64,000 nt of DNA from Aminobacterium mobile DSM 12262. GTDB taxonomy: Bacteria; Synergistota; Synergistia; Synergistales; Aminobacteriaceae. The stretch is from the NCBI RefSeq assembly GCF_000526395.1, contig NZ_JAFZ01000002.1, positions 188,501 through 252,500 of the forward strand, in the 5' to 3' direction. The notes under the pieces were generated by a model. The model saw nothing but the letters and a program-made list of their open reading frames with translations. It was not told the origin of the DNA and ran no database searches. Made by a program: the position numbers and the translations under genes. Positions 1-64,000 of the stretch are shown piece by piece; the stretch's first letter is position 1; each line of letters starts with the position of its first letter.

Positions 1-1607
1 TGCTTTTCTACTTTCTCCTGTTGACGGAAAAAAGACCGGATTTTACTTTTAGCCTTACCACTCCTGGCCATTTTCAACCAGTCTCGAGAAGGGACACCTT
101 GAGGAGATGTAATAATTTTAACAATATCGCCATTTCTTAATTCGTAAGAAAGAGAAACAATCCTATTATTAACCATAGCGCCTACACATCGGTTTCCTAC
201 TTGCGTATGAATAGCGTAAGCAAAATCAATAGGGGAAGACCCCTTGGGCAAAGAAACTACTTTCCCTTGAGGCGTAAAAACAAAAACATCTGACGTGAGA
301 ACATCCTCTTTGAGTCGTTCAAGAAATTCAGAAGGTCCCCCCTCATGATCTCCCTCTAAAGCTTGTCGAATCCATGTAAGGCGAGCATCCAATTCATCCA
401 GTCCTACACTTCCCTCTTTATATCGCCAATGAGCAGCAATACCGTATTCCGCAAGGCTATTCATTTCGTCTGTTCTTATTTGAACTTCCAGAGGCTCTCC
501 AGTAGGCCCTACAACAGTGGTGTGAAGAGACTGATACATATTCGACTTCGGGTTGGCGATATAATCATCAAACTGGCCAGGAATGGGCTTCCATATAGTA
601 TGGACTATCCCCAATACCGTATAACAAGAAGCCACATCATCTACAATAACTCTTAGAGCAAGGAGGTCATAAAGTTGCTCTACAGAAAGTTTTTTCCTAT
701 TCATTTTTTCATAAATGCTGTAAAAGTGTTTGGCTCTTCCCTTCACTTTAAAGTGGATACTCTCTTGTTTAAGCCGTTCTTGCAATATTTCGATGGCTTT
801 CTTAATAATATCTTCTCGTTCCGGCAGTTTTTTACGAACTCGCCGTCGAATTTCATAATACATATCAGGATCTGCATACTTAAAAGCTAGGTCTTCCAAC
901 CCTCTCTTCACTTGATAGATTCCCAAGCGATGAGCGAGAGGAGCATATATCTCTAATGTTTCGCGAGCTATTCGAAGCTGTTTATCTCGACGCAAAGCCC
1001 CAAGAGTCCTCATATTATGCAACCTATCTGCTAACTTAATGAGGACTACACGAATATCTTTGGCCATGACAAGAAACATTTTTCTCAGATTTTCTGCTTG
1101 ATAGTCTTCAAAAGACTTGAAGGGGAGTTTCCCTAATTTTGTTACGCCATCCACAAGTGTGAGCACTTCACTACCGAAGCTGCTTCCTATTTTCTCTGCA
1201 GAAAGGGCTGTATCTTCAAGAACATCATGAAGTAATGCGGCCTGGAGGGTTACCAGATCTAGCTGCATGTCAGCTAAAATCGACGCGACGTTGATGCTAT
1301 GAACAATATAAGGATCCCCTGTGGATCTCTTCTGCTCTCCATGAGCCTCTGCGGCTACCACCAAGGCTTCACCGACTTTTTTCAGCTCATCTTTTGTAAA
1401 ATAGCAGCTCACCTTTGACCACAATTCATGCCAAGCAAATTTAACGGAAATAGTTCTCTCTGATTCTGGAACCCGACCAATATAACTATCCCGAAGTTTC
1501 CCAAGACTTTTTCTGTCAAGACCGAGGTTTTTAAGATGCCGTTCCTGTTCTTTGGGATCAAAAGGATCTATTTCATACTCTAATGAATCTGTATGTATCT
1601 CTACCAT
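1..1607 (-). CDS. relA/spoT: RelA/SpoT bifunctional (p)ppGpp synthetase/hydrolase, C-terminus beyond window edge
   Basis: The alarmone enzyme makes (p)ppGpp from ATP and GTP/GDP and can hydrolyse it again. About 535 residues are visible. An N-terminal HD hydrolase domain carries the HDVLED motif. It is followed by the synthetase domain (YDLLALRVIVDD, then EVQIRT and AEYGIAAHWRYKE) and the start of a TGS domain (FVFTPQGKVVSLPKGSSPIDFAYAIHT). With HD and synthetase motifs both intact it should be bifunctional. The frame is open to base 1, so the ACT end is missing only because the window stops. The ATG at 1607 follows a GGAAGG-like ribosome site and lies 18 bases after recJ, so the two are probably cotranscribed. 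Family assignment is certain; the split between relA and spoT names is not meaningful for a single long-Rel organism. Confidence 0.95.
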   Translation of the reverse strand, partial: MVEIHTDSLEYEIDPFDPKEQERHLKNLGLDRKSLGKLRDSYIGRVPESERTISVKFAWHELWSKVSCYFTKDELKKVGEALVVAAEAHGEQKRSTGDPYIVHSINVASILADMQLDLVTLQAALLHDVLEDTALSAEKIGSSFGSEVLTLVDGVTKLGKLPFKSFEDYQAENLRKMFLVMAKDIRVVLIKLADRLHNMRTLGALRRDKQLRIARETLEIYAPLAHRLGIYQVKRGLEDLAFKYADPDMYYEIRRRVRKKLPEREDIIKKAIEILQERLKQESIHFKVKGRAKHFYSIYEKMNRKKLSVEQLYDLLALRVIVDDVASCYTVLGIVHTIWKPIPGQFDDYIANPKSNMYQSLHTTVVGPTGEPLEVQIRTDEMNSLAEYGIAAHWRYKEGSVGLDELDARLTWIRQALEGDHEGGPSEFLERLKEDVLTSDVFVFTPQGKVVSLPKGSSPIDFAYAIHTQVGNRCVGAMVNNRIVSLSYELRNGDIVKIITSPQGVPSRDWLKMARSGKAKSKIRSFFRQQEKVEK

Positions 1608-1625
1608 GGCTCGATACCTTCCAAA

Positions 1626-3290
1626 TTAAGGCTCGATAATAACGTAATCGAGCATAAACTGAAGTCGAAGCTGTCCTCGCCAATAATCGAACCGAGGATG
1701 ATAAACCCAGCCAGCAATATTCGAAGAGGCAATAGAATTAAGAACATGAACCCCGTTGAAAGCCACAAGGGAATCTTCGCCACATTGTATTTTTAAATGG
1801 GTTCCTGTTTTCCCCAAAGGTAAGATTTTCTCATCTTCACTCTTTTCACAAAATAACAAGGGGTACGGATTCCCAATCCCAAAGGGACCAAGGTCTGCAA
1901 CAGACTGCCATGTTTTCATATTAATCTGAGAGGGGTGGATGTTAATAGCTGAAATTTCAGGTTCCTCGCACTCTACATTGGAGAGCATGCGTTCGAGATC
2001 TATCTCTATGTCTTGCCAGTTTTCTTTAGAGACAGAAAATCCTGCCGCCTGCTTATGCCCTCCCCAAGCTTCGAGACGATCTGAAATACAATCAAGTACC
2101 TGTACTGCATTTCCTCCAGCAGGCATACGCAATGTCCCTCGTATCCAATTTCGAACAGGTGCTGCTAGCACAACTGGAACATTTCGCTCAGAACAAAGTC
2201 GGCTCGCAACTCCACTTAAAACTCCAATAGGCCACGACTCTTGAAAAAGGACATGACGATCTTTCTCTTCTGCTACCTTAGAAGCTTCACGAGTGATTCG
2301 GCTGGAAAGGTTTTGCCTTTTCCGATTTAAAGAAACTAGTTCTTCCACATTCTGAACGCCAGGCTCTTCTCCTACAAGGACTTTCACAGCTAAATCAGCA
2401 AAAGAAAGACGCCCAGCAGCATTTAGGCAAGGAATCACCTTCATAGCGAGCTGTTCTTCATTTAAATAATAAGGAGCAAGACCCAAACGACTGAAAAGAT
2501 GTCGAAGCCCCTGGCGCGGTGTAGAGCGCATTACATCCAGACCTTCCTTGACAAGGGAACGATTAAGCATTTCTAAAGGAACACAGTCAGCGATTGTAGC
2601 GAGAGCTACGAGATCAAGCCGTTCATAAAGCCACTTTTTGGGCATAATATCAAAAAGAAAAGCCCAGAGCCAAAGCACAGAAGTGGCACAAAGCCGTCGA
2701 GTCTCCATATCACCATCAATTTGAGGATTGACCACATAGGGGTCTGAAATGTCTTCTCTATCCGGAAGGTGGTGATCAAAAACAAAGACATTGAGACCTA
2801 AAGATCTGGCCTCAGCCAAGAGGGACGTATCCTTTGTTCCACAATCAACGACCATCAGGGTATTACACCCAGCCTCGACAAGCTGAAGGAGAGCCTGACG
2901 ATGAAGCCCATAGCCTTCAAGATGACGATGAGGGATATAAAAACGCACCCCCTGCGCACGGGAACAACAAATTTCCATAGCCAAAGTAGTAGACGCAACA
3001 CCGTCTACGTCGTAATCACCATACACCACTACATTGCCTAAAGAAGGTAAACGATGCCACATTCGAGCTGCTTCTTCAGCAGAAGCTCCCAAATAACATT
3101 GAGGGAGCAAGAAATCAAGGCTCGGACAGAGCCAGGCCCGAGCCTTGTCTATATTATGGGGGGAAACTCGCCCCTGCAACTCTAAAACAGCCGCAACAAG
3201 AGGTGGACAATCAAGCTGTTCAGCAATATAACGAGTAGAGTTTGACGGAACTATTATGTTAAGTTTCGATTGTAAACAAAAAGAAGTCAC
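1626..3290 (-). CDS. recJ: Single-stranded-DNA-specific 5'-3' exonuclease RecJ
   Basis: RecJ degrades single-stranded DNA 5' to 3' in recombination and mismatch repair. The 554-residue protein has the DHH-phosphoesterase core: GDYDVDG near residue 90, a VDCGT motif, and VFDHHLPD near residue 175, which supply the metal-binding aspartates and histidines. The downstream DHHA1 region includes GGHKQAAGFS. It is at the short end for RecJ, consistent with a compact OB-fold end. Its ATG overlaps the stop of the LapA-domain gene by 4 bases, and the relA/spoT gene follows 18 bases downstream, so this looks like one transcript. The recJ-relA neighbourhood is common in bacteria. Confidence 0.95.
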   Translation of the reverse strand: MTSFCLQSKLNIIVPSNSTRYIAEQLDCPPLVAAVLELQGRVSPHNIDKARAWLCPSLDFLLPQCYLGASAEEAARMWHRLPSLGNVVVYGDYDVDGVASTTLAMEICCSRAQGVRFYIPHRHLEGYGLHRQALLQLVEAGCNTLMVVDCGTKDTSLLAEARSLGLNVFVFDHHLPDREDISDPYVVNPQIDGDMETRRLCATSVLWLWAFLFDIMPKKWLYERLDLVALATIADCVPLEMLNRSLVKEGLDVMRSTPRQGLRHLFSRLGLAPYYLNEEQLAMKVIPCLNAAGRLSFADLAVKVLVGEEPGVQNVEELVSLNRKRQNLSSRITREASKVAEEKDRHVLFQESWPIGVLSGVASRLCSERNVPVVLAAPVRNWIRGTLRMPAGGNAVQVLDCISDRLEAWGGHKQAAGFSVSKENWQDIEIDLERMLSNVECEEPEISAINIHPSQINMKTWQSVADLGPFGIGNPYPLLFCEKSEDEKILPLGKTGTHLKIQCGEDSLVAFNGVHVLNSIASSNIAGWVYHPRFDYWRGQLRLQFMLDYVIIEP

Positions 3291-3679
3291 TGCTGTTCAT
3301 TTTCCTCTCTTGGTTTGATTTCTTTATTCTGCTCTTGAGGTTCGCTCTCTACCAACTGGATTACTTCTTCTTTCGTAGAAGGATGGGAAGTGGCATTTAA
3401 AGCATTTAGAAGAGAAGTTCGCTCATCTTCTAGCTTTTTTACCTGTTCTTCCAGCTCCCGGGTCTTCTTTTTATATTTACCACGGAATTCAAAGGCCGCG
3501 GACAGCGAGACTAGCCACATGAGGACACAACCTCCTGCAAAAACGGCAACTTCCCAGATTCCCTGGGGAACTTGTCGTGTCCATATTAGAAATTTGACCG
3601 CCACTTCGCCCGTATTTTGAAAGGCATATATCGCAGATAAAAGCATGGCCAGTCCTATAGCCAACGCATAGCTTCTCAT
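3287..3679 (-). CDS. LapA-domain small membrane protein
   Basis: A 130-residue protein with two predicted membrane helices (about residues 5-22 and 40-62) followed by a charged coiled-coil stretch and an acidic tail rich in E, Q and K. The pattern of a short N-terminal helix, an FLIWTRQVP-type loop, a second helix and a cytoplasmic coiled coil is typical of LapA/DUF1049 proteins, which help assemble envelope complexes. A strong GAGGAGGGG site precedes the ATG at 3679. Its end overlaps the recJ start by 4 bases, indicating translational coupling. Function in this organism is not known beyond family membership. Confidence 0.75.
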   Translation of the reverse strand: MRSYALAIGLAMLLSAIYAFQNTGEVAVKFLIWTRQVPQGIWEVAVFAGGCVLMWLVSLSAAFEFRGKYKKKTRELEEQVKKLEDERTSLLNALNATSHPSTKEEVIQLVESEPQEQNKEIKPREENEQQ

Positions 3680-3718
3680 GTGACCCCCTCCTCGTGGGAC
3701 CCAGCTTCCCGTCCCATT

Positions 3719-5176
3719 TTAAGAACGAGAGCTCGTCGGTAGATTCATTCTCTCAAGCAGTTCCTTCTTATCCTCTTTTTCAAGGCTCTTGAGATACTTC
3801 TCTTTCTCGCCATCCTCCCAAAGAGGATCATAAATCGCTTTAATTCGTCTTGCATAAGAATCAAGACCCTCTGGGATAGTTCCTGAAAGAATTTTTTCAA
3901 GACCACAATGACACGGTTTAGCTCCAAACTTATGAACTGCGTCACGAAGCACATCTGGATGATCCAGAATCATACATGGTCTTAACAAATTATCTTCCCC
4001 ATGGTAAGGAAGTTGATTACGAATATACGTGAAGAAAGGACTTCCTGCAATCTCCACTAGCGACTTCTCACGAATATTATCTACAGCAAAGGGGGCAAAA
4101 ACACATGGTTCTACGCGCCCATCAGATATGACATGCCAGTAGCGCTCACCAGCCGCCATACATCCATCTACATATGGGCCATCGTTCCAGAAGTCTCCAA
4201 TAAAAATGGGGAAATCTTTACTATGCCGCCATGCCTCCACTTTTTTATGAAGGAAAGCCCGCTGTTCTGGCGTAGCCATATAACTCATATCTGGGTTAGC
4301 GCCAATGGGAATATACTGGAAAAACCAGCCGACTTTACAGCCTCTTTCTATCATTGTTCTGATAAATTCGTCTTGAGACATATATTCTGCCGAAGAACGA
4401 GTGCAAGTTGCACTGAAACCAAACATAACACCAGCTTCATAGAGCCTCTGATATGCGTTAATTACTTTATCATAAATACCCGAACCTCGTCGAAAATCTG
4501 TCTCCTCTCTGTTCCCTTCCACCGAAATCATGGGCATAACATTCCCAAGATCCACGAGACGACTGACCATGGCTTCGTCTAAAAGAGTTCCATTGGTATA
4601 AACCTGAAAATAGCAATCTCCATGTTTTTCCCACAAGTCGAGAAGGTCTCTACGGAAAAAGGCCTCTCCACCAGAAAAGGTAAAGAAAAACATCCCTAGC
4701 TCCTTCGCATCATTGAGGAGTTTATCCAACTCATCAAACGTTAACTCTCCAGTGGTGTCATATTCTCCCGCATAACACCCCTTACAATGCAAATTACATC
4801 TCATTGTAGGACTGATGACCATAAAATTAGGTAAGTGTACGTGATACTCTTTTTCCTTTTTATCACGAATACCGCGACCAAGAACCATAAAATTGACAAT
4901 AAGATTTTGAATGAGTTTAGAGAGGCAATGTGGGTTAAGTTCTAAAACAATACGTTTGATAACACCTACAAAAGGGTCATCTTTTTCCACCATTTCAGCT
5001 AACTGTTTGAAGGTTTCACGATGATAGCGAGCTGGAGCAATGCTCCCTATAGTTTTCAGAAGAGATATAAGCTGTTTGTCATCTCCTCTCCGAAACATTA
5101 ACGCGGCTCTTTCGATGGCCTTCTGGGAAAAGAGCCCTTTCGCCTTATTTATCACAGAAATGGCCACCATCATCAT
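3719..5176 (-). CDS. Radical SAM/SPASM-type protein
   Basis: A 485-residue radical SAM enzyme. The CNLHCKGCYAG motif near residue 130 gives the CxxxCxxC cluster that binds the SAM-cleaving 4Fe-4S centre, and the FTFSGGEAFFRRDL stretch is the SAM-contacting motif. Cysteines in the C-terminal half (GCMAAGERYWHV, EPCVFAP, RPCMILDH, KPCHCGL) look like a SPASM-like auxiliary-cluster domain. The N-terminal 120 residues are helical and lack a recognised domain. The substrate cannot be named: no peptide precursor lies next to it. Three ATG codons in a row follow the AAAGGAG site; the third (5170) has the best spacing. A strong palindromic terminator upstream separates it from secF, so it is probably transcribed alone. 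Confidence 0.8.
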   Translation of the reverse strand: MMMVAISVINKAKGLFSQKAIERAALMFRRGDDKQLISLLKTIGSIAPARYHRETFKQLAEMVEKDDPFVGVIKRIVLELNPHCLSKLIQNLIVNFMVLGRGIRDKKEKEYHVHLPNFMVISPTMRCNLHCKGCYAGEYDTTGELTFDELDKLLNDAKELGMFFFTFSGGEAFFRRDLLDLWEKHGDCYFQVYTNGTLLDEAMVSRLVDLGNVMPMISVEGNREETDFRRGSGIYDKVINAYQRLYEAGVMFGFSATCTRSSAEYMSQDEFIRTMIERGCKVGWFFQYIPIGANPDMSYMATPEQRAFLHKKVEAWRHSKDFPIFIGDFWNDGPYVDGCMAAGERYWHVISDGRVEPCVFAPFAVDNIREKSLVEIAGSPFFTYIRNQLPYHGEDNLLRPCMILDHPDVLRDAVHKFGAKPCHCGLEKILSGTIPEGLDSYARRIKAIYDPLWEDGEKEKYLKSLEKEDKKELLERMNLPTSSRS

Positions 5177-5280
5177 CTCCTTTAACTGATTTTTGATATT
5201 TTTCTACGTTTACCTGCACAATAGCAAATCATCTCTTATTTTAATATAGTATTTATACTCAGTAAAGTAAGCCCTTCGTT

Positions 5281-5326
5281 CTAAAACATGGGGCAAGAGG
5301 GTATACCCTCTTGCCCCATGTTTTAG
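5281..5326. terminator. Perfect 46-bp palindrome, probable terminator of the secDF operon
   Basis: Two 23-base arms (CTAAAACATGGGGCAAGAGG... and its exact complement) meet without an intervening loop base. The outer GTTTTAG on both sides gives a short U run in either direction, so the structure can work as a bidirectional terminator. It lies 36 bases after the secF stop and 105 bases before the radical SAM gene. A perfect 46-base palindrome is longer than an ordinary terminator needs. Confidence 0.8.
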
Positions 5327-5361
5327 ATATATGATATTTGTAAGATTCGATCTGAATAATA

Positions 5362-6237
5362 TTAGTTTTTCCCTGGGGTCTTCAAGTACCATTCTGCCAA
5401 GAGAGAACCTGCGATATAAATAGAGCTATACGTTCCAACTACTATTCCAACAAGCAGGGCAAAAGAGAAATTGGCTATAACTGGACCTCCCCAAATAAAT
5501 AGCGCTAAAACAGGAAGGAACGTTGTCAAAGAAGTATTAATAGTCCGAGACAATGTAGCATTAATAGACATGTTAAGAATCTCCAGTATCCCTTTTTCTC
5601 GGAGATATTTCCAATTTTCCCTTACTCTGTCGAGCACTACTATTGTATCATTAAGAGAATAACCAACGATAGTCAAAATTGCCGCAACAAAGGGTAAAGA
5701 GATTTCTTTCCCCGTAAGACTAAACATCCCTAACGTAATAATAGAATCGTGCATCAAGGCTAAGACACTAACTACAGCGAACCGAAACTGGAAACGAACA
5801 GTAATATAGCCTAAGATCCCCAACAAAGCCAACATTAACCCCAACATGGCTTCACGTCTTAGCTTTTCACCTACTACAGGCCCAACTTTTTCATGGCGAA
5901 GAACTTCCATCGAAGGATACTTATTCTTCAAAGCCTGTACCAATTCCTTTCTCGCGTCCTCCGTATCCACATTGACTCGGATAATAACTCCTCGATCACT
6001 GTACGCCTGGATAACGGCTTGATTCTGACCGATATCTGCAAGGACATCTCGTACATCTCCTACCGGCACTGACGATTCAAACTCGACCTGAATGACATTG
6101 CCACCTGTAAAGTCTATGCCGAAATTCAGACCTCGCGTCATAAGACAAACTAGACTCGCAATTATAGCCAATAAGCTCAGAAGAATGGCTTTCTTCCGAT
6201 GCTTCATAAAGTTAAATGAGAATTCTTTCGATATCAT
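5362..6237 (-). CDS. secF: Protein translocase subunit SecF
   Basis: SecF partners SecD in the membrane and uses the proton or sodium gradient to pull secreted proteins out of the SecYEG channel. The 291-residue protein has a first helix, the GIDFTGGNVIQVEF signature near residue 40, a periplasmic P1-like domain, and five further helices including the VGYSLNDTIVVLDRVREN motif that binds SecD. Length is normal for the family. It follows secD by 18 bases, and a strong palindromic terminator lies after it, so it closes the yajC-secD-secF unit. Confidence 0.97.
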   Translation of the reverse strand: MISKEFSFNFMKHRKKAILLSLLAIIASLVCLMTRGLNFGIDFTGGNVIQVEFESSVPVGDVRDVLADIGQNQAVIQAYSDRGVIIRVNVDTEDARKELVQALKNKYPSMEVLRHEKVGPVVGEKLRREAMLGLMLALLGILGYITVRFQFRFAVVSVLALMHDSIITLGMFSLTGKEISLPFVAAILTIVGYSLNDTIVVLDRVRENWKYLREKGILEILNMSINATLSRTINTSLTTFLPVLALFIWGGPVIANFSFALLVGIVVGTYSSIYIAGSLLAEWYLKTPGKN

Positions 6238-6255
6238 ACTGAAAACCTCCCCCTC

Positions 6256-7650
6256 TTATGAACGGCGGGCAAAAACCGAAGCCATAGGACCGTGCATAAG
6301 AACCTGAAGAAGCACTCTCGTCACTACGACAGCACTAAAGACACTGGCTATAATGCCTACACTTAAAGTCACTGCAAACCCTCGGATTGGACCGCTTCCG
6401 AAGTAGTACAACACTCCAGCTGCGATAAGCGTCGTAATGTTCGAGTCAAGGATAGTGGCAAGAGCCTTTTTAAAACCAGCATCCACAGCAGCAGAAGGAG
6501 TTTTGCCAGACTGAGCTTCTTCTCTAATACGCTCATAAATTAAAATATTGCCATCAACAGCCATTCCTATGGTAAGAATAATACCAGCTATACCAGGCAT
6601 AGTCAGAGTCGCCTTTAAACCAATCAGGGCAGCAAAAATAAGGAGGATACATACGCCCAAAGCTACATCCGCCGCTATACCTAACCACCGATAATAAATA
6701 AACATAAAGGCTAAAACAAGAAGCGTCCCAATAAGACCAGCCTTCAATCCTGCATTAATAGAGTCGGCTCCCAGGCTGGGACCTATGGATCTGTTTTCCG
6801 CCACTTCCACAGAAACTGGAAGAGCACCTGCTCGCAACATAATAGCAAGACGCTGTGCTTCAGGAACAGAAAATCTGCCAGATATCTGAGCACTTCCTCC
6901 AGAAATCCTTTCCTGAACCACTGGTGCTGATACCACGTTCCCATCAAGGACTATCGCTATCTGCTGACCTACATTCTGAACTGTAGCTTGGTCAAAAAGC
7001 TGTGCTCCATCTTTATTGAACTCTATCGTAACCACGGCCCGGCCAAGATTATCATACTGGGTTTTAGCATCTACCAAATGTTTTCCACTTACTAAAGCTG
7101 GCCCTAAAAGGAAATAACGCCCCTCTTCGTCTTGAGCTACGATAGATTCCTTTGTTTCTTGAGATTTCTTTTTTAGCTCCCCTTTCATCCCTTCTACCTG
7201 GGCTTTCGCTTCTTCCCAGCGGGAAAGAGCTGTTTTATACTCTTCTTCACTGTCATAATTTGGGCGTTCCGGCCCAGGAGGTACGCTCATAGTCGCACCT
7301 AGTACTTTGCGAAACTCAAGAAGAGCTGTCTTCCCAATAAGTTCAAGAGCTGCATCAGGATTCTCGATACCAGGAAGGTCTACAATAACACGATCTTTCC
7401 CTTCTCTTTGTATAACTGGCTCAGCTACCCCATATTGATCTACTCGATTTCTCAAAACAGCTAAGAGCCGTTCAATACTATCGTCAGTTACAGGGTTCCC
7501 TGGTGTCCCCTTTGCTTGAAGGACAATATGGGCTCCTCCTTTTAAGTCAAGGCCCAGATTCATCCTCCCCTTAACGGGAAACACCGCTACCAGGGCAGCT
7601 ACTACGACTAGAAGTACTATGCCAAGCCGCCAACGGTCTTTTTTCAACAT
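6256..7650 (-). CDS. secD: Protein translocase subunit SecD
   Basis: SecD of the Sec translocon, 464 residues. It starts with a membrane helix followed by GLDLKGGAHIVLQ, the family signature, then the periplasmic P1 domain with an inserted coiled coil (about residues 130-180). The membrane half carries GMAVDGNILIYERIREE, the conserved motif involved in ion coupling. Six membrane helices are expected. Order and close spacing with yajC upstream and secF downstream give the classical operon. The C-terminus, MASVFARRS, overlaps nothing. Confidence 0.97.
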   Translation of the reverse strand: MLKKDRWRLGIVLLVVVAALVAVFPVKGRMNLGLDLKGGAHIVLQAKGTPGNPVTDDSIERLLAVLRNRVDQYGVAEPVIQREGKDRVIVDLPGIENPDAALELIGKTALLEFRKVLGATMSVPPGPERPNYDSEEEYKTALSRWEEAKAQVEGMKGELKKKSQETKESIVAQDEEGRYFLLGPALVSGKHLVDAKTQYDNLGRAVVTIEFNKDGAQLFDQATVQNVGQQIAIVLDGNVVSAPVVQERISGGSAQISGRFSVPEAQRLAIMLRAGALPVSVEVAENRSIGPSLGADSINAGLKAGLIGTLLVLAFMFIYYRWLGIAADVALGVCILLIFAALIGLKATLTMPGIAGIILTIGMAVDGNILIYERIREEAQSGKTPSAAVDAGFKKALATILDSNITTLIAAGVLYYFGSGPIRGFAVTLSVGIIASVFSAVVVTRVLLQVLMHGPMASVFARRS

Positions 7651-7736
7651 GACTTAACCTCCCTACAAACCTGAAAATCATAGAAAAAGGAGCGGACATG
7701 AAAGCCCACTCCATTTGCATATTAAAAAGCAAGCAG

Positions 7737-8138
7737 TTACTCTTCCTCTTCTTTTGCTTCAACCTCAGCTTTTGCTTCAACCTCAGCTTTTCCCTTTTCC
7801 TCAGTAGTTTTTTCCTTTACAGGCTCGGAAGGAGTTGAAGAACGTTTGTTAACGATGGAACTTTTGAGGACACGGACTTTAACTCCATCAGCGATCTCAA
7901 CGATAAGGCTGTCATCTTTTACTTCTCGCACAGTAGCAAAGAAACCACCAGCGGTAATGACCTGATCTCCACGAGTCAAAGAAGCCAAAAGATCATCGTG
8001 CTGCTTTTGTCTCTTTTTCTGAGGACGAATGATAAAGAAATAAAAAATAAGCACAAATATTATGAGAGGGAAAAACATCCCCAAAACTCCGCCCTGGGCT
8101 CCACCCGCTCCTGTTGTTTGTCCACATTGCTGATTCAA
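7737..8138 (-). CDS. yajC: Preprotein translocase subunit YajC
   Basis: YajC is the small accessory subunit of the SecDF complex. The 133-residue protein has a glycine-rich N-terminus, one membrane helix (FFPLIIFVLIFYFFIIRPQKKR) with the FIIRPQ signature, and the domain containing GDQVITAGGFFATV. The start is a TTG at 8138, with a GAGGAGG site 9 bases upstream and no ATG nearby. The acidic tail contains AEVEAK twice, encoded by an 18-base tandem duplication near 7750-7787. It leads the yajC-secD-secF unit downstream of rex. Confidence 0.95.
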   Translation of the reverse strand: MNQQCGQTTGAGGAQGGVLGMFFPLIIFVLIFYFFIIRPQKKRQKQHDDLLASLTRGDQVITAGGFFATVREVKDDSLIVEIADGVKVRVLKSSIVNKRSSTPSEPVKEKTTEEKGKAEVEAKAEVEAKEEEE

Positions 8139-8223
8139 AACAAAACGCCTCCTCTACTAATTCAAACCATAGATTTCAACACGGTTATTCTAACAGAATA
8201 TTTTTCCTGTTAAAGGGGGTAAT

Positions 8224-8850
8224 TTATTCCTCACGGTGCTTGAGGTAAAACAAAAGTTTTTCGAGCTCTACAGATATATCCACACTATAGACCAAGACAT
8301 CATCTGGCGCTACTATAGCCAACGGGGAAAAGTTTAATATCCCCTTGACCGTCCCTACCGCTACAATTCTGTCAACGCATTCCTGCGCTACCAAAGAAGG
8401 AACTGTAAGAATCACTACCTCAATGCCATTCTCTCGCATCACCTGATCAATGTCATCCATATGGTAGCAAGGGATGCCCGCTATTTGGGTCCCCACTTTA
8501 TCTGGATCCACATCAAAAAGGACCTTAATGTCGAATTTACTGCTCTTAAAGGCTTTATGTCCGAGCAAGGCTTCACCAAGCCGCCCTACGCCCACAAGAG
8601 CGATAGGCCAACGATGAGGAGAAGAAAGAATCTGGTCCACGTGTCTATATAGCTTCTCAACATGATACCCTACTCCTCTTTTGCCTATCTCGCCAAAATA
8701 AGAGAGGTCCTTCCTCACCTGGCTGGCCTTAAAGGCTAGCATTTCCCCTATTTCCTGGGAAGAAACCACCTTTTGCCCTTCATTATAAAGCTGTTCTAAT
8801 AATCGATGATACTGAACAAGCCTTTCTACTGTAGGTTCTGCTATCTTCAT
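8224..8850 (-). CDS. rex: Redox-sensing transcriptional repressor Rex
   Basis: Rex represses fermentation and respiration genes and leaves DNA when the NADH/NAD+ ratio rises. It has an N-terminal winged-helix domain (VSSQEIGEMLAFKASQVRKDLSYFG) and a Rossmann fold with VGVGRLGEALL. The ILNFSPL motif near the C-terminus is characteristic. The open frame begins 14 codons earlier, but the ATG at 8850 follows GAAGGACGTG, and MKIAEPTVERL fits the usual Rex start, giving 208 residues, the normal size. It sits 43 bases after enolase, an apt setting for control of glycolytic redox balance. Confidence 0.93.
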   Translation of the reverse strand: MKIAEPTVERLVQYHRLLEQLYNEGQKVVSSQEIGEMLAFKASQVRKDLSYFGEIGKRGVGYHVEKLYRHVDQILSSPHRWPIALVGVGRLGEALLGHKAFKSSKFDIKVLFDVDPDKVGTQIAGIPCYHMDDIDQVMRENGIEVVILTVPSLVAQECVDRIVAVGTVKGILNFSPLAIVAPDDVLVYSVDISVELEKLLFYLKHREE

Positions 8851-8893
8851 ATTTTCACGTCCTTCAGCTTTGCTTTTGGGGAAACTTCCCAAC

Positions 8894-10183
<1,290 letters not shown>

Positions 10184-10215
10184 CTATCATCTCCAATCTC
10201 ACAAAAATAAGAGCC

Positions 10216-10491
10216 TCACCACGGTTTTTCTTCCCCACTGACACGACGCTCTTTCAAAAGTTCATAAGAAACTATGCCTTTTCTTCTTATGACTTTTTCG
10301 TCATCGACCAGTACTTTAACAGTTAAGATTCTCGTCGGATAGGCTACTTCCACTACATCATCGACTCTTACAAGAGCAGAAGAACGGCATTGACGACCAT
10401 TCAAACGAACGGCTCCAACCTCTATCATTTCCTGAGCAACTACTCTGCGTTTTACAAGTCTAGCGTCTTTTAAAAACTTATCGAGCCTCAC
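10216..10491 (-). CDS. rqcP: S4-domain RNA-binding protein, RqcP-like
   Basis: A 91-residue S4-domain protein matching RqcP/YabO, which binds stalled 50S subunits with RqcH during Ala-tail ribosome quality control. The sequence RLDKFLKDARLVKRRVVAQE and VRLNGRQCRSSALVRVDDVVEV is the S4 fold. The frame is open from a GTG at 10506, but GGAGGG sits seven bases before the GTG at 10491. Starting there gives MRLDKFLK, as in relatives, so that start is preferred. No rqcH gene is in view. Confidence 0.85.
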   Translation of the reverse strand: MRLDKFLKDARLVKRRVVAQEMIEVGAVRLNGRQCRSSALVRVDDVVEVAYPTRILTVKVLVDDEKVIRRKGIVSYELLKERRVSGEEKPW

Positions 10492-10579
10492 ATACAGTCC
10501 CTCCACGTTTCAACTTAGTGCTTAGTATAACAAAAAGAGGCGACAATCGATCAACACAATGGTTTTTTTCACAAAGAAA

Positions 10580-12331
10580 TTAACGCTTCTTCAGCTTTTT
10601 AGCAATTCCCCAGTAAAGCGCTAATTCTTCCTTCGTTGCCTCTCCTTTAAGCATTTTTTTATGAAGAGCCTGGAATTTCTGTTCATTTCTTTTCCGCTCC
10701 AAGGCAGAAGAAACAGCTTCCCAAGAATCTTGATCTTCTCCAAAAGACTCACAAAAAGCGCCACCCATAGCGAGTATGGAGAACGGCATATCTTCCCCCA
10801 TATCTCGCCAGTGTTCCTCCAAACGTTCTGGAGAATGGCCAGAAAAAACAGCGGCCAAAACTTCCTTGGCAGGAAGACTCTCTACTAAAGGGAAAATATC
10901 ATGGGGATGTATTTTTTGTCGTAACGAACTATCATTCCATAAACAATAAATTAAAGCCGCCTCTAATGGCTCGATTTCTTCATTTTTTTGTATAGATTTT
11001 TCTTTCTCTATAGGAAAAGAAGAGTCTCGATCCTGCCCCTCTTTATTCCCCTGGACATTTCGAGAACGAATCTCATCTAATTCTTCTTGCAACTCGTGAG
11101 GTAATATTCCCAAAACTGCGCTTATTCTCGGAAGATATGGCGCTACATCTATAGGACTCAATTGAGCTATTCCTCGCAGAAGATCATCCGCTGCAGATCT
11201 TCGCGTTTCTTCCTGCTCTAGTTGAGTGCGGCGTAAGGTTAAATGGAAAAGCACGAGAGGCAAGGCCTTATCCAAAGATCGTTGAAAAAGCTTCTTCCCT
11301 TCTTCTTGAGACAAAAGATCATCTGGGTCTTTACCTTTTGGCAATTCTACCACTCGAACATCAACCCCATTTTGCTGCAATACGTACATACTTCGAACGG
11401 TAGCCTCAATCCCAGCAGTATCGGAGTCATAACAAATAAAACAACGATTGGAAAAGCGCTTTAAGAGACGAGCCTGATCCTCTGTCAAAGATGTTCCTAA
11501 AGACGCAACTGTTTCTGTATATCCACATAAATGAAGACGAATCGCATCCATATACCCCTCTACAAGAATGGAGCGATTTTTTTCTCGAACACTCTGTTTC
11601 GCTTGATAAAGTAGGTATAAATTTTGCCTTTTACTGTACAAAATCCCTTCAGGGCTATTAATATACTTGGCTCCATCTCCATCTATAATTCGCCCTCCAA
11701 AAGCCAAGAGACGACCAGAAACATCCCTAATAGGGAACATAATCCGGCCCCTAAAACGATCATAAGGCTTCTTTCGCCCCTCTAAAACGAGCCCGCTATC
11801 AAGAGCTTCTTTAAAGGGCACTTTCTCTTCTTGTAACTTGCTCCACAAAGAGTCCCAAGAGGAAGGAGCCCAGCCAATTTCAAAAAGCGTAGCTGCATCT
11901 GGCGTAATCTGTCTCGAAACTAAATATTGTCGTGCTAAACGACCAGATGCCACGTCTTTAAGAGACGCTCGGAAAAAAGACAGGGCCCGTTCCATAATAT
12001 CGTAAAGAGAAGGTTTGCTTTTATCCACTTTTCCCCCCATAGAACAGGTAGGGAGAGGGATACCTGCCCGTTGAGCCAGAAAATCCAAAGCTTCTTTAAA
12101 CTCTAACCCCTCGATCTTCATTACAAAAGAAAAAATGTCTCCGCCTTCTCCACATCCAAAACAATGGAACGTCTGGCGATCTGGAGAGACGAAAAAAGAA
12201 GGTGTTTTCTCCTGGTGGAAAGGGCATAACCCTCTAAAATTTTTGCCAGTTTTATGGAGACGGACATAATCCCCTATAACATCCACAATATCTAAACGCT
12301 CTTTAATCTGTCGAACTGCCCCATCGTCCAT
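10580..12331 (-). CDS. dnaG: DNA primase DnaG
   Basis: DnaG makes RNA primers on the lagging strand. The 583-residue protein opens with the CHC2 zinc finger (CPFHQEKTPSFFVS, then FHCFGCGEGGD). A TOPRIM-type RNA polymerase core follows: FGGRIIDGDGAKYINSPE, LVEGYMDAIRLH with the catalytic glutamate, and CYDSDTAGIEA. A C-terminal helical region probably binds DnaB. The end is somewhat short but plausible. Start is the ATG at 12331 after GGAGGTG. No rpoD follows, unlike the classical macromolecular synthesis operon; rqcP and eno do. Confidence 0.96.
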   Translation of the reverse strand: MDDGAVRQIKERLDIVDVIGDYVRLHKTGKNFRGLCPFHQEKTPSFFVSPDRQTFHCFGCGEGGDIFSFVMKIEGLEFKEALDFLAQRAGIPLPTCSMGGKVDKSKPSLYDIMERALSFFRASLKDVASGRLARQYLVSRQITPDAATLFEIGWAPSSWDSLWSKLQEEKVPFKEALDSGLVLEGRKKPYDRFRGRIMFPIRDVSGRLLAFGGRIIDGDGAKYINSPEGILYSKRQNLYLLYQAKQSVREKNRSILVEGYMDAIRLHLCGYTETVASLGTSLTEDQARLLKRFSNRCFICYDSDTAGIEATVRSMYVLQQNGVDVRVVELPKGKDPDDLLSQEEGKKLFQRSLDKALPLVLFHLTLRRTQLEQEETRRSAADDLLRGIAQLSPIDVAPYLPRISAVLGILPHELQEELDEIRSRNVQGNKEGQDRDSSFPIEKEKSIQKNEEIEPLEAALIYCLWNDSSLRQKIHPHDIFPLVESLPAKEVLAAVFSGHSPERLEEHWRDMGEDMPFSILAMGGAFCESFGEDQDSWEAVSSALERKRNEQKFQALHKKMLKGEATKEELALYWGIAKKLKKR

Positions 12332-12360
12332 AAAAACACCTCCTTAAAACGCACTAAAAG

Positions 12361-12386
12361 GGGGAAGGATTACATAATCCTTCCCC
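12361..12386 (-). terminator. Terminator downstream of hppA
   Basis: A 12-base perfect stem (GGGGAAGGATTA and its complement) with a two-base loop. On the minus strand it is followed by CTTTTAG, giving a weak U tract. It lies between the hppA stop at 12425 and the dnaG start, so it should end the hppA message. Confidence 0.75.
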
Positions 12387-12424
12387 TCCGAATATACACC
12401 TATCGAGAAAAATCAGTATAACTT

Positions 12425-14386
12425 TTATAGAAAGAGAGGAGCTAAAACCAGAGCCACAACTGACATCAACTTGATCAGAATATTAAGGCTCGGCCCTGCA
12501 GTATCTTTAAAGGGGTCCCCCACTGTGTCACCTACTACAGTAGCTGAGTGATTATCTGTGCCCTTCCCTCCGAAGTTTCCTTCTTCAATGTATTTCTTGG
12601 CATTATCCCAAGCTCCACCAGAATTAGACATAAAGATAGCCATCATTACGCCAGTCACAATGGAACCACCCAAGAGACCACCCAAAGCTTCAGGCCCAAG
12701 AATAAGCCCTACAGCTACAGGAGAAACGACAGCAAGAACACCAGGGATGATCATTTCTTTCAAAGCCGCAGCTGTAGAAATATCAACACAACGCTCATAT
12801 TCTGGACGACCAGTCCCTTCCATAATGCCAGGAATTTCCCGGAACTGTCTTCGTACTTCATCTATCATAGACTGAGCTGCACGTCCAACAGCCTGGATAG
12901 TTAGCGCGCTGAAAAGGAAAGGCAACATTCCTCCGATAAAGAGTCCTACCATCACTTGAGGGTTCTTCAGGTCTATAGCATCAAGATTAACTGCATGAGC
13001 ATATGCTGCAAAAAGCGCTAAGGCTGTCAACGCAGCAGATCCAATTGCAAGTCCTTTACCCATGGCAGCAGTAGTGTTCCCTACGGCATCGAGTTTATCG
13101 GTAATCTCTCGAACATCATGAGGTAAGTGGCTCATTTCAGCAATTCCACCAGCGTTATCCGCTATGGGACCGTAAGCATCTACGCTCAAAGTCATGCCGG
13201 TTATGGAAAGCATGCCTACAGCTGCACAAGCAATACCATAAAGACCACCAAACTTATAGCCTACAAGAGTCGCCACGCAGATAAGGATCACAGGGATAAC
13301 AGTAGACTTCATACCTACTGCCAAACCAGATAAAATAACAGTTGCTGGGCCTGTTTGAGAAGATTTAGCTATCTGTTTTACAGAATCATAGTCTCCAGAA
13401 GTATAGATCTCCGTGACATAACCAATGAGAACACCCACCGCAACACCAGAAAGAACGGACCAGAAAAGGGTCAGTTCACCAAAGGCAGCTTTCGTCACGA
13501 AATAAGAACCAATGATCATTACACCACCAGTAACAAAGGTTCCTATACGAAGGGCCACCTGAGCATTACCGCCTTCTTTTACACGAACAAACATGGTTCC
13601 GATAATAGCAGCGACTATACCAAGAGCAGACAGGACCAAAGGATAAAAGACTCCTTGAGAACCGTACACTGTTAGACCAATAGCCATTGCTGCAATAATA
13701 GAGTTTACATAAGATTCGAAGAGGTCAGCACCCATACCTGCAATATCCCCTACATTATCGCCAACGTTATCTGCAATAACAGCTGGGTTACGAGGGTCAT
13801 CTTCAGGGATTCCTGCTTCAACTTTACCCACAAGGTCTGCACCTACGTCGGCAGCCTTCGTGTAGATTCCTCCTCCTACACGGGCAAATAGAGCAATAGA
13901 GCTGGCTCCCAAACCAAATCCTGTCACAATATTGGGGTCTTTGAAAAGAACATAACAGAGCATAATACCAAGCACACCAAGGCCCACCACGGACATCCCC
14001 ATGACGCTGCCACCTTTAAAAGCAATGCCGAGAGCTTCATTTACTCCACGGGTAGCAGCAAAAGAGGTTTTTCCGTTGGAACGGGTGGCCACAACCATAC
14101 CCACGTATCCGGCCATAGCACTAAAAAGGGCCCCGCATATGAAAGAAACAGCCGTCCCTCTTCCTATCTTGAACCAGAGAACGCCACCGAGCAATAAAGC
14201 AAAGGGGAAAAGCCATCGATATTCTCTTGAAAGAAAAGCCATTGCGCCACGATGAATGATCTCTGAAAGTTCATTGACCCTTTCATGATCCACCTTAAAT
14301 GCCTTAATTTTGCCATAGGCAAAAATGGCATAGACCAGAGCCAGTATCCCAGCCCCAACAATAATCCAAAATGCCTGAGAATCCAT
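12425..14386 (-). CDS. hppA: Membrane-bound ion-pumping pyrophosphatase, K+-dependent type
   Basis: This membrane enzyme couples pyrophosphate hydrolysis to export of H+ or Na+. The 653-residue protein has about 16 predicted helices and the acidic motifs [23 protein letters not shown] and DNVGDNVGD that bind magnesium pyrophosphate, with a matching C-terminal set ([28 protein letters not shown]). The [10 protein letters not shown] segment has alanine where K+-independent members carry lysine, so it should need potassium. Whether it moves H+, Na+ or both cannot be read by eye. It has its own promoter at 14468-14496 and a hairpin in its leader. Confidence 0.95.
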
Positions 14387-14428
14387 ACACCGAAACCTCC
14401 CTTAATTTCTACAAACTTTAAAAAGACG

Positions 14429-14447
14429 GCCCGCCTCGAAGGCGGGC
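14429..14447 (-). terminator. GC-rich hairpin with U tract in the hppA leader
   Basis: An eight-base GC stem (GCCCGCCT/AGGCGGGC) with a three-base loop, followed on the minus strand by CGTCTTTTTAAAG. It is a good intrinsic terminator and could end the mobB-like message. It also lies downstream of the predicted hppA promoter and 43 bases before the hppA start codon, so it would be in the hppA leader and could act as an attenuator. Confidence 0.75.
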
Positions 14448-14467
14448 GGCTTCCCAAAACTCCGTCA

Positions 14468-14496
14468 ATTATAGTAAGGAGCCATACTAAAGACAA
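14468..14496 (-). promoter_or_regulatory. Predicted sigma-70-type promoter for hppA
   Basis: On the minus strand TTGTCT (14491-14496) and TATAAT (14468-14473) are separated by exactly 17 bases. The predicted start is near 14461, giving a leader of about 75 bases that includes the 14429-14447 hairpin. The -35 box lies about nine bases past the mobB-like stop codon. Confidence 0.6.
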
Positions 14497-14504
14497 GTAA
14501 AAAT

Positions 14505-15155
14505 TTATTCCCTTTTTTCTATTGATATATGAATGTCAATATCCTTATCGAGATGTTCTATTTTTTTCAGGGCAGATAACATCCCTTTTATTCCTCCAGC
14601 TAAAAAATCCGAAACAAAAGCATTCAAAGGGACCGCCTGTCCATCAACCCAGAGAGATACACCACCTCTTTGAGATTGACGACACAAATACGCTATTCGT
14701 TTGGCAAGAAGCAATTCTTCTCCTGGTTTAAAAAAAACATCTTTTTCCCCCTTATCATCCCCGCTCTGGAGGTTGGCACTGTAATAAGCAACCACTCCAT
14801 GCACAAATGTGGGGCATGTTTCAGGTGAACCTAGCCATACTTTCGGACAGGGGAGTTCTTTGCCTCCTTCTAACAGAAAAAGATCGAAATCGTAGCCCAT
14901 CTTATACTGAAAATCCGATAAGGACAAGATTTTCGCAGACTCTATGCGTACTCCTTCCTCCCCCCAAAAAACAGTAGGGACCTTGAGTTCCAATATTTTC
15001 CCCGTGTCAGTTTTACTCGAAGGGATTATTTTTTCATGAGTATGCTTTATATAGAGAATCTTCAGCCCTTCTCTTTTAAGATGAGGAATAAGAGCCATGC
15101 ATAAAGATGTTTTTCCACTATTCTTCAAGCCAGCTACAGAAAAGACAAAAGCCAT
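14505..15155 (-). CDS. MobB-like P-loop GTPase
   Basis: A 216-residue P-loop protein of the MobB family, which assists addition of a guanine nucleotide to molybdopterin. The N-terminus has AGLKNSGKTSL, a Walker A motif in the MobB style, and IKHTHEKI follows at the usual distance. FLLEGGKELPCPKVWL matches the LEG region. The last 60 residues (WVDGQAVPLNAFVSDFLAGGIKGML) form an extra segment also seen in some anaerobe MobB proteins. No other molybdenum-cofactor gene is nearby, so the target enzyme is unknown. It follows the AI-2E-family permease by 9 bases. Confidence 0.75.
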   Translation of the reverse strand: MAFVFSVAGLKNSGKTSLCMALIPHLKREGLKILYIKHTHEKIIPSSKTDTGKILELKVPTVFWGEEGVRIESAKILSLSDFQYKMGYDFDLFLLEGGKELPCPKVWLGSPETCPTFVHGVVAYYSANLQSGDDKGEKDVFFKPGEELLLAKRIAYLCRQSQRGGVSLWVDGQAVPLNAFVSDFLAGGIKGMLSALKKIEHLDKDIDIHISIEKRE

Positions 15156-15164
15156 GCCCTCTCG

Positions 15165-16328
15165 TCACTCTCCTTCTCCAGAACTGCTCGGTGATGGTGT
15201 TTTAGGAATATAGGCACTAGTATATCTTTTCCAGATGTTACGATAACTGTCGAGAAGGAAGATAAACAAACTAATAATAAGAGGCCCTAAGAAAAGCCCT
15301 AAGAAGCCCCATGTAGCCAATCCACCTACAACTCCAATAAAAACCATTAAAACATGGACTTTGCCTCCTCCAGAAATGAAGACTGGACGAATAAAGTTAT
15401 CTACAGTACTCACTATCATTATGCCCCAAACCGCCAGAATAATGGCTCCCTTAATATTACCCACATAGAATAAGTAAATAGCTCCAGGCCCCCATACGAG
15501 GGGAGTTCCTATAAATGGGATCATAGCAAGAAGGGCCATGATCGCCCCGAAAAGAGCCGGACTAGGAAGTCCCACATACCACCAGCCGAAAGCCCCCAAT
15601 ACTCCCTGTATGCCTGCTGTCAAGGTAATGCCATAAATTACGGCTTGAAGAATCTGTTTAGCCCTGTCAAAAAAAGCTTTTTTCTCCTTAGGTGGTAAAG
15701 GAACAATATCATCAATGTAGTCTAAGATAACATGTCCATCCCGAATAAAGAAGAAAGAAGAGACAACGATTACTACTAATTGATAAATAATTCGAATTGT
15801 ATCTCCTAAAAAAGACTTAGATATGTTTGCCAGCGTAGAGATGCTCCAAGAGCCAATCTGTCGAATGACCGTCATAAGGAACGGATATTCCACCAGATAA
15901 GGACGTATTTTTTCCATTATTGCCTCTGGAAAAAGGAGAGACACAAAAGTACGACCTTGCTCTACGTTCACATCTGAAAAAACATCGGACAAATAGCCAT
16001 ATATTCGAATTCCCTCTCGAGCCATTACAGTCCCCACCAAAATAGAGGGTACTACTATAAGAAGAACGATCGCAGCAGTTGTAACAGCTGCTGCTCCATT
16101 AGCAAACCTTTTAGATAAAACACGCTCATAGAGATACGCGTAAAATGGATATACAAAAAAAGACAAGATGGCAGACCAGGCTAGAGGACGCAAAAGACTG
16201 AAAGAAACGAGATAGGTAAGAGAACCCAGAGCAAAAAAAATCAACGTAAAGGGTAAGAAAAAGCTTCTAATTCTTTTATAAGGTCGCCTACTCTGATACG
16301 TCAGCTTATGATCCCTCCCTTTACTCAT
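15165..16328 (-). CDS. AI-2E family (PerM/UPF0118) membrane transporter
   Basis: A permease of the AI-2E exporter/PerM family with about eight helices. The family segment LPSPALFGAIMALLAMIPFIGTPLVWGPGAIYL is present near the middle, followed by a conserved helix pair (GGLATWGFLGLFLGPLII). Substrates are unproven for most members; some act in Na+/H+ exchange. The frame is open from a TTG at 16406, but that extension would translate a perfect 38-base palindrome; the ATG at 16328 (MSKGRDH) is preferred, giving about 387 residues. mobB follows 9 bases downstream. Confidence 0.85.
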   Translation of the reverse strand: MSKGRDHKLTYQSRRPYKRIRSFFLPFTLIFFALGSLTYLVSFSLLRPLAWSAILSFFVYPFYAYLYERVLSKRFANGAAAVTTAAIVLLIVVPSILVGTVMAREGIRIYGYLSDVFSDVNVEQGRTFVSLLFPEAIMEKIRPYLVEYPFLMTVIRQIGSWSISTLANISKSFLGDTIRIIYQLVVIVVSSFFFIRDGHVILDYIDDIVPLPPKEKKAFFDRAKQILQAVIYGITLTAGIQGVLGAFGWWYVGLPSPALFGAIMALLAMIPFIGTPLVWGPGAIYLFYVGNIKGAIILAVWGIMIVSTVDNFIRPVFISGGGKVHVLMVFIGVVGGLATWGFLGLFLGPLIISLFIFLLDSYRNIWKRYTSAYIPKTPSPSSSGEGE

Positions 16329-16341
16329 TCGCTTATATGTC

Positions 16342-16379
16342 ACAAGAGAAGAAGCAGTTTTAACTGCTTCTTCTCTTGT
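16342..16379. terminator. Palindromic hairpin upstream of the AI-2E-family permease
   Basis: Two perfect 18-base arms (ACAAGAGAAGAAGCAGTT and its complement) with a two-base loop. There is no long U run, only the TTCTTCTCTTGT arm. It lies just before the permease ATG and on the host side of the accessory island. It may be the original terminator of guaA, now separated from guaA by the island. Confidence 0.55.
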
Positions 16380-16508
16380 CCCTTTGCTTTTACTCAAACT
16401 CAACAATCACCACAGCATATTTGTTTCTTTTATTTCATTTTAGTATCTTTTTAGTTCCTAAATTTAGGCATTTTTATGCCTGATTTTTGTGGTTTTAGAG
16501 CTTTTTAG

Positions 16509-16524
16509 TATCAAAACAGTATCA
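16509..16524 (+). repeat. Left 16-bp direct repeat of the Gabija-like island
   Basis: TATCAAAACAGTATCA occurs here and again at 22490-22505 in the same orientation, preceded in both places by TTTTTAG. It overlaps the 18-base palindrome AGTATCAAGCTTGATACT (16518-16535). The pair encloses all the AT-rich accessory genes, so it may mark the recombination sites of the island. Confidence 0.6.
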
Positions 16525-16589
16525 AGCTTGATACTAACAAAAGAAAAATATCTGTTTTAAATATATTCATTTTTCGTTATATTCTATAA

Positions 16590-17393
16590 TTAAACAGCTA
16601 TTCCTATCAATGATGCAATCATTCCTATTCCCGTTGTTAAATCCGGTAATAACGCAATTGATGTCGCAATAAATTTCATTGTATTTAAACAAGAAATCAA
16701 AGTTGCCTTTTTAGGGTCCTTTTCTTGGACCTCATTCTTTACAATATCCAAATTCTGCTTAAGAATGAATTTTGATTCTTCATTTTCTACTTTTTCAATA
16801 ATAGCTTCAACTTTCTTTATAGCTTTGGCGATTTCTTCGGTATTAATTTTATTTCCTTGTTCTGCATTAATTGTACTTCCATGTTCAGCTATATTAACTT
16901 GGACTCCTGCGCTGTTAATAGTTATATTGTATGAATTGTCATTATCAAAACCCATATCAGTAGAGATATCTTTTATATATTCTTCAATTTCCATAACAAA
17001 TGGATAAATTAATCTATCTCCAAAAGCTTTTGCCATATCTTGATATTTTTTACTGTTAGCATAGTACCACCCAAAATTAAATGTACCTATATTATTTTCT
17101 ACTATATATAAAAAGGTTTTATATAGCAAATAAGTTTTTTTATGGCTGTCACTGCCTAAATCTAAAGCTTTTTGTCCATAAGATGAGCTGATATCTATTA
17201 TTAACTCATCTAATCCATCTATGTCATAAGCCAAGCTTTGAATATAGTCCTTTATTAATAAAGTTTGATTTATGTAGCTTAATAATTCTTTAAGACTATC
17301 ATTCTGTTCTGCATAATAGGCATTCATTACGTTTGAAGCTAACGTTCTAAACCGTCTACTAATTTTCCTAAGTTCTTTTTTATTAATCTCCAT
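16590..17393 (-). CDS. Unrecognised protein with hydrophobic C-terminus, last gene of the Gabija-like operon
   Basis: A 267-residue protein I do not recognise. The first 150 residues are helical and charged. Residues 155-185 form a short polar strand-like segment rich in N, T, I and G (NITINSAGVQVNIAEHG), followed by a lysine/glutamate coiled coil (185-230). The last 27 residues (FIATSIALLPDLTTGIGMIASLIGIAV) are hydrophobic enough for membrane insertion. Its start overlaps the zinc-ribbon gene by 11 bases, so the two are translationally coupled. A C-terminal membrane segment on a gene in a nuclease-helicase operon suggests a membrane effector or an anchor; that is inference. Confidence 0.7.
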   Translation of the reverse strand: MEINKKELRKISRRFRTLASNVMNAYYAEQNDSLKELLSYINQTLLIKDYIQSLAYDIDGLDELIIDISSSYGQKALDLGSDSHKKTYLLYKTFLYIVENNIGTFNFGWYYANSKKYQDMAKAFGDRLIYPFVMEIEEYIKDISTDMGFDNDNSYNITINSAGVQVNIAEHGSTINAEQGNKINTEEIAKAIKKVEAIIEKVENEESKFILKQNLDIVKNEVQEKDPKKATLISCLNTMKFIATSIALLPDLTTGIGMIASLIGIAV

Positions 17394-17844
17394 CTACTAT
17401 TTCTCCACAAAATGGACAATATCCACCTTCAAATTTTGTTATACTTCTTATTTTTGCTGTTTTGCCACAACACAAATAATTCTTGATATCATAATCTCCA
17501 GTTTTTCTACCTATTGGTATTTCAGATTCTTTTTCTAATGTTTTACCAGCTTTATATTTAACATTTTTATTATTTTTAAAAATTTTCTCAATATCTTTTG
17601 AAAAATCATTTAATAAATCTGCAACATGATTTTGAATTATTTTTTCTGCCAAATCATTAACATTATCGTCTAAATAACTATCATGTTTTAACCCACAATG
17701 AGGACACCAGATATCAATCACGCTATCGTCTTCTATATCGTCAACTTGTATCATAAATTTTTCATTACAGCTTGGACATTTTAAAAGAACAAAACCATCA
17801 TTATCACTTGGAATAGATATATTGAAAACTTCCTCATACGACAT
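17383..17844 (-). CDS. Double zinc-ribbon protein of the Gabija-like operon
   Basis: A 153-residue protein with two zinc-binding pairs near the N-terminus (CPSC at 23-26, CPHC at 47-50) and a second set near the C-terminus (CC at 125-126, CPFC at 143-146), giving two probable zinc ribbons joined by a helical linker. The N-terminus (SYEEVFNISIPSDNDGF) has no recognised motif. It starts 33 bases after the UvrD-like gene and overlaps the last gene of the operon by 11 bases. A nucleic-acid-sensing or adaptor role is possible but nothing in the sequence proves it. Confidence 0.7.
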   Translation of the reverse strand: MSYEEVFNISIPSDNDGFVLLKCPSCNEKFMIQVDDIEDDSVIDIWCPHCGLKHDSYLDDNVNDLAEKIIQNHVADLLNDFSKDIEKIFKNNKNVKYKAGKTLEKESEIPIGRKTGDYDIKNYLCCGKTAKIRSITKFEGGYCPFCGEIVDGD

Positions 17845-17877
17845 TTTGAACTCATCACTCCTTCAATAAAACTTCTT

Positions 17878-18945
17878 CTAAAACTTTATAATCGGCAAAT
17901 CACAAATTCTTTTATCTTTTCTTACAATTACTACACTATCAATCGCTCTTGTGACTGCAACATAAAACCTCGCTCTACTTTGTTCTTTTAATTCCGAAGA
18001 ATTATCAATTATCCAATTCCACATGGGATTAGTTGGGTAGATTAGTACCCTTTCAAATTCCAACCCTTTTGATTCTCCAAAGTTATAACAAGGATAATTG
18101 TTGTTAACCTTTATCTTTACACTTTCTCTTAATTGCACAGCCTGATTATTTTCTAAATAGAAATCCACATCTTTGGGATCAATTATTTTAACACCCTTTG
18201 ATTCATCATCTGCTTTATGAATAAACCCCACAGGAGTTCTATCTGGATACAGGCTATTTGCAAATTCACAGATTAAATTATTATTTCTATGAGTGCAGCT
18301 AAGTGTGCCCTCATCAATTACAATATCTAACTTTTTACATTCATTTTTTAAGAATTCATCTATCTTCCCACAACCATATTTCTTATATTTTCTTTCGAAG
18401 TGAGTAGAATATGTACATTGTCTAGGATCACCAACCATAATAACTTTAGTTTTGGTGGCTATTAACCGCTTTAATATCTCCAAATCATAACCAACCATAT
18501 CTTGAACTTCATCAACATATATGTAGTCATACATTTTAGAAATTCGTTCAAAAACTTTCCCATCGCTCTTTTCATTTAACTCTATAACACAATCAGATAG
18601 TTTATCAGTATATATTTTATTGTTTGACTCAAAGTATTTGTTAGATGTTTTCTTTACATACGTATTATTTTGTCCGTTTACAAATATAATTCCATCAATT
18701 CGGTCTTTAAATCTACTCCCTTGATAAGGTCTAATACCGTCTTTTAACAAGAAAGAAAACCATGTGCAAATCGTGATATTAGTTGGAACTATGCCCATCT
18801 GTTCCTTTATTCTACTAATAATTTGTTGCTCGTTTGTAATAGTATACGTCAAAATTAACACATTCTTGTCCGTCGAAATTGAATCATTGATGATTTTTCT
18901 AGTTTTACCAGAACCTGCTGCAGCAATATATAATTTCCCACTCAT
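17878..18945 (-). CDS. Compact UvrD-like superfamily 1 helicase, GajB-like
   Basis: A 355-residue helicase-like ATPase. It has Walker A AAAGSGKT (8-15), motif II DEVQD (145-149), motif III GDPRQCTYS (172-180), motif V-type ESKGLEF (291-297) and motif VI FYVAVTRA (327-334). That is the complete UvrD/Rep set, but the protein is far shorter than UvrD (about 700) and shorter than the described GajB (about 490), so the 1B and 2B insertions must be small or absent. It overlaps the OLD-family gene by four bases (ATGA). A UvrD-like partner directly after a class 2 OLD nuclease is the Gabija arrangement. Confidence 0.85.
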   Translation of the reverse strand: MSGKLYIAAAGSGKTRKIINDSISTDKNVLILTYTITNEQQIISRIKEQMGIVPTNITICTWFSFLLKDGIRPYQGSRFKDRIDGIIFVNGQNNTYVKKTSNKYFESNNKIYTDKLSDCVIELNEKSDGKVFERISKMYDYIYVDEVQDMVGYDLEILKRLIATKTKVIMVGDPRQCTYSTHFERKYKKYGCGKIDEFLKNECKKLDIVIDEGTLSCTHRNNNLICEFANSLYPDRTPVGFIHKADDESKGVKIIDPKDVDFYLENNQAVQLRESVKIKVNNNYPCYNFGESKGLEFERVLIYPTNPMWNWIIDNSSELKEQSRARFYVAVTRAIDSVVIVRKDKRICDLPIIKF

Positions 18946-20564
18946 ATTGAAATAGCCTCTTTAATATATTTGGGGAAATTTATATTTTTATCACTCTCAA
19001 AAATTTTTAAAGCAACTTCTGTTTTATGTTGTCTCATGTAATTAAGCAAATCATCTTCATTAATATACGACTTATTAAGCACTTCATTCAAAACAGTTAA
19101 AGAGTTCGCTCTATATATACACGGTTCTAAAGTATTATAGTTGTAATTCTCTAAGTTGCCTTTATACTCATACTCTACATCATCAAAAAATACATTTATA
19201 TTTCCACTACGATTTTCTTCTAAATAACTACTATATTTTTTATTTACAGCATCAATATTTCCATCATTATCAGTCACTACAGTCACACATAGGTCTAATA
19301 TTTTTGCAATTTCTAAAAATCTAAGAAATGATGTCCCAACTGAAATTATATCTATTCCATCATAAATAGGTAATTTCCCATTATATGAATCCATATATGC
19401 TCTTTGCACAATTAGTTCATCTGAATCACCTTCAACTAAAATAGATTTTGTCGACAATAATAATCGTAATGTATCATAACCTGCAACTCGTTTAAAAAAC
19501 TTGCTTGTTTCATTAGATAGATCCCCTAATCGCAACGTTTTACCACTATTAAGCAAAATCAAGTTTTCCAAGCCCAATTTATTTGATACAAAACTACTAT
19601 GCGTAGTAATTATTATTTGTTTCTCATTATTTGATTTATTGACACAATCAAGTAAAACATTCAAATTCGAATATGATAAATGACACTCCGGCTCTTCAAG
19701 TAGGACAATTTGCTTATTTTTCATTCTCTTATCACTTAATGCCAATTGCGTTTTAATAACACACTGTGTACCTTTCCCTATGTTGTTATATGGTATATCA
19801 TCCAATTGTGTAACCAAGCTGCTTTCCCATGAATTTTTAGTTCCAAAATCCACGGAAATTGACAATTCTTTGTTTGATGTTTCAGCTAATTTTTTATTAA
19901 TGTTAGCAACGCTCTCATCTTTAGAGAATTGCTCTTTCATAAGTCTATGTGCTTGCGATATGCCAATAATTTCATCATCATCCAAAAGGTTCTTTACTAT
20001 CCTTGAAATATAAATATCTGAACCGCTATTTGGTGTATAACTAGTGGTATAAATCATTGCAGATTTCACAGGAATACTTCTTGCCGTTATATTTTCCCTA
20101 GCAAAAGACCTCCAGTTTATTTCATAATACTCTATTGGTAATGATGTTATTTTATTCTCGCAAAGTATTTTATACTCATTACTATATTTCTTATCAAAAC
20201 TAATTGACAAAATAATTCCAGAGATATCTTTAGTCCTTTCAGAGTTACCATCACCTAAAAAACTTGGTATTTCTTCGTTGAAATAAACTTCAATAACTAT
20301 TTCTGGCGGTTCTATCGTTATACCATCATTTATTCTTTCGAAATAATCTTTTACTACAAACTTATTGAAGAGATATTGAGAAAGTTCATTCCTAATATTT
20401 TTCCCATGATACGTTCCGGTTAATACTAAGTTAATCGCTTCTAAAATTGTAGATTTACCTGTCCCGTTATTGCCGACCAGTATGTTAATGCCATCATCAA
20501 AATCAACAGAAAACCATTCTGAAAAACATTTGAAGTTTTTTATCTTTAATTTTTTTATCGACAT
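18942..20564 (-). CDS. OLD-family ATPase/TOPRIM nuclease, GajA-like
   Basis: A 540-residue OLD-family protein with an ABC-type ATPase followed by a TOPRIM nuclease. Walker A is GNNGTGKST (31-39), the signature region lies near IGKGTQ (262-267), Walker B is IVLLEEPE (286-293) and the switch is THSS (321-324). The TOPRIM domain has LVEGDSDE (377-384) and TDNDGN (431-436), which supply the metal-binding acids. In Gabija, GajA cuts DNA when nucleotide levels fall during phage replication. All catalytic motifs look intact. It starts the four-gene operon and is four-base coupled to the helicase. Confidence 0.88.
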   Translation of the reverse strand: MSIKKLKIKNFKCFSEWFSVDFDDGINILVGNNGTGKSTILEAINLVLTGTYHGKNIRNELSQYLFNKFVVKDYFERINDGITIEPPEIVIEVYFNEEIPSFLGDGNSERTKDISGIILSISFDKKYSNEYKILCENKITSLPIEYYEINWRSFARENITARSIPVKSAMIYTTSYTPNSGSDIYISRIVKNLLDDDEIIGISQAHRLMKEQFSKDESVANINKKLAETSNKELSISVDFGTKNSWESSLVTQLDDIPYNNIGKGTQCVIKTQLALSDKRMKNKQIVLLEEPECHLSYSNLNVLLDCVNKSNNEKQIIITTHSSFVSNKLGLENLILLNSGKTLRLGDLSNETSKFFKRVAGYDTLRLLLSTKSILVEGDSDELIVQRAYMDSYNGKLPIYDGIDIISVGTSFLRFLEIAKILDLCVTVVTDNDGNIDAVNKKYSSYLEENRSGNINVFFDDVEYEYKGNLENYNYNTLEPCIYRANSLTVLNEVLNKSYINEDDLLNYMRQHKTEVALKIFESDKNINFPKYIKEAISI

Positions 20565-20694
20565 TAATCTCTCCCCATATATTTGAATATAGTTTATTAA
20601 AAATTCTTCATCAAAATATACTATTTTACATAATTTAACTTCATTCAGGTTATAACCCGCCTAATCGCTGAAATTATATTGCTTCAATTCCTCA

Positions 20695-21141
20695 TCAGGT
20701 ATTGTCTGGTACTCTATTTATAATTTCGTATGAAATAGTATTAAGTAACTCCTCTGAAAACACTTCATCTTTCATCATATTTTTAATTTCACATCCCCAA
20801 ACCACTATTACTTTAATGCCCATATTTTCAAGTTTACTGTAATTTTGCTTATCTCTTTCGACATTACCTTCAAGTTTCTTCTTCCAAAAGTCGTGATTAT
20901 TCTTAAGTATAGACGAATATTTACAGTTTTCATGCATATGCCAAAAACAACCGTTTACAAATATCGCTGCCTTATATTTAGAAATATAAATATCCAGGCT
21001 TCCCGGCAATTCCTTATAATTTACCCTATATCTGAAACCCTTGTGCCATAAAAGCTTTCTCAAAAAAATTTCAGGCTTTGTATTTTTACTTTTAACTCTT
21101 GCCATGTTTTCGTTTCTGGTCATAGGTTTATTTTTCTTCAT
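20695..21141 (-). CDS. vsr: Very short patch repair-type endonuclease Vsr (orphan)
   Basis: A 148-residue Vsr-family nuclease. Vsr nicks next to T:G mismatches made by deamination of 5-methylcytosine. The family landmarks are present: NMARVKSKNTKPE at the N-terminus, GSLDIYISKYKAAIFVNGCFWH with the catalytic aspartate and zinc-type residues, and a tail with VIVVWGCE. Vsr normally sits beside a C5-cytosine methyltransferase; none is present in this window. The gene is 131 bases upstream of the OLD gene on the same strand, so it may share its transcript or be an independent passenger. Confidence 0.9.
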   Translation of the reverse strand: MKKNKPMTRNENMARVKSKNTKPEIFLRKLLWHKGFRYRVNYKELPGSLDIYISKYKAAIFVNGCFWHMHENCKYSSILKNNHDFWKKKLEGNVERDKQNYSKLENMGIKVIVVWGCEIKNMMKDEVFSEELLNTISYEIINRVPDNT

Positions 21142-21207
21142 TATCTGAATCTCACCTGTAAATTAAGTTTTATAAAATCTTCTCCATTCACACTATATAT
21201 CTCTCCA

Positions 21208-21306
21208 AAATCATGTCTTGAAAAGGATTATGTACCTTTTGAAGAAAGCAATGTGAAATTTTATAAGGGTTGGATAGGAGCTAAAGTTCCGCTGGATATT
21301 AAATAA
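21208..21306 (+). pseudogene. Remnant of a plus-strand coding region
   Basis: An open stretch that reads as protein (KDYVPFEESNVKFYKGW, then IGAKVPLDIK) up to a TAA at 21304-21306. It has no start codon and no ribosome site, and it ends directly before a strong terminator at 21314-21362. It looks like the 3' end of a gene whose front was lost when neighbouring cargo was acquired or deleted. I do not recognise the family. Confidence 0.4.
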
Positions 21307-21313
21307 ACACAGA

Positions 21314-21362
21314 AAAAGCACATAACTGAAAGATTTTTACAATCTTAAAGTCATGTGCTTTT
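21314..21362. terminator. Bidirectional terminator between the remnant and the AraC gene
   Basis: AAAAGCACAT (21314-21323) pairs with ATGTGCTTTT (21353-21362), and inner bases (AAAGATT/AATCTT) extend the stem. U runs are present on both strands. It can end the plus-strand remnant and the minus-strand AraC/GyrI gene. Confidence 0.75.
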
Positions 21363-21417
21363 ATAATTAAAAACTATATAAGTTATTCAAACAAATAAGG
21401 TTTTGTATTGTTGAAAA

Positions 21418-22260
21418 TTATGCCTTAACTATTGGAATCCATAATTCCATCTTATAATCTTTGCTGTGCATATCTCCTTCATAATAATATTCAAAGTCCG
21501 GACTTCCTGAATGAACATATCCATGCTCTGGAAAGAACACTTCCATTGCGTATTTCCAACCCTGATGAATACATTCCGGAATACTGCCCCTTAGCTCAAC
21601 AACAGCATATTCAGCTTCTTCTACTTCTAAAATATCCAGATCCATTTTTTTAGCTTTAGCTTTGTCAGCAACAATATAACCAGCCATATAATTGATGGTG
21701 TTCGGATTTTCCACATCATGGCAAACTCCAAGACTTTGTCCTCCACCAAGTTTTGCTAATTCGTCATGACTATATTTTGAATATAGCTTATCCCATACAC
21801 TCGGACATAAAGATGAATTGATACTTTGTTCATTGATACCTGCTACTGTAAATGCTGCTTTCTTTTGGATTGTGATGTTCATACTTCTACCTCCTCTTAC
21901 ACTCAGCGCTAATTGCACTCTAGAAACTAATTTGAATGGTTTCCCATTCCTTACCTCTGAAGGAGTAAATCCATGAAAATTCTTAAAAGCTGTTCCAAAT
22001 GAATCCGATGATTCATAACCATACATCATAGCTATATCGATTATTCTTTTATCTGTATCTCTTAATGATATAGCTGCTTCGGTAAGTCTTCTCCCTCTTA
22101 TATACTCTGACAGTGTGGTTTCAGTTAATATAGAAAACAACCGGCTGAACATAGGATATGAGAACCCTGATAAATAAGCTATTTTCTTTTCGTCTATTTC
22201 ATCATCTATGACTGTTTCGATATAGTCTATCGTGTTATTAAACGACTTAATAATATTCAT
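21418..22260 (-). CDS. AraC-type regulator with GyrI-like ligand domain
   Basis: A 280-residue transcription regulator. The N-terminal 110 residues carry two helix-turn-helix units of the AraC type (KKIAYLSGFSYPMFSRLF, then IIDIAMMYGYESSDSFGTAFK and GFTPSEVRN). The C-terminal 160 residues are a GyrI-like (SOUL/BmrR-type) small-molecule domain ending in MELWIPIVKA. Members sense drugs or cationic molecules. The ATG at 22260 follows GGAGG by a normal distance; a GTG precedes it in frame. It has no obvious partner gene; its low-GC, Clostridia-like sequence suggests it arrived with the island. Confidence 0.9.
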   Translation of the reverse strand: MNIIKSFNNTIDYIETVIDDEIDEKKIAYLSGFSYPMFSRLFSILTETTLSEYIRGRRLTEAAISLRDTDKRIIDIAMMYGYESSDSFGTAFKNFHGFTPSEVRNGKPFKLVSRVQLALSVRGGRSMNITIQKKAAFTVAGINEQSINSSLCPSVWDKLYSKYSHDELAKLGGGQSLGVCHDVENPNTINYMAGYIVADKAKAKKMDLDILEVEEAEYAVVELRGSIPECIHQGWKYAMEVFFPEHGYVHSGSPDFEYYYEGDMHSKDYKMELWIPIVKA

Positions 22261-22398
22261 CACGACTTCCTCCTTTCGATTATAGTTTAGAGGTCTTTAG
22301 TATATTTTACCCTACAATATCCGTACAAATTTTGACGGTATCTTTAGACAATCAAAGCACTTACAAATATCAATTTGACAACTTCTGTTATGTGAACA

Positions 22399-22429
22399 AA
22401 AGCCTCCCACCAAAACGATGGAAGGCTTT
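22399..22429. terminator. Hairpin downstream of guaA
   Basis: AAAGCCT (22399-22405) pairs with AGGCTTT (22423-22429), extended inside by CCA/TGG. It lies in the 321-base gap between the AraC gene and guaA. It could stop guaA transcription (minus) or read-through from the island. Confidence 0.5.
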
Positions 22430-22489
22430 CTAAACAATTCACCTAAATTCAACAACTCCCTTTTGACCCTGCTTTTTCACATTTTTAGT

Positions 22490-22505
22490 TATCAAAACAG
22501 TATCA
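22490..22505 (+). repeat. Right 16-bp direct repeat of the Gabija-like island
   Basis: TATCAAAACAGTATCA, identical to 16509-16524 and in the same orientation, again preceded by TTTTTAG (with one extra T). It is 80 bases past the guaA stop. The surrounding 22264-22584 gap holds this repeat, the 22399-22429 hairpin and the AraC promoter region, but no gene that I can see. Confidence 0.6.
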
Positions 22506-22584
22506 TTCAAGAGTTTTTCATGCTTTCAAATCTCTGAAACGCCCTGTTTTCAAGGGTTTTACAACAGAAATATATTCGTTACTG

Positions 22585-24117
22585 TTATTCCCATTCAATA
22601 GTGGAAGGTGGCTTACTTGTTACATCTAAAACAACCCTGTTGATCCCCTTTACAGTATTACAGATTCGTCTTGCTGTCCTATCGAGAACATCATACGGAA
22701 CTCGTACCCAATCAGCCGTCATCCCATCTGCAGATTCTACGGCTCGAAGGGCCACCACCTCTGAATATGTTCGAGAATCTCCCATAACTCCCACAGTTCT
22801 CACTGGGAGCAACACGCAAAAAGCCTGCCAAACAGAAGAATAAATGTCACTTTTTGAGAACTCTTCCCTAAAAATCTCATCCGCTTCCCGCAGCGTATCA
22901 AGGCGCTCTTTTGTAACCTCGCCAAGGCAGCGAACAGCGAGTCCCGGACCGGGGAAAGGCTGTCGATCCACTATCTCGGGAGGTACGCTTAAGAGTCTTC
23001 CTATAGCGCGGACTTCGTCTTTAAAGAGATCCCTTAACGGTTCAAGAACTTTTAGTTTCATATCTTCAGGTAATCCGCCTACATTATGATGGCTCTTAAT
23101 AACCGAAGCGCCTTTCCCTTTATGCCCACTTTCAATGACATCAGGATATAAGGTCCCTTGAAGCAACCATTCAGCATCTTTTATTTTAGAGGCTTCCGCT
23201 TCGAAAACACGAATAAACGTCTCCCCAATAATCTTTCTCTTACGTTCTGGATCTGTCACGCCTCGAAGGGCCTGCAAAAACTGATGGCTGGCATCTACGT
23301 AATGAACATTCAAATCGAGCGCCTTATATCGCTCAAGGACTCTCTCAGCCTCCAGATGTCGCAACAAGCCATTATTTACAAAAATACACTCTAAGCGGTC
23401 ACCTATGGCTTTAGCAGTTAAAACAGCCGCTACAGTGGAATCAACCCCGCCAGAAAGCCCACAAATAACCTGGCAACCTTTCGTTTTTTTGTGTATCCGT
23501 GCCACCATAGTGTCAATCCAGTTTCCAAGATCCCAGTCTCCAGAACATGAACAAACATCGAAGAGGAATTTAGAGAGGATAGCCGTACCATTCTGAGTAT
23601 GGGCCACTTCTGGATGAAATTGAAGCCCCCATATCTTTCTTTTTCTATTTTCAAAGGCTGCAGGAACTCCTTTATCTGTAACGGCAACGAGCTGGAACCC
23701 TTCTGGTAGAGACGCAATATGATCTCCGTGGCTCATCCACACCTCAAAAGATTCTGATATGCCCATAAAAAGAGTTGCCTCTGGATTTTTTACCACTATG
23801 GCAGTTCGTCCATATTCACGACTAGCTCCCGACTCTACCTGTCCACCAAAAATTTTTGCTAGGAGTTGCATACCATAACAGACCCCCAGAACTGGAACTC
23901 CTAGATCGAAAAGGTCTAAGGATACGGTAGGGCTTCCTTCGTCATGAACACTTTGCGGACCTCCAGAGATAATGACGCCCCGAGGAGTTCTCTTCTTGAT
24001 TTCATCAATAGAAGTATCCCAGGGGAGAATTTCGCTATGCACTTTCATCTCTCGAATCCTGCGGGCAATCAATTGAGTAAACTGAGAACCACAGTCAAGA
24101 ATTATTATATTATCCAT
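22585..24117 (-). CDS. guaA: GMP synthase (glutamine-hydrolysing)
   Basis: GuaA aminates XMP to GMP using glutamine. The 510-residue protein has the class I amidotransferase domain (GVCYGMQLLAKIFGG with the nucleophilic cysteine, and WGLQFHPEV with the catalytic histidine). It is followed by the PP-loop ATP pyrophosphatase domain (CGLSGGVDSTVAA) and the C-terminal dimerisation domain ending in PPSTIEWE. Length and domain order are normal. The 3' end of guaA is a known integration site for genomic islands, and here accessory DNA lies on both sides of the gene. No purine riboswitch is visible upstream. Confidence 0.98.
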   Translation of the reverse strand: MDNIIILDCGSQFTQLIARRIREMKVHSEILPWDTSIDEIKKRTPRGVIISGGPQSVHDEGSPTVSLDLFDLGVPVLGVCYGMQLLAKIFGGQVESGASREYGRTAIVVKNPEATLFMGISESFEVWMSHGDHIASLPEGFQLVAVTDKGVPAAFENRKRKIWGLQFHPEVAHTQNGTAILSKFLFDVCSCSGDWDLGNWIDTMVARIHKKTKGCQVICGLSGGVDSTVAAVLTAKAIGDRLECIFVNNGLLRHLEAERVLERYKALDLNVHYVDASHQFLQALRGVTDPERKRKIIGETFIRVFEAEASKIKDAEWLLQGTLYPDVIESGHKGKGASVIKSHHNVGGLPEDMKLKVLEPLRDLFKDEVRAIGRLLSVPPEIVDRQPFPGPGLAVRCLGEVTKERLDTLREADEIFREEFSKSDIYSSVWQAFCVLLPVRTVGVMGDSRTYSEVVALRAVESADGMTADWVRVPYDVLDRTARRICNTVKGINRVVLDVTSKPPSTIEWE

Positions 24118-24187
24118 TTACATTCCCCCGAAAAAAACAAAATCGTCAACATCGCTTATATTACCAGAAAGAGAGAAGAGGGGAAAG

Positions 24188-24198
24188 AAAAAGCCCCC
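24188..24198 (-). other. Orphaned 3' arm of the former groEL-guaA terminator
   Basis: On the minus strand this reads GGGGGCTTTTT followed by CTTTCC. Its exact partner, AAAAAGCCCCC, lies at 36600-36610, 12.4 kb away, immediately past groEL. The two arms are what remains of one hairpin into whose loop the 24209-36589 element inserted. Confidence 0.75.
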
Positions 24199-24209
24199 AA
24201 AAGAAGCGT

Positions 24210-24224
24210 TCACTTAGGGATTGA
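24210..24224 (+). repeat. Left terminal inverted repeat of the serine-recombinase element
   Basis: TCACTTAGGGATTGA. Its counterpart on the opposite strand at the right end is TCAGATAGGGATTTA, identical at 12 of 15 positions. The left host flank ends in GAAGCG just before it. Confidence 0.7.
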
Positions 24225-24265
24225 AGAAAAACTTGAATGAACAGCTTCAAGCGGGGCAAAAAGAG

Positions 24266-24304
24266 ACCAGTCACAATCAGGCATGAATGCTTGAAGTGAC
24301 TGGT
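24266..24304. terminator. Terminator downstream of hsdR
   Basis: ACCAGTCAC (24266-24274) pairs perfectly with GTGACTGGT (24296-24304). A TTTTTTA run follows on the plus strand and CTCTTTTTG on the minus strand, so it should end hsdR and insulate guaA. Confidence 0.8.
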
Positions 24305-24347
24305 TTTTTATTAAAGATATTTTTTTGAATTAGTGATTGATATTAAT

Positions 24348-27300
24348 CTATATCAAACCTAAATACTTCTCGAAGAATAACATCAGTTTTTCGATAATTC
24401 CTTGCTTTTTCGCAGCTCTGCCTCCGCCAAAGCGGGATACAGGTGGCATGATTTTATCAATATCTGTACCGGTCGTTTTAAGCATTCCGTCTCGGAATGC
24501 ATTGTCGATAAAACGGCGGGTTTCTTCGGGCTTTAATCTTTCTTCTTCTATAATTGCTGAAATATCCGCTTCTTTACGCTCGTGGAGGAATTTTCGCCAA
24601 TCCTCATCCACTTTGGTCGATACATTGACTTGCTCTATAAAACGCTCGATAAGCTCTTTCTTGCTTCTAAGTTCAATACTTGAATTGATAGCCTTATCAA
24701 TAGTTGTAAGAATGGTTTTATCCTTACAGTTGGATTGTTGATATTTGGCTACAAGCATAAGGATGTAGTCAATATTTACCTCTATCTGTTTGACCAGTTC
24801 AATCTCGAAAACTATGTCATCATTGATAGTTTCTTTGTCACCATCAGCACCTTTTCTATATTCCTGATACAGGTCAATATAAATGCTCTGATAGTCCTGA
24901 AAATCCCTTTCAGATAAAATCTCGTTTCCTTCAAAGTCATCGAAGGAAGTAAGAATATTTCTGAGCCTGAGTATTGCTCCATATAACCGAATAAAGTCTT
25001 TTTCAGCTTCTTCTCCGAGAATAGGTTGGCCAAGGGGATACTGTGTTGTAAGAGTTGCAATCAGTTCAGCATAGCCCGGCTTATACTCACCTTTATCATC
25101 ATAGCCGTTATAGTATTCTTCGTATGTTTTTAACAGTACAATACCGCCAGCATCCTTATTGCCGAATAGTGCAATAGCTTTGTCTGTTTCTTCTTTCAAA
25201 TCTCGGAAACAAACGATATTACCATAGGTCTTAACGCTGTTTAGGATGCGGTTAGTTCTTGAAAAAGCCTGAATCAGTCCATGCTGTCTCAGGTTTTTAT
25301 CTACCCATAGCGTATTCAAGGTTGTTGCATCAAAGCCTGTCAGGAACATATTGACAACAATCAATATATCAATCTCCCGATTCTTTACGCGAAGAGAGAG
25401 GTCTTTATAATAATTCTGGAACTTATCCGAGGAAGTATCGTAATTTGTACAAAATGTGGAATTGTAATCTCGGATAGCCGCCTCAAGAAAATCTCTAGAG
25501 CTCTGGTCAAGGTTTTCCATATTAAAATCCTCTTCAGGCAACAGTCCATCTGGCTCCTCCTCATTTGCACTAAAACTGAAAATAGTTGCAATGGTAAGGT
25601 TACGGTTCTTTTCCGCTATCTGCTTCTTAAACTCATTATAGTATCTGATTGCCATTGGGATGGATGCAGCAGCAAATATGGAGTTGAAACCGGCAACTCG
25701 CCTTGTTTCACGCTTTTCTATCATCTTTTTAGGGTTGTGCTTATCTGCTTCTTCCCATTTCGCAGAGAATGTGTAATAACTATTGCGCTTCGTCTTTTGA
25801 TCAAAGTGTTCAAGAACGTAAGAAACAATTTCACTGATTCGCTGTGGATCTGCTAAGGCTTTTTCTCTATCTATGCTATAGACTTTTTTATCATTAACGT
25901 AATTAGGCATCTTGATGGTGTTAATAAAATCTATCCTAAAAGGCAGAACATTCCCATCATTGATGGCATCCACAATGGTATAGGTATGCAACTTTTCTCC
26001 AAAAGCCTGCTCGGTTGTGCGGAGCAGTGGGTTGCCGCCTGAACTGGCATTCGCAGCAAAAATCGGGGTTCCCGTAAAGCCGAAGATATGGTAGTTCTTA
26101 AAACTCTTCGTGATAGCTTGATGCATTTCGCCAAATTGGGAACGGTGACACTCATCAAAAATCAGTACCACATGTTTCTTATAAATATCATGCTGTTTGT
26201 TTTTACGTATAAATATATCCAACTTCTGAATAGTGGTTACAATGATTTTGTATTCATGAGGATTTCCTTTTTCATCCCTGTCCTCCAATTGTCTTTGAAG
26301 AACTCTTGTGGACGTATTACCGTTAGCTGCCCCCTTTTCAAAGCGATCATATTCCTTCATCGTCTGATAATCCAGATCTTTACGGTCAACAACGAACAGA
26401 ACCTTGTCTATGTAAGGCAAGGCAGAAGCTAATTGGGCTGTCTTAAAACTGGTCAAAGTCTTACCAGAGCCTGTTGTATGCCAGATATATCCTCCAGCTG
26501 CAGTTGTGCCCATCTTCTTGTAGTTGGTTGATACTACAATACGTGATAATATACGTTCTGCAGCAGCTATTTGATAAGGACGCATTACAAGGAGCAGATC
26601 TTCAGATGTGAAAATACAATATTTTGTTAGTATATTTAAGAGGGTATGTTTGGCAAAAAAAGTTTTAGTAAAATCCACAAGGTCAGGAATAATTTTGTTA
26701 TTTGCATCTGCCCAAAAGCTGGTAAACTCAAAACTGTTGCTTGTTTTTTTACTTCTTCGACGTTCACTACTGCTTTGTTCCTTGATATGTGCGTTTCTTG
26801 TGGTGTTGCTATAATACTTTGTATGAGTGCCATTTGAGATTACAAATATTTGCACATACTCAAATAAACCAGAAGCCGCCCAAAAGCTGTCACGCTGGTA
26901 TCTTTTTATTTGGTTGAAAGCTTCTCGGATAGCAACACCGCGCCGCTTTAACTCCACATGAACTAGTGGAAGTCCATTGACAAGGATTGTTACATCATAT
27001 CGAGTTTCATGCTTGCCGCCTGCTTCTTCGTATTGATTAATAACCTGCAAACGATTGTTATGGATATTCTTCTTATCCAAAAGGTATATGTTCTTTGTTG
27101 TTCCATCTTCACGTTTTAGAATCTGGATATGGTCATCTTGAATTTTTCTGGTCTTTTCAACAATTCCTTCATTTGTATTGGCAATACATTCTGTGAAAAA
27201 TTTATCCCATTCACTATCAGTAAATGTAAAATCATTAAGCAGTTCAAGTTGCTTTCGGAGATTTTCTATCAATGAAGCTTCATTGTGTACTGAAATATAT

Positions 27301-27449
27301 TCATATCCTTGTGAAGTTAGTTGCCTGATAAACTCCCGCTCAAGTTCTGCCTCGCTCTGATACTTTTCAGGTCGGACATTATATTCAGCTGCATATTCAG
27401 CAACAACTGTTGCTTCATCAGTACTGGCAACGATGTTGTATATACTCAT
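24348..27449 (-). CDS. hsdR: Type I restriction enzyme, R (restriction/translocase) subunit
   Basis: HsdR translocates DNA and cuts it away from the recognition site. The 1033-residue protein has the N-terminal PD-(D/E)XK nuclease (DVTILVNG, then VHVELKRRG), the Walker A motif HTTGSGKT near residue 330, the DECH box (FDECHRSQFG), FGFTGTP, and a full second helicase lobe (VVNMFLTGFDATTLNTLWVDK, QAFSRTNRI). A C-terminal helical domain would contact the methylase core. It starts at ATGA, overlapping hsdS by four bases. No break is seen, so it should be active. Confidence 0.96.
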   Translation of the reverse strand: MSIYNIVASTDEATVVAEYAAEYNVRPEKYQSEAELEREFIRQLTSQGYEYISVHNEASLIENLRKQLELLNDFTFTDSEWDKFFTECIANTNEGIVEKTRKIQDDHIQILKREDGTTKNIYLLDKKNIHNNRLQVINQYEEAGGKHETRYDVTILVNGLPLVHVELKRRGVAIREAFNQIKRYQRDSFWAASGLFEYVQIFVISNGTHTKYYSNTTRNAHIKEQSSSERRRSKKTSNSFEFTSFWADANNKIIPDLVDFTKTFFAKHTLLNILTKYCIFTSEDLLLVMRPYQIAAAERILSRIVVSTNYKKMGTTAAGGYIWHTTGSGKTLTSFKTAQLASALPYIDKVLFVVDRKDLDYQTMKEYDRFEKGAANGNTSTRVLQRQLEDRDEKGNPHEYKIIVTTIQKLDIFIRKNKQHDIYKKHVVLIFDECHRSQFGEMHQAITKSFKNYHIFGFTGTPIFAANASSGGNPLLRTTEQAFGEKLHTYTIVDAINDGNVLPFRIDFINTIKMPNYVNDKKVYSIDREKALADPQRISEIVSYVLEHFDQKTKRNSYYTFSAKWEEADKHNPKKMIEKRETRRVAGFNSIFAAASIPMAIRYYNEFKKQIAEKNRNLTIATIFSFSANEEEPDGLLPEEDFNMENLDQSSRDFLEAAIRDYNSTFCTNYDTSSDKFQNYYKDLSLRVKNREIDILIVVNMFLTGFDATTLNTLWVDKNLRQHGLIQAFSRTNRILNSVKTYGNIVCFRDLKEETDKAIALFGNKDAGGIVLLKTYEEYYNGYDDKGEYKPGYAELIATLTTQYPLGQPILGEEAEKDFIRLYGAILRLRNILTSFDDFEGNEILSERDFQDYQSIYIDLYQEYRKGADGDKETINDDIVFEIELVKQIEVNIDYILMLVAKYQQSNCKDKTILTTIDKAINSSIELRSKKELIERFIEQVNVSTKVDEDWRKFLHERKEADISAIIEEERLKPEETRRFIDNAFRDGMLKTTGTDIDKIMPPVSRFGGGRAAKKQGIIEKLMLFFEKYLGLI

Positions 27450-28618
27450 GCCGTCACCTCCTTGAAAGATAACAGTTTATCCCTGTAATATTCATATTGC
27501 TTTTGCCGTGCTTCGATTTCGGCCGGAATGCCGCTGGTTAAGTCGTTGCAGAGAGCGTCAAAGCGATCGAGGATAGCTACGATGCGCTCTTGTTCTTTGA
27601 GAGGGGGGAGGGGAATTCTAAATTTCTTAAAAGCAACCATATCAACAGAAGCAAAATGCCCAAGTGTTAAGTTGTTTTTACACCATTCACCAAGTATATA
27701 ACAATAATAAAATAGGTACTTTATATTCACATCTTGATATTCATTTTTAAGTGAGAGTATTGTAAATCTTTGATTTGCTAAAAACTCGGTTTGTATTAGT
27801 GCATGTTCACCTATTGTTGCAGAAGTAGAAATAATTATAGAGTTTGCAGGAAATGGTCTTCCTTTAACAGCATTTATTGAAACATGTTGCAATGCATTTG
27901 AAAGTATTCTTCCATTTTCGCGTATATCTTCCATCCGAAACCAAGGAATTACTCCGTTTTCCCAATACTCCTTGTTGGATTTTGATGGTGTATATCCGTT
28001 ACGAATATTAAAAAGATCATCAATAGCCACTCGTGGCACTTCATCACCAAACGTAAGCAGCAAATCCCTATAATACTCATACTGCTTTCTCCTTGCTGTA
28101 AGCTCTGCTGTAAGCTCTGCTGTAAGCTCTGTGAAATTGTCCAGAATACGGACAATTTCCTGCTGAACAGCTAGAGGGGGAAGGGGAACAGAAATCCTTG
28201 CCATGACGTTGCTCATCAATTTTGGGTTACCCATACCATCATTAACATATTTTTTTGCATATACTTGCAAAACATAAAATAGAAACTTAGTACTTACCAG
28301 TTCATTATTTTTAACCCTTAATAATCCACAAACATTTGTTATACTAAATTTTTCGTTAATATGATAAAAAACAGAACCAGCGTTTGCTCCATCTGTTGTC
28401 CATGTTACGGATTCGCAGTCATAGTCAAAAGTATTTATGTAGCCAAAAACACCGTTATTTGCTGTTTGTGATGAATAAACGGGATAAACACCAGTATTTT
28501 CTCTTAGATAATTTTTGGACATTACTCTCCCACGTGTAATGTCACAAATTTCTTCCACTGTTACAAACTCCACTCCATCTGGACAAAGTTCAGCAATCAA
28601 TTCATCTAACTTACTCAT
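27446..28618 (-). CDS. hsdS: Type I restriction enzyme, S (specificity) subunit
   Basis: HsdS sets the bipartite DNA target of the complex. The 390-residue protein has two target-recognition domains, each followed by a conserved helix with nearly the same end: [16 protein letters not shown] (middle) and [16 protein letters not shown] (C-terminus). The middle helix contains ELTA three times, encoded by three perfect 12-base repeats (28095-28130). The same TAEL-type repeat sets the spacer length in the EcoR124I family. ATGA overlaps couple it to hsdM and hsdR. The recognition sequence cannot be read from the protein. Confidence 0.95.
28095..28130 (-). repeat. Three 12-bp repeats in hsdS controlling spacer helix length
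   Basis: GCTGTAAGCTCT occurs three times in tandem on the plus strand and encodes ELTA three times on the minus strand. Slippage by one unit keeps the reading frame and changes the central helix by four residues. In EcoR124I and EcoR124II a two-versus-three repeat difference alters the spacer of the target site by one base. Confidence 0.95.
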
Positions 28619-30183
28619 TTGCCCACCTCAATTTCCGCAATAATCTTATCTATTTCTTCCCGCAAAATCTGCTCTCTCGCCACAATTTTTTCTATCTCAG
28701 CATTGAGGGCAACAATATCAATCTTTTCTCTGGTATCCTCCTGTTCAACATAGGTAGAAACAGACAGGTTATAATCTTGTTCAGCTATTTCACTGTTTGG
28801 CACAAGCCTAGCAAAATGCTCTATATCTTTTCTATCTTTGAATGCGTTAAGAATGGTCTCAATATTTTCTTGTGTAAGCTTGTTGTTATTCGTAACCTTT
28901 ACAAATTCCTTTGATGCATCGATAAATAAGGTGCTATTTTCTGATTTAGACTTCTTCAGCACCATAATGCAGGTAGCAATGCTGGTACCATAAAACAAGT
29001 TATCCGGTAACTGAATGATACAGTCGATATAGTTATTATCAATCAGGTACTGCCTGATTTTCTTTTCAGCGCCTCCGCGGTACATTACACCGGGGAAACA
29101 AACGATAGCCGCTGTTCCGTTTGTTGCAAGCCAAGAGAGACTATGCATAATAAAAGCAAGGTCTGCCTTAGACTTAGGAGCCAATACTCCCGCTGGAGAA
29201 AAACGGGGATCGTTAATCAAAATAGGATCATTGTCGCCCTTCCATTTAATAGAGTAAGGTGGATTTGATACAATGGCTTCAAAAGGCTCATCATCCCAAT
29301 GTTGCGGATCTGTTAGTGTGTCCCCAAGGGCAATATCAAATTTGTCATAATCAATATCGTGCAGGAACATATTAATTCTGCACAGGTTGTAGGTTGTAAT
29401 GTTGATTTCTTGACCGAAGAAACCTTGACGTACATTTTCTTTTCCTAAGATTTTTGCAAACTTTAGCAGTAGAGAGCCAGAACCGCAGGCGGGGTCATAT
29501 ACCTTGTTGACTTCAGTTTTTCCTACTAATGTTAAGTGGGTAAGGAGTTCAGAAACCTCCTGCGGCGTATAGTATTCACCACCACTTTTTCCTGCATTGG
29601 ATGCATACATACCCATTAAAAACTCATAAGCATCACCGAATGCATCTATGGTATTGTCTTTGTAATCTCCCAGCTTCATTTCTCCAACAGAATTCATTAG
29701 CTTAACCAGCTTTTCATTACGCTTTACTACAGTGTTACCTAGCTTATTGCTGTTAACATCAATATCGTCAAACAGACCTTTGAAATTATCTTCACTCTCT
29801 GTTCCTTGGGCAGATGCCTCTATATTACTGAAAACCTGTTCCAGTGTTTCATTTAAGTTTTCATCGTCCTTTGCACGAGCTCGGACATTTTCAAAAAGTT
29901 CGCTGGGTAAAATAAAGAAGCCCTTTGTCTTAACTAAATCCTCTCGTGCCTGTTCTGCTTCTTCGTCGGATAACTTAGCATAATCAAATTCCGTATTGCC
30001 AGCTTCCCATTCTCCGGCGTTAATATAGGCAGTAATATTTTCAGATATGTAGCGGTAAAACAGCATTCCTAGAACATATTGCTTAAAGTCCCATCCATCT
30101 ACACTGCCTCTTAGATCATTTGCCATATTCCATATCGTGCGGTGTAATTCCGCCCGTTCCTGTTCTTTTCTGTTGTTTTCCAT
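28615..30183 (-). CDS. hsdM: Type I restriction enzyme, M (methyltransferase) subunit
   Basis: HsdM is the adenine-N6 methyltransferase of the complex. It has an N-terminal helical domain ([29 protein letters not shown]) and the SAM-binding motif [13 protein letters not shown]. The catalytic motif IVSNPPYS follows at the normal distance. The frame begins at 30204, but the ATG at 30183 (MENNRKEQ) follows GAAAGGAAG at good spacing and gives 522 residues. It overlaps hsdS by four bases and lies right after the XRE regulator. Confidence 0.96.
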
Positions 30184-30187
30184 AACT

Positions 30188-30409
30188 CTACTTCCTTTCT
30201 TCAACCATATTAGGCACTAATTCCATGATATCTTTAAAATCAACGCCAAGTGCCGTACAAACCTTTACAAGAACATCCATACTGACATATTCGTTTTTAG
30301 AAAGCTTTGAAATTGACGATGGACTTATTCCCGCAGCAGCTTGCAAATCTTTCTTCTTCATATCGCGGTCTATCAACAATTTCCAAAGCTTTTTATAGCT
30401 AACGGTCAT
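30188..30409 (-). CDS. Small XRE-family regulator of the hsd operon
   Basis: A 73-residue helix-turn-helix protein ([39 protein letters not shown]). The frame is open from 30469, but the ATG at 30409 follows AAAGAGGTG, and MTVSYKKLW is the usual start of such regulators. It ends just before hsdM, so it should be the first gene of the hsd operon and probably autoregulates it. This would delay or balance restriction when the element enters a new host; that role is inferred from position. Confidence 0.85.
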
Positions 30410-30439
30410 CTTGGTCACCTCTTTATATATGTTTTTTCC

Positions 30440-30448
30440 ATTATAGCA
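30440..30448 (-). promoter_or_regulatory. Extended -10 promoter of the XRE-hsd operon
   Basis: On the minus strand TGCTATAAT forms an extended -10 box, 31 bases before the XRE start codon. No good -35 lies at 17 bases, as is usual for extended -10 promoters. Confidence 0.5.
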
Positions 30449-30643
30449 CATTTTCTTCAAAAATAACATGATAATTCTGTGTTTGTGAAGTAATTTTTCA
30501 ATGTTAACAAAGATAATGATAGTTGTGTATGCCTTTATTTTTGATTTAAATAAATACTTTTAGACAAAAATGTCTGTAAGTCTATTTGTAAAACCAAAGG
30601 CAAAGTTATAACATTCAGCCTTCTTAAATTTAATACCACTTTC

Positions 30644-30657
30644 GCTCAAATTTGAGC
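30644..30657. promoter_or_regulatory. 14-bp palindrome in the divergent control region
   Basis: GCTCAAATTTGAGC is a perfect palindrome in the 623-base gap between the XRE-hsd operon and the primase gene. It could be an operator for the XRE protein or for an element regulator. Nothing beyond symmetry supports it. Confidence 0.3.
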
Positions 30658-30672
30658 AAAAGCATAAACATT

Positions 30673-30713
30673 ACAGCCGTCTTTACCTTAGAAAAAAGAC
30701 AGGCTGTTTTTTT
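30673..30713 (+). terminator. Plus-strand terminator in the divergent control region
   Basis: ACAGCC-GTCTTT pairs with AAAGAC-AGGCTGT with one bulge, followed by seven T. No plus-strand gene precedes it within the gap, so it either ends a short untranslated RNA or is left over from a deleted gene. Confidence 0.65.
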
Positions 30714-30813
30714 ATTTTAAGGGGTTCGAATCAATAGAATTCTTCGCTTATGGATGAGGAAGAAAATTATTTTTGGAAAATCCTCAACTAATGTGCCCTA
30801 CCGTGGCTATAAG

Positions 30814-30860
30814 GTGAGAGGAAAAATAATCCCCCAATGAAAGCATAGTTTTTCTCTCAC
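30814..30860 (+). ncRNA. Stem-loop in the primase leader
   Basis: GTGAGAG plus AAAAA (30814-30826) pairs with TTTTT plus CTCTCAC (30849-30860), with one bulged G. It lies about 170 bases before the primase start. It may be a leader structure or part of a small RNA. The rest of the 30410-31032 gap shows no gene that I can support. Confidence 0.3.
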
Positions 30861-31032
30861 TGCTCCTTGACAACTGAATACCCCGAAATGCAAGAGATAC
30901 TTCAAGGTGAATATGCCATGACGATAATTCCGAGCGTATTCCTTGAAAGATAACGAGGTTGTGTCAAACAAGGCAAACCCTCTGGAACAGTAGCGTTTCG
31001 GGTCATTTTTAACAGGCAAGGAGGTGAAATAA

Positions 31033-33357
31033 CTGAAACCACAATATGATAACTTGCCACAGATACTCAAAATTAAGCCACAGTTTTGCTGTTGGAAATA
31101 TGAAGAGCGAAGTGGTAGAAAAACCAAAGTTCCCTATAACCCAGTAACGAGAAAAAGGGCAAAACCAAATCAACGTGGTACATTTAAAGATTTTAGTTCG
31201 GCGGTAGCTGCTATAAGTGATTATGATGGTATCGGATTTTTGGTGGGTAATGACATATGTGTTATCGACTTAGATGATTGCTTTGATAGTGGTGGTAAGC
31301 TTAAGCCTGTTACCCAAATTGTTGTAGAGGCTTTTAGTGGTTGTTATATGGAACACAGTCCATCTGAAAAAGGGCTTCATATTTTCTTTAAGGCCACAGG
31401 CTTTAACTTTGACAAAACAAAATACTATATCAACAACAGAAAGCTGGGAGTTGAGGTCTATGTGGGCGGAGCAACAAATCGTTTTGTTACCGTAACAGGC
31501 AATGTATATGCAGATGGTGATATAGCGGAGAAATCGAATGAACTACAGATGATACTAGACAAGTATATGCTACGTCCTACCACTGTGAAGCAACTTCTGG
31601 ATACAGAAAGTCAATCCTATCTGTCTGACAAGTCTGTTATTGAGAAGGCTTTAAAATCGGCAAATGGAGAAAGGTTCAAAGCATTATGGCAAGGGGATAC
31701 ATCAGGCTATGCTTCTGCCAGTGAAGCTGATTTGGCACTTTGCGGTATGCTGGCATTTTGGTGTGGCAGAGATATTGGACAGATTGACAGACTTTTCCGG
31801 CAGAGCGGCCTAATGCGGGATAAATGGAATAGACCACAGTCCGGCAGTACTTATGGAATAATAACCATAGAAAAAGCTATCGCAAATGCTACTGAAATAT
31901 ATAAACCAGGTGGCAAGCGTTCATCAGCTACAGAGGATTTTGGTGAATGTTCTCTTACTGGCTTTAAGCCTGAGAGTAACGATCGCTACCCTTGGACGGA
32001 TATTGGGGCAAGCAGGCTGTTTGCTGATTATTATAAGTCTTTTGCCCGCTTTGTTCCCGAAAGGAAGATGTGGTTTTGCTATGAGAATGGTATTTGGATT
32101 CCTGATGTCGGTAATCTAAAAGTAATGGAAATGTGTAAATCATTGGCTAACCAACTGCTAACCTATGCTTTGACTATTCAGGATGAACATCAGAGAAAGG
32201 CATACATTGACTATTGCCGAAAATGGCAATTAAGAAGATACAGGGAAACGGTACTTAAGGATGCACAGAGCGTATATCCCATTTCGATGGCTGAATTTGA
32301 CCAAGATCCTCTTGTGTTAAATTGCACTAATGGAACATTGTTTTTAAAGTCGATGGATTTTCGTCCCCACAACAGCGAGGACAGACTCACAAAGATATCC
32401 AGCGTTAAATATGACCCTGAGGCAAAAAGCGAGCGATGGGATGCATTTATTCGTGAAATTATGAGCGGAGATGAGGAAAAGGCAAAGTTCCTACAAAAAG
32501 CCTTCGGATATGGTATCAGCGGAGACACTCGGTATGAATGCCTATTTGTTCTCTATGGTGCCACAACGAGAAACGGTAAAGGGACGCTATGCGAGAGCAT
32601 TCTTAAGGTATTAGGCAGCTACGGCTGTACTGCAAGACCGGAGACAATCAGTCTAAAAAATAACAATAACAGTTCAAGTCCCAGCGAGGATATTGCCCGG
32701 CTTGCAGGAGTACGCTTTGTGAATATTTCCGAACCTAGCAGAGGACTTGTCCTAAATGCCGCACAGGTAAAAAGTATGACAGGTGGTGACACCATCAATG
32801 CAAGGTTTCTGCACGAGAATTCTTTTGACTTCTCACCAAAGTTTAAGCTGTATATCAACACTAATTATCTGCCCGTCATTACGGATATGACGCTGTTTTC
32901 CAGCGGCAGAGTGGTAATTATCCCTTTTGAACGACACTTTGATGAAAGCGAGCAGGATAAAAACCTAAAACGTGAATTTGCCAAACCGAAGAATCAGAGT
33001 GCTATCCTCAACTGGCTAATTGAAGGCTATCAGCTGTTAAAAAAGGAAGGCTTGACTTTACCTGATTCCGTTAAGACAGCAACGGAGGCTTATAAGCGTG
33101 ACAGCGATAAAATAGCATTATTTTTCGAGGATGCCTTGGAGGAAAGCCCCAACAGTGAGGTGCGGACATCCGAAGTGTATGCCCGGTATCAGTGTTGGTG
33201 CAGTGCCAATGGCTGTTATTCAGAGAATGCAAGAAACTTCAAACAAGCCTTAACAGCTATCGCTCGTGTAGAACGGAAACGACCACGTTCTGGTGGTGGA
33301 ATGACCACAATGCTTATCGGATATAAGCTGACAGAAGAAGAATTTTTTCTTATTTAA
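31033..33357 (+). CDS. P4/D5-type primase-helicase of the mobile element
   Basis: A replication protein of about 774 residues. The N-terminal 150 residues (CWKYEERSGRKTKVPYNP, GFLVGNDICVIDLDDCF, HSPSEKGLHIFFK) form a primase-polymerase domain of the NrS-1/phage type. The C-terminal half is a D5-like superfamily 3 helicase with Walker A GATTRNGKGT and Walker B-type FVNISEPSR. The start is probably the CTG at 31033, which follows AAGGAGGTGA at ideal spacing; a TTG at 31054 is the alternative. It would replicate the excised element. Confidence 0.88.
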   Translation: MKPQYDNLPQILKIKPQFCCWKYEERSGRKTKVPYNPVTRKRAKPNQRGTFKDFSSAVAAISDYDGIGFLVGNDICVIDLDDCFDSGGKLKPVTQIVVEAFSGCYMEHSPSEKGLHIFFKATGFNFDKTKYYINNRKLGVEVYVGGATNRFVTVTGNVYADGDIAEKSNELQMILDKYMLRPTTVKQLLDTESQSYLSDKSVIEKALKSANGERFKALWQGDTSGYASASEADLALCGMLAFWCGRDIGQIDRLFRQSGLMRDKWNRPQSGSTYGIITIEKAIANATEIYKPGGKRSSATEDFGECSLTGFKPESNDRYPWTDIGASRLFADYYKSFARFVPERKMWFCYENGIWIPDVGNLKVMEMCKSLANQLLTYALTIQDEHQRKAYIDYCRKWQLRRYRETVLKDAQSVYPISMAEFDQDPLVLNCTNGTLFLKSMDFRPHNSEDRLTKISSVKYDPEAKSERWDAFIREIMSGDEEKAKFLQKAFGYGISGDTRYECLFVLYGATTRNGKGTLCESILKVLGSYGCTARPETISLKNNNNSSSPSEDIARLAGVRFVNISEPSRGLVLNAAQVKSMTGGDTINARFLHENSFDFSPKFKLYINTNYLPVITDMTLFSSGRVVIIPFERHFDESEQDKNLKREFAKPKNQSAILNWLIEGYQLLKKEGLTLPDSVKTATEAYKRDSDKIALFFEDALEESPNSEVRTSEVYARYQCWCSANGCYSENARNFKQALTAIARVERKRPRSGGGMTTMLIGYKLTEEEFFLI

Positions 33358-33406
33358 ACACAGTGTAGCAGCTTGTAGCAAGAAAAACAGGTTATATAAA
33401 AAATCG

Positions 33407-33421
33407 CTCTCGTATAGAGAG
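33407..33421 (+). terminator. Short hairpin after the primase gene
   Basis: CTCTC and GAGAG with a five-base loop, followed by TTTAGTTTTT. It is nested inside a longer symmetry (TTGTAGCAAG near 33373 and CTTGCTACAA near 33440). The following gap to 33631 contains small hairpins such as CCCCTAGGGG but no credible gene. Confidence 0.5.
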
Positions 33422-33631
33422 TTTAGTTTTTACCTGCTACATCTTGCTACAAAGCTTAATACCACTGAAGCCACTGGATACAACTCCGTGTGTTAATACC
33501 TACCCCCTAGGGGAGGTCGAATCTCCACACCTTTTCATCTGGACAACGGGCGTGGGGCAACGCGTAAAAAAACGCGGTTTCAAACGGGGTATATACCCCA
33601 CAATCCATTTTAATTTAGGAGGTAAACGATT

Positions 33632-34531
33632 ATGGCAACATCAACAACTTATAATAGAGCGTTTTGGAATGTTATGAAAGGAAAAGAAGAAAATAATCAA
33701 AATCTAAGCGAGGGCTTTGATAATGCAGGAGCCTATGTCGCACCAGATGAGTTCAGAGAAGGCTTTAACACTGCTTTGGCAAAGGAAAATATATTCCGCA
33801 GATTTGCTACTGTTATCAATCTATCTTCTGCAGAAGGTAAAATTCAAGCGGTATCCTCAACGGGTACAGCAGATTGGGTTGAAGACGGAGATCCAATCCC
33901 CGAAAGCGCCGATACATTTACACAGTTTCTGGTGAAATCATACAAGCTGGCATCTCTTGTCAAGCTAAACCGCTCATTCGTCACCGATATGAACTTTAAT
34001 CTTGAAAAATATCTGATTGGTGATTTTGCGAAGCGTTTTGGCAAGGCTGAGGAAAATGCATTGCTTAATGGAAATGGCACAACACAGCCAACAGGTATCC
34101 TTACAGCAGATGCAGATGTAACTACAGCAGATAGTGCTACTATCTCTTTTGACGAGATTATCTCTCTGTACTTTTCATTAAAAGATGAATACCGAAATAA
34201 CGCTGTATTTATCATGCACGATAATACAGCCATGCTTCTTAGAACCCTTAAGGATACAAGCGGCAGTTATCTGTGGAATTCTTCAGATAACACCATCTTC
34301 GGAAAGCCTGTAGTTACCTCTCCATATATGCCTACAGTATCAGCAGGAGCAAAAAGCATTGTATTTGGAGATTTATCATACTACTGGCTGATTGAGCGTC
34401 AGCCAATAACAATAAAGAAATTAAGTGAATTATATGCATTGCAGGGGCAGATTGGCTTTTCTGCTTACGAAAGATTGGATGGGAAGCTAATTCAACCGGA
34501 TGCTCTGAAAATATTACAAATAAAAGCTTAA
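33632..34531 (+). CDS. HK97-fold phage major capsid protein, standing alone
   Basis: A 299-residue HK97-type capsid protein. The family pattern is present: FAT(V)INLSSAEGKIQ, TADWVEDGDPIPESADTFTQFLVKSYKLASLVKLNR, ENALLNGNGTTQPTGIL and a C-terminal GDLSYYWLIERQPITIKK to QGQIGFSAYERLDGKL. It lacks the long N-terminal scaffold (delta) domain. The start has an excellent TTAGGAGG site. No terminase, portal, protease or tail gene is present, so it cannot make a phage by itself. It may serve a satellite that borrows the rest from a helper, or be a relic. Confidence 0.9.
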   Translation: MATSTTYNRAFWNVMKGKEENNQNLSEGFDNAGAYVAPDEFREGFNTALAKENIFRRFATVINLSSAEGKIQAVSSTGTADWVEDGDPIPESADTFTQFLVKSYKLASLVKLNRSFVTDMNFNLEKYLIGDFAKRFGKAEENALLNGNGTTQPTGILTADADVTTADSATISFDEIISLYFSLKDEYRNNAVFIMHDNTAMLLRTLKDTSGSYLWNSSDNTIFGKPVVTSPYMPTVSAGAKSIVFGDLSYYWLIERQPITIKKLSELYALQGQIGFSAYERLDGKLIQPDALKILQIKA

Positions 34532-34542
34532 ATAATGGATTA

Positions 34543-34572
34543 GGCACTGAGTCATCAATTTGGCTCAGTGCC
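34543..34572 (+). other. Hairpin between capsid and TnpW-like genes
   Basis: GGCACTGAG (34543-34551) pairs perfectly with CTCAGTGCC (34564-34572), loop of 12. There is no U run, so it is more likely an RNA-stability or processing element than a terminator. Confidence 0.5.
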
Positions 34573-34606
34573 AGTTCCTTCAAAACATCGGACAGGAGGT
34601 CACGAT

Positions 34607-34810
34607 ATGGAAAACCAAATTAACAGTCGCACAACCAAATCCGATATCGGAGGTACGGTCTATGTGGTGGAATCACGAGTAAGTGATTCAGCAAAGGAAA
34701 GTGCATATTCCAAGCTGAAACGACTGATTACGGTCAACGCAAAAAGTCTTTCAAAGTTATCAGATAGTTCATATAAACCTACGGAATTCAACTCGACTTC
34801 TTCAAGGTAG
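34607..34810 (+). CDS. TnpW-like small transposon protein
   Basis: A 67-residue protein beginning MENQINSRTTKSDIGGTVYVVESRVSDSAKESAYSKLKRLI. The pattern of a polar start, GGTVYVVESRVS, then a helix with KLKRLI resembles the TnpW proteins of Tn4451-type elements, which lie next to the serine recombinase and have no proven function. The ATG at 34607 follows GACAGGAGG; the frame is open further upstream without a ribosome site. It lies 57 bases before the recombinase. Confidence 0.65.
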   Translation: MENQINSRTTKSDIGGTVYVVESRVSDSAKESAYSKLKRLITVNAKSLSKLSDSSYKPTEFNSTSSR

Positions 34811-36519
<1,709 letters not shown>

Positions 36520-36528
36520 ACTAAAAAA

Positions 36529-36557
36529 CGGCATAGCCGCTATTAACGACTATGCCG
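36529..36557 (+). terminator. Terminator of the serine recombinase
   Basis: CGGCATAG pairs perfectly with CTATGCCG (loop 13), followed by AATTTTTC. It is ten bases past the recombinase stop and inside the right end of the element. Confidence 0.8.
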
Positions 36558-36573
36558 AATTTTTCAGAGATTA

Positions 36574-36588
36574 TAAATCCCTATCTGA
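36574..36588 (-). repeat. Right terminal inverted repeat of the serine-recombinase element
   Basis: On the minus strand TCAGATAGGGATTTA, matching the left repeat at 12 of 15 bases. The right host flank CGCTCC begins at 36590. Confidence 0.7.
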
Positions 36589-36599
36589 CCGCTCCTAAA

Positions 36600-36610
36600 G
36601 GGGGCTTTTT
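36600..36610 (-). other. Orphaned 5' arm of the former groEL-guaA terminator
   Basis: On the minus strand AAAAAGCCCCC followed by TTTAGGAGCG, 32 bases past the groEL stop. It is exactly complementary to GGGGGCTTTTT at 24198-24188. In the present sequence groEL has no complete GC-rich terminator of its own. Confidence 0.75.
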
Positions 36611-36641
36611 ATAACAACTTATTGGAGTGGAAAACTTACTC

Positions 36642-38297
<1,656 letters not shown>

Positions 38298-38309
38298 TTA
38301 TCTCGTCTC

Positions 38310-38600
38310 TTATTTCTCTACAATAGCAAGAACGTCTCGCTCACTGAAGATCACAAACTCTTCTCCGTCAAGCTTAATCTCAGTACCGGCATATTTGCTG
38401 AATATGATACGGTCACCAACTTTAACTTCCAATGGAAGCTTCTGTCCGTTCTCAAGCACTTTCCCAGTTCCAATAGCTATAACTTCCCCTTCCTGGGGTT
38501 TCTCTTTGGCAGTATCTGGAAGAACGATGCCTCCCTTGGTTTTTTCTTCCTGATTGATGACCTTAACAACGAGACGATCACCAAGCGGTTTTAAGTTCAT
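38310..38600 (-). CDS. groES: Co-chaperonin GroES
   Basis: The 96-residue lid of the GroEL ring. The N-terminus [13 protein letters not shown], the mobile loop [24 protein letters not shown] and the [13 protein letters not shown] strand are textbook. The ATG at 38600 follows AAGGAGGG. It is the first gene of the groESL operon, with the CIRCE operator 38 bases upstream. Confidence 0.99.
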
Positions 38601-38637
38601 TCGAAAATCCCTCCTTGAAATATTATCCTTTAAGATG

Positions 38638-38664
38638 TTAGCACTCCTTCGTGTCGAGTGCTAA
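38638..38664 (-). promoter_or_regulatory. CIRCE operator (HrcA binding site)
   Basis: TTAGCACTC-N9-GAGTGCTAA, a perfect match to the CIRCE consensus with the exact nine-base spacer. It covers the region just after the predicted transcription start of groESL, the usual position for HrcA repression. hrcA itself is not in the window. Confidence 0.97.
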
Positions 38665-38677
38665 CTGAACGGTTTAA

Positions 38678-38706
38678 ATATTAATTCTCATGCTTTTTTA
38701 TCTCAA
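38678..38706 (-). promoter_or_regulatory. groESL promoter
   Basis: TTGAGA (38701-38706) and TAATAT (38678-38683) on the minus strand, 17 bases apart. Transcription would start near 38671, directly upstream of CIRCE. Confidence 0.75.
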
Positions 38707-38797
38707 GGATAAATAATCATAAATAATAGAGTTTATACCTATAAATACAATACTATCTCTTTATATCTCTCTTTTTATCAGTTTTTGATACTCATCA

Positions 38798-39823
38798 CTA
38801 CGAAAGCAGGTGCCAAGAAGGGTTAGGAGCAAGAGAAAGATCTGAAATATTCCCTCGCTGAAAGCTATTATATCCAGCAGCAGCTATCATAACGGCATTA
38901 TCAGTACATCTAATCACAGGCGGGATAAATACTTCCCAATATTTCCTCTTCAATAACTCTTTTCTGAGACCCTTGTTAGCAGCTACTCCTCCTGATATAG
39001 CTATTTTCTGAATCCCCGTCACTTCAGTGGCCCGTTCCAGTTTGGAAACTAACGCCGTAACAGCCGCTCGCTGGAAAGAGGCACAAATATCTGCAACAGG
39101 TAGATCTGTCTTGCTTTTTTGCAACTCATTTACTGTCCAAAGTACCGCCGTTTTCAAACCACTAAAACTAAAAGCAATTTCATTACTGCCTTTAAGAGGA
39201 ACAGGAAAACGAAAAGCCTCTGGATTTCCTTGTTGTGCCAGCCTATCAATAACAGGCCCCCCAGGATATCCGAGGCCTAAGAGTTTTGCAACCTTATCAT
39301 AAGCCTCTCCAGCGGCATCATCTCTTGTTTCTCCGAGAAGCTGATATTGACCCCAATCTTCTACAAGTATAATTTCAGTATGCCCCCCAGAAACGATGAG
39401 ACAGATAAAAGGAGGAAGAAGATCTTCAGAAGCCACTACATTAGCAAAGAGATGGCCTTCCAGATGATTAACTCCTAATAGAGGTACTCCCCATGATTGG
39501 GCAAAGGCCTTAGCTGTCATGACTCCAACCATGAGCGATCCCATGAGTCCCGGACCTGCGGTAACTGCTATCAGGGAAAGTTCTGAAGCAGGAGAACTAA
39601 TTCCAGCTTGGCTAAAGGCCGCCTGTATAAGGGGTAAAATCGCTTCGAGATGCATTCTCGATGCAAATTCCGGAACAACACCTCCAAAAGGGGCATGTTC
39701 TTTGATCTGGCTTGAAATAAAATCTGCTTTAACATTACGTTGCCCCTCTAGAACAGAAACAGCCGTATCGTCACAGCTACTCTCTATTCCCAAGGTCAAA
39801 AAATTAGAATTCACTATTGTCAC
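38798..39823 (-). CDS. tsaD: tRNA N6-adenosine threonylcarbamoyltransferase TsaD
   Basis: TsaD transfers the threonylcarbamoyl group to A37 of ANN-decoding tRNAs. The 341-residue protein has GIESSCDDTAVSVL, the metal-binding NHLEGHLFA, IVSGGHTEI, GEAYDKVAKLLGLGYPGGP and AISGGVAANKGLR. All are family signatures and length is normal. Its start overlaps the end of the neighbouring secreted-protein gene by four bases, so it belongs to the murJ transcript. Confidence 0.97.
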   Translation of the reverse strand: MTIVNSNFLTLGIESSCDDTAVSVLEGQRNVKADFISSQIKEHAPFGGVVPEFASRMHLEAILPLIQAAFSQAGISSPASELSLIAVTAGPGLMGSLMVGVMTAKAFAQSWGVPLLGVNHLEGHLFANVVASEDLLPPFICLIVSGGHTEIILVEDWGQYQLLGETRDDAAGEAYDKVAKLLGLGYPGGPVIDRLAQQGNPEAFRFPVPLKGSNEIAFSFSGLKTAVLWTVNELQKSKTDLPVADICASFQRAAVTALVSKLERATEVTGIQKIAISGGVAANKGLRKELLKRKYWEVFIPPVIRCTDNAVMIAAAGYNSFQRGNISDLSLAPNPSWHLLS

Positions 39824-40368
39824 CTCTTTGGGACGGCAAAGACTTCCGAATCCTTTCCACAGACTACAGTTATATTCTGTCCTTTTTTTACGTATTTCCC
39901 CGGGACGGAAAAAGCTAAAGTTCCCGTAGTATCTGGAGGAATGTCCCCTACTATCATAAAATCTTTGCTCGTTAAAACATCTTCATCTTTTATTACGTAA
40001 TCACCGATCTGTAACATTTTGGGCTCAAAATTCCATCGTTTTTGAGTTTTATAACGCATAGCAAAGAGAGCCCTTCCCTTCAAATCTTTACTGCTAAAAT
40101 GGCTAGCATGCCATTTTAGCCACTCAGGAGCCTGGGGATCAGAGACCAGAGCCTTAGAGAGGGTTCCATCAATATATACGAGGGCAACTTGCGCCCTGGC
40201 CCCTATGACCATATCTCCCAAAACTTCACCTTCAATCCAGAAGGAAACGGTTCGCTCATCCATGAGCTGCTGCAACTCTTTTGCTTCTGCAATACAAGAG
40301 CAAGAAGAAATTAAAGTGAATCCACATATCACGAGTAAAAACAACTTTAATGATCTATTTTTTGTCAT
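39820..40368 (-). CDS. Exported protein of unknown function between murJ and tsaD
   Basis: A protein of about 182 residues with a signal sequence (LKLFLLVICGFTLISSCSCIAEA); SCSC could also be a lipobox. The mature part is mostly beta (FWIEGEVLGDMVIGARAQVALVYIDG, DVLTSKDFMIVGDIPPDTTGTLAFSVPGKYVKKG), with no motif that I recognise. The frame is open from 40476, but the ATG at 40368 gives a proper signal peptide and overlaps the murJ end by 14 bases. The tsaD overlap is four bases. It is probably an envelope or periplasmic protein. Confidence 0.65.
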   Translation of the reverse strand: MTKNRSLKLFLLVICGFTLISSCSCIAEAKELQQLMDERTVSFWIEGEVLGDMVIGARAQVALVYIDGTLSKALVSDPQAPEWLKWHASHFSSKDLKGRALFAMRYKTQKRWNFEPKMLQIGDYVIKDEDVLTSKDFMIVGDIPPDTTGTLAFSVPGKYVKKGQNITVVCGKDSEVFAVPKR

Positions 40369-41938
40369 CCATGTTCTCTCCTCTGAAGGAACGTTTTTTA
40401 GAGAAAGCCCCCATAAGCCATCCCCATTCTTTAAAACTAAAGAACCATGTACAGCCTCCATATACCACTGCTCCAATAATGAAAACTGCTAAAATCCAGA
40501 TACCTTTCATGGGAAGAGAAGCTCCAACTGGGTAGAGTAAAAATTTCCGGTATTGCCAAACAGCACCAGACATAATAGCTAAAATTCCTACTATTCGGCC
40601 GCTCCATTGTACGGTAAAGATATGAAGAGGTTTTTCCATAACTTTCGAAAGTAAATATCCACCTACAATAGCTGAGACCGTAAACCCGAGAGAAGTAGCA
40701 AGAGCAAGCCCTGAAAACCCCATGGGTTTGATTAGGAGAAGACAGAATATAATATTGAATACCACGCTGGAAGCTGTGACCATTAAAGCTGCCCGAGGGC
40801 TGCTCTGAGCATAAAGTCCCCGCAAAAAAATGGTAGTACAAGCCATGCCGGGTAACCCCCAAGCGTACATTGCAAGAGCCTTACCAGTGGCATGCCAGGC
40901 CCAACTATCAAAAGCACCTCGATAAAAAAGAAAATTAACAACTTCGTCGGAGACAAGAATCAGTCCCACTGTTACCGGAAGTACTATAAAAAGAGCAAAA
41001 CGAACGGAGTCCTGAACAGTCTCTTTAAACTCGTGGTTATCACCAGTTGCACATCGTGAAAGTTCTGGCAAAACAGCTTGGGAGATTGCTATGACGAAAA
41101 GTCCTAACGGGAGTTGTATTACTCTATTGGCGTAGTTCAATACTGAGATGGCTCCGTCCTGTAAAAAAGACCCTAACATCCGACTCACTACCGGATTGAC
41201 CTGGTTAAGGGAAAGTCCTAATGCGTAAGGGAAAAAGAGTGTCATCATTTTTCTCAGATCTTTATCATGACGATCAGGCTTCGCTGGTACAAGAGGAACA
41301 CCTTTCCAGGCACTCCAAAACCATTGAAGCCCCCATTGACAAACACCTCCAGCCAAAACAGCAACAACAAGGGTCCATATCCCACAACGAGAAACCAACA
41401 GAAACAGAACCAATAAATAAACAACGTTACTAAGAGCTGGCGCTATGGCCGGGACAAAATAAGAATCGAGACTGTTTAGCACTCCCATGGCCAAAGCCGC
41501 TAAAGAAACAAGTAATAGGAACGGAAACAGCCAACGCGTCATTGAGACAGCGAGAGATGCTTTGACAGCATCGAAGCCAGGGGCCATAATTTTCACAAGA
41601 AGGGGGGAAAAGAATATCCCCACTAAGACCACTGAAAATCCGGCAATGAGGAGAATAGAAAAAGCTTGTTTCGCCAGATATGCTGCCCTCTCTTTGCCTT
41701 TTTGAGCCAAGCTTTGAGAAAAAACAGGAACAAATGCCGCCGACAAAGCTCCTTCAGCCAACATTTGTCGGGATAAATTTGCTAAAGTATAAGCAATATA
41801 AAAAGCATCGAGTTCGCTCGATGCACCAAAAAGAGCTGCCGTAACAATTTCACGAGCCAACCCTAAAATTCGGCTGGCAAAAGTTCCCACCATCATAACT
41901 AATGCGTGGCGAACCATTCTGGAAACACGAGAGGACAT
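40355..41938 (-). CDS. murJ: Lipid II flippase MurJ (MviN family)
   Basis: MurJ moves lipid II across the inner membrane for peptidoglycan synthesis. The 527-residue protein has about 14 helices. It begins with FASRILGLAREIVTAALFG, the MurJ signature. ALSAAFVPVFSQSLA and the segment around PLGLFVIAISQAVLPELSRCA are also typical. It starts at an ATG 41 bases from the divergent hydrogenase-protease-like gene and leads the murJ-secreted protein-tsaD group. Confidence 0.95.
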   Translation of the reverse strand: MSSRVSRMVRHALVMMVGTFASRILGLAREIVTAALFGASSELDAFYIAYTLANLSRQMLAEGALSAAFVPVFSQSLAQKGKERAAYLAKQAFSILLIAGFSVVLVGIFFSPLLVKIMAPGFDAVKASLAVSMTRWLFPFLLLVSLAALAMGVLNSLDSYFVPAIAPALSNVVYLLVLFLLVSRCGIWTLVVAVLAGGVCQWGLQWFWSAWKGVPLVPAKPDRHDKDLRKMMTLFFPYALGLSLNQVNPVVSRMLGSFLQDGAISVLNYANRVIQLPLGLFVIAISQAVLPELSRCATGDNHEFKETVQDSVRFALFIVLPVTVGLILVSDEVVNFLFYRGAFDSWAWHATGKALAMYAWGLPGMACTTIFLRGLYAQSSPRAALMVTASSVVFNIIFCLLLIKPMGFSGLALATSLGFTVSAIVGGYLLSKVMEKPLHIFTVQWSGRIVGILAIMSGAVWQYRKFLLYPVGASLPMKGIWILAVFIIGAVVYGGCTWFFSFKEWGWLMGAFSKKRSFRGENMDDKK

Positions 41939-41979
41939 GAACGACGCCTCCTGAACAACAAGGAAATGAGGTACTTTAT

Positions 41980-42456
41980 ATGAGCTTTATTATTCTTTGG
42001 GGTACAGGAAATCCCCTCTTTGGTGACGATGGAGTTGGTCCGTTTGTCGCCCAATATTTACAGAAAAAAGAGATGGAACATCCCATCTGCGCTATTAATT
42101 GCGAAACAACTCCGGAAAATTATATTGGCGACTTGCAACGACAACACCCAGACCTGCTGCTTATAGTAGACGCAGCCGATATGGGGCTTCCTCCGGGATC
42201 CACACGTCAGATACCCTTTGAAGAAATACAAAATGCCACATTTAGCACTCACGGACTCCCCTTAGATCTGTTGTTAAAAGAAAAGGCTCAAGAAATACCT
42301 ATTATTTTTATCGGAATACAACCATATTCGCAAGAATTGGGTGATTCCCTTTCTCTGCCAGTTCAAAATGCAGCATTAGAACTTATATCTTTGCTACTCT
42401 CTGGCAAATGGAAAAATATCCCTCTTCTTTACCAAGAGAAGCGATCGCCTAAATAG
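41980..42456 (+). CDS. Hydrogenase-maturation-type (HycI/HybD, M52) protease, orphan
   Basis: A 158-residue protein of the endopeptidase family that trims the C-terminus of NiFe-hydrogenase large subunits. It has GTGNPLFGDDGVGP, VDAADMGLPPGS and FSTHGLPLDLLL, the nickel-probing acid and histidine positions of HycI. It is one of very few plus-strand host genes here. No hydrogenase subunit or hyp gene is nearby, so its target is elsewhere. Its end overlaps the convergent lptB by 28 bases. Confidence 0.8.
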   Translation: MSFIILWGTGNPLFGDDGVGPFVAQYLQKKEMEHPICAINCETTPENYIGDLQRQHPDLLLIVDAADMGLPPGSTRQIPFEEIQNATFSTHGLPLDLLLKEKAQEIPIIFIGIQPYSQELGDSLSLPVQNAALELISLLLSGKWKNIPLLYQEKRSPK

Positions 42457-43163
42457 AATTTGCGAGCGACTTCGCTCTGAGCTACTTCATCAGGTGGGCC
42501 CTCAATAATAATTTCGCCCTGGTGAATTAAGTATGTACGATCAGTAATCGCCAAAGTATCGCGCACATTATGGTCTGTAAGCAATATACCGTACCCTTTC
42601 GCTCTCAGGCTTAGTATGATTTGCTGGATATCGTAGACTGCTATGGGGTCAATACCACTAAAGGGCTCATCTAGCAGAACAAAATCCGGCATGATAGAAA
42701 GGCACCGTGCGATTTCTACCCTCCGTCGCTCTCCTCCGCTGAGAGCATAACCTGGAACATCTGCCAGATCGGTAAGCCCCAGTTCGTCAAGAATGTGCTC
42801 CACCATTTTCTCTATCTCTTTTTTAGGCCGACCAAGTTCCTGTAAAACAAGTTCTATATTCTCTTGCACTGAAAGATTTCTAAAAACTGATGCCTCTTGA
42901 GGAAGATAGCCTACTCCTATTCTTGCTCGGCGATACATCGGAAGAGAAGTGATGTCTTTTTCATCAATCATAACCCGTCCAGAATCTGGCTTTATAAGAC
43001 CTACAATCATATAGAATGTCGTAGTTTTACCAGCCCCATTAGGACCAAGAAGCCCCACAATCTCTCCCATATGCACATCAATATCGACAGAAGAGACCAC
43101 AGTTCTTCCCTTGTATGCTTTGCAGACCTCTCGAGCTTTAAGAGTCTTTGCGCTCATTTGCAT
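42429..43163 (-). CDS. lptB: LPS export ABC transporter ATPase LptB
   Basis: LptB powers lipopolysaccharide extraction from the inner membrane with LptFG. The ABC ATPase has LLGPNGAGKTTTFYMIVGL (Walker A), the LptB-like GVGYLPQEASVFRNLSV Q-loop, LSGGERRRVEIARCL, DFVLLDEPFSGIDP and LTDHNVRDTL. The ATG at 43163 follows AAAGGG and is preferred over 43181, giving 244 residues. It overlaps the lptA end, and lptA-lptB is a conserved pair. LptB implies an LPS-type outer membrane. Confidence 0.95.
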   Translation of the reverse strand: MQMSAKTLKAREVCKAYKGRTVVSSVDIDVHMGEIVGLLGPNGAGKTTTFYMIVGLIKPDSGRVMIDEKDITSLPMYRRARIGVGYLPQEASVFRNLSVQENIELVLQELGRPKKEIEKMVEHILDELGLTDLADVPGYALSGGERRRVEIARCLSIMPDFVLLDEPFSGIDPIAVYDIQQIILSLRAKGYGILLTDHNVRDTLAITDRTYLIHQGEIIIEGPPDEVAQSEVARKFYLGDRFSW

Positions 43164-43923
43164 CGTTCCCTTTCTTTTCATGAAGCTGAAAAGTAACCTG
43201 CGGTTGCCCTGAGGCCTCCATTTTACCTGTTCCTGGCGAGTACAAGATCTCTTCTGCCCGTAAAGTGCGATCCAACTGCAGAGCTACTGCGTTCCCACGT
43301 ACTCGCAACAAGTCCTGAGCTTTTGAATAGGTAGCCGTGGAACCGGTGATACGGGTTTTTTGCCCATCTGTGCCGGTAAAAATTATCACCACATTTCCTG
43401 AAGCGTTTATATCTGTGGTCTGTCCTTCTTTTATGGTACCCTTCACCGATTCAGCTGAAACAAAAATTTTCTGCTGGCTATCCTCAAATTTCCGCACTTT
43501 CTTTGAAGAGAAAGCTATTTTACTCATATTAAGCTCATCAGCGTCAATGGAACGAGTGCCGAAGTATCCGGAAACCTTTTCTCGAAGAATATATTCACCA
43601 TCCTGAGACAAATCACCATCTAAAGAATTACAGGAAAGATCAACTGGCTCCTGCTCCCACTTCCCGCCAATATGAACTCCCCCACTGAGGGTTATTTTTC
43701 GACTCTTGAGATTTCCATCTCCTCGCGGAGCTGTAATAAATAACTCCACTCGCTCTATTCGAACATTTTTTTCCGCTACAAAAGCCCCCGTTTTGGAATC
43801 ATAAGACATATTTTCCGCTGTTATCCGGGCTTCTTCTCCCCAAAGAACCCCCGACCAAATTAAAAGGAAACAAAAGGGGACGAATAACCTTAGCTGTCTT
43901 AAGCATTTATGCATCCCACTCAC
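43138..43923 (-). CDS. lptA: LptA/OstA-like periplasmic protein
   Basis: A 261-residue exported protein with a signal sequence (RLFVPFCFLLIWSGVLWGEEA) and an OstA/LptA beta-jellyroll repeat: ITAENMSYDSKTGAFVAEKNVRIER, then SADELNMS-type and RITGSTATYSKAQDLLRVRGNAV strands. LptA forms the periplasmic bridge that carries LPS to the outer membrane. Its stop overlaps the lptB start, the usual arrangement. It is longer than E. coli LptA (about 185), suggesting extra repeats. Confidence 0.85.
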   Translation of the reverse strand: MSGMHKCLRQLRLFVPFCFLLIWSGVLWGEEARITAENMSYDSKTGAFVAEKNVRIERVELFITAPRGDGNLKSRKITLSGGVHIGGKWEQEPVDLSCNSLDGDLSQDGEYILREKVSGYFGTRSIDADELNMSKIAFSSKKVRKFEDSQQKIFVSAESVKGTIKEGQTTDINASGNVVIIFTGTDGQKTRITGSTATYSKAQDLLRVRGNAVALQLDRTLRAEEILYSPGTGKMEASGQPQVTFQLHEKKGNDANERKDS

Positions 43924-44019
43924 ACCATTCTAAGAAAAAAATTAGACATTCAAATGCCGCCGTTATTCTACCTTTTCACGCTCTCGCATGGCAAGCCCGG
44001 AGACATAATCTAAACTTAT

Positions 44020-44505
44020 CTACTCACAGCCCCCAAGTTCTTGTTTCAACGCTTCGAAAGCCTCTTCTACCTTCGCTGCAGCTACAACACACGTTACGCT
44101 AGAAGGAAGAGCTAAAATCATATCAATATTTACTCCTTGATGGGCTAGAGCGCTAAAAACCCTAGCAGGGAAATCCCTCTTATCAGAGGGCAACGAAGAA
44201 ACAGATATCTTTGCTATCTCTGTATCGAAGATAACCCCTTGAGCATCAATCTCCATAGAAACAGCCCGACAAACACGGATAGCTCCCTCAAGCCCGCTTT
44301 TTCTCACTAAAAAAGCTACATCATTCACTTGTCCTCTCATAACGCTCTGAACAATCATCTCTACATCGATTTCCACTTCAGCAAGGGCTGCAAAGAGGGA
44401 GGCTGCTATGCCTGGAATATCTGGCACTCCAAGGAGGGCTACTTTCGCCACATCCAGATCAAGAAAAATGAGACTTGAGGTCTTTTCTCTGTTTATATTT
44501 TGCAT
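44020..44505 (-). CDS. Tandem ACT-domain protein, aspartokinase regulatory-like
   Basis: A 161-residue protein consisting of two ACT domains with the sequence style of the C-terminal half of aspartate kinase (VALLGVPDIPGIAASLFAALAEVEIDVEMIVQS, then DFPARVFSALAHQGVNIDMI). There is no kinase domain in front. Some bacteria make such a free regulatory chain. It lies 174 bases after threonine synthase, suggesting feedback control of threonine/lysine synthesis. The second ACT ends in an ALPSSVTCVV segment that would bind an amino acid. Confidence 0.8.
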   Translation of the reverse strand: MQNINREKTSSLIFLDLDVAKVALLGVPDIPGIAASLFAALAEVEIDVEMIVQSVMRGQVNDVAFLVRKSGLEGAIRVCRAVSMEIDAQGVIFDTEIAKISVSSLPSDKRDFPARVFSALAHQGVNIDMILALPSSVTCVVAAAKVEEAFEALKQELGGCE

Positions 44506-44679
44506 TATGAGAACCTCCCGACTGTTATTATTTTATAAGAGACAAAATCCTTCACTCTCTTCCGACAAAACAAAAAAACGAAAACGGATTCTATGCCTCG
44601 AAAAAATAGAACACACGAGTTGGGGCATCTTCTCCGATAGTCCCCTTCGGATCAGACGCACAAACTCGAAAAAGGTGTC

Positions 44680-45729
44680 TCATAGGCCCAATATGCCTCC
44701 AAGAGCTTCTAGGGTTCCATCGACTACACTTAGATCGGGAATCCCCTGGAGAGGTGCATCTGGATCTTTTAAGCCATTCCCTGTAAGGACCACCACAATT
44801 TGAATGCCCTCCGGAAGCTTGCCTAATTTTTTAAGTTTGCAGAGTAGCGCCACAGGAGCACAAGATGCGGGCTCGGCAAAAAGGCCTTCATGAGAAGCCA
44901 ATTCTTTCTGTGCTGAAAGAATTTCATCGTCAGAAACAGAAAAAAACTGCCCTCGACTTATTTCTACTGCATGCAAAGCTTTCTCCCTATTCACGGGGTT
45001 TCCTATGCGTATAGCAGCAGCTATAGTGTCTGGGTTCTCTATCGTATGTCCCAAGACAAGAGGAGCTGCCCCCTCTGCTTGTACCCCTATAAGGCGAGGT
45101 ATTTTATGAATTTTACCTATTTCTCGATAATACTCCAAGGCTGCTCCGTAGGCGCTAATATTGCCCGCATTGCCTACTGGAAGAACAATCCAATCAGGCA
45201 TATCTGTCAATTCATCGCAAATCTCCCATGCAGCAGTTCTCTGTCCCAAAAGGCGGAAAGGATTCAAAGAGTTAACAAGCGTAAGTTTTTTCGCTAAAGC
45301 TCCTTGATGAGCTAGTTCCAAGGCTTCATCAAAATTTCCTCGAATCGCTACAACTTTGGCTCCATGTATAAGAGCTTGTGTCAGCTTACCAAGAGCCACC
45401 TTCCCTGCCGGGAGCAACACGAAGCAAGGCAGCCCTACCAGTGCCGCATAAGCAGCTGCAGAAGCAGAGGTATTACCTGTAGAGGCGCAAATAAAGGCTC
45501 TACTCCCCTCCTCTAATGCTTTAGCAGCGGCCATAACCATTCCGCGATCTTTAAAAGACCCCGTTGGATTCAGACCCTCAAATTTTGCCCAAAGAACCAC
45601 TGATAGTTCTCGGCTGAGATGGCGTAGAGGGAAAAGAGGCGTTTCCCCCTCAAAAAGCGATATACGAGGAGTGGCCTCCGTCAATGGAAGATGCTGTTCA
45701 TATCGACAAAGGATCCCTAATCTTGGCAT
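44680..45729 (-). CDS. thrC: Threonine synthase
   Basis: ThrC converts O-phosphohomoserine to threonine with PLP. The 349-residue protein carries FEGLNPTGSFKDRGM with the PLP lysine, ASTGNTSASAAAYAALVG with the phosphate-binding loop, and LPVGNAGNISAYGAALEYY. This is the short class typical of many anaerobes. Start at the ATG 45729. The tandem-ACT gene follows. A family overlap with other fold-type II enzymes (such as cysteate synthase) exists, but the ACT neighbour supports ThrC. Confidence 0.9.
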   Translation of the reverse strand: MPRLGILCRYEQHLPLTEATPRISLFEGETPLFPLRHLSRELSVVLWAKFEGLNPTGSFKDRGMVMAAAKALEEGSRAFICASTGNTSASAAAYAALVGLPCFVLLPAGKVALGKLTQALIHGAKVVAIRGNFDEALELAHQGALAKKLTLVNSLNPFRLLGQRTAAWEICDELTDMPDWIVLPVGNAGNISAYGAALEYYREIGKIHKIPRLIGVQAEGAAPLVLGHTIENPDTIAAAIRIGNPVNREKALHAVEISRGQFFSVSDDEILSAQKELASHEGLFAEPASCAPVALLCKLKKLGKLPEGIQIVVVLTGNGLKDPDAPLQGIPDLSVVDGTLEALGGILGL

Positions 45730-45770
45730 CTACTATCTCCCCCTCCTCTCGGCGTTATATTATACATAAA

Positions 45771-45807
45771 AGCCCACACCACTCCAGCCCCGGAGCGGAT
45801 GTGGGCT
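45771..45807 (-). terminator. Terminator of the aldolase gene
   Basis: AGCCCACA pairs with TGTGGGCT, extended by CTCC/GGAG inside, followed on the minus strand by TTTTATG. It lies 34 bases past the aldolase stop. Confidence 0.85.
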
Positions 45808-45840
45808 TCACTCGCGATTCCGCTCTACCCTGCGGCGAAG

Positions 45841-47097
45841 CTAGTCGGAATAGTCTTTATTATCCTTTTTGCTAAGATCTGGCGCTGTTTCTTTATTATA
45901 ATTGGCCCGAGCTCCCAAAATAGCTTGTTCAGGAGCCCCGTTATAATCCTGCCGTCGAGAAATTACTTCCAGCACTTTTTCCGCTGAGTTTTCTGCATTA
46001 AAGGCTTTTATAAAACGCGTAGCCCACTCTTCAGTTTCATCTATGATACGCCCGATGATCTCAGGAGATTCATTCATAATATACTTGCCCATAGGAAGGT
46101 TGGATTTTTTATAATTTCCATCTTTACGGCTGTAGCCCTGAGCATCGCACCATTCCACAATTTTCTTCCATGTCTCTTCAGAAACACCTCGGTGAGATTC
46201 TTTTACATAAGAACCTTTTTCTGTTATAGCATTTCCTGTATCTGGATCCATCTTGATTCCAAATACTATATTTTGGAAAAGAGTAGCTACATTCCCTTTG
46301 TTAATCCCATACTTGGCAAATTTGGCAACTTTTTCTATAGGAGTTCCAGAGATACCATGTTGTGCGATGGAAACACCATAAGGGCGGATTGCCTGAGCTA
46401 TTTCCAACGTTCGATCAAGGTCGATACCCTCTTGTTGTCCTGTATCGTAAGTCCCATGAAGACTTCCATTGGATATAGCAAGCAAATCAGGGAAAATTCC
46501 CCAAGCATTGAGGCCACCGATAAAGAATTTTGCTTCTTCTACTGTTGTCAATTCCCCTGGCCCTTTTATCTCGCCAACTTCCACTTCTAAGCCAAGATAG
46601 GCAGGAATATGCATAGCTACATCTCGAGTATTGCACAAATTTTCCCAATCTGGCAGATGAGATGCATCTATAGCAACAGAGGTCCATCCCTTTTGAATAA
46701 CCGAAGGGATGTGACTCACTGCCTTAAAAAGATCCGCTTCGGATTTAATAGCATAATGATCGACGTGAAGGCCAAAAATTACACCATGCCCCAACTCGGA
46801 AGATGTTTTCACTGCATATTCTGGAAGGTTATCAAAATTGCCAGCACAATATGTCGATTCTGACTTTGCAATCTCGATAAAAACAGCAGCATTCAATTTT
46901 TTAGCAGCTCTGAAAACTCCTTTTACCGTCAAGGGGTTTCGTGCATTAGCAGCAAGAATAATAGCATTCGCTTCTCTAAAAGCTCGAACAATATCACGAC
47001 CACTGACTAATCCAACTTCTTCATTTCCCCACAAAGCCTGAACATTCAGAGGGCGTTTTTTCAGCATCTCCTTATATGAGGCGCTGTTCGTTCTCAT
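45841..47097 (-). CDS. Class II fructose-bisphosphate aldolase-family protein
   Basis: A 418-residue zinc aldolase of the FbaA/GatY/KbaY superfamily. GLHVDHYAIKSEAD holds the zinc ligand and catalytic acid. SVAIDASHLPDWENL, LGLEVEVGEIKGPGE and AISNGSLHGTYDTG follow the barrel, then the phosphate-binding INKGNVATLF region. It is longer than ordinary FbaA and diverges in the C-terminal 100 residues, so the sugar substrate is uncertain. It has its own terminator, and a strong terminator upstream separates it from the transporter. Confidence 0.8.
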   Translation of the reverse strand: MRTNSASYKEMLKKRPLNVQALWGNEEVGLVSGRDIVRAFREANAIILAANARNPLTVKGVFRAAKKLNAAVFIEIAKSESTYCAGNFDNLPEYAVKTSSELGHGVIFGLHVDHYAIKSEADLFKAVSHIPSVIQKGWTSVAIDASHLPDWENLCNTRDVAMHIPAYLGLEVEVGEIKGPGELTTVEEAKFFIGGLNAWGIFPDLLAISNGSLHGTYDTGQQEGIDLDRTLEIAQAIRPYGVSIAQHGISGTPIEKVAKFAKYGINKGNVATLFQNIVFGIKMDPDTGNAITEKGSYVKESHRGVSEETWKKIVEWCDAQGYSRKDGNYKKSNLPMGKYIMNESPEIIGRIIDETEEWATRFIKAFNAENSAEKVLEVISRRQDYNGAPEQAILGARANYNKETAPDLSKKDNKDYSD

Positions 47098-47204
47098 CCG
47101 TTGTCACGCTCCTTGTACAATTTTCATTAATTTTCTATCTCAAAGGTAGACTCCCATAGGATGATATACGATACACTATACCACAAGGTTTTCAACTAAA
47201 AAAA

Positions 47205-47240
47205 AGAGAGGACATCTTATAAAATTAAGATGTCCTCTCT
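47205..47240 (-). terminator. Terminator of the SNF-family transporter gene
   Basis: Perfect 15-base arms (AGAGAGGACATCTTA and complement), followed on the minus strand by TTTTTTTTAG. It begins 16 bases past the transporter stop. Confidence 0.95.
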
Positions 47241-47255
47241 ACTTATGAAAAGCCC

Positions 47256-48596
47256 CTAACGAAGGCCATTCCACATAATTAGAACAATAGCTATAGGAGC
47301 AAAAAAACGCAGTATCAAAAGCCACGGTGACATAAAGGCAAAGTTGAGTCTGCCTTTATTGGAAACATTATCTTTGATTCTATCTGTTACAACCCATCCT
47401 ACAAAAAGGGAGATCAAAAGACCGCCTGTAGTTAAAAGAATGTTATTGCAGATCCAATCCATGGCATCGAGAAAACTCTTACCAAAAAGATTAATGGGAT
47501 AGGCACCCTGGGAGAGAGCTGATGGAATTCCAAGAAGGAAGATAGCCGTTCCCATAAGAAAGGAACTCTTTCCTCTGCTCCAGCCCAATTCATCTTTACA
47601 GTAAGAAACGACCACCTCAAAAAGAGATACCGACGAGGTAAGTGCAGCTATAAAAAGAAGTGCAAAAAAGAGCCCCGACCAAACCATACCACCCCACATC
47701 TTCGAAAAGACTGCGGGCAAAGTTATAAAAGTAAGGCCTGCACCTGCTCCCGCATCAATACCAAAAGAGAAAACAGTAGGGAAAATGATTAATCCTGCAA
47801 GAAAAGCAACAAGGGTATCAAGAAGAGTAACTATGGCAACTGATTTTGGAATATTTTCATTCTTGCCAATGTAACTGCCAAAAGTAATGAGGACCCCCAT
47901 GCCGAGAGAAAGGGAATAAAAAGCCTGTCCCAAAGCATCAATAATCGTGCCCCCAGTAACTTTGGAAAAGTCGGGTTTAAGATAAAAAGCAACACCTTTC
48001 GATGCTCCGGGAAGCGTCAAAGCCCTGGCAACAAGAATGAGTATGATGACAAAAAGTCCTGGCATGAGGATTTTGCTGGCCCGCTCAATACCTTGTCCAA
48101 TGCCTTTATACACTACAAGAACAACCATAAGCATAAAAGCAAAAAAAGCAAAAAGAACTTGAGTGGGATTGGCAATAAAGCCTAGAAAAGCATTCTGAGC
48201 AGCCGACGTATCATGAAGAGACATGAGGCCTGTGAACGACTTGAAAATATAAGCGAAAGTCCATCCCCCTATAACTGCATAGTACGAGAGGATAATAAAA
48301 GCCACAACTAGTCCCATCCAACCAACGATAGGCCAGGCCCCTCCCTTTAGCTCCTTGAAAGCTCCCACTGCATTTTTTTTCGCCGCACGCCCGATGACAA
48401 ACTCTGCCAGCATTATTGACGCTCCAATAGTGAATGCCAAAATAACGTATATCACTAGAAAAGCTGCTCCTCCATTTTTCCCTGTAATGTAGGGGAAACG
48501 CCAAATATTACCAAGACCAATTGCTGATCCTGCTGATGCGAGGAGAAAACCAACTTGGCTTCCCCATTGTTCCCTTTCCGTTTCTTCCTGTTTCAC
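47256..48596 (-). CDS. Sodium-dependent amino-acid transporter, SNF (NSS) family
   Basis: A Na+ symporter of the neurotransmitter-sodium-symporter family with about 11-12 helices. Near the N-terminus it has WGSQVGFLLASAGSAIGLGNIWRFPYITGKNGGAAF, the sodium and substrate site. The family substrate is usually a neutral amino acid, fitting an amino-acid-fermenting anaerobe. The frame opens at 48629, but AGGAGGGG lies seven bases before the GTG at 48596 (MKQEETERE), so that start is used. A tiny membrane peptide gene lies upstream with a terminator between. Confidence 0.93.
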   Translation of the reverse strand: MKQEETEREQWGSQVGFLLASAGSAIGLGNIWRFPYITGKNGGAAFLVIYVILAFTIGASIMLAEFVIGRAAKKNAVGAFKELKGGAWPIVGWMGLVVAFIILSYYAVIGGWTFAYIFKSFTGLMSLHDTSAAQNAFLGFIANPTQVLFAFFAFMLMVVLVVYKGIGQGIERASKILMPGLFVIILILVARALTLPGASKGVAFYLKPDFSKVTGGTIIDALGQAFYSLSLGMGVLITFGSYIGKNENIPKSVAIVTLLDTLVAFLAGLIIFPTVFSFGIDAGAGAGLTFITLPAVFSKMWGGMVWSGLFFALLFIAALTSSVSLFEVVVSYCKDELGWSRGKSSFLMGTAIFLLGIPSALSQGAYPINLFGKSFLDAMDWICNNILLTTGGLLISLFVGWVVTDRIKDNVSNKGRLNFAFMSPWLLILRFFAPIAIVLIMWNGLR

Positions 48597-48723
48597 AAAA
48601 ACCCCTCCTATCAATATTTGAATATTCAAAAAAAGAAAGACGCGCAGTGATAAGCCTCATTTATATCTTTAAATATTTAGCTTTTTAAAAATTTAATATG
48701 ATTATGATAACCGGATAAAAAAA

Positions 48724-48753
48724 GGGGTCGGGCCCTAAAAAGGGTCCGACCCC
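48724..48753 (-). terminator. Terminator after the small membrane peptide gene
   Basis: GGGGTCGG-G-CCCT pairs with AGGG-T-CCGACCCC (one G-U pair), loop AAAA, then seven T on the minus strand. Its only upstream gene on that strand within 300 bases is the 31-residue peptide, supporting that peptide as a real transcription unit. Confidence 0.9.
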
Positions 48754-48775
48754 GAAAAGTCTGCCGGCTAAAAAA

Positions 48776-48871
48776 TCAAATGCCAGTAGGCGCTCCGGAA
48801 GAGGACCCGCAGCTAATAATAACTAGGAGTATAATTATTATGTTAATTAAAATATTCCAATTGATATTCAC
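48776..48871 (-). CDS. 31-residue membrane peptide upstream of an SNF transporter
   Basis: GTG start with an excellent AAGGAGGGGAAC ribosome site and an open frame of 31 codons: one hydrophobic helix (ILINIIIILLVII) then SCGSSSGAPTGI. It ends 22 bases before a strong terminator. Some SNF transporters have tiny partner subunits (MetS-type), which makes this a candidate, though the SCG segment could also be a lipobox of a micro-lipoprotein. Gene-finding by length alone would miss it. Confidence 0.55.
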   Translation of the reverse strand: MNINWNILINIIIILLVIISCGSSSGAPTGI

Positions 48872-49044
48872 TGCGTTCCCCTCCTTGCTATTAGTGTATT
48901 TTGTATCCTTGAAAGTAGCGCTATCTTATATATTATTTTCAGACTTGTCAAATTCTATTTCATTAAATATTTCAAAGCTCTTTCCTGAAGAGGTATTCTT
49001 AAAAAATTCAAATCGATCTTCTCGTTACTCTAAAAAGAAAAGGG

Positions 49045-49073
49045 TTGCAGTTTCATAAAGACCATGATAATAT
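49045..49073 (+). promoter_or_regulatory. Promoter of the tRNA-Gln/tRNA-Glu unit
   Basis: TTGCAG and TAATAT 17 bases apart on the plus strand, placing the transcription start about 35 bases before tRNA-Gln. Confidence 0.65.
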
Positions 49074-49114
49074 ACCCTTCGCTGTGATGGACACAGATAT
49101 TGGATATATATGAT

Positions 49115-49188
49115 TGGGGAATGGTGCAACGGCAGCACGCCTGACTCTGGATCAGGTAATCCTGGTTCGAATCCAGGTTCCCCAGCCA
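49115..49188 (+). tRNA. tRNA-Gln (anticodon CTG)
   Basis: Seven-base acceptor stem TGGGGAA/TTCCCCA, anticodon stem CTGA.. with CTG in the loop, T arm GGTTCGAATCC and encoded CCA. It is followed after eight bases by tRNA-Glu. Confidence 0.97.
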
Positions 49189-49196
49189 GTAAAAAA

Positions 49197-49272
49197 GGCC
49201 CCATCGACTAGAGGTCAAGGTCGTCACCCTCTCAAGGTGGAGACACGGGTTCGAATCCCGTTGGGGCTACCA
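49197..49272 (+). tRNA. tRNA-Glu (anticodon CTC)
   Basis: Acceptor stem GGCCCCA/TGGGGCT, with CTC in the anticodon loop, T arm GGGTTCGAATCCC and encoded CCA. Cotranscribed with tRNA-Gln. Confidence 0.97.
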
Positions 49273-49324
49273 TTATAAACGTGTTGCTTAGCGAGAAGAT
49301 TCGATAAGAGGGCACGGGAAAACT

Positions 49325-49350
49325 AAAGGGGAAGCTTTTGCTTCCCCTTT
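49325..49350 (+). terminator. Terminator of the tRNA-Gln/tRNA-Glu unit
   Basis: AAAGGGGAAGC and its perfect complement with loop TTTT, then TTATTT. It may also serve the convergent speD gene. Confidence 0.9.
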
Positions 49351-49368
49351 TTATTTAAAACTAATTTT

Positions 49369-49782
49369 CTACCCTTCGCTTCCCTCTTTTAGTCTCTCTT
49401 CCCAAGTGATAAACGAGTGATAATAGAGTTGATCTCCATCGTCAATTCCTCGAGTTATCTCTGTAATGTGAGTATGGGTAGCCTCTATTTGCTCAAGTAC
49501 ATACTGAACCGCTGCTTCCGGCATGCTATGTTCCCCACACGTATATATATCGAGAGCCATATACTGCGCTTCAGGCCAAGTATGAACAGAAAGATGCGAT
49601 TCGCTGATCACTACTACGCCACTTACCCCATTAGGAGGAAATCTGTGAAAGGATACGGACCAAACCTGAGTATGCGCTCTCTTCGCCGCTTCTACAAGTA
49701 TCTCCTGAAGTTTCTCTACCTGTCCGATAACATCACCACACCCAGAAGCTTCAACAATAAAGTGATATCCTTTTGGTGACAT
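49369..49782 (-). CDS. speD: S-adenosylmethionine decarboxylase proenzyme
   Basis: SpeD makes the aminopropyl donor for spermidine. The 137-residue proenzyme cleaves itself before serine in VISESHLSVHTWPE, leaving a pyruvoyl group. DIYTCGEH carries the catalytic cysteine. Start at an ATG after GAGGAGGG. No spermidine synthase lies next to it. Confidence 0.95.
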   Translation of the reverse strand: MSPKGYHFIVEASGCGDVIGQVEKLQEILVEAAKRAHTQVWSVSFHRFPPNGVSGVVVISESHLSVHTWPEAQYMALDIYTCGEHSMPEAAVQYVLEQIEATHTHITEITRGIDDGDQLYYHSFITWEERLKEGSEG

Positions 49783-49932
49783 GTACCCTCCTCCTCTTTA
49801 CGCCTAACAACCATACCTTAGGTTCAAGTGGGATAAGTATATTACAAAAAGAGCAAAAAACACATAAGAAAATAAAAACAATAAAAACCCTTCTTATAAA
49901 TTTTCTTGATTTAGATATAAGAATAAGGAGAT

Positions 49933-49965
49933 AAAAAAACGGCCTATCTCCTTAAAGATAGACCG
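49933..49965 (-). terminator. Terminator of tRNA-Ala
   Basis: On the minus strand CGGTCTATCT pairs with AGATAGGCCG (one G-U), followed by seven T. Confidence 0.9.
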
Positions 49966-49975
49966 CTATATAATC

Positions 49976-50051
<76 letters not shown>

Positions 50052-50069
50052 ACATCGCAGAACGTGAGT

Positions 50070-50098
50070 ATTATAAGTAGCTCTAGAGCTTCTGTCAA
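50070..50098 (-). promoter_or_regulatory. Consensus promoter of tRNA-Ala
   Basis: TTGACA (50093-50098) and TATAAT (50070-50075), exactly 17 bases apart, both perfect consensus. The spacer contains the palindrome AGCTCTAGAGCT. Confidence 0.9.
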
Positions 50099-50110
50099 CC
50101 TCTAAAACAG

Positions 50111-50713
50111 TTATTCCCCTCCCGGAGCAAAAATATTCATCTCCTGGTATCCTTTCGGAACTTCGAAAAGGTGATCAGGTATTGTATGTTCTTTTATATC
50201 TGAAAGTATCATCTCTGATGTACCAGAAGGGCCTGTCTGAATATGCTTTATAGAGGCTTGAAGTTTTTCAGAAAACCACACTATCATAACACCCATATCA
50301 GGATCACGGTATGTGTAGCGATATTTGTTACAGTCATATCCATTCACTTTTTCCTTGCCAAGATTCTCCATGACAGCTTTTCCTTGTAAAGTTTCTTCAG
50401 CGCTCTTTTGGTCCATAGCTACGTTCCATCCATCCAAAGGTATTTTCAGATACGCTTCTTCTTCCGGCAAAATCACGAGAACATTCCCTTGAAGACCTTC
50501 AGAAATAACAATTCGTGCTACCCCGTCCTCCTCTACTTCCTGACGAAATTTTTGGCCCTTTACATAAATACGTCCTGATTCCGTTTCTTCTCCCTCGATA
50601 TTTATAGTAAAATTCGCCTCAAACTCCACACTCGCTCCAGCAAAACTCCATGACGATAGGCCACATAAAACAAAGATGCCAGTTAATGCAATCAAAATAA
50701 TTCTATTCCTCAC
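50111..50713 (-). CDS. Exported DUF4412-like / LolA-like outer-membrane lipoprotein carrier-type protein
   Basis: A protein of about 200 residues with a signal peptide (RIILIALTGIFVLCGLSSWSFAGA). The mature part is beta-rich (VEFEANFTINIEGEETESGRIYVKGQKFRQEV) and contains VNGYDCNKYRYTYRD and an FEVPKGYQEM end, as in DUF4412 and related LolA-fold proteins. The frame is open from 50776 without a signal peptide; the adjacent GTG codons at 50716/50713 follow GGAGG and give a good leader. A periplasmic lipid- or lipoprotein-handling role is possible. Confidence 0.7.
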   Translation of the reverse strand: MRNRIILIALTGIFVLCGLSSWSFAGASVEFEANFTINIEGEETESGRIYVKGQKFRQEVEEDGVARIVISEGLQGNVLVILPEEEAYLKIPLDGWNVAMDQKSAEETLQGKAVMENLGKEKVNGYDCNKYRYTYRDPDMGVMIVWFSEKLQASIKHIQTGPSGTSEMILSDIKEHTIPDHLFEVPKGYQEMNIFAPGGE

Positions 50714-50995
50714 CACATCGCCTCCTTTTTGAAGAATTAGGTAATTCCATATTATTCTACAGTATCGAACATTCATCTACACCTTAAAAATATTAAGGGA
50801 AAGCTATCACGTGAAAAAAGGACTAGATACCCTTTCAACTTCCCTCCCTGAGTCTGATTGATTCCCCTAAGAGGCAATGAGAAAATACTTATAGCAACAT
50901 ACATAAAGTAATTTCGCCATGAGCTGAATAATTACATTAAATGTCGCAGCTAGTAATAATACCCAAACACACACATAAAAGGAGTCTTGATAATT

Positions 50996-52768
50996 GTGAG
51001 AAGAAAAACGACATCACTATTGCTAATTGGTCTTCTATTCCTCATATCTTGCGTAAACCTACAACCTGCTTCAGCTGTTAGTCGTGGAGAAATGGCTGAG
51101 GTCATAATTAAAACATTAGATCTCCCTCGATGGACAGGACAAGATCGTTTTTCCGATGTGCCCACAGATCATCCATTTTTTTCTGCAATAGAAACAGCTC
51201 GAGCTTATGGGATTATTTTCCCCGGAGAAAAATTTCACCCGGATTTGGAGGCCACACGAATAGAAGCTCTCCATTTTGCTTTCAAAGCCATGGGATGGTC
51301 TCACGAAGCAGAAATCGCTCAGTTTTTGGCTCCTCAAGAAAACGAAGATATCCCTCCTTTTATGTTGCCTTCATTATCTCTAGGGGCTCTTTGTTCTCCT
51401 CTGGCTCCACAACCCTTCATCAACTTTCCCCGACAAAACCTTGAGAGAGAAGACCTTGCTGAGTTAGCCAACTGGCTTTATTCATGCCGCCGCTCTATGA
51501 TCTGGGATCAAACTTTTTATGGAGAACACACGAGTCTTCGAATACATAGAGAAAAGGTCGGAACACCACCTATTTCCTGGGCTATTTTTATAACAGAAAC
51601 ACCAGATGCAACTGCTGCACAAAAAATAGAAGCAGAGTTATCTCAAAAAGGGCTCTCTGCTTTTATTATTAATTCTGAAACTACCTACACTGTTTACACA
51701 GGACCATACTCTAATTTTGTTAAAGCATGGGAAATATTCGAAACCTTACCTACGGAGTTGGGCGCTAAAATCGTTCCTCACAGTCAACAAAAAAGCGAGG
51801 CCCTTTTTTGGGCAGCTCTTCAAACAGAGGGTATCCAGAAAACATCAACCATCATAACAGCTCCATCTTTAGGACAACCACTTTTGCCTCTTAAACACAT
51901 GACCGACAAAACAAGAGCTGAAGCTGCTATTAATGGTGGCTTTTTCTCTTCGAGAAAACCAATAGGAACCCTCATTGTTCGTGGCATTCCTCTTTCTCCC
52001 TCGTATGCACAGCGTTCTGCTATGGGATGGACCGAAGAAGGGGCTACTTTCTGGGGGAATGGAGAATTCCGTGCCCTATTAAGAGACGAATATCGTATAG
52101 CCCCTATAACCGATCTTAATTCTGTTCCTCCAGAGAATGGTTTAGGGCTGTTTTCTTCCATAGCAGGACAGTTCTTTAAACCTCTTCCTCTAGATTCAGT
52201 TCTTTATCTCTTCGGAAATGACAGTATTTCGGAAGCTGGATCTCTCATTCGTTCTCAGCGAGCTGTTCCAGATAACAGCCTTCTTCTCGCCGCTCGCGGA
52301 ATAGGCATAGATATGATTAAATCTTTCATCTCTGAAAGAAAAACTATTTCTATGGAAATAGAGTGGCGAGACCCCTCTATGGATGGATCATATTATGCCC
52401 TGCAAGGTGGACCAATGCTTCTCAAAGATGGGCAACTTCAGACACGCAATGAAGGGTTCTCTCAAAAGCTGAGAGAAGAGAAACATCCACGCACTATAGT
52501 AGGAACTGACGGACAAAAGGTATGGTGGATAGTAATAGATGGTCGTAACCCATGGCACAGTGGAGGAGCAACGCTTCTAGAAGCAGCTCGCCTCGCTAAC
52601 GACCTCGGCCTATCCACCGTTTTGAACCTTGACGGAGGAGGGTCTTCCGAACTTGTTTGGAAAGGACAAATTATTAATGCCATTCCTGGGGGAAGAGAGA
52701 GACCTCTCCCTTATGGAATCTTTTTCGCACCCAGCACTACTGGCGGGGAGGGATCTCCCGTTTCGTAA
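50996..52768 (+). CDS. SLH-SPOR-phosphodiester glycosidase surface protein
   Basis: A 590-residue exported protein. After a signal peptide (SLLLIGLLFLISCVNLQPASA) comes an S-layer homology domain (SRGEMAEVIIKTLDL, RFSDVPTDHPFFSAIETARAYGII), then a SPOR-like repeat (WAIFITETPDATAAQKIEAELSQKG to YTGPYSNFVKAWEIFETLP). The C-terminal half is a phosphodiester glycosidase (NAGPA/DUF2233) domain with AAINGGFF, DGRNPWHSGGATL and LNLDGGGSSEL. SLH and SPOR both bind cell wall, so the enzyme is probably tethered to peptidoglycan. The GTG at 50996 is chosen over the TTG at 50987 because the GGAG site is too close to the TTG. Its end overlaps the convergent mscS gene by 32 bases. Confidence 0.8.
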   Translation: MRRKTTSLLLIGLLFLISCVNLQPASAVSRGEMAEVIIKTLDLPRWTGQDRFSDVPTDHPFFSAIETARAYGIIFPGEKFHPDLEATRIEALHFAFKAMGWSHEAEIAQFLAPQENEDIPPFMLPSLSLGALCSPLAPQPFINFPRQNLEREDLAELANWLYSCRRSMIWDQTFYGEHTSLRIHREKVGTPPISWAIFITETPDATAAQKIEAELSQKGLSAFIINSETTYTVYTGPYSNFVKAWEIFETLPTELGAKIVPHSQQKSEALFWAALQTEGIQKTSTIITAPSLGQPLLPLKHMTDKTRAEAAINGGFFSSRKPIGTLIVRGIPLSPSYAQRSAMGWTEEGATFWGNGEFRALLRDEYRIAPITDLNSVPPENGLGLFSSIAGQFFKPLPLDSVLYLFGNDSISEAGSLIRSQRAVPDNSLLLAARGIGIDMIKSFISERKTISMEIEWRDPSMDGSYYALQGGPMLLKDGQLQTRNEGFSQKLREEKHPRTIVGTDGQKVWWIVIDGRNPWHSGGATLLEAARLANDLGLSTVLNLDGGGSSELVWKGQIINAIPGGRERPLPYGIFFAPSTTGGEGSPVS

Positions 52769-53627
52769 AGGAAGGTGTGCTTCCTGAAGTTTGAAGCCTC
52801 ACACCAGTTTGCGGAATTGCCAAAGGGATACCAGCGTTATCGAAGGCTTCCTTTACTCTAAGACGGTACTCTCTTGACATAGCCCATTGGTCGCCTGGAG
52901 TGGTATCAAAAAGCGTTCTCAAAAGAGTAGAGCTGTCAAGAAAATCTAAGATCCCTTGAACTGAAGGTTCGCCAATAAAAAGCGTCGGATTTTCTGCTTT
53001 TAAATCAAATGCTACCTTTTCCATAATAGCCATGGCTTTTCGCGTATCTGCATCAAAGGGAATTCTGATTTTAATAGCTGCTCGGGACCAATTTTTTGTG
53101 TAATTTGTAACTCCATCAATGCTCCCGTTTGGCATAATAATAAGATTCCCATCTACATCTCTCAAATGGGTGGTGCGAAGGGTTAGTTTCTCAACCGTTC
53201 CACTACCCATATTTGTTTGGATCCAATCTCCAACCCCATAATGGTCTTCTATTACCACAAAGATTCCATTTATAAAGTCACGAATAATATTTTGGGCAGC
53301 CATAGAAACTCCCAGGCCCGCTAGCCCGACACCTGTTAAAATCGGGGTGATATTAAACCCTAAACTACCTATTATGCTTAGAACAAAAATAGCGCCTATC
53401 ACCCATTTCACTATATTGAGCGTAATTCCCCTTAATGTTTCAATTCTCTGAAGAGCTACCGGCCGATTACCATTTTTCCCGTTCTTCTCAACTGATCTGT
53501 ACACTAAAGAAAAACCCCTGGAAATAGCCAATAAAGCAACTTTGTTTACAATAAACCACGTTATAATAATACCTATAATTACCATTATTTGATGGGCAAA
53601 AGGGAATGCTGCCTTAATCTGTCCCAT
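52737..53627 (-). CDS. mscS: Small-conductance mechanosensitive channel MscS
   Basis: A channel that opens on membrane tension to release solutes in hypo-osmotic shock. It has three helices, the third glycine/alanine-rich pore helix (GVGLAGLGVSMAAQNIIRDFINGIFVVIEDHYGVGDWI), then the beta domain with TLRTTHLRDVDGNLIIMPNGSI and a C-terminal alpha/beta end. The frame is open from 53732, but GAGGAGG precedes the ATG at 53627 (MGQIKAAF), giving about 296 residues, the normal MscS size. Confidence 0.93.
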   Translation of the reverse strand: MGQIKAAFPFAHQIMVIIGIIITWFIVNKVALLAISRGFSLVYRSVEKNGKNGNRPVALQRIETLRGITLNIVKWVIGAIFVLSIIGSLGFNITPILTGVGLAGLGVSMAAQNIIRDFINGIFVVIEDHYGVGDWIQTNMGSGTVEKLTLRTTHLRDVDGNLIIMPNGSIDGVTNYTKNWSRAAIKIRIPFDADTRKAMAIMEKVAFDLKAENPTLFIGEPSVQGILDFLDSSTLLRTLFDTTPGDQWAMSREYRLRVKEAFDNAGIPLAIPQTGVRLQTSGSTPSFTKREIPPRQ

Positions 53628-53638
53628 ATAGCCCCTCC

Positions 53639-54079
53639 TCAGTTTTTGATTTGTATAGAAAGATCTGGACGAGCTTTTTTCACCGTTGTCAGAAAATCTT
53701 CCCATAAAACAACAGGGAAAGTAACTTGCCATCCTTTTCCTGTTTCCTTCATAAAAAAAGCACTAAAAATCTTTTTTCTTTGAATAGTATCAATAGCTAT
53801 TATTGTGTTCCACGGAAGGAGCTCTTCCTTTTTTTTCCCCCAGCTAGAGAACTCTCGTACTACCCCCTGATCTGACAAAAAAAATCTTACATTTATTCCG
53901 CCCATATAAAGACAAATAACCCCTACGCACACATATGGAAGCAACAACTTTAGGTCTGTTATGGAACGAGCAAAAATTTTTCCCATACCTATAGATACAA
54001 GCAAAAAACCCACTATCAAAGAAGCTATTCTTGCCCACATCGGATAAGAAAACGAAGAAACTGTCAGCCGATCACCCAT
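53639..54079 (-). CDS. Small membrane protein with PH-like domain
   Basis: A 146-residue protein with two membrane helices (about 14-35 and 45-65) followed by a beta-rich cytoplasmic part (VRFFLSDQGVVREFSSWGKKKEELLPWNTIIAIDTIQRKKIF). The topology and the LPWNTIIAI segment resemble small bacterial PH (DUF3093-type) proteins. It lies between mscS (11 bases) and the parvulin gene (20 bases) on one strand, so they are probably cotranscribed. No function can be named. Confidence 0.65.
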   Translation of the reverse strand: MGDRLTVSSFSYPMWARIASLIVGFLLVSIGMGKIFARSITDLKLLLPYVCVGVICLYMGGINVRFFLSDQGVVREFSSWGKKKEELLPWNTIIAIDTIQRKKIFSAFFMKETGKGWQVTFPVVLWEDFLTTVKKARPDLSIQIKN

Positions 54080-54099
54080 GGTTATAGACGCTCCTCTCT

Positions 54100-54954
54100 T
54101 TAGGGGATCCGAATTCGTTTCAACTCGTCTACATTATTCATAATTTCAGTATTTTTACTAAGCTCCTTTATTTCTTTTTCTAAATAAACGTCTTCTAGAT
54201 CTTTTTGAACTTTTTCAGCAACCTCTTCGTAGGGAGCAAGTTTCCCTCCCTTTTTTTCTATGAGCTGAAGGATATGGTAACCATAATCAGTTTTTATTGG
54301 ACCACGGAGTTCTCCTGGTTTCATTGAAACGGCATCTTTAAAGGGGTCTGGGAGTTCCTTTTTAGACATCCATCCCATATCCCCTCCTTCTTTTGAAGTA
54401 GAAAAATCCAGACTCGTTTCAGCTGCGGCTTTTTCAAAAGGCCTGCCCGTTAATATCTGTAAGAGTATAAAACGAGCTTCCGAAGCAGTACCTACTAAAA
54501 TCTGGCGAAAATGATACGCTTCTTCTGCAGTATAAAGATCAGGGTGGGTTTTATAAAAAGTCTTTAAGGCAGATTCGCTCAAATCCCAATGTTTTGAGGC
54601 ATCAGAAACATAAGCTTCTGCTAAAATACTTAATCGAGCCCACTTTAAACGTGCCGCTACATCTGAATTATAATAAAGTCCTTTACGTTGGGCTCTATCT
54701 GCCAGGACAAGCATATCTGTAATCTGACGTAACAGCTCCCGCTGGTCTCTGTCGCTCATTTGTTGAATTACAAGAGCCGCTAAAGCTTCATCATCATTAG
54801 TATGTTGACGTACCAACGATAAAAGTTCATCAATGTTGATAGTCTCACTTTCTACTTTAACAATTGGGGTACCATTTCCTGCCCAAGCTTCCCCCATAAA
54901 CATTATCAGAAACAAACATAGGAGTAGATTCGTTCCTATGATTTTTCGTCTCAT
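54100..54954 (-). CDS. Exported parvulin-type peptidyl-prolyl isomerase
   Basis: A PrsA/SurA-like foldase of 284 residues with a signal peptide (LLLCLFLIMFMGEAWAG), an N-terminal chaperone helix bundle and a parvulin domain (FRQILVGTASEARFIL, GGDMGWMSKKELPDPFKDAV, MKPGELRGPIKTDYGYHILQL). It acts outside the inner membrane to help secreted proteins fold. It is 14 bases after the SDH-type protease on the same strand. Confidence 0.9.
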   Translation of the reverse strand: MRRKIIGTNLLLCLFLIMFMGEAWAGNGTPIVKVESETINIDELLSLVRQHTNDDEALAALVIQQMSDRDQRELLRQITDMLVLADRAQRKGLYYNSDVAARLKWARLSILAEAYVSDASKHWDLSESALKTFYKTHPDLYTAEEAYHFRQILVGTASEARFILLQILTGRPFEKAAAETSLDFSTSKEGGDMGWMSKKELPDPFKDAVSMKPGELRGPIKTDYGYHILQLIEKKGGKLAPYEEVAEKVQKDLEDVYLEKEIKELSKNTEIMNNVDELKRIRIP

Positions 54955-54968
54955 GATTCACGCCTCCT

Positions 54969-55817
54969 TCAGCGCCTTATGTTCGTCGTGTGATTTCCAT
55001 CTGGGGCAGATGGATAAGGAATTGGAACGTAGTGAACAGAAGGACGTCCCATCCCAGATTGTGGGTATAATTTCATAATATTGCAAATCTGAGAAGAAAG
55101 GTCTGTATTGACAGGCAACCCTAAAGATTGAGCTTCTTCCGCTGTGATAGGATAATCATGAGTCCAGCGCCCCTCAGTCAAAATTTTAGCCAGCTCCTCA
55201 GCTTTTTCTTTTTCCATCTTGTCATCTAACAAATGAACGACAAAAGATCGCGTCTGTTTCACCGCTTTACGACTTACATCCGCTAAGATAAGTGTAGAGT
55301 CATCTATTTCTGCTACTGGTTTTTCTTCTACGGCTTTCAAGATAGATGCTGCTGGATATTGCCCTATTTGTGGATCTACCGGTCCAAGTACCGCGTGCTT
55401 GTCCATTAATATTTCGTCTGCAGCCAAAGCTATCAGAGTTCCTCCGGACATAGCATAATGTGGTACTACTACTGTAACTTTCGCCGGATGCTTCTTTAGG
55501 GCATATGCTATTTGTTCTGCAGCAAGGAGAAGTCCGCCTGGTGTATGAATAATAAGGTCAATAGGAGTCCCTTCAGATGTAAGGCGGATAGCTCTCAAAA
55601 CCTCTTCAGAATCCTCTATATTCAGGAAATTACGGGAAAACATCCCTAAAAATCCCATGCTTTCCTGGCGATGAATTAAAGTGATAATTCTCGTTTTCCG
55701 ACGTTTCTCACAAGAGCGAAGTGCTGCTATCCTTCGCCATTGTAAAAGTTGTTGTTTTAACTGAGGATAAATAAAAAAGAACAGAAAAAATAAAAGCCAG
55801 AAATTGGAAGTATTCAT
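54969..55817 (-). CDS. Membrane-anchored SDH-family Clp-fold serine protease
   Basis: A 282-residue protein with an N-terminal membrane helix (FWLLFFLFFFIYPQL) and a ClpP/crotonase-like protease domain. IDLIIHTPGGLLLAAEQIA is the oxyanion strand; HYAMSGGTLIALAADEI holds the catalytic serine; VLGPVDPQIGQYPA and SFVVHLL follow. This is the DUF114/SDH type found in many anaerobes, thought to act in envelope quality control. The ATG at 55817 follows GGAGGAG; the longer frame adds 17 doubtful residues. Confidence 0.88.
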   Translation of the reverse strand: MNTSNFWLLFFLFFFIYPQLKQQLLQWRRIAALRSCEKRRKTRIITLIHRQESMGFLGMFSRNFLNIEDSEEVLRAIRLTSEGTPIDLIIHTPGGLLLAAEQIAYALKKHPAKVTVVVPHYAMSGGTLIALAADEILMDKHAVLGPVDPQIGQYPAASILKAVEEKPVAEIDDSTLILADVSRKAVKQTRSFVVHLLDDKMEKEKAEELAKILTEGRWTHDYPITAEEAQSLGLPVNTDLSSQICNIMKLYPQSGMGRPSVHYVPIPYPSAPDGNHTTNIRR

Positions 55818-55932
55818 AAGGCATCTCCTCCTTCCCCAATGGGAGAACGATGTCTTTTTATTGTACAAGGGACAACTCTACCTGTCAGCTTAAAAAATCA
55901 TAAATATTTTATTTATGAGTGCATATTTTATA

Positions 55933-55965
55933 AAAAAAGCGGCAGCATTATACTGCCGCTTTTTT
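55933..55965 (-). terminator. Terminator overlapping the 3' end of clpC
   Basis: AAAAAAGCGGCAG pairs with CTGCCGCTTTTTT. The 5' arm is coding sequence for the last KKAAV residues of ClpC, so stop codon and hairpin overlap. Confidence 0.95.
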
Positions 55966-58431
55966 ATGCTTCCTATTCGACATCTTTTTAAAAGTCGTCT
56001 CCCCTTTCTCCGCATCAATGGAGATACGACTTCCACGAGTCATTTTGCCCTCCAGAAGCAAATCTGCCAGTTTATCTTCTATTAATTGTTGGATAGTACG
56101 ACGCAAAGGCCGGGCTCCAAATTTCGGATTATATCCTTTCTCAAGGATAAGAAGTTTTACTCCTTCGCTCACTAAAATATCTATACCCTGGAGAAGCAAG
56201 CGTGCCCTTACATCCTGCAACATAATATCGACAATAGAGAGCATCTCCTTTTTATTCAAAGGCCTGAACACGACCATCTCATCAATTCGGTTGATAAATT
56301 CCGGTCTGAACATCTTATTTGCTGAGTCCAAGATATCTCCTCGCGTCTTTTTCCAGTTGAAAAAGCCATCTGTTTCGCCAGTGATGGAAAAACCGAGAGA
56401 CGTTCCTCTAGCTGCATCTTTAGCTCCAACATTACTTGTCATAATAATTACGGCATTGCGAAAATCTACGGTATGTCCTTGACCGTCAGAAAGCCGCCCA
56501 TCTTCCAAGATTTGCAACAAAATATTAAAAACATCCTGGTGAGCCTTCTCTATTTCATCGAATAAAACGACAGAATAAGGGCGGCGGCGAATAGCTTCGG
56601 TGAGTTTACCTCCCTCTTCATACCCAACATAGCCGGGAGGAGCGCCTATCAATTTCGCTACCTCATGTCGTTCCATAAACTCACTCATATCGAGACGAAT
56701 CATGGCTTCTTCGCTACCAAAAAGAAACTGGGCCAAACATCGTGCCAGCTCTGTTTTTCCTACCCCTGTAGGACCGAGGAACAAAAAACTCCCTATTGGT
56801 CGCTTCGGATCTTTCATACCACTCCTCGCCCGACGAATAGCACGGGCCACAGCACTAACAGCTTCTTCTTGCCCAATTAAACGGTGATGTATCTCTTCTT
56901 CCATACGAAGGAGCCGTTGTGACTCTTCTTCCGTGAGCTGTGTCACAGGGATACTTGTCCATTCACTTACTATGATGGCTATATCCGCATCTGTAACTAA
57001 AGGTTGCTCCTGATGACGTCTAGATTGCCATTCTCTCTTTTTCTGTTCTAATTCCTCAGAGAGTTGCCGCTCAGCATCTCGAAGATTTGCAGCTTTCTCG
57101 AATTCCTGTGACGTAACTGCCGCTTCTTTCTCTTTTCGAGCCTCTTCTAAACAACGTTCTACTTCTTTAATGTCTACTGGCGGTTCCATAATTTTTAAAC
57201 GGGCACGAGCTGCCGCTTCATCTATAAGATCTATCGCTTTATCTGGAAGGAACCTTTCCGTAATATACCGAGCAGAAAGGCGAGCAGCTGCGACAAGGGC
57301 TTCGTCAGCAATTTTAACTCGGTGATGAGACTCATATCGATCACGAAGCCCTTCTAGAATCCGTATAGAGTCTTCTACTGTTGGTTCCTCTACCGAAACA
57401 GGCTGAAAACGCCGCTCCAGAGCCGCATCTTTTTCTATATGTTTTCGATATTCATCAAGAGTTGTAGCTCCAATAACCTGAAATTCACCCCGGGCCAGAC
57501 TCGGCTTAAGTATATTCGCAGCATCTACGGCTCCCTCTGCTCCGCCAGCGCCAACAATAGAGTGGATTTCATCTATGAAGATAATTACATCTCCCGCTTC
57601 TCTCAACTCTTTAATGAGCTTTCGCATGCGCTCCTCGAATTCTCCTCGGTATTTCGTTCCAGCAACAAGATTACCAATATTAAGCTGAACAACCTTCTTC
57701 CCTCGAAGAATTTCGGCAATATCACCATCTTGTATCTTCTGTGCTAATCCTTCAACAATCGCAGTCTTGCCTACACCCGGGTCTCCTATAAGAACCGGAT
57801 TATTTTTCGTCCTTCTAGCAAGAATCTGAATAACTCGCTGAATTTCTTTGTCCCTTCCAATTACAGGGTCCAGTTCTCCTTTTCTCCCTTTTTCTGTAAG
57901 ATCAATACCAAGCTGATCGAGAGTTGGCGTCTTGGTCTGCCCGCCTCGTTGGTTATCACCAAGAACATCTGACTGCACCATTCCCTCAGCTTCGCTGTTA
58001 GAGATATAATGACTCATCTCTCTCTGTACCACAGTTAAATCTATTCCCATTGAAAAAAGAACTTGAGCTGCTACTCCTTCCCCTTCTGCCAACAAACCAA
58101 GCAAAACATGTTCTGTTCCTACATAGTTGACACCCATATTTCTGGCTTCCTTAATAGCAAGGTCAAGAACTCGTTTTGCCCGAGGGCTAAGAGGTAGATC
58201 TATAGGCTTTAATATCGGTTGCCCCTTCCCTACCATCTCCTCTATTTGCCGACGTACTTCTTGGAAGTTAACACCAAGGGAAGAGAGAATTTGAGCTGCT
58301 ACTCCTTCGCCTTCTACTAGGAGACCAAGAAGAATATGCTCTGTGCCAATTACATCGTGACCTAAACGAAGAGCTTCACGATGAGCCAGCTGCACTACTT
58401 TTTTCCCTCGTTCCGTAAAAAATTGCCACAT
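55948..58431 (-). CDS. clpC: ATP-dependent Clp protease ATPase subunit ClpC
   Basis: ClpC unfolds proteins for ClpP. The 827-residue protein has two Clp-N repeats ([15 protein letters not shown] and [14 protein letters not shown]), AAA module 1 with [15 protein letters not shown], a UVR coiled-coil middle ([14 protein letters not shown]), AAA module 2 with [15 protein letters not shown], and the C-terminal [13 protein letters not shown] region. It follows ctsR by 62 bases. The arginine-kinase genes mcsA and mcsB, usually between ctsR and clpC in Firmicutes, are absent here. Confidence 0.97.
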
Positions 58432-58493
58432 GGCCCTCTTTCCTTCCTTTTTCCCTAAAATACTTTCAATCTTCCACTCTCTTTAGATTGCAG

Positions 58494-58976
58494 CTACGCA
58501 AGAGCTAAGCTACGAAGCAGGCGTTTTAAGAGCTCTGCCTGTAATACATTACGTTTATACGGTGAAAGATCGAAATCTGAACTTGCCACTTCATCGACAA
58601 AACGCAAAGCAACCTCTATAAGAAGTCGCTCTCGAGAAGAGATTAACTCTCTCTCTTGAAGAGCTGAAAGAAATCGTTTTGCATCTTGCTCTGTAATAGA
58701 ATCACCAATAATTTCTTTTATATGGTTTACTTTCTCTTCAGGCATGTCATAACAAATTCTCACTATCCGAATATATCCATGGCCACCTCGTTGACTTTCG
58801 ACGAGATATCCTCTCTCCGGAGTAAAACGACTTCGTAAAACATAGTTGATCTGACTGGGAACACATCCAAAAATTTCTGCTAAATCTTTCCGACGTAAAG
58901 AAACAGCTGATTCTTCCTCTTCTTCCTCTAAAAGCCTCATTATATAATCTTCTATTATCTCAGTCAGGCTGGGCAT
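58494..58976 (-). CDS. ctsR: Transcriptional repressor CtsR
   Basis: CtsR represses clp genes and loses activity on heat stress. The 160-residue protein has the N-terminal winged HTH (LTEIIEDYIMRLLEEEEEESAVSLRRKDLAEIFGCVPSQINYVLRSRFTPERGYLVESQRGGGYI-type; wing RGGHGYIRI) and a C-terminal helical dimer domain. The RGGHGYIRI loop includes the thermosensing glycine cluster. It is first in the ctsR-clpC pair, behind a promoter overlapped by a CtsR-like box. Confidence 0.93.
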   Translation of the reverse strand: MPSLTEIIEDYIMRLLEEEEEESAVSLRRKDLAEIFGCVPSQINYVLRSRFTPERGYLVESQRGGHGYIRIVRICYDMPEEKVNHIKEIIGDSITEQDAKRFLSALQERELISSRERLLIEVALRFVDEVASSDFDLSPYKRNVLQAELLKRLLRSLALA

Positions 58977-59013
58977 TACACAAACCTCCTACTCAAATTC
59001 TTCTATGCTTCTT

Positions 59014-59043
59014 ATTGTAGATATATGGTCAGTATTAGTCAAG
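59014..59043 (-). promoter_or_regulatory. ctsR-clpC promoter with CtsR-like operator
   Basis: TTGACT (59037-59042) and TACAAT (59014-59019) on the minus strand are 17 bases apart. On the plus strand GGTCAGT-ATT-AGTCAAG (59027-59043) approximates the CtsR box GGTCAAA-NAN-GGTCAAA (five of seven in each half) and covers the -35. Autoregulation by CtsR is therefore likely. Confidence 0.65.
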
Positions 59044-59044
59044 A

Positions 59045-59677
59045 TTACAAAGAGGCATCGTCTTTTTTTGACGGAGATATTTCACCAACCCGGCCTTCCT
59101 CTCCTCTGCGTATCCTCGCAATGTTATTCCGGTGACGAACTAGCGCAAGAATAGCCATGAAGGAAACGGCTAAAATGTTGGACACGTGGAGGTGAAAAAG
59201 CAAAAAAAGAAGAGGGAGGGTAAAAAGAGATAAAATAGAAGCTACTGATACGTACTTGGACCAGCGCATCACTATATACCAAATTCCCCCTGCTATAAGG
59301 GCTGCGACAGAGCTCCAAGGCGGAACCATAAAAAAGACAACTCCATATGTTGTCGCTACACCTTTTCCTCCTTTAAAATTCAGCCATAGAGGGAAATTAT
59401 GACCGCAAATGCTAGCGAAAGCGATAGAAGCCAAAACCACAGGACTCTCAATACCAGCCTTTCTCGCTATGATAAGTATTATTCCCCCTTTTAGCATATC
59501 TACAATAGTAACTCCTATTGCCCAAGGTCTTCCCATCAAACGACCTACATTAGTTGCACCAATATTCCCCGAACCAAATGTTCGGATGTCTACGCCTCGA
59601 AAGACTTTAGCGCATACATAACCTGTAGGGAAGGAGCCAGTGAGATATGCAGCGAATATCCAAAGCCAGTAAGACAT
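59045..59677 (-). CDS. plsY: Glycerol-3-phosphate acyltransferase PlsY
   Basis: PlsY moves acyl groups from acyl-phosphate to glycerol-3-phosphate to start phospholipid synthesis. The 210-residue membrane protein has the three signature loops: SFPTGYVCAKVFRGVDIRTFGSGNIGATNVGR, GHNFPLWLNFKGGKGVATTYG and, near the end, LVRHRNNIARIRRGEE. It lies four bases past the acyl-CoA synthetase gene and is probably cotranscribed with it. Confidence 0.97.
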   Translation of the reverse strand: MSYWLWIFAAYLTGSFPTGYVCAKVFRGVDIRTFGSGNIGATNVGRLMGRPWAIGVTIVDMLKGGIILIIARKAGIESPVVLASIAFASICGHNFPLWLNFKGGKGVATTYGVVFFMVPPWSSVAALIAGGIWYIVMRWSKYVSVASILSLFTLPLLFLLFHLHVSNILAVSFMAILALVRHRNNIARIRRGEEGRVGEISPSKKDDASL

Positions 59678-59681
59678 CTCT

Positions 59682-61730
59682 CTACCTCCTCAACACGAAA
59701 GCATCCACCACTACTGCACCCTTTTTATTTACAAAAACAGGGTTGATTTCCAATTGTATAAGTTGACTTTCAGTGCAAGCTATACGAGACAACTTAGTAA
59801 GCATCTGGGCCAAAGCTCCTACATCATAGCTCGTTCGTCCCCACGCTCCCCGCAAAAGAGAGTACCCTTTTAACTCTCGTATCATAGCCATTGCATTTAC
59901 CTCGTCTACTGGGGCGATACGGAGAACGTAATCTCTCACGGCACTTGCATAAACACCGCCAAGCCCCACTGAAAGAACGGGCCCAAACAGGGTATCTAAT
60001 TTTATAGTAACAACACACTCTATCCCTTCCTGCAACATCTCTTGAACAAGAACTCCCCGAATTTCCGCTTCAGGGTTGGCAAGACGCGCTTTCTCTAACG
60101 TCCTACCATAGGCATTACGCAACTCCTCTTCCCCTTCAAGATTCAATGCAATAATTCTGGCCTCGCTCTTATGAACTATATTAGGTGACATGACTTTCAA
60201 GGCCACTGGATAGCCTATAATCTCTGCCGCTTCCAAAGCTTCATCAAGAGATTGACATAAATATTCCCGCGTTACGTCTACTCCATGAAAGGCTAGAAGA
60301 CGTTTAGCATCATACTCCGTCATTTTTTCTGGCAAGGAAAGCAACGCCTCTTCTCCCTTAATAACAGAGCAATCCTCACAGCTAACAGGCATATGCGCAT
60401 CAAATTGCATAAAAGGAGCACTGAGAGCTGATAATGCCTTGGCACATCGCCGAGTGCTGAGGAAAAAGGGGATTTTTTCTTCCCTCAACATTTCTCGGGA
60501 CTCTTCTTCAAGCCCTCCCATGGCGCAACAGACTACAGGGTGTTTCTGCAATCTGGCCACTCCTAAAAGAGCTCTCAAAATATTCTTCGTTTCCTGCCCA
60601 TAACTTTCTGTTAAAACAGCAGCGATCATATCTAGATTGGGAGAATCCATCAACCGCCGAAGTAAATAAGAAATTTCTTCCGTTCCATTAGCCCCTAAAG
60701 ACGCTATATCGATAGGGTTATTCACATAAACACTAGGAGGCAACTTCTTTCTTAATTCTCGCTGCAAGTCTTCCGGCACAGCTGGTACCTTAAGACCTTC
60801 TTCAAAACAACAATCAGAGAGAGCAATACCGGCACCGCGAGAGGAAGAGACTATGGCAGTTTTTCTGCCAGGAGGCGAATCAAAAGAGTTATACATAGCA
60901 GCAAAATTTATTATCTCATCAGTATCTCGTATAGAAAAAATGCCAAACTGCTTAAAAGCTGCATCCCAAATAGCAGCATTCCCGGGAAGAGCTGCTACGT
61001 GGCTAGGGATCGCCTGGCGAGAAGAGACGTTTCGCCCTGCTTTTAAAACCCCTACTCGAACCTTTCGCCTATTAGCCTCTCGGGCCAACCTCAAAAAGGC
61101 AATTCCATCTTGTAGCCCTTCAAGGCAAAAAAGAAGAAGTTTAATGTTTGGATCTCTTAATATCCATTCTCCTATTTCAACAACATTGACATCTGAAGTG
61201 CCTCCAGTTGTCACCACATACTTAAAGCCTGTGCCCGCTTGACAAGCTGCAGAAGCTATAGAAAATCCCAGATCTCCACTTTGAGAAACGAGAGCTACTC
61301 GTAGATTTTCTCCCTGTTCTAAATAGCCCTGAAAGGGAGAAATGACAATGTGATCTCTCTGATTTATAAATCCCATGGAATCTGGCCCCAACACACGAAA
61401 AAGCGCTTTAGGCTGCTTGACTGTAAAAATTTCTTTTCTTGGTAATCTCCATTCTCCGCTCTGTTCAGATGCAAGCTGGAGAACAAAAGGAACATTTCTA
61501 TCAGCACAAAGATGAAACCAATGGGAAGAACGTAAAGGAGGTACATCCAGTACAGCCAAATCTACACCTGACGGAAGATCTCTTTCGTTTTTTACTTCAA
61601 AAAGAGTCCCATTAAAAGTTCGCAATCTTTCCCATGCACGACGACAAGCTCCGCTCCAAGCCGTTCCTTCACCAATAAAAGCTATGGAACATGGATTAAA
61701 TAACTTTTCAAAATTTACTTCAGAAACCAT
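59682..61730 (-). CDS. ADP-forming acyl-CoA synthetase (fused alpha-beta)
   Basis: A 682-residue fused enzyme that makes ATP from an acyl-CoA (ACD family). The order is a CoA-binding domain (NPCSIAFIGEGTAWSGA, somewhat divergent), succinyl-CoA-ligase-like domains with VSQSGDLGFSIASAA and the phospho-histidine segment PSHVAALPGN, then an ATP-grasp beta part (YPVALKVMSPNIVHKSEA, VLVQEMLQEGIE, LGGVYASAVRDYVLRIAP). Such enzymes conserve energy from amino-acid fermentation. The GHTG-type motif is replaced by SHVAALPG but keeps the histidine. It lies upstream of plsY. Confidence 0.88.
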   Translation of the reverse strand: MVSEVNFEKLFNPCSIAFIGEGTAWSGACRRAWERLRTFNGTLFEVKNERDLPSGVDLAVLDVPPLRSSHWFHLCADRNVPFVLQLASEQSGEWRLPRKEIFTVKQPKALFRVLGPDSMGFINQRDHIVISPFQGYLEQGENLRVALVSQSGDLGFSIASAACQAGTGFKYVVTTGGTSDVNVVEIGEWILRDPNIKLLLFCLEGLQDGIAFLRLAREANRRKVRVGVLKAGRNVSSRQAIPSHVAALPGNAAIWDAAFKQFGIFSIRDTDEIINFAAMYNSFDSPPGRKTAIVSSSRGAGIALSDCCFEEGLKVPAVPEDLQRELRKKLPPSVYVNNPIDIASLGANGTEEISYLLRRLMDSPNLDMIAAVLTESYGQETKNILRALLGVARLQKHPVVCCAMGGLEEESREMLREEKIPFFLSTRRCAKALSALSAPFMQFDAHMPVSCEDCSVIKGEEALLSLPEKMTEYDAKRLLAFHGVDVTREYLCQSLDEALEAAEIIGYPVALKVMSPNIVHKSEARIIALNLEGEEELRNAYGRTLEKARLANPEAEIRGVLVQEMLQEGIECVVTIKLDTLFGPVLSVGLGGVYASAVRDYVLRIAPVDEVNAMAMIRELKGYSLLRGAWGRTSYDVGALAQMLTKLSRIACTESQLIQLEINPVFVNKKGAVVVDAFVLRR

Positions 61731-61918
61731 GGAGAAGAGCCCCCTTATATATAGGCATAATATCCGTATTCCCGATAATATTTGATGTTATTGTACATTT
61801 ACTTGGAGAGAAGAGATACGTTTTATCATACTATAGATATCTTACTAAACTACATACCCAAGTTCGTTGAGCTTGGCCTGTTTTTACACATCCAAATCCT
61901 CACTCGGAACAAAAGCAA

Positions 61919-61943
61919 GAGGGAGAGCTCTTCGCTCTCCCTC
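61919..61943 (-). terminator. Terminator of the RelA/SpoT-like gene
   Basis: GAGGGAGAGC pairs perfectly with GCTCTCCCTC, loop TCTTC, followed on the minus strand by TTGCTTTTG. The remaining 61731-61918 gap shows nothing else that I can support. Confidence 0.85.
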
Positions 61944-61970
61944 TCCTTCATTCTCTTGAAAATAAGGGAT

Positions 61971-63065
61971 CTAATTCCCCAAACCTTTAATTCGATCAGA
62001 ACCCTTTTTAATGCCTGAAGCAACAAGATCCTTACCCTGCAGAATATCCCATTTTAAGTTCAAGACCAACAGGAACAGGGCAGAAAAACCATCAACTCTC
62101 CAATCCGCATTTTCCTTCTCAAAAGCTTTCCCCACTGTTTCGAGCTGCTCTATGCCATACCCATCTTTCCTTACCTCTTCAAGAAAGTCCTCCAGATCTT
62201 CTATAGTATTAATTTCTGCTGCTTGTAAAATATTATGAAGATACGTGAAGCTCTCAGCTAAATACTCTTCTGTGGGGTAATAGGCCGGGAACCCTGCCTT
62301 TACTGCATTAGCAGCCCACTCTTCTGGGATTTCAAGATGTTCTTTAAAATAATCAGCTAAGGCCTGACGAGTCAACGGACGACTTTCCAGTTCTGAAGCT
62401 GAAAAAGGTTCTGTCCGAACAGGCGCTACAGGTACTGCTGATTCTTTTGTTGATTCCCATAAATCTAAAAACCCCTCATCCGCCTCCTCCAAAAGAGCGC
62501 TGAGACGAAGTAACTTTCTTTTCAGTTTTTTCTGAGTAAGCGAGTCAGTGGCGGTATGGCTGACTTTGGGAGCTATACTAGCCCAGGCCTCTTGAATCAC
62601 TGTTCTGACTTGCACCGTGCATTTCAAATCCCGATATTGACTCCACTCACGAAGTCGTGAACGTTCAGAAGAAAGAGAGACTACATAAGAAATTGCCGGA
62701 TAACCAAATCTCTCCGGATCATCTACCAAGCTAGAAGTGGTAACAGAATGAGCTAAATCCACAAGGAACTCTTGTTGAAGAATTTTTTCGACCTTGCGAA
62801 CATCTTCTGGGAAATGGAGCAACACACGAATCTGAGAGAGATCAGGAAATGCGTCAAGAGAAGAAATAACATCTTCTCCTCTTCCCATTAATTCTGACAT
62901 AAAGTCATCAGGATTCTTCGCCCACCCTTGAACCCCATAAACCGCCATATCGTCTTGTCTAATCAAGTCTTGAACAAGATTTTTAACACGCATTGTAAAC
63001 TCTTCATAGAGGGAAAGCTTTTCTAAATAAACCCTTCCCCATTCTTCAGCCTTCCGACCTTCCAT
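61971..63065 (-). CDS. Divergent RelA/SpoT-synthetase-like protein
   Basis: A 364-residue protein. Residues 1-200 resemble a RelA/SpoT synthetase fold: ISSLDAFPDLSQIRVLLHFPEDVRKVEKIL, ERFGYPAISYVVSL at the position of GYRSLHYIV, and CTVQVRTVIQEAWASIAPKVSH at the position of the EIQIRT..QEAWA motif. Several pocket residues differ, so activity is doubtful or shifted. The C-terminal 150 residues are helical and unrecognised. There is no HD domain. It lies alone between terminators. A long Rel is already present at the left end of the window, so this is a second, probably specialised, member. Confidence 0.7.
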   Translation of the reverse strand: MEGRKAEEWGRVYLEKLSLYEEFTMRVKNLVQDLIRQDDMAVYGVQGWAKNPDDFMSELMGRGEDVISSLDAFPDLSQIRVLLHFPEDVRKVEKILQQEFLVDLAHSVTTSSLVDDPERFGYPAISYVVSLSSERSRLREWSQYRDLKCTVQVRTVIQEAWASIAPKVSHTATDSLTQKKLKRKLLRLSALLEEADEGFLDLWESTKESAVPVAPVRTEPFSASELESRPLTRQALADYFKEHLEIPEEWAANAVKAGFPAYYPTEEYLAESFTYLHNILQAAEINTIEDLEDFLEEVRKDGYGIEQLETVGKAFEKENADWRVDGFSALFLLVLNLKWDILQGKDLVASGIKKGSDRIKGLGN

Positions 63066-63183
63066 TCATTAATCACCGCCTATTAATGATAGATCTTATC
63101 CCATCTGCACCACTGAAATACGTGGCCCCCATAGCTATTTTGTTGAGACAGAGGCCGTAAAGCCGTCTGTAGTATATATTAAA

Positions 63184-64000
63184 TCAACCTTCTTGAAAAG
63201 GATTACTCATTTTATCCCCCATATTGAGGGAATTCGCAAGAACCAATCTAAAACGAGCTATAAAAAGGTTATCAGGTGCCAACTTTCGAGCTCTCTCTAT
63301 AGCTTCCCAAGCCTCTTTGGGTCTATCTGCCTGAAAAGCCGCATGAGCTAAAAGTGAAGAATAAAAAGCTTCGTTACTCACAACTATATTTTGGGATTTT
63401 CCGCTATTTTCTACCTGCTCATTCTGCAAAGCATCCCATGCCTGACACATCATCAAGTACACCTGTCTGTCTCCTGGATTTATTTCTATAGCTCGACGTA
63501 GTGAGTCCAACCTCTTTACCTGGTTTTGAATCATAACATCTCCACCAAGGGATATCGCTTCATACGAGTAACGCACTGGAAGAAAAGTTTTAGACTTCGG
63601 GAAAGACAATGGAACCACCAGAGAAACTCCTTCCGGCTGAGAAGCTTTTTCCAGAGTAAAAAGATATTCCCAGCCAGTTCTTAAAAGCTCCTGATTTTGC
63701 TTCTGCTGACAAAGCTCTTTCATACGTTCTATAAGTACGTCACGACTATTCCTCTTCTTTTCTGCTTCTACTGAAAGAGCTACAGATTGAGGAGCAAAAA
63801 ATTTCTTAAGGTCTGACTTCCCAGAATAAACTGGCACTCTTTTCCCTCTTTCAGGGAGGGATGGCTTTGATGGAAGGAGATCGATTTCTCCCTCTTTCAT
63901 CTTTGTTACTTCATGTTCTCTTCTTTTTTCTTTTTCCTGCATTGATCTTTTCAGTTTTTCTATAGATTGAGAAAGAGCCTCTTCATCAGGATGCTTTTCA
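63184..64000 (-). CDS. TPR-like protein of unknown function, N-terminus beyond window edge
   Basis: The frame is open to the right edge (KHPDEEALSQSIEKLKRSMQEKEKR precedes an internal ATG at 63942), so the true start lies outside. About 272 residues are visible: a charged coiled coil, a low-complexity linker (LPSKPSLPERGKRVPVYSGK), and a C-terminal region of paired helices (RAIEINPGDRQVYLMMCQAW, LAHAAFQADRPKEAWEAIERARKLAPDN) typical of tetratricopeptide repeats. It is 118 bases upstream of the RelA/SpoT-like gene. No function can be assigned. Confidence 0.65.
   Translation of the reverse strand, partial: EKHPDEEALSQSIEKLKRSMQEKEKRREHEVTKMKEGEIDLLPSKPSLPERGKRVPVYSGKSDLKKFFAPQSVALSVEAEKKRNSRDVLIERMKELCQQKQNQELLRTGWEYLFTLEKASQPEGVSLVVPLSFPKSKTFLPVRYSYEAISLGGDVMIQNQVKRLDSLRRAIEINPGDRQVYLMMCQAWDALQNEQVENSGKSQNIVVSNEAFYSSLLAHAAFQADRPKEAWEAIERARKLAPDNLFIARFRLVLANSLNMGDKMSNPFQEG

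Follow-up and report, generated by a model that had tools for sequence, protein, structure and literature searches.

A predicted leader-peptide attenuator ahead of an SNF transporter gene in Aminobacterium mobile and related leaders in Synergistota

In Aminobacterium mobile, a reading frame of 31 codons with a single hydrophobic stretch lies upstream of a gene for a transporter of the SNF (neurotransmitter:sodium symporter) family. Does this mini-gene exist for its peptide, as the preliminary description of this DNA supposed when it suggested a tiny transporter subunit, or for the RNA that encodes it? Below, we argue that it is very probably the leader of a ribosome-mediated transcription attenuator of the SNF gene, a prediction that draws on the anatomy of the unit, its conservation, mutually exclusive pairings, covariation and the match between leader residues and downstream genes. 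Coordinates refer to the window, the whole 64,000-nucleotide stretch of DNA that was analysed.

Anatomy and conservation of the leader unit

The strong ribosome site, GTG start, 31 residues and strong terminator upstream of the SNF gene that the preliminary description listed are all confirmed on the minus strand. That parts list stands, and a promoter upstream of it, absent from the description, was found here by scan. The features are as follows.

48951-48923, minus strand: leader promoter TTGACA-17-TAAGAT (promoter scan, 10/12 matches)
48886-48878, minus strand: leader-peptide ribosome-binding site AAGGAGGGG, invariant in three genomes and also within the 5' arm of hairpin 1:2
48884-48798, minus strand: hairpin 1:2, Shine-Dalgarno (SD) sequence and codons 1-7 with codons 14-25 (folding; pairing in three genomes)
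48871-48776, minus strand: leader-peptide reading frame VNINWNILINIIIILLVIISCGSSSGAPTGI, GTG start at 48871, 31 codons, TGA stop ending at 48776
48841-48815, minus strand: sensor codons 11-19, Ile4 Leu2 Val Ile2, the predicted stall site, with amino acids invariant in 3/3 genomes
48808-48742, minus strand: predicted antiterminator 2:3, arm 48808-48782 (codons 22-30) with arm 48768-48742
48753-48717, minus strand: intrinsic terminator 3:4, stem 48753-48742 with 48735-48724, then T7 to 48717
48596-47256, minus strand: SNF family transporter gene, 446 aa (PF00209, NF037979)

The whole unit, from promoter to terminator (48951-48717, minus strand), stands 120 nt ahead of the SNF gene. The GTG start of this gene at 48596 is preceded by a good ribosome site; initiation at a TTG farther upstream (48629) would lengthen the protein to 457 aa. 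Judging from the position of the promoter, transcription probably starts near 48916. The promoter, as TTGACA-17-TAAGAT or TAGAAT, is present in all three genomes of the genus, and the whole scan returned 12 promoter-like sites against 10.4 +- 2.9 in shuffles. Codons 11-19 specify nine Ile, Leu or Val residues in unbroken succession, and a spacer of 22 nt separates the reading frame from the terminator. A segment of 40 nt with the T run at its 3' end has a folding energy of -25.1 kcal/mol; a terminator-scan tool left this leader hairpin off its list, probably because of an A/C mismatch in the stem. Taken together, the 211-nt leader folds more stably than 200 of 200 dinucleotide shuffles (z = -4.0).

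Three genus genomes were compared, and all carry the SNF orthologue (90-93% identity). Leader frame, SD, promoter and terminator are likewise kept in 3/3; the preliminary description had looked to conservation of the frame in close relatives to decide whether the mini-gene is real, and on this point its expectation is borne out. The three leader peptides are VNINWNILINIIIILLVIISCGSSSGAPTGI, VIINRNTLVNIIIILLVIISCGPSSGAPTGI and VNVNLNILINIIIILLVIISCGSSSGVPTGV: the run NIIIILLVIISCG is invariant, the tail is nearly invariant, the first nine codons drift, and indels near the reading frame occur after the stop codon only. Pairwise DNA identity is 91-97% over codons 10-31 and the stop and 86-95% over the non-coding spacer behind it. 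It falls to 61-74% from the terminator to the SNF start, and fourfold sites within the SNF gene show 57-59%. Since conservation extends into the non-coding spacer, an RNA-level feature is kept, and not the peptide alone.

The same anatomy could belong to an independent small gene or small RNA, with the SNF gene served by its own promoter behind the terminator. The unit does have a promoter and a strong terminator of its own, and the 120 nt after the terminator are AT-rich with a conserved TTTTGAA.AT.CAAA. However, it is the upstream promoter that is kept while this stretch is only 61-74% identical, the scan finds no promoter-like site of at least 9/12 between terminator and SNF gene, and the related leaders described below precede genes that fit their residue runs. 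We therefore consider such independence very improbable.

Two neighbouring elements are recorded here in their own right. Two tRNA genes (window 49115-49269, plus strand) diverge from the leader promoter, and this pair upstream of the leader is conserved across the genus alignment. The AT-rich inverted repeat TTTTGAA.AT.CAAA (window 48615-48633) lies just before the SNF ribosome site, is conserved in all three genus genomes and could be an operator; CodY-like sites in Synergistota are AT-rich palindromes according to the available part of PMC9318921.

Alternative hairpins and a predicted switch

For the three genus leaders, antiterminator folding was computed on RNA that begins with the sensor codons and stops after the terminator 5' arm. 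All three RNAs form the same long hairpin, in window letters GGGUCC..UUCCGGAG.G.CU.CUGGC, a loop with the stop codon, and GCC(A/G)G.AG.C.UUUUCGGGG..GG(A/G)CCC. This hairpin is built from the C-terminal codons, the non-coding spacer and the terminator 5' arm, and its loop (48781-48769) contains the leader stop codon. Its energy, computed from codon 20, is -27.8 to -30.8 kcal/mol in the three leaders before the terminator 3' arm is made, and it excludes the terminator because it takes up the terminator's 5' arm. Across the three genomes, 98.5% of the antiterminator's pair cells hold, whereas sliding the arms leaves no more than 67.7%; of the pair cells of hairpin 1:2, 91.9% are paired. The resulting 1:2, 2:3 and 3:4 layout is that of classical attenuators.

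The stability of the antiterminator depends on leader codon choice: when codons 20-31 are recoded synonymously at random, with uniform codon choice, no more than 17, 5 and 6 of 2000 trials equal it for the three leaders. Compared with dinucleotide shuffles, the antiterminator stands out only a little (133, 69 and 60 of 2000 are as stable), and 219, 190 and 122 of 2000 shuffles match the energy gained from the terminator arm. A stall model gave a mixed picture: the antiterminator is favoured in all three genomes with the A site at codon 17 (0.77-0.81) and in two of three at codon 16, and it reaches only 0.43-0.62 at codons 11-15, most of the Ile run. It still forms in two genomes without a ribosome (0.61, 0.80), and in genome G022 with a ribosome at the stop codon (0.78). 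When the complete RNA is folded at equilibrium, the terminator wins in almost all of the computed states; the switch would thus have to be kinetic, as is assumed in known cases.

Leader-peptide attenuation itself is classical, and the parts described above suggest how it could operate at this locus. Polymerase would start near 48916 and a ribosome would begin to translate the 31-codon leader. With ample charged Ile, Leu and Val tRNA, the ribosome would reach the stop codon in the antiterminator loop, where its footprint would hinder the antiterminator while the SD re-pairs with the codons behind it (1:2); the terminator (3:4) could then fold, and transcription would end short of the transporter gene. 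When any of these tRNAs is short, the ribosome would stall in the run Ile4-Leu2-Val-Ile2 and leave codons 22-30 free to pair with the spacer and the terminator 5' arm (2:3). Once this antiterminator has formed, polymerase would read on into the transporter gene. Stalling, read-through and the substrate of the transporter are the parts of this attenuator reading that we infer. The leader peptide itself would need no function, and its tail would be conserved because its codons are RNA structure.

Several features expected of attenuators are present at this locus. Firstly, a short reading frame with its own SD is found in 3/3 genomes, and a terminator stands between it and the gene. Secondly, the codon run corresponds to amino acids relevant to the gene, the substrate of this SNF protein being judged from its similarity to MhsT. 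Finally, the antiterminator is exclusive of the terminator and is backed by covariation in the wider family; in the three genus genomes alone, 330 of 500 shuffles do as well, which is not significant.

Read from its sequence, the peptide would be a membrane helix with the residues IISC, which we take to be a lipobox-like motif. The released 31-mer might also act in trans beside its part in attenuation, as reported elsewhere for leader peptides such as peTrpL (PMC7298713, in its available part), but the hydrophobic residues are the sensor codons, the tail is accounted for by RNA pairing, and leaders of the Met, Thr and Phe types would yield quite different peptides. Such a second role strikes us as highly unlikely.

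Related leaders across the order and phylum

The attenuator reading gains from relatives of this leader elsewhere in Synergistota. From the three genus leaders, a covariance model (R1) was built that spans the tail, the antiterminator and the terminator; at E<=1, it has matches in 75 of 180 genomes of the order. Its 112 rows comprise the three genus SNF leaders, 82 rows at E<=0.0118 that were examined, and 27 weaker ones that were left out (one of these, in L114, is in the alignments). A leader reading frame ends inside the R1 match in 82/82 rows examined, with an SD score of at least 4 of 6 in 80. The first procedure for picking frames favoured those rich in Ile, Leu and Val; a composition-blind repeat left 75/82 picks unchanged and gave no frame for the third L088 copy. 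When frames are picked by SD alone, 81/82 rows have one and 80 reach an SD score of 4 or more.

The genes behind these 82 rows encode the acetolactate-synthase small subunit (41), SNF transporters (6), IlvC (5), MetQ-type proteins (5), SSF, LctP and FAD proteins (2 each), and LeuA, LeuC, PanB, MetY, an amino-acid binding protein and a radical SAM protein (1 each); 13 rows are without an assigned downstream gene. Names rest on Pfam and NCBIfam for representatives and on a sequence signature for the others. For example, an acetolactate synthase small subunit follows the leader VSEYRIAVELVLIVVVLVLISCGSLPGVPAD, an amino-acid binding protein follows VKLHNMFNNVSFFFSFFFSCGSPPGALDAI, an NlpA/MetQ-type lipoprotein follows MICNVTNGADKAMMMCMMPRGSSPGMVGA, PanB follows VKHSRVTKRVSFDVVVVVDVLSCRVLPGVDVGV and LeuC follows MSKINHVTCLNTLLLGLLTGCGSPPRSCR. 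Ile/Leu/Val runs stand before ilvH, ilvC, leuA, leuC, panB and SNF genes, Met runs before metQ-, metN- and metY-like genes, a Thr run before a homoserine dehydrogenase gene, and aromatic runs before genes for a PaaK-like ligase and transporters. With composition-blind frames, Ile/Leu/Val is the largest of three residue classes in 54/55 ilv, leu, panB and SNF loci (55/55 with the biased procedure), and Met occurs at least twice in 6/6 met loci with either procedure. Such leaders also precede six SNF genes from two families other than the Aminobacteriaceae (one confirmed by Pfam).

A refined model (R2) was made from 90 aligned matches, of which four (E 0.047 to 0.83) were dropped to leave 86. 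At E<=1, the genomes of the genus contain 4, 8 and 9 R2 matches. A Met run, NSMMMCMCGGPP, precedes a MetN-like gene in 3/3 genomes (two checked by Pfam), and FFEYYY or FLGYYY precedes a PaaK-like CoA ligase gene in 3/3 (two checked); both proteins are named '-like' because their matches fall under curated NCBIfam cut-offs. Aromatic runs also precede an SSF symporter gene in one genome and, in three, a gene for a membrane protein that we take to be YkvI-like (the one tested is without a Pfam match). SLSLLLGC or SLSLLLLGC precedes LeuA in two genomes (one checked), VTTTTTMTTC precedes a homoserine dehydrogenase gene in one, and a Leu/Ile run precedes a lactate-permease-like gene in two (L171, L172), which suggests that this protein carries a branched-chain keto or hydroxy acid. 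The leader run at L182, read by eye, is NRFFLYWFSVGP. In the phylum, R2 matches at E<=0.01 occur in 110/185 genomes and 47/62 genera, and all listed genomes with a match belong to one order.

A protein-first sample gave a similar view of the ilvH loci. The 30 best acetolactate-synthase small-subunit loci were taken from 123 genomes with one; 28 were located and 2 were not, and a terminator, an SD and an Ile/Leu/Val-rich leader are present in 28/28 located loci, with a picking procedure that favoured such frames. Many of these loci, but not all, are also R1 matches.

Two further arrangements are recorded among the matches. At L088:614-959, in G114, tandem attenuators with identical leader peptides lie 240 nt apart before ilv genes, and a third match follows 3.4 kb on. 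At L168 and L169, an attenuator with an Ile/Leu/Val run has as its nearest recognised gene that for an FAD-dependent protein, more than 350 nt downstream.

The family was also delimited by searches that returned little. A protein profile of the peptide, run on 81 Aminobacteriaceae genomes, finds only the three genus copies clearly (E 2e-17 or better); the next matches have E 0.03 and weaker, and eight that were inspected looked like chance. We think that the relatives escaped the profile because what they have in common is confined to the tail and the RNA. R1 has no match at E below 1 at SNF loci of other genera in the same family (L007 E 1.3, L023 E 1.7). At 40 SNF loci outside the genus, a filter for SD and hydrophobicity found no leader-like frame resembling this peptide and one unlike it, in L017; at three of these loci, the upstream sequence is short (80 nt in L028, 360 nt in L031 and 52 nt in L037). 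At gathering score, Rfam 15 returns only tRNAs in the 64-kb window and in 15 family loci. Within window 48600-49000, nine weak Rfam matches up to E 5 fall under gathering scores, with T-box not among them, and a T-box core search in the window gave nothing convincing.

Covariation in the aligned matches supports the antiterminator. Among the 86 matches (80 distinct), 90.5% of antiterminator cells are paired, while shuffles give 77.9% and sliding the arms no more than 61.7%, and double changes number 185 against 54.4 in shuffles; 0/500 shuffles reach the pairing or the double-change value. R1 and the derived alignments contain the antiterminator, so these pairing counts lean towards it. In an anchored test, six segment-2 bases at a fixed distance from the 5' end were set against a terminator arm found de novo at 79 loci. 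Own pairing lies above all 5000 permutations, and six of six bases pair in 67/79 loci. Loci with non-consensus hexamers pair six of six in 28/39 cases, against 984/2932 mismatched combinations. Examples of paired hexamers across the loci are GGGTCC/GGACCC, AGGTCC/GGATCT, GGGACC/GGTCCC and GGATCC/GGATCC. When 80 leaders were aligned by sequence alone, antiterminator pairing was 70.3%, compared with 67.6% after shuffling, and the outer six pairs carried no signal; this alignment did not recover the terminator either (27.9% vs 28.7%). A swap test on 28 ilvH loci, which have identical hexamers, gave 2395 of 5000. The ribosome site pairs with the tail at -18.5 kcal/mol, against -11.8 for shuffled tails (82 loci), and no more than 5 of 100 shuffles are as good in 59/82 loci.

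The best reading of these comparisons is that the SNF leader belongs to a Synergistota family of related attenuators with a common scaffold, interchangeable sensor codons and no Rfam match. On balance, we lean towards a single inherited scaffold that was copied across the genome and retargeted just by exchange of the sensor run (Ile/Leu/Val, Leu, Val, Met, Thr, Phe or Phe/Tyr/Trp), the SNF leader being one copy. The scaffold would then probably consist of the SD, the sensor codons, an SCGSPPG-type tail that is also switch RNA, a stop near the antiterminator loop, and the terminator. Sequence shared across residue classes would point to common descent of all copies.

The family also bears on the proposal of the preliminary description, in which the 31-residue helix is a MetS-like tiny partner of the SNF transporter. 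We find this reading scarcely credible: length, single hydrophobic stretch, SNF neighbour and a frame kept in 3/3 genomes recall the MetS-like small subunits of NF033493, but the peptide is without a match to that model and to any family at E<=1, and is accounted for by codons tuned to the antiterminator and by RNA, its tail is common to leaders with Met, Phe, Thr and aromatic runs ahead of unrelated genes, the terminator stands between peptide and SNF gene, conservation runs on into the non-coding spacer, the scan found no such peptide at the 40 SNF loci outside the genus, and MhsT works as a single chain. NF033493 is over its cut-off in 0/3 genus genomes, and the one genus candidate (16.2 bits, cut-off 25) sits downstream of a different SNF gene, in G022 (L073). 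Leader peptides of such size are easily annotated as small membrane proteins, and this mini-protein is most simply read as a sensor.

Substrate prediction and comparison with known systems

The closest solved relative of the SNF protein is MhsT (4us3), ahead of LeuT. MhsT takes several hydrophobic amino acids, and this similarity, together with the leader codon run, suggests Ile, Leu and Val as substrates. In the genus genomes, the acetolactate synthase large subunit is found in 0/3 at E<=1e-20 (14/14 controls are positive), the small subunit is not found, and no ilvC is over cut-off. With no acetolactate synthase detected, the genus presumably imports Ile and Val, other routes being possible, and an importer that responds to starvation would make sense. 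More generally, the family yields substrate predictions for transporters in a phylum of amino-acid fermenters: Ile/Leu/Val for SNF, aromatic amino acids for SSF and YkvI-like proteins, and Met for NlpA/MetN-like proteins.

The enterobacterial ilvL and leuL leaders (of ilvGMEDA and leuABCD) have about 30 codons, an Ile/Leu/Val run and alternative antiterminator and terminator hairpins. The leader described here is similar in its roughly 30 codons with an Ile/Leu/Val run, followed by mutually exclusive hairpins. Unlike ilvL and leuL, it is predicted to control an SNF importer, in a genus where no acetolactate synthase was detected, its stop codon lies in the antiterminator loop, and its RNA scaffold is common to leaders for several amino acids; sequence relation to them is judged by the absent Rfam match alone.

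A comparable leader is the ilvD attenuator peptide of Staphylococcus aureus, a leucine-rich leader with a terminator that regulates an operon for branched-chain amino acids, next to control by CodY (PMC5794164, available part). Both leaders are branched-chain-rich and are followed by a terminator, but in S. aureus, as far as that part of PMC5794164 describes, it is the poly-U tail that is sequestered and the stem of the terminator remains intact, whereas the terminator 5' arm would be captured here. A CodY-like regulator is described in Synergistota, with Aminobacterium among those listed (PMC9318921, available part), and by analogy with S. aureus (PMC5794164) the branched-chain pathway may be under double control. 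In Actinobacteria, ilvB is preceded by terminators and by candidate leader reading frames in which Ile, Val and Leu codons form runs, and a LEU element is described as well; the available part of PMC1262725 describes no scaffold common across amino acids, in contrast to the shared scaffold here. The available text of PMC2965389 (where 'Synergist' does not appear), PMC1262725 and PMC9413887, where Synergistota appear for HisR, does not contain such a family in Synergistota, and among the papers listed by literature searches, none is recognisably about it by title and the start of the abstract.

The scaffold we propose, one attenuator design serving many amino acids, invites a further comparison. 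The T-box is likewise one scaffold for many amino acids, set by a specifier codon, which controls biosynthesis and transport genes and reads uncharged tRNA directly. The likeness lies in a single scaffold retargeted to many amino acids; unlike the T-box, a translating ribosome would read the leader reading frame here. If a single origin holds, the scaffold would be a ribosome-read counterpart of the T-box over importers, biosynthesis and aromatic metabolism. The T-box model RF00230 has no match at the leader, and the window gives only tRNAs at gathering score; a weaker T-box match may lie there, as three of the four such matches of genome G000 are listed. In the order, T-box matches occur in 128/180 genomes at E<=0.001, and 42 have a match over cut-off. 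Within the genus, T-box matches of 85 and 89.7 bits follow the SNF gene in two genomes, at distances of about 1.5 and 2.8 kb downstream (G004:C1:599813-600032 and G022:C1:1533344-1533576).
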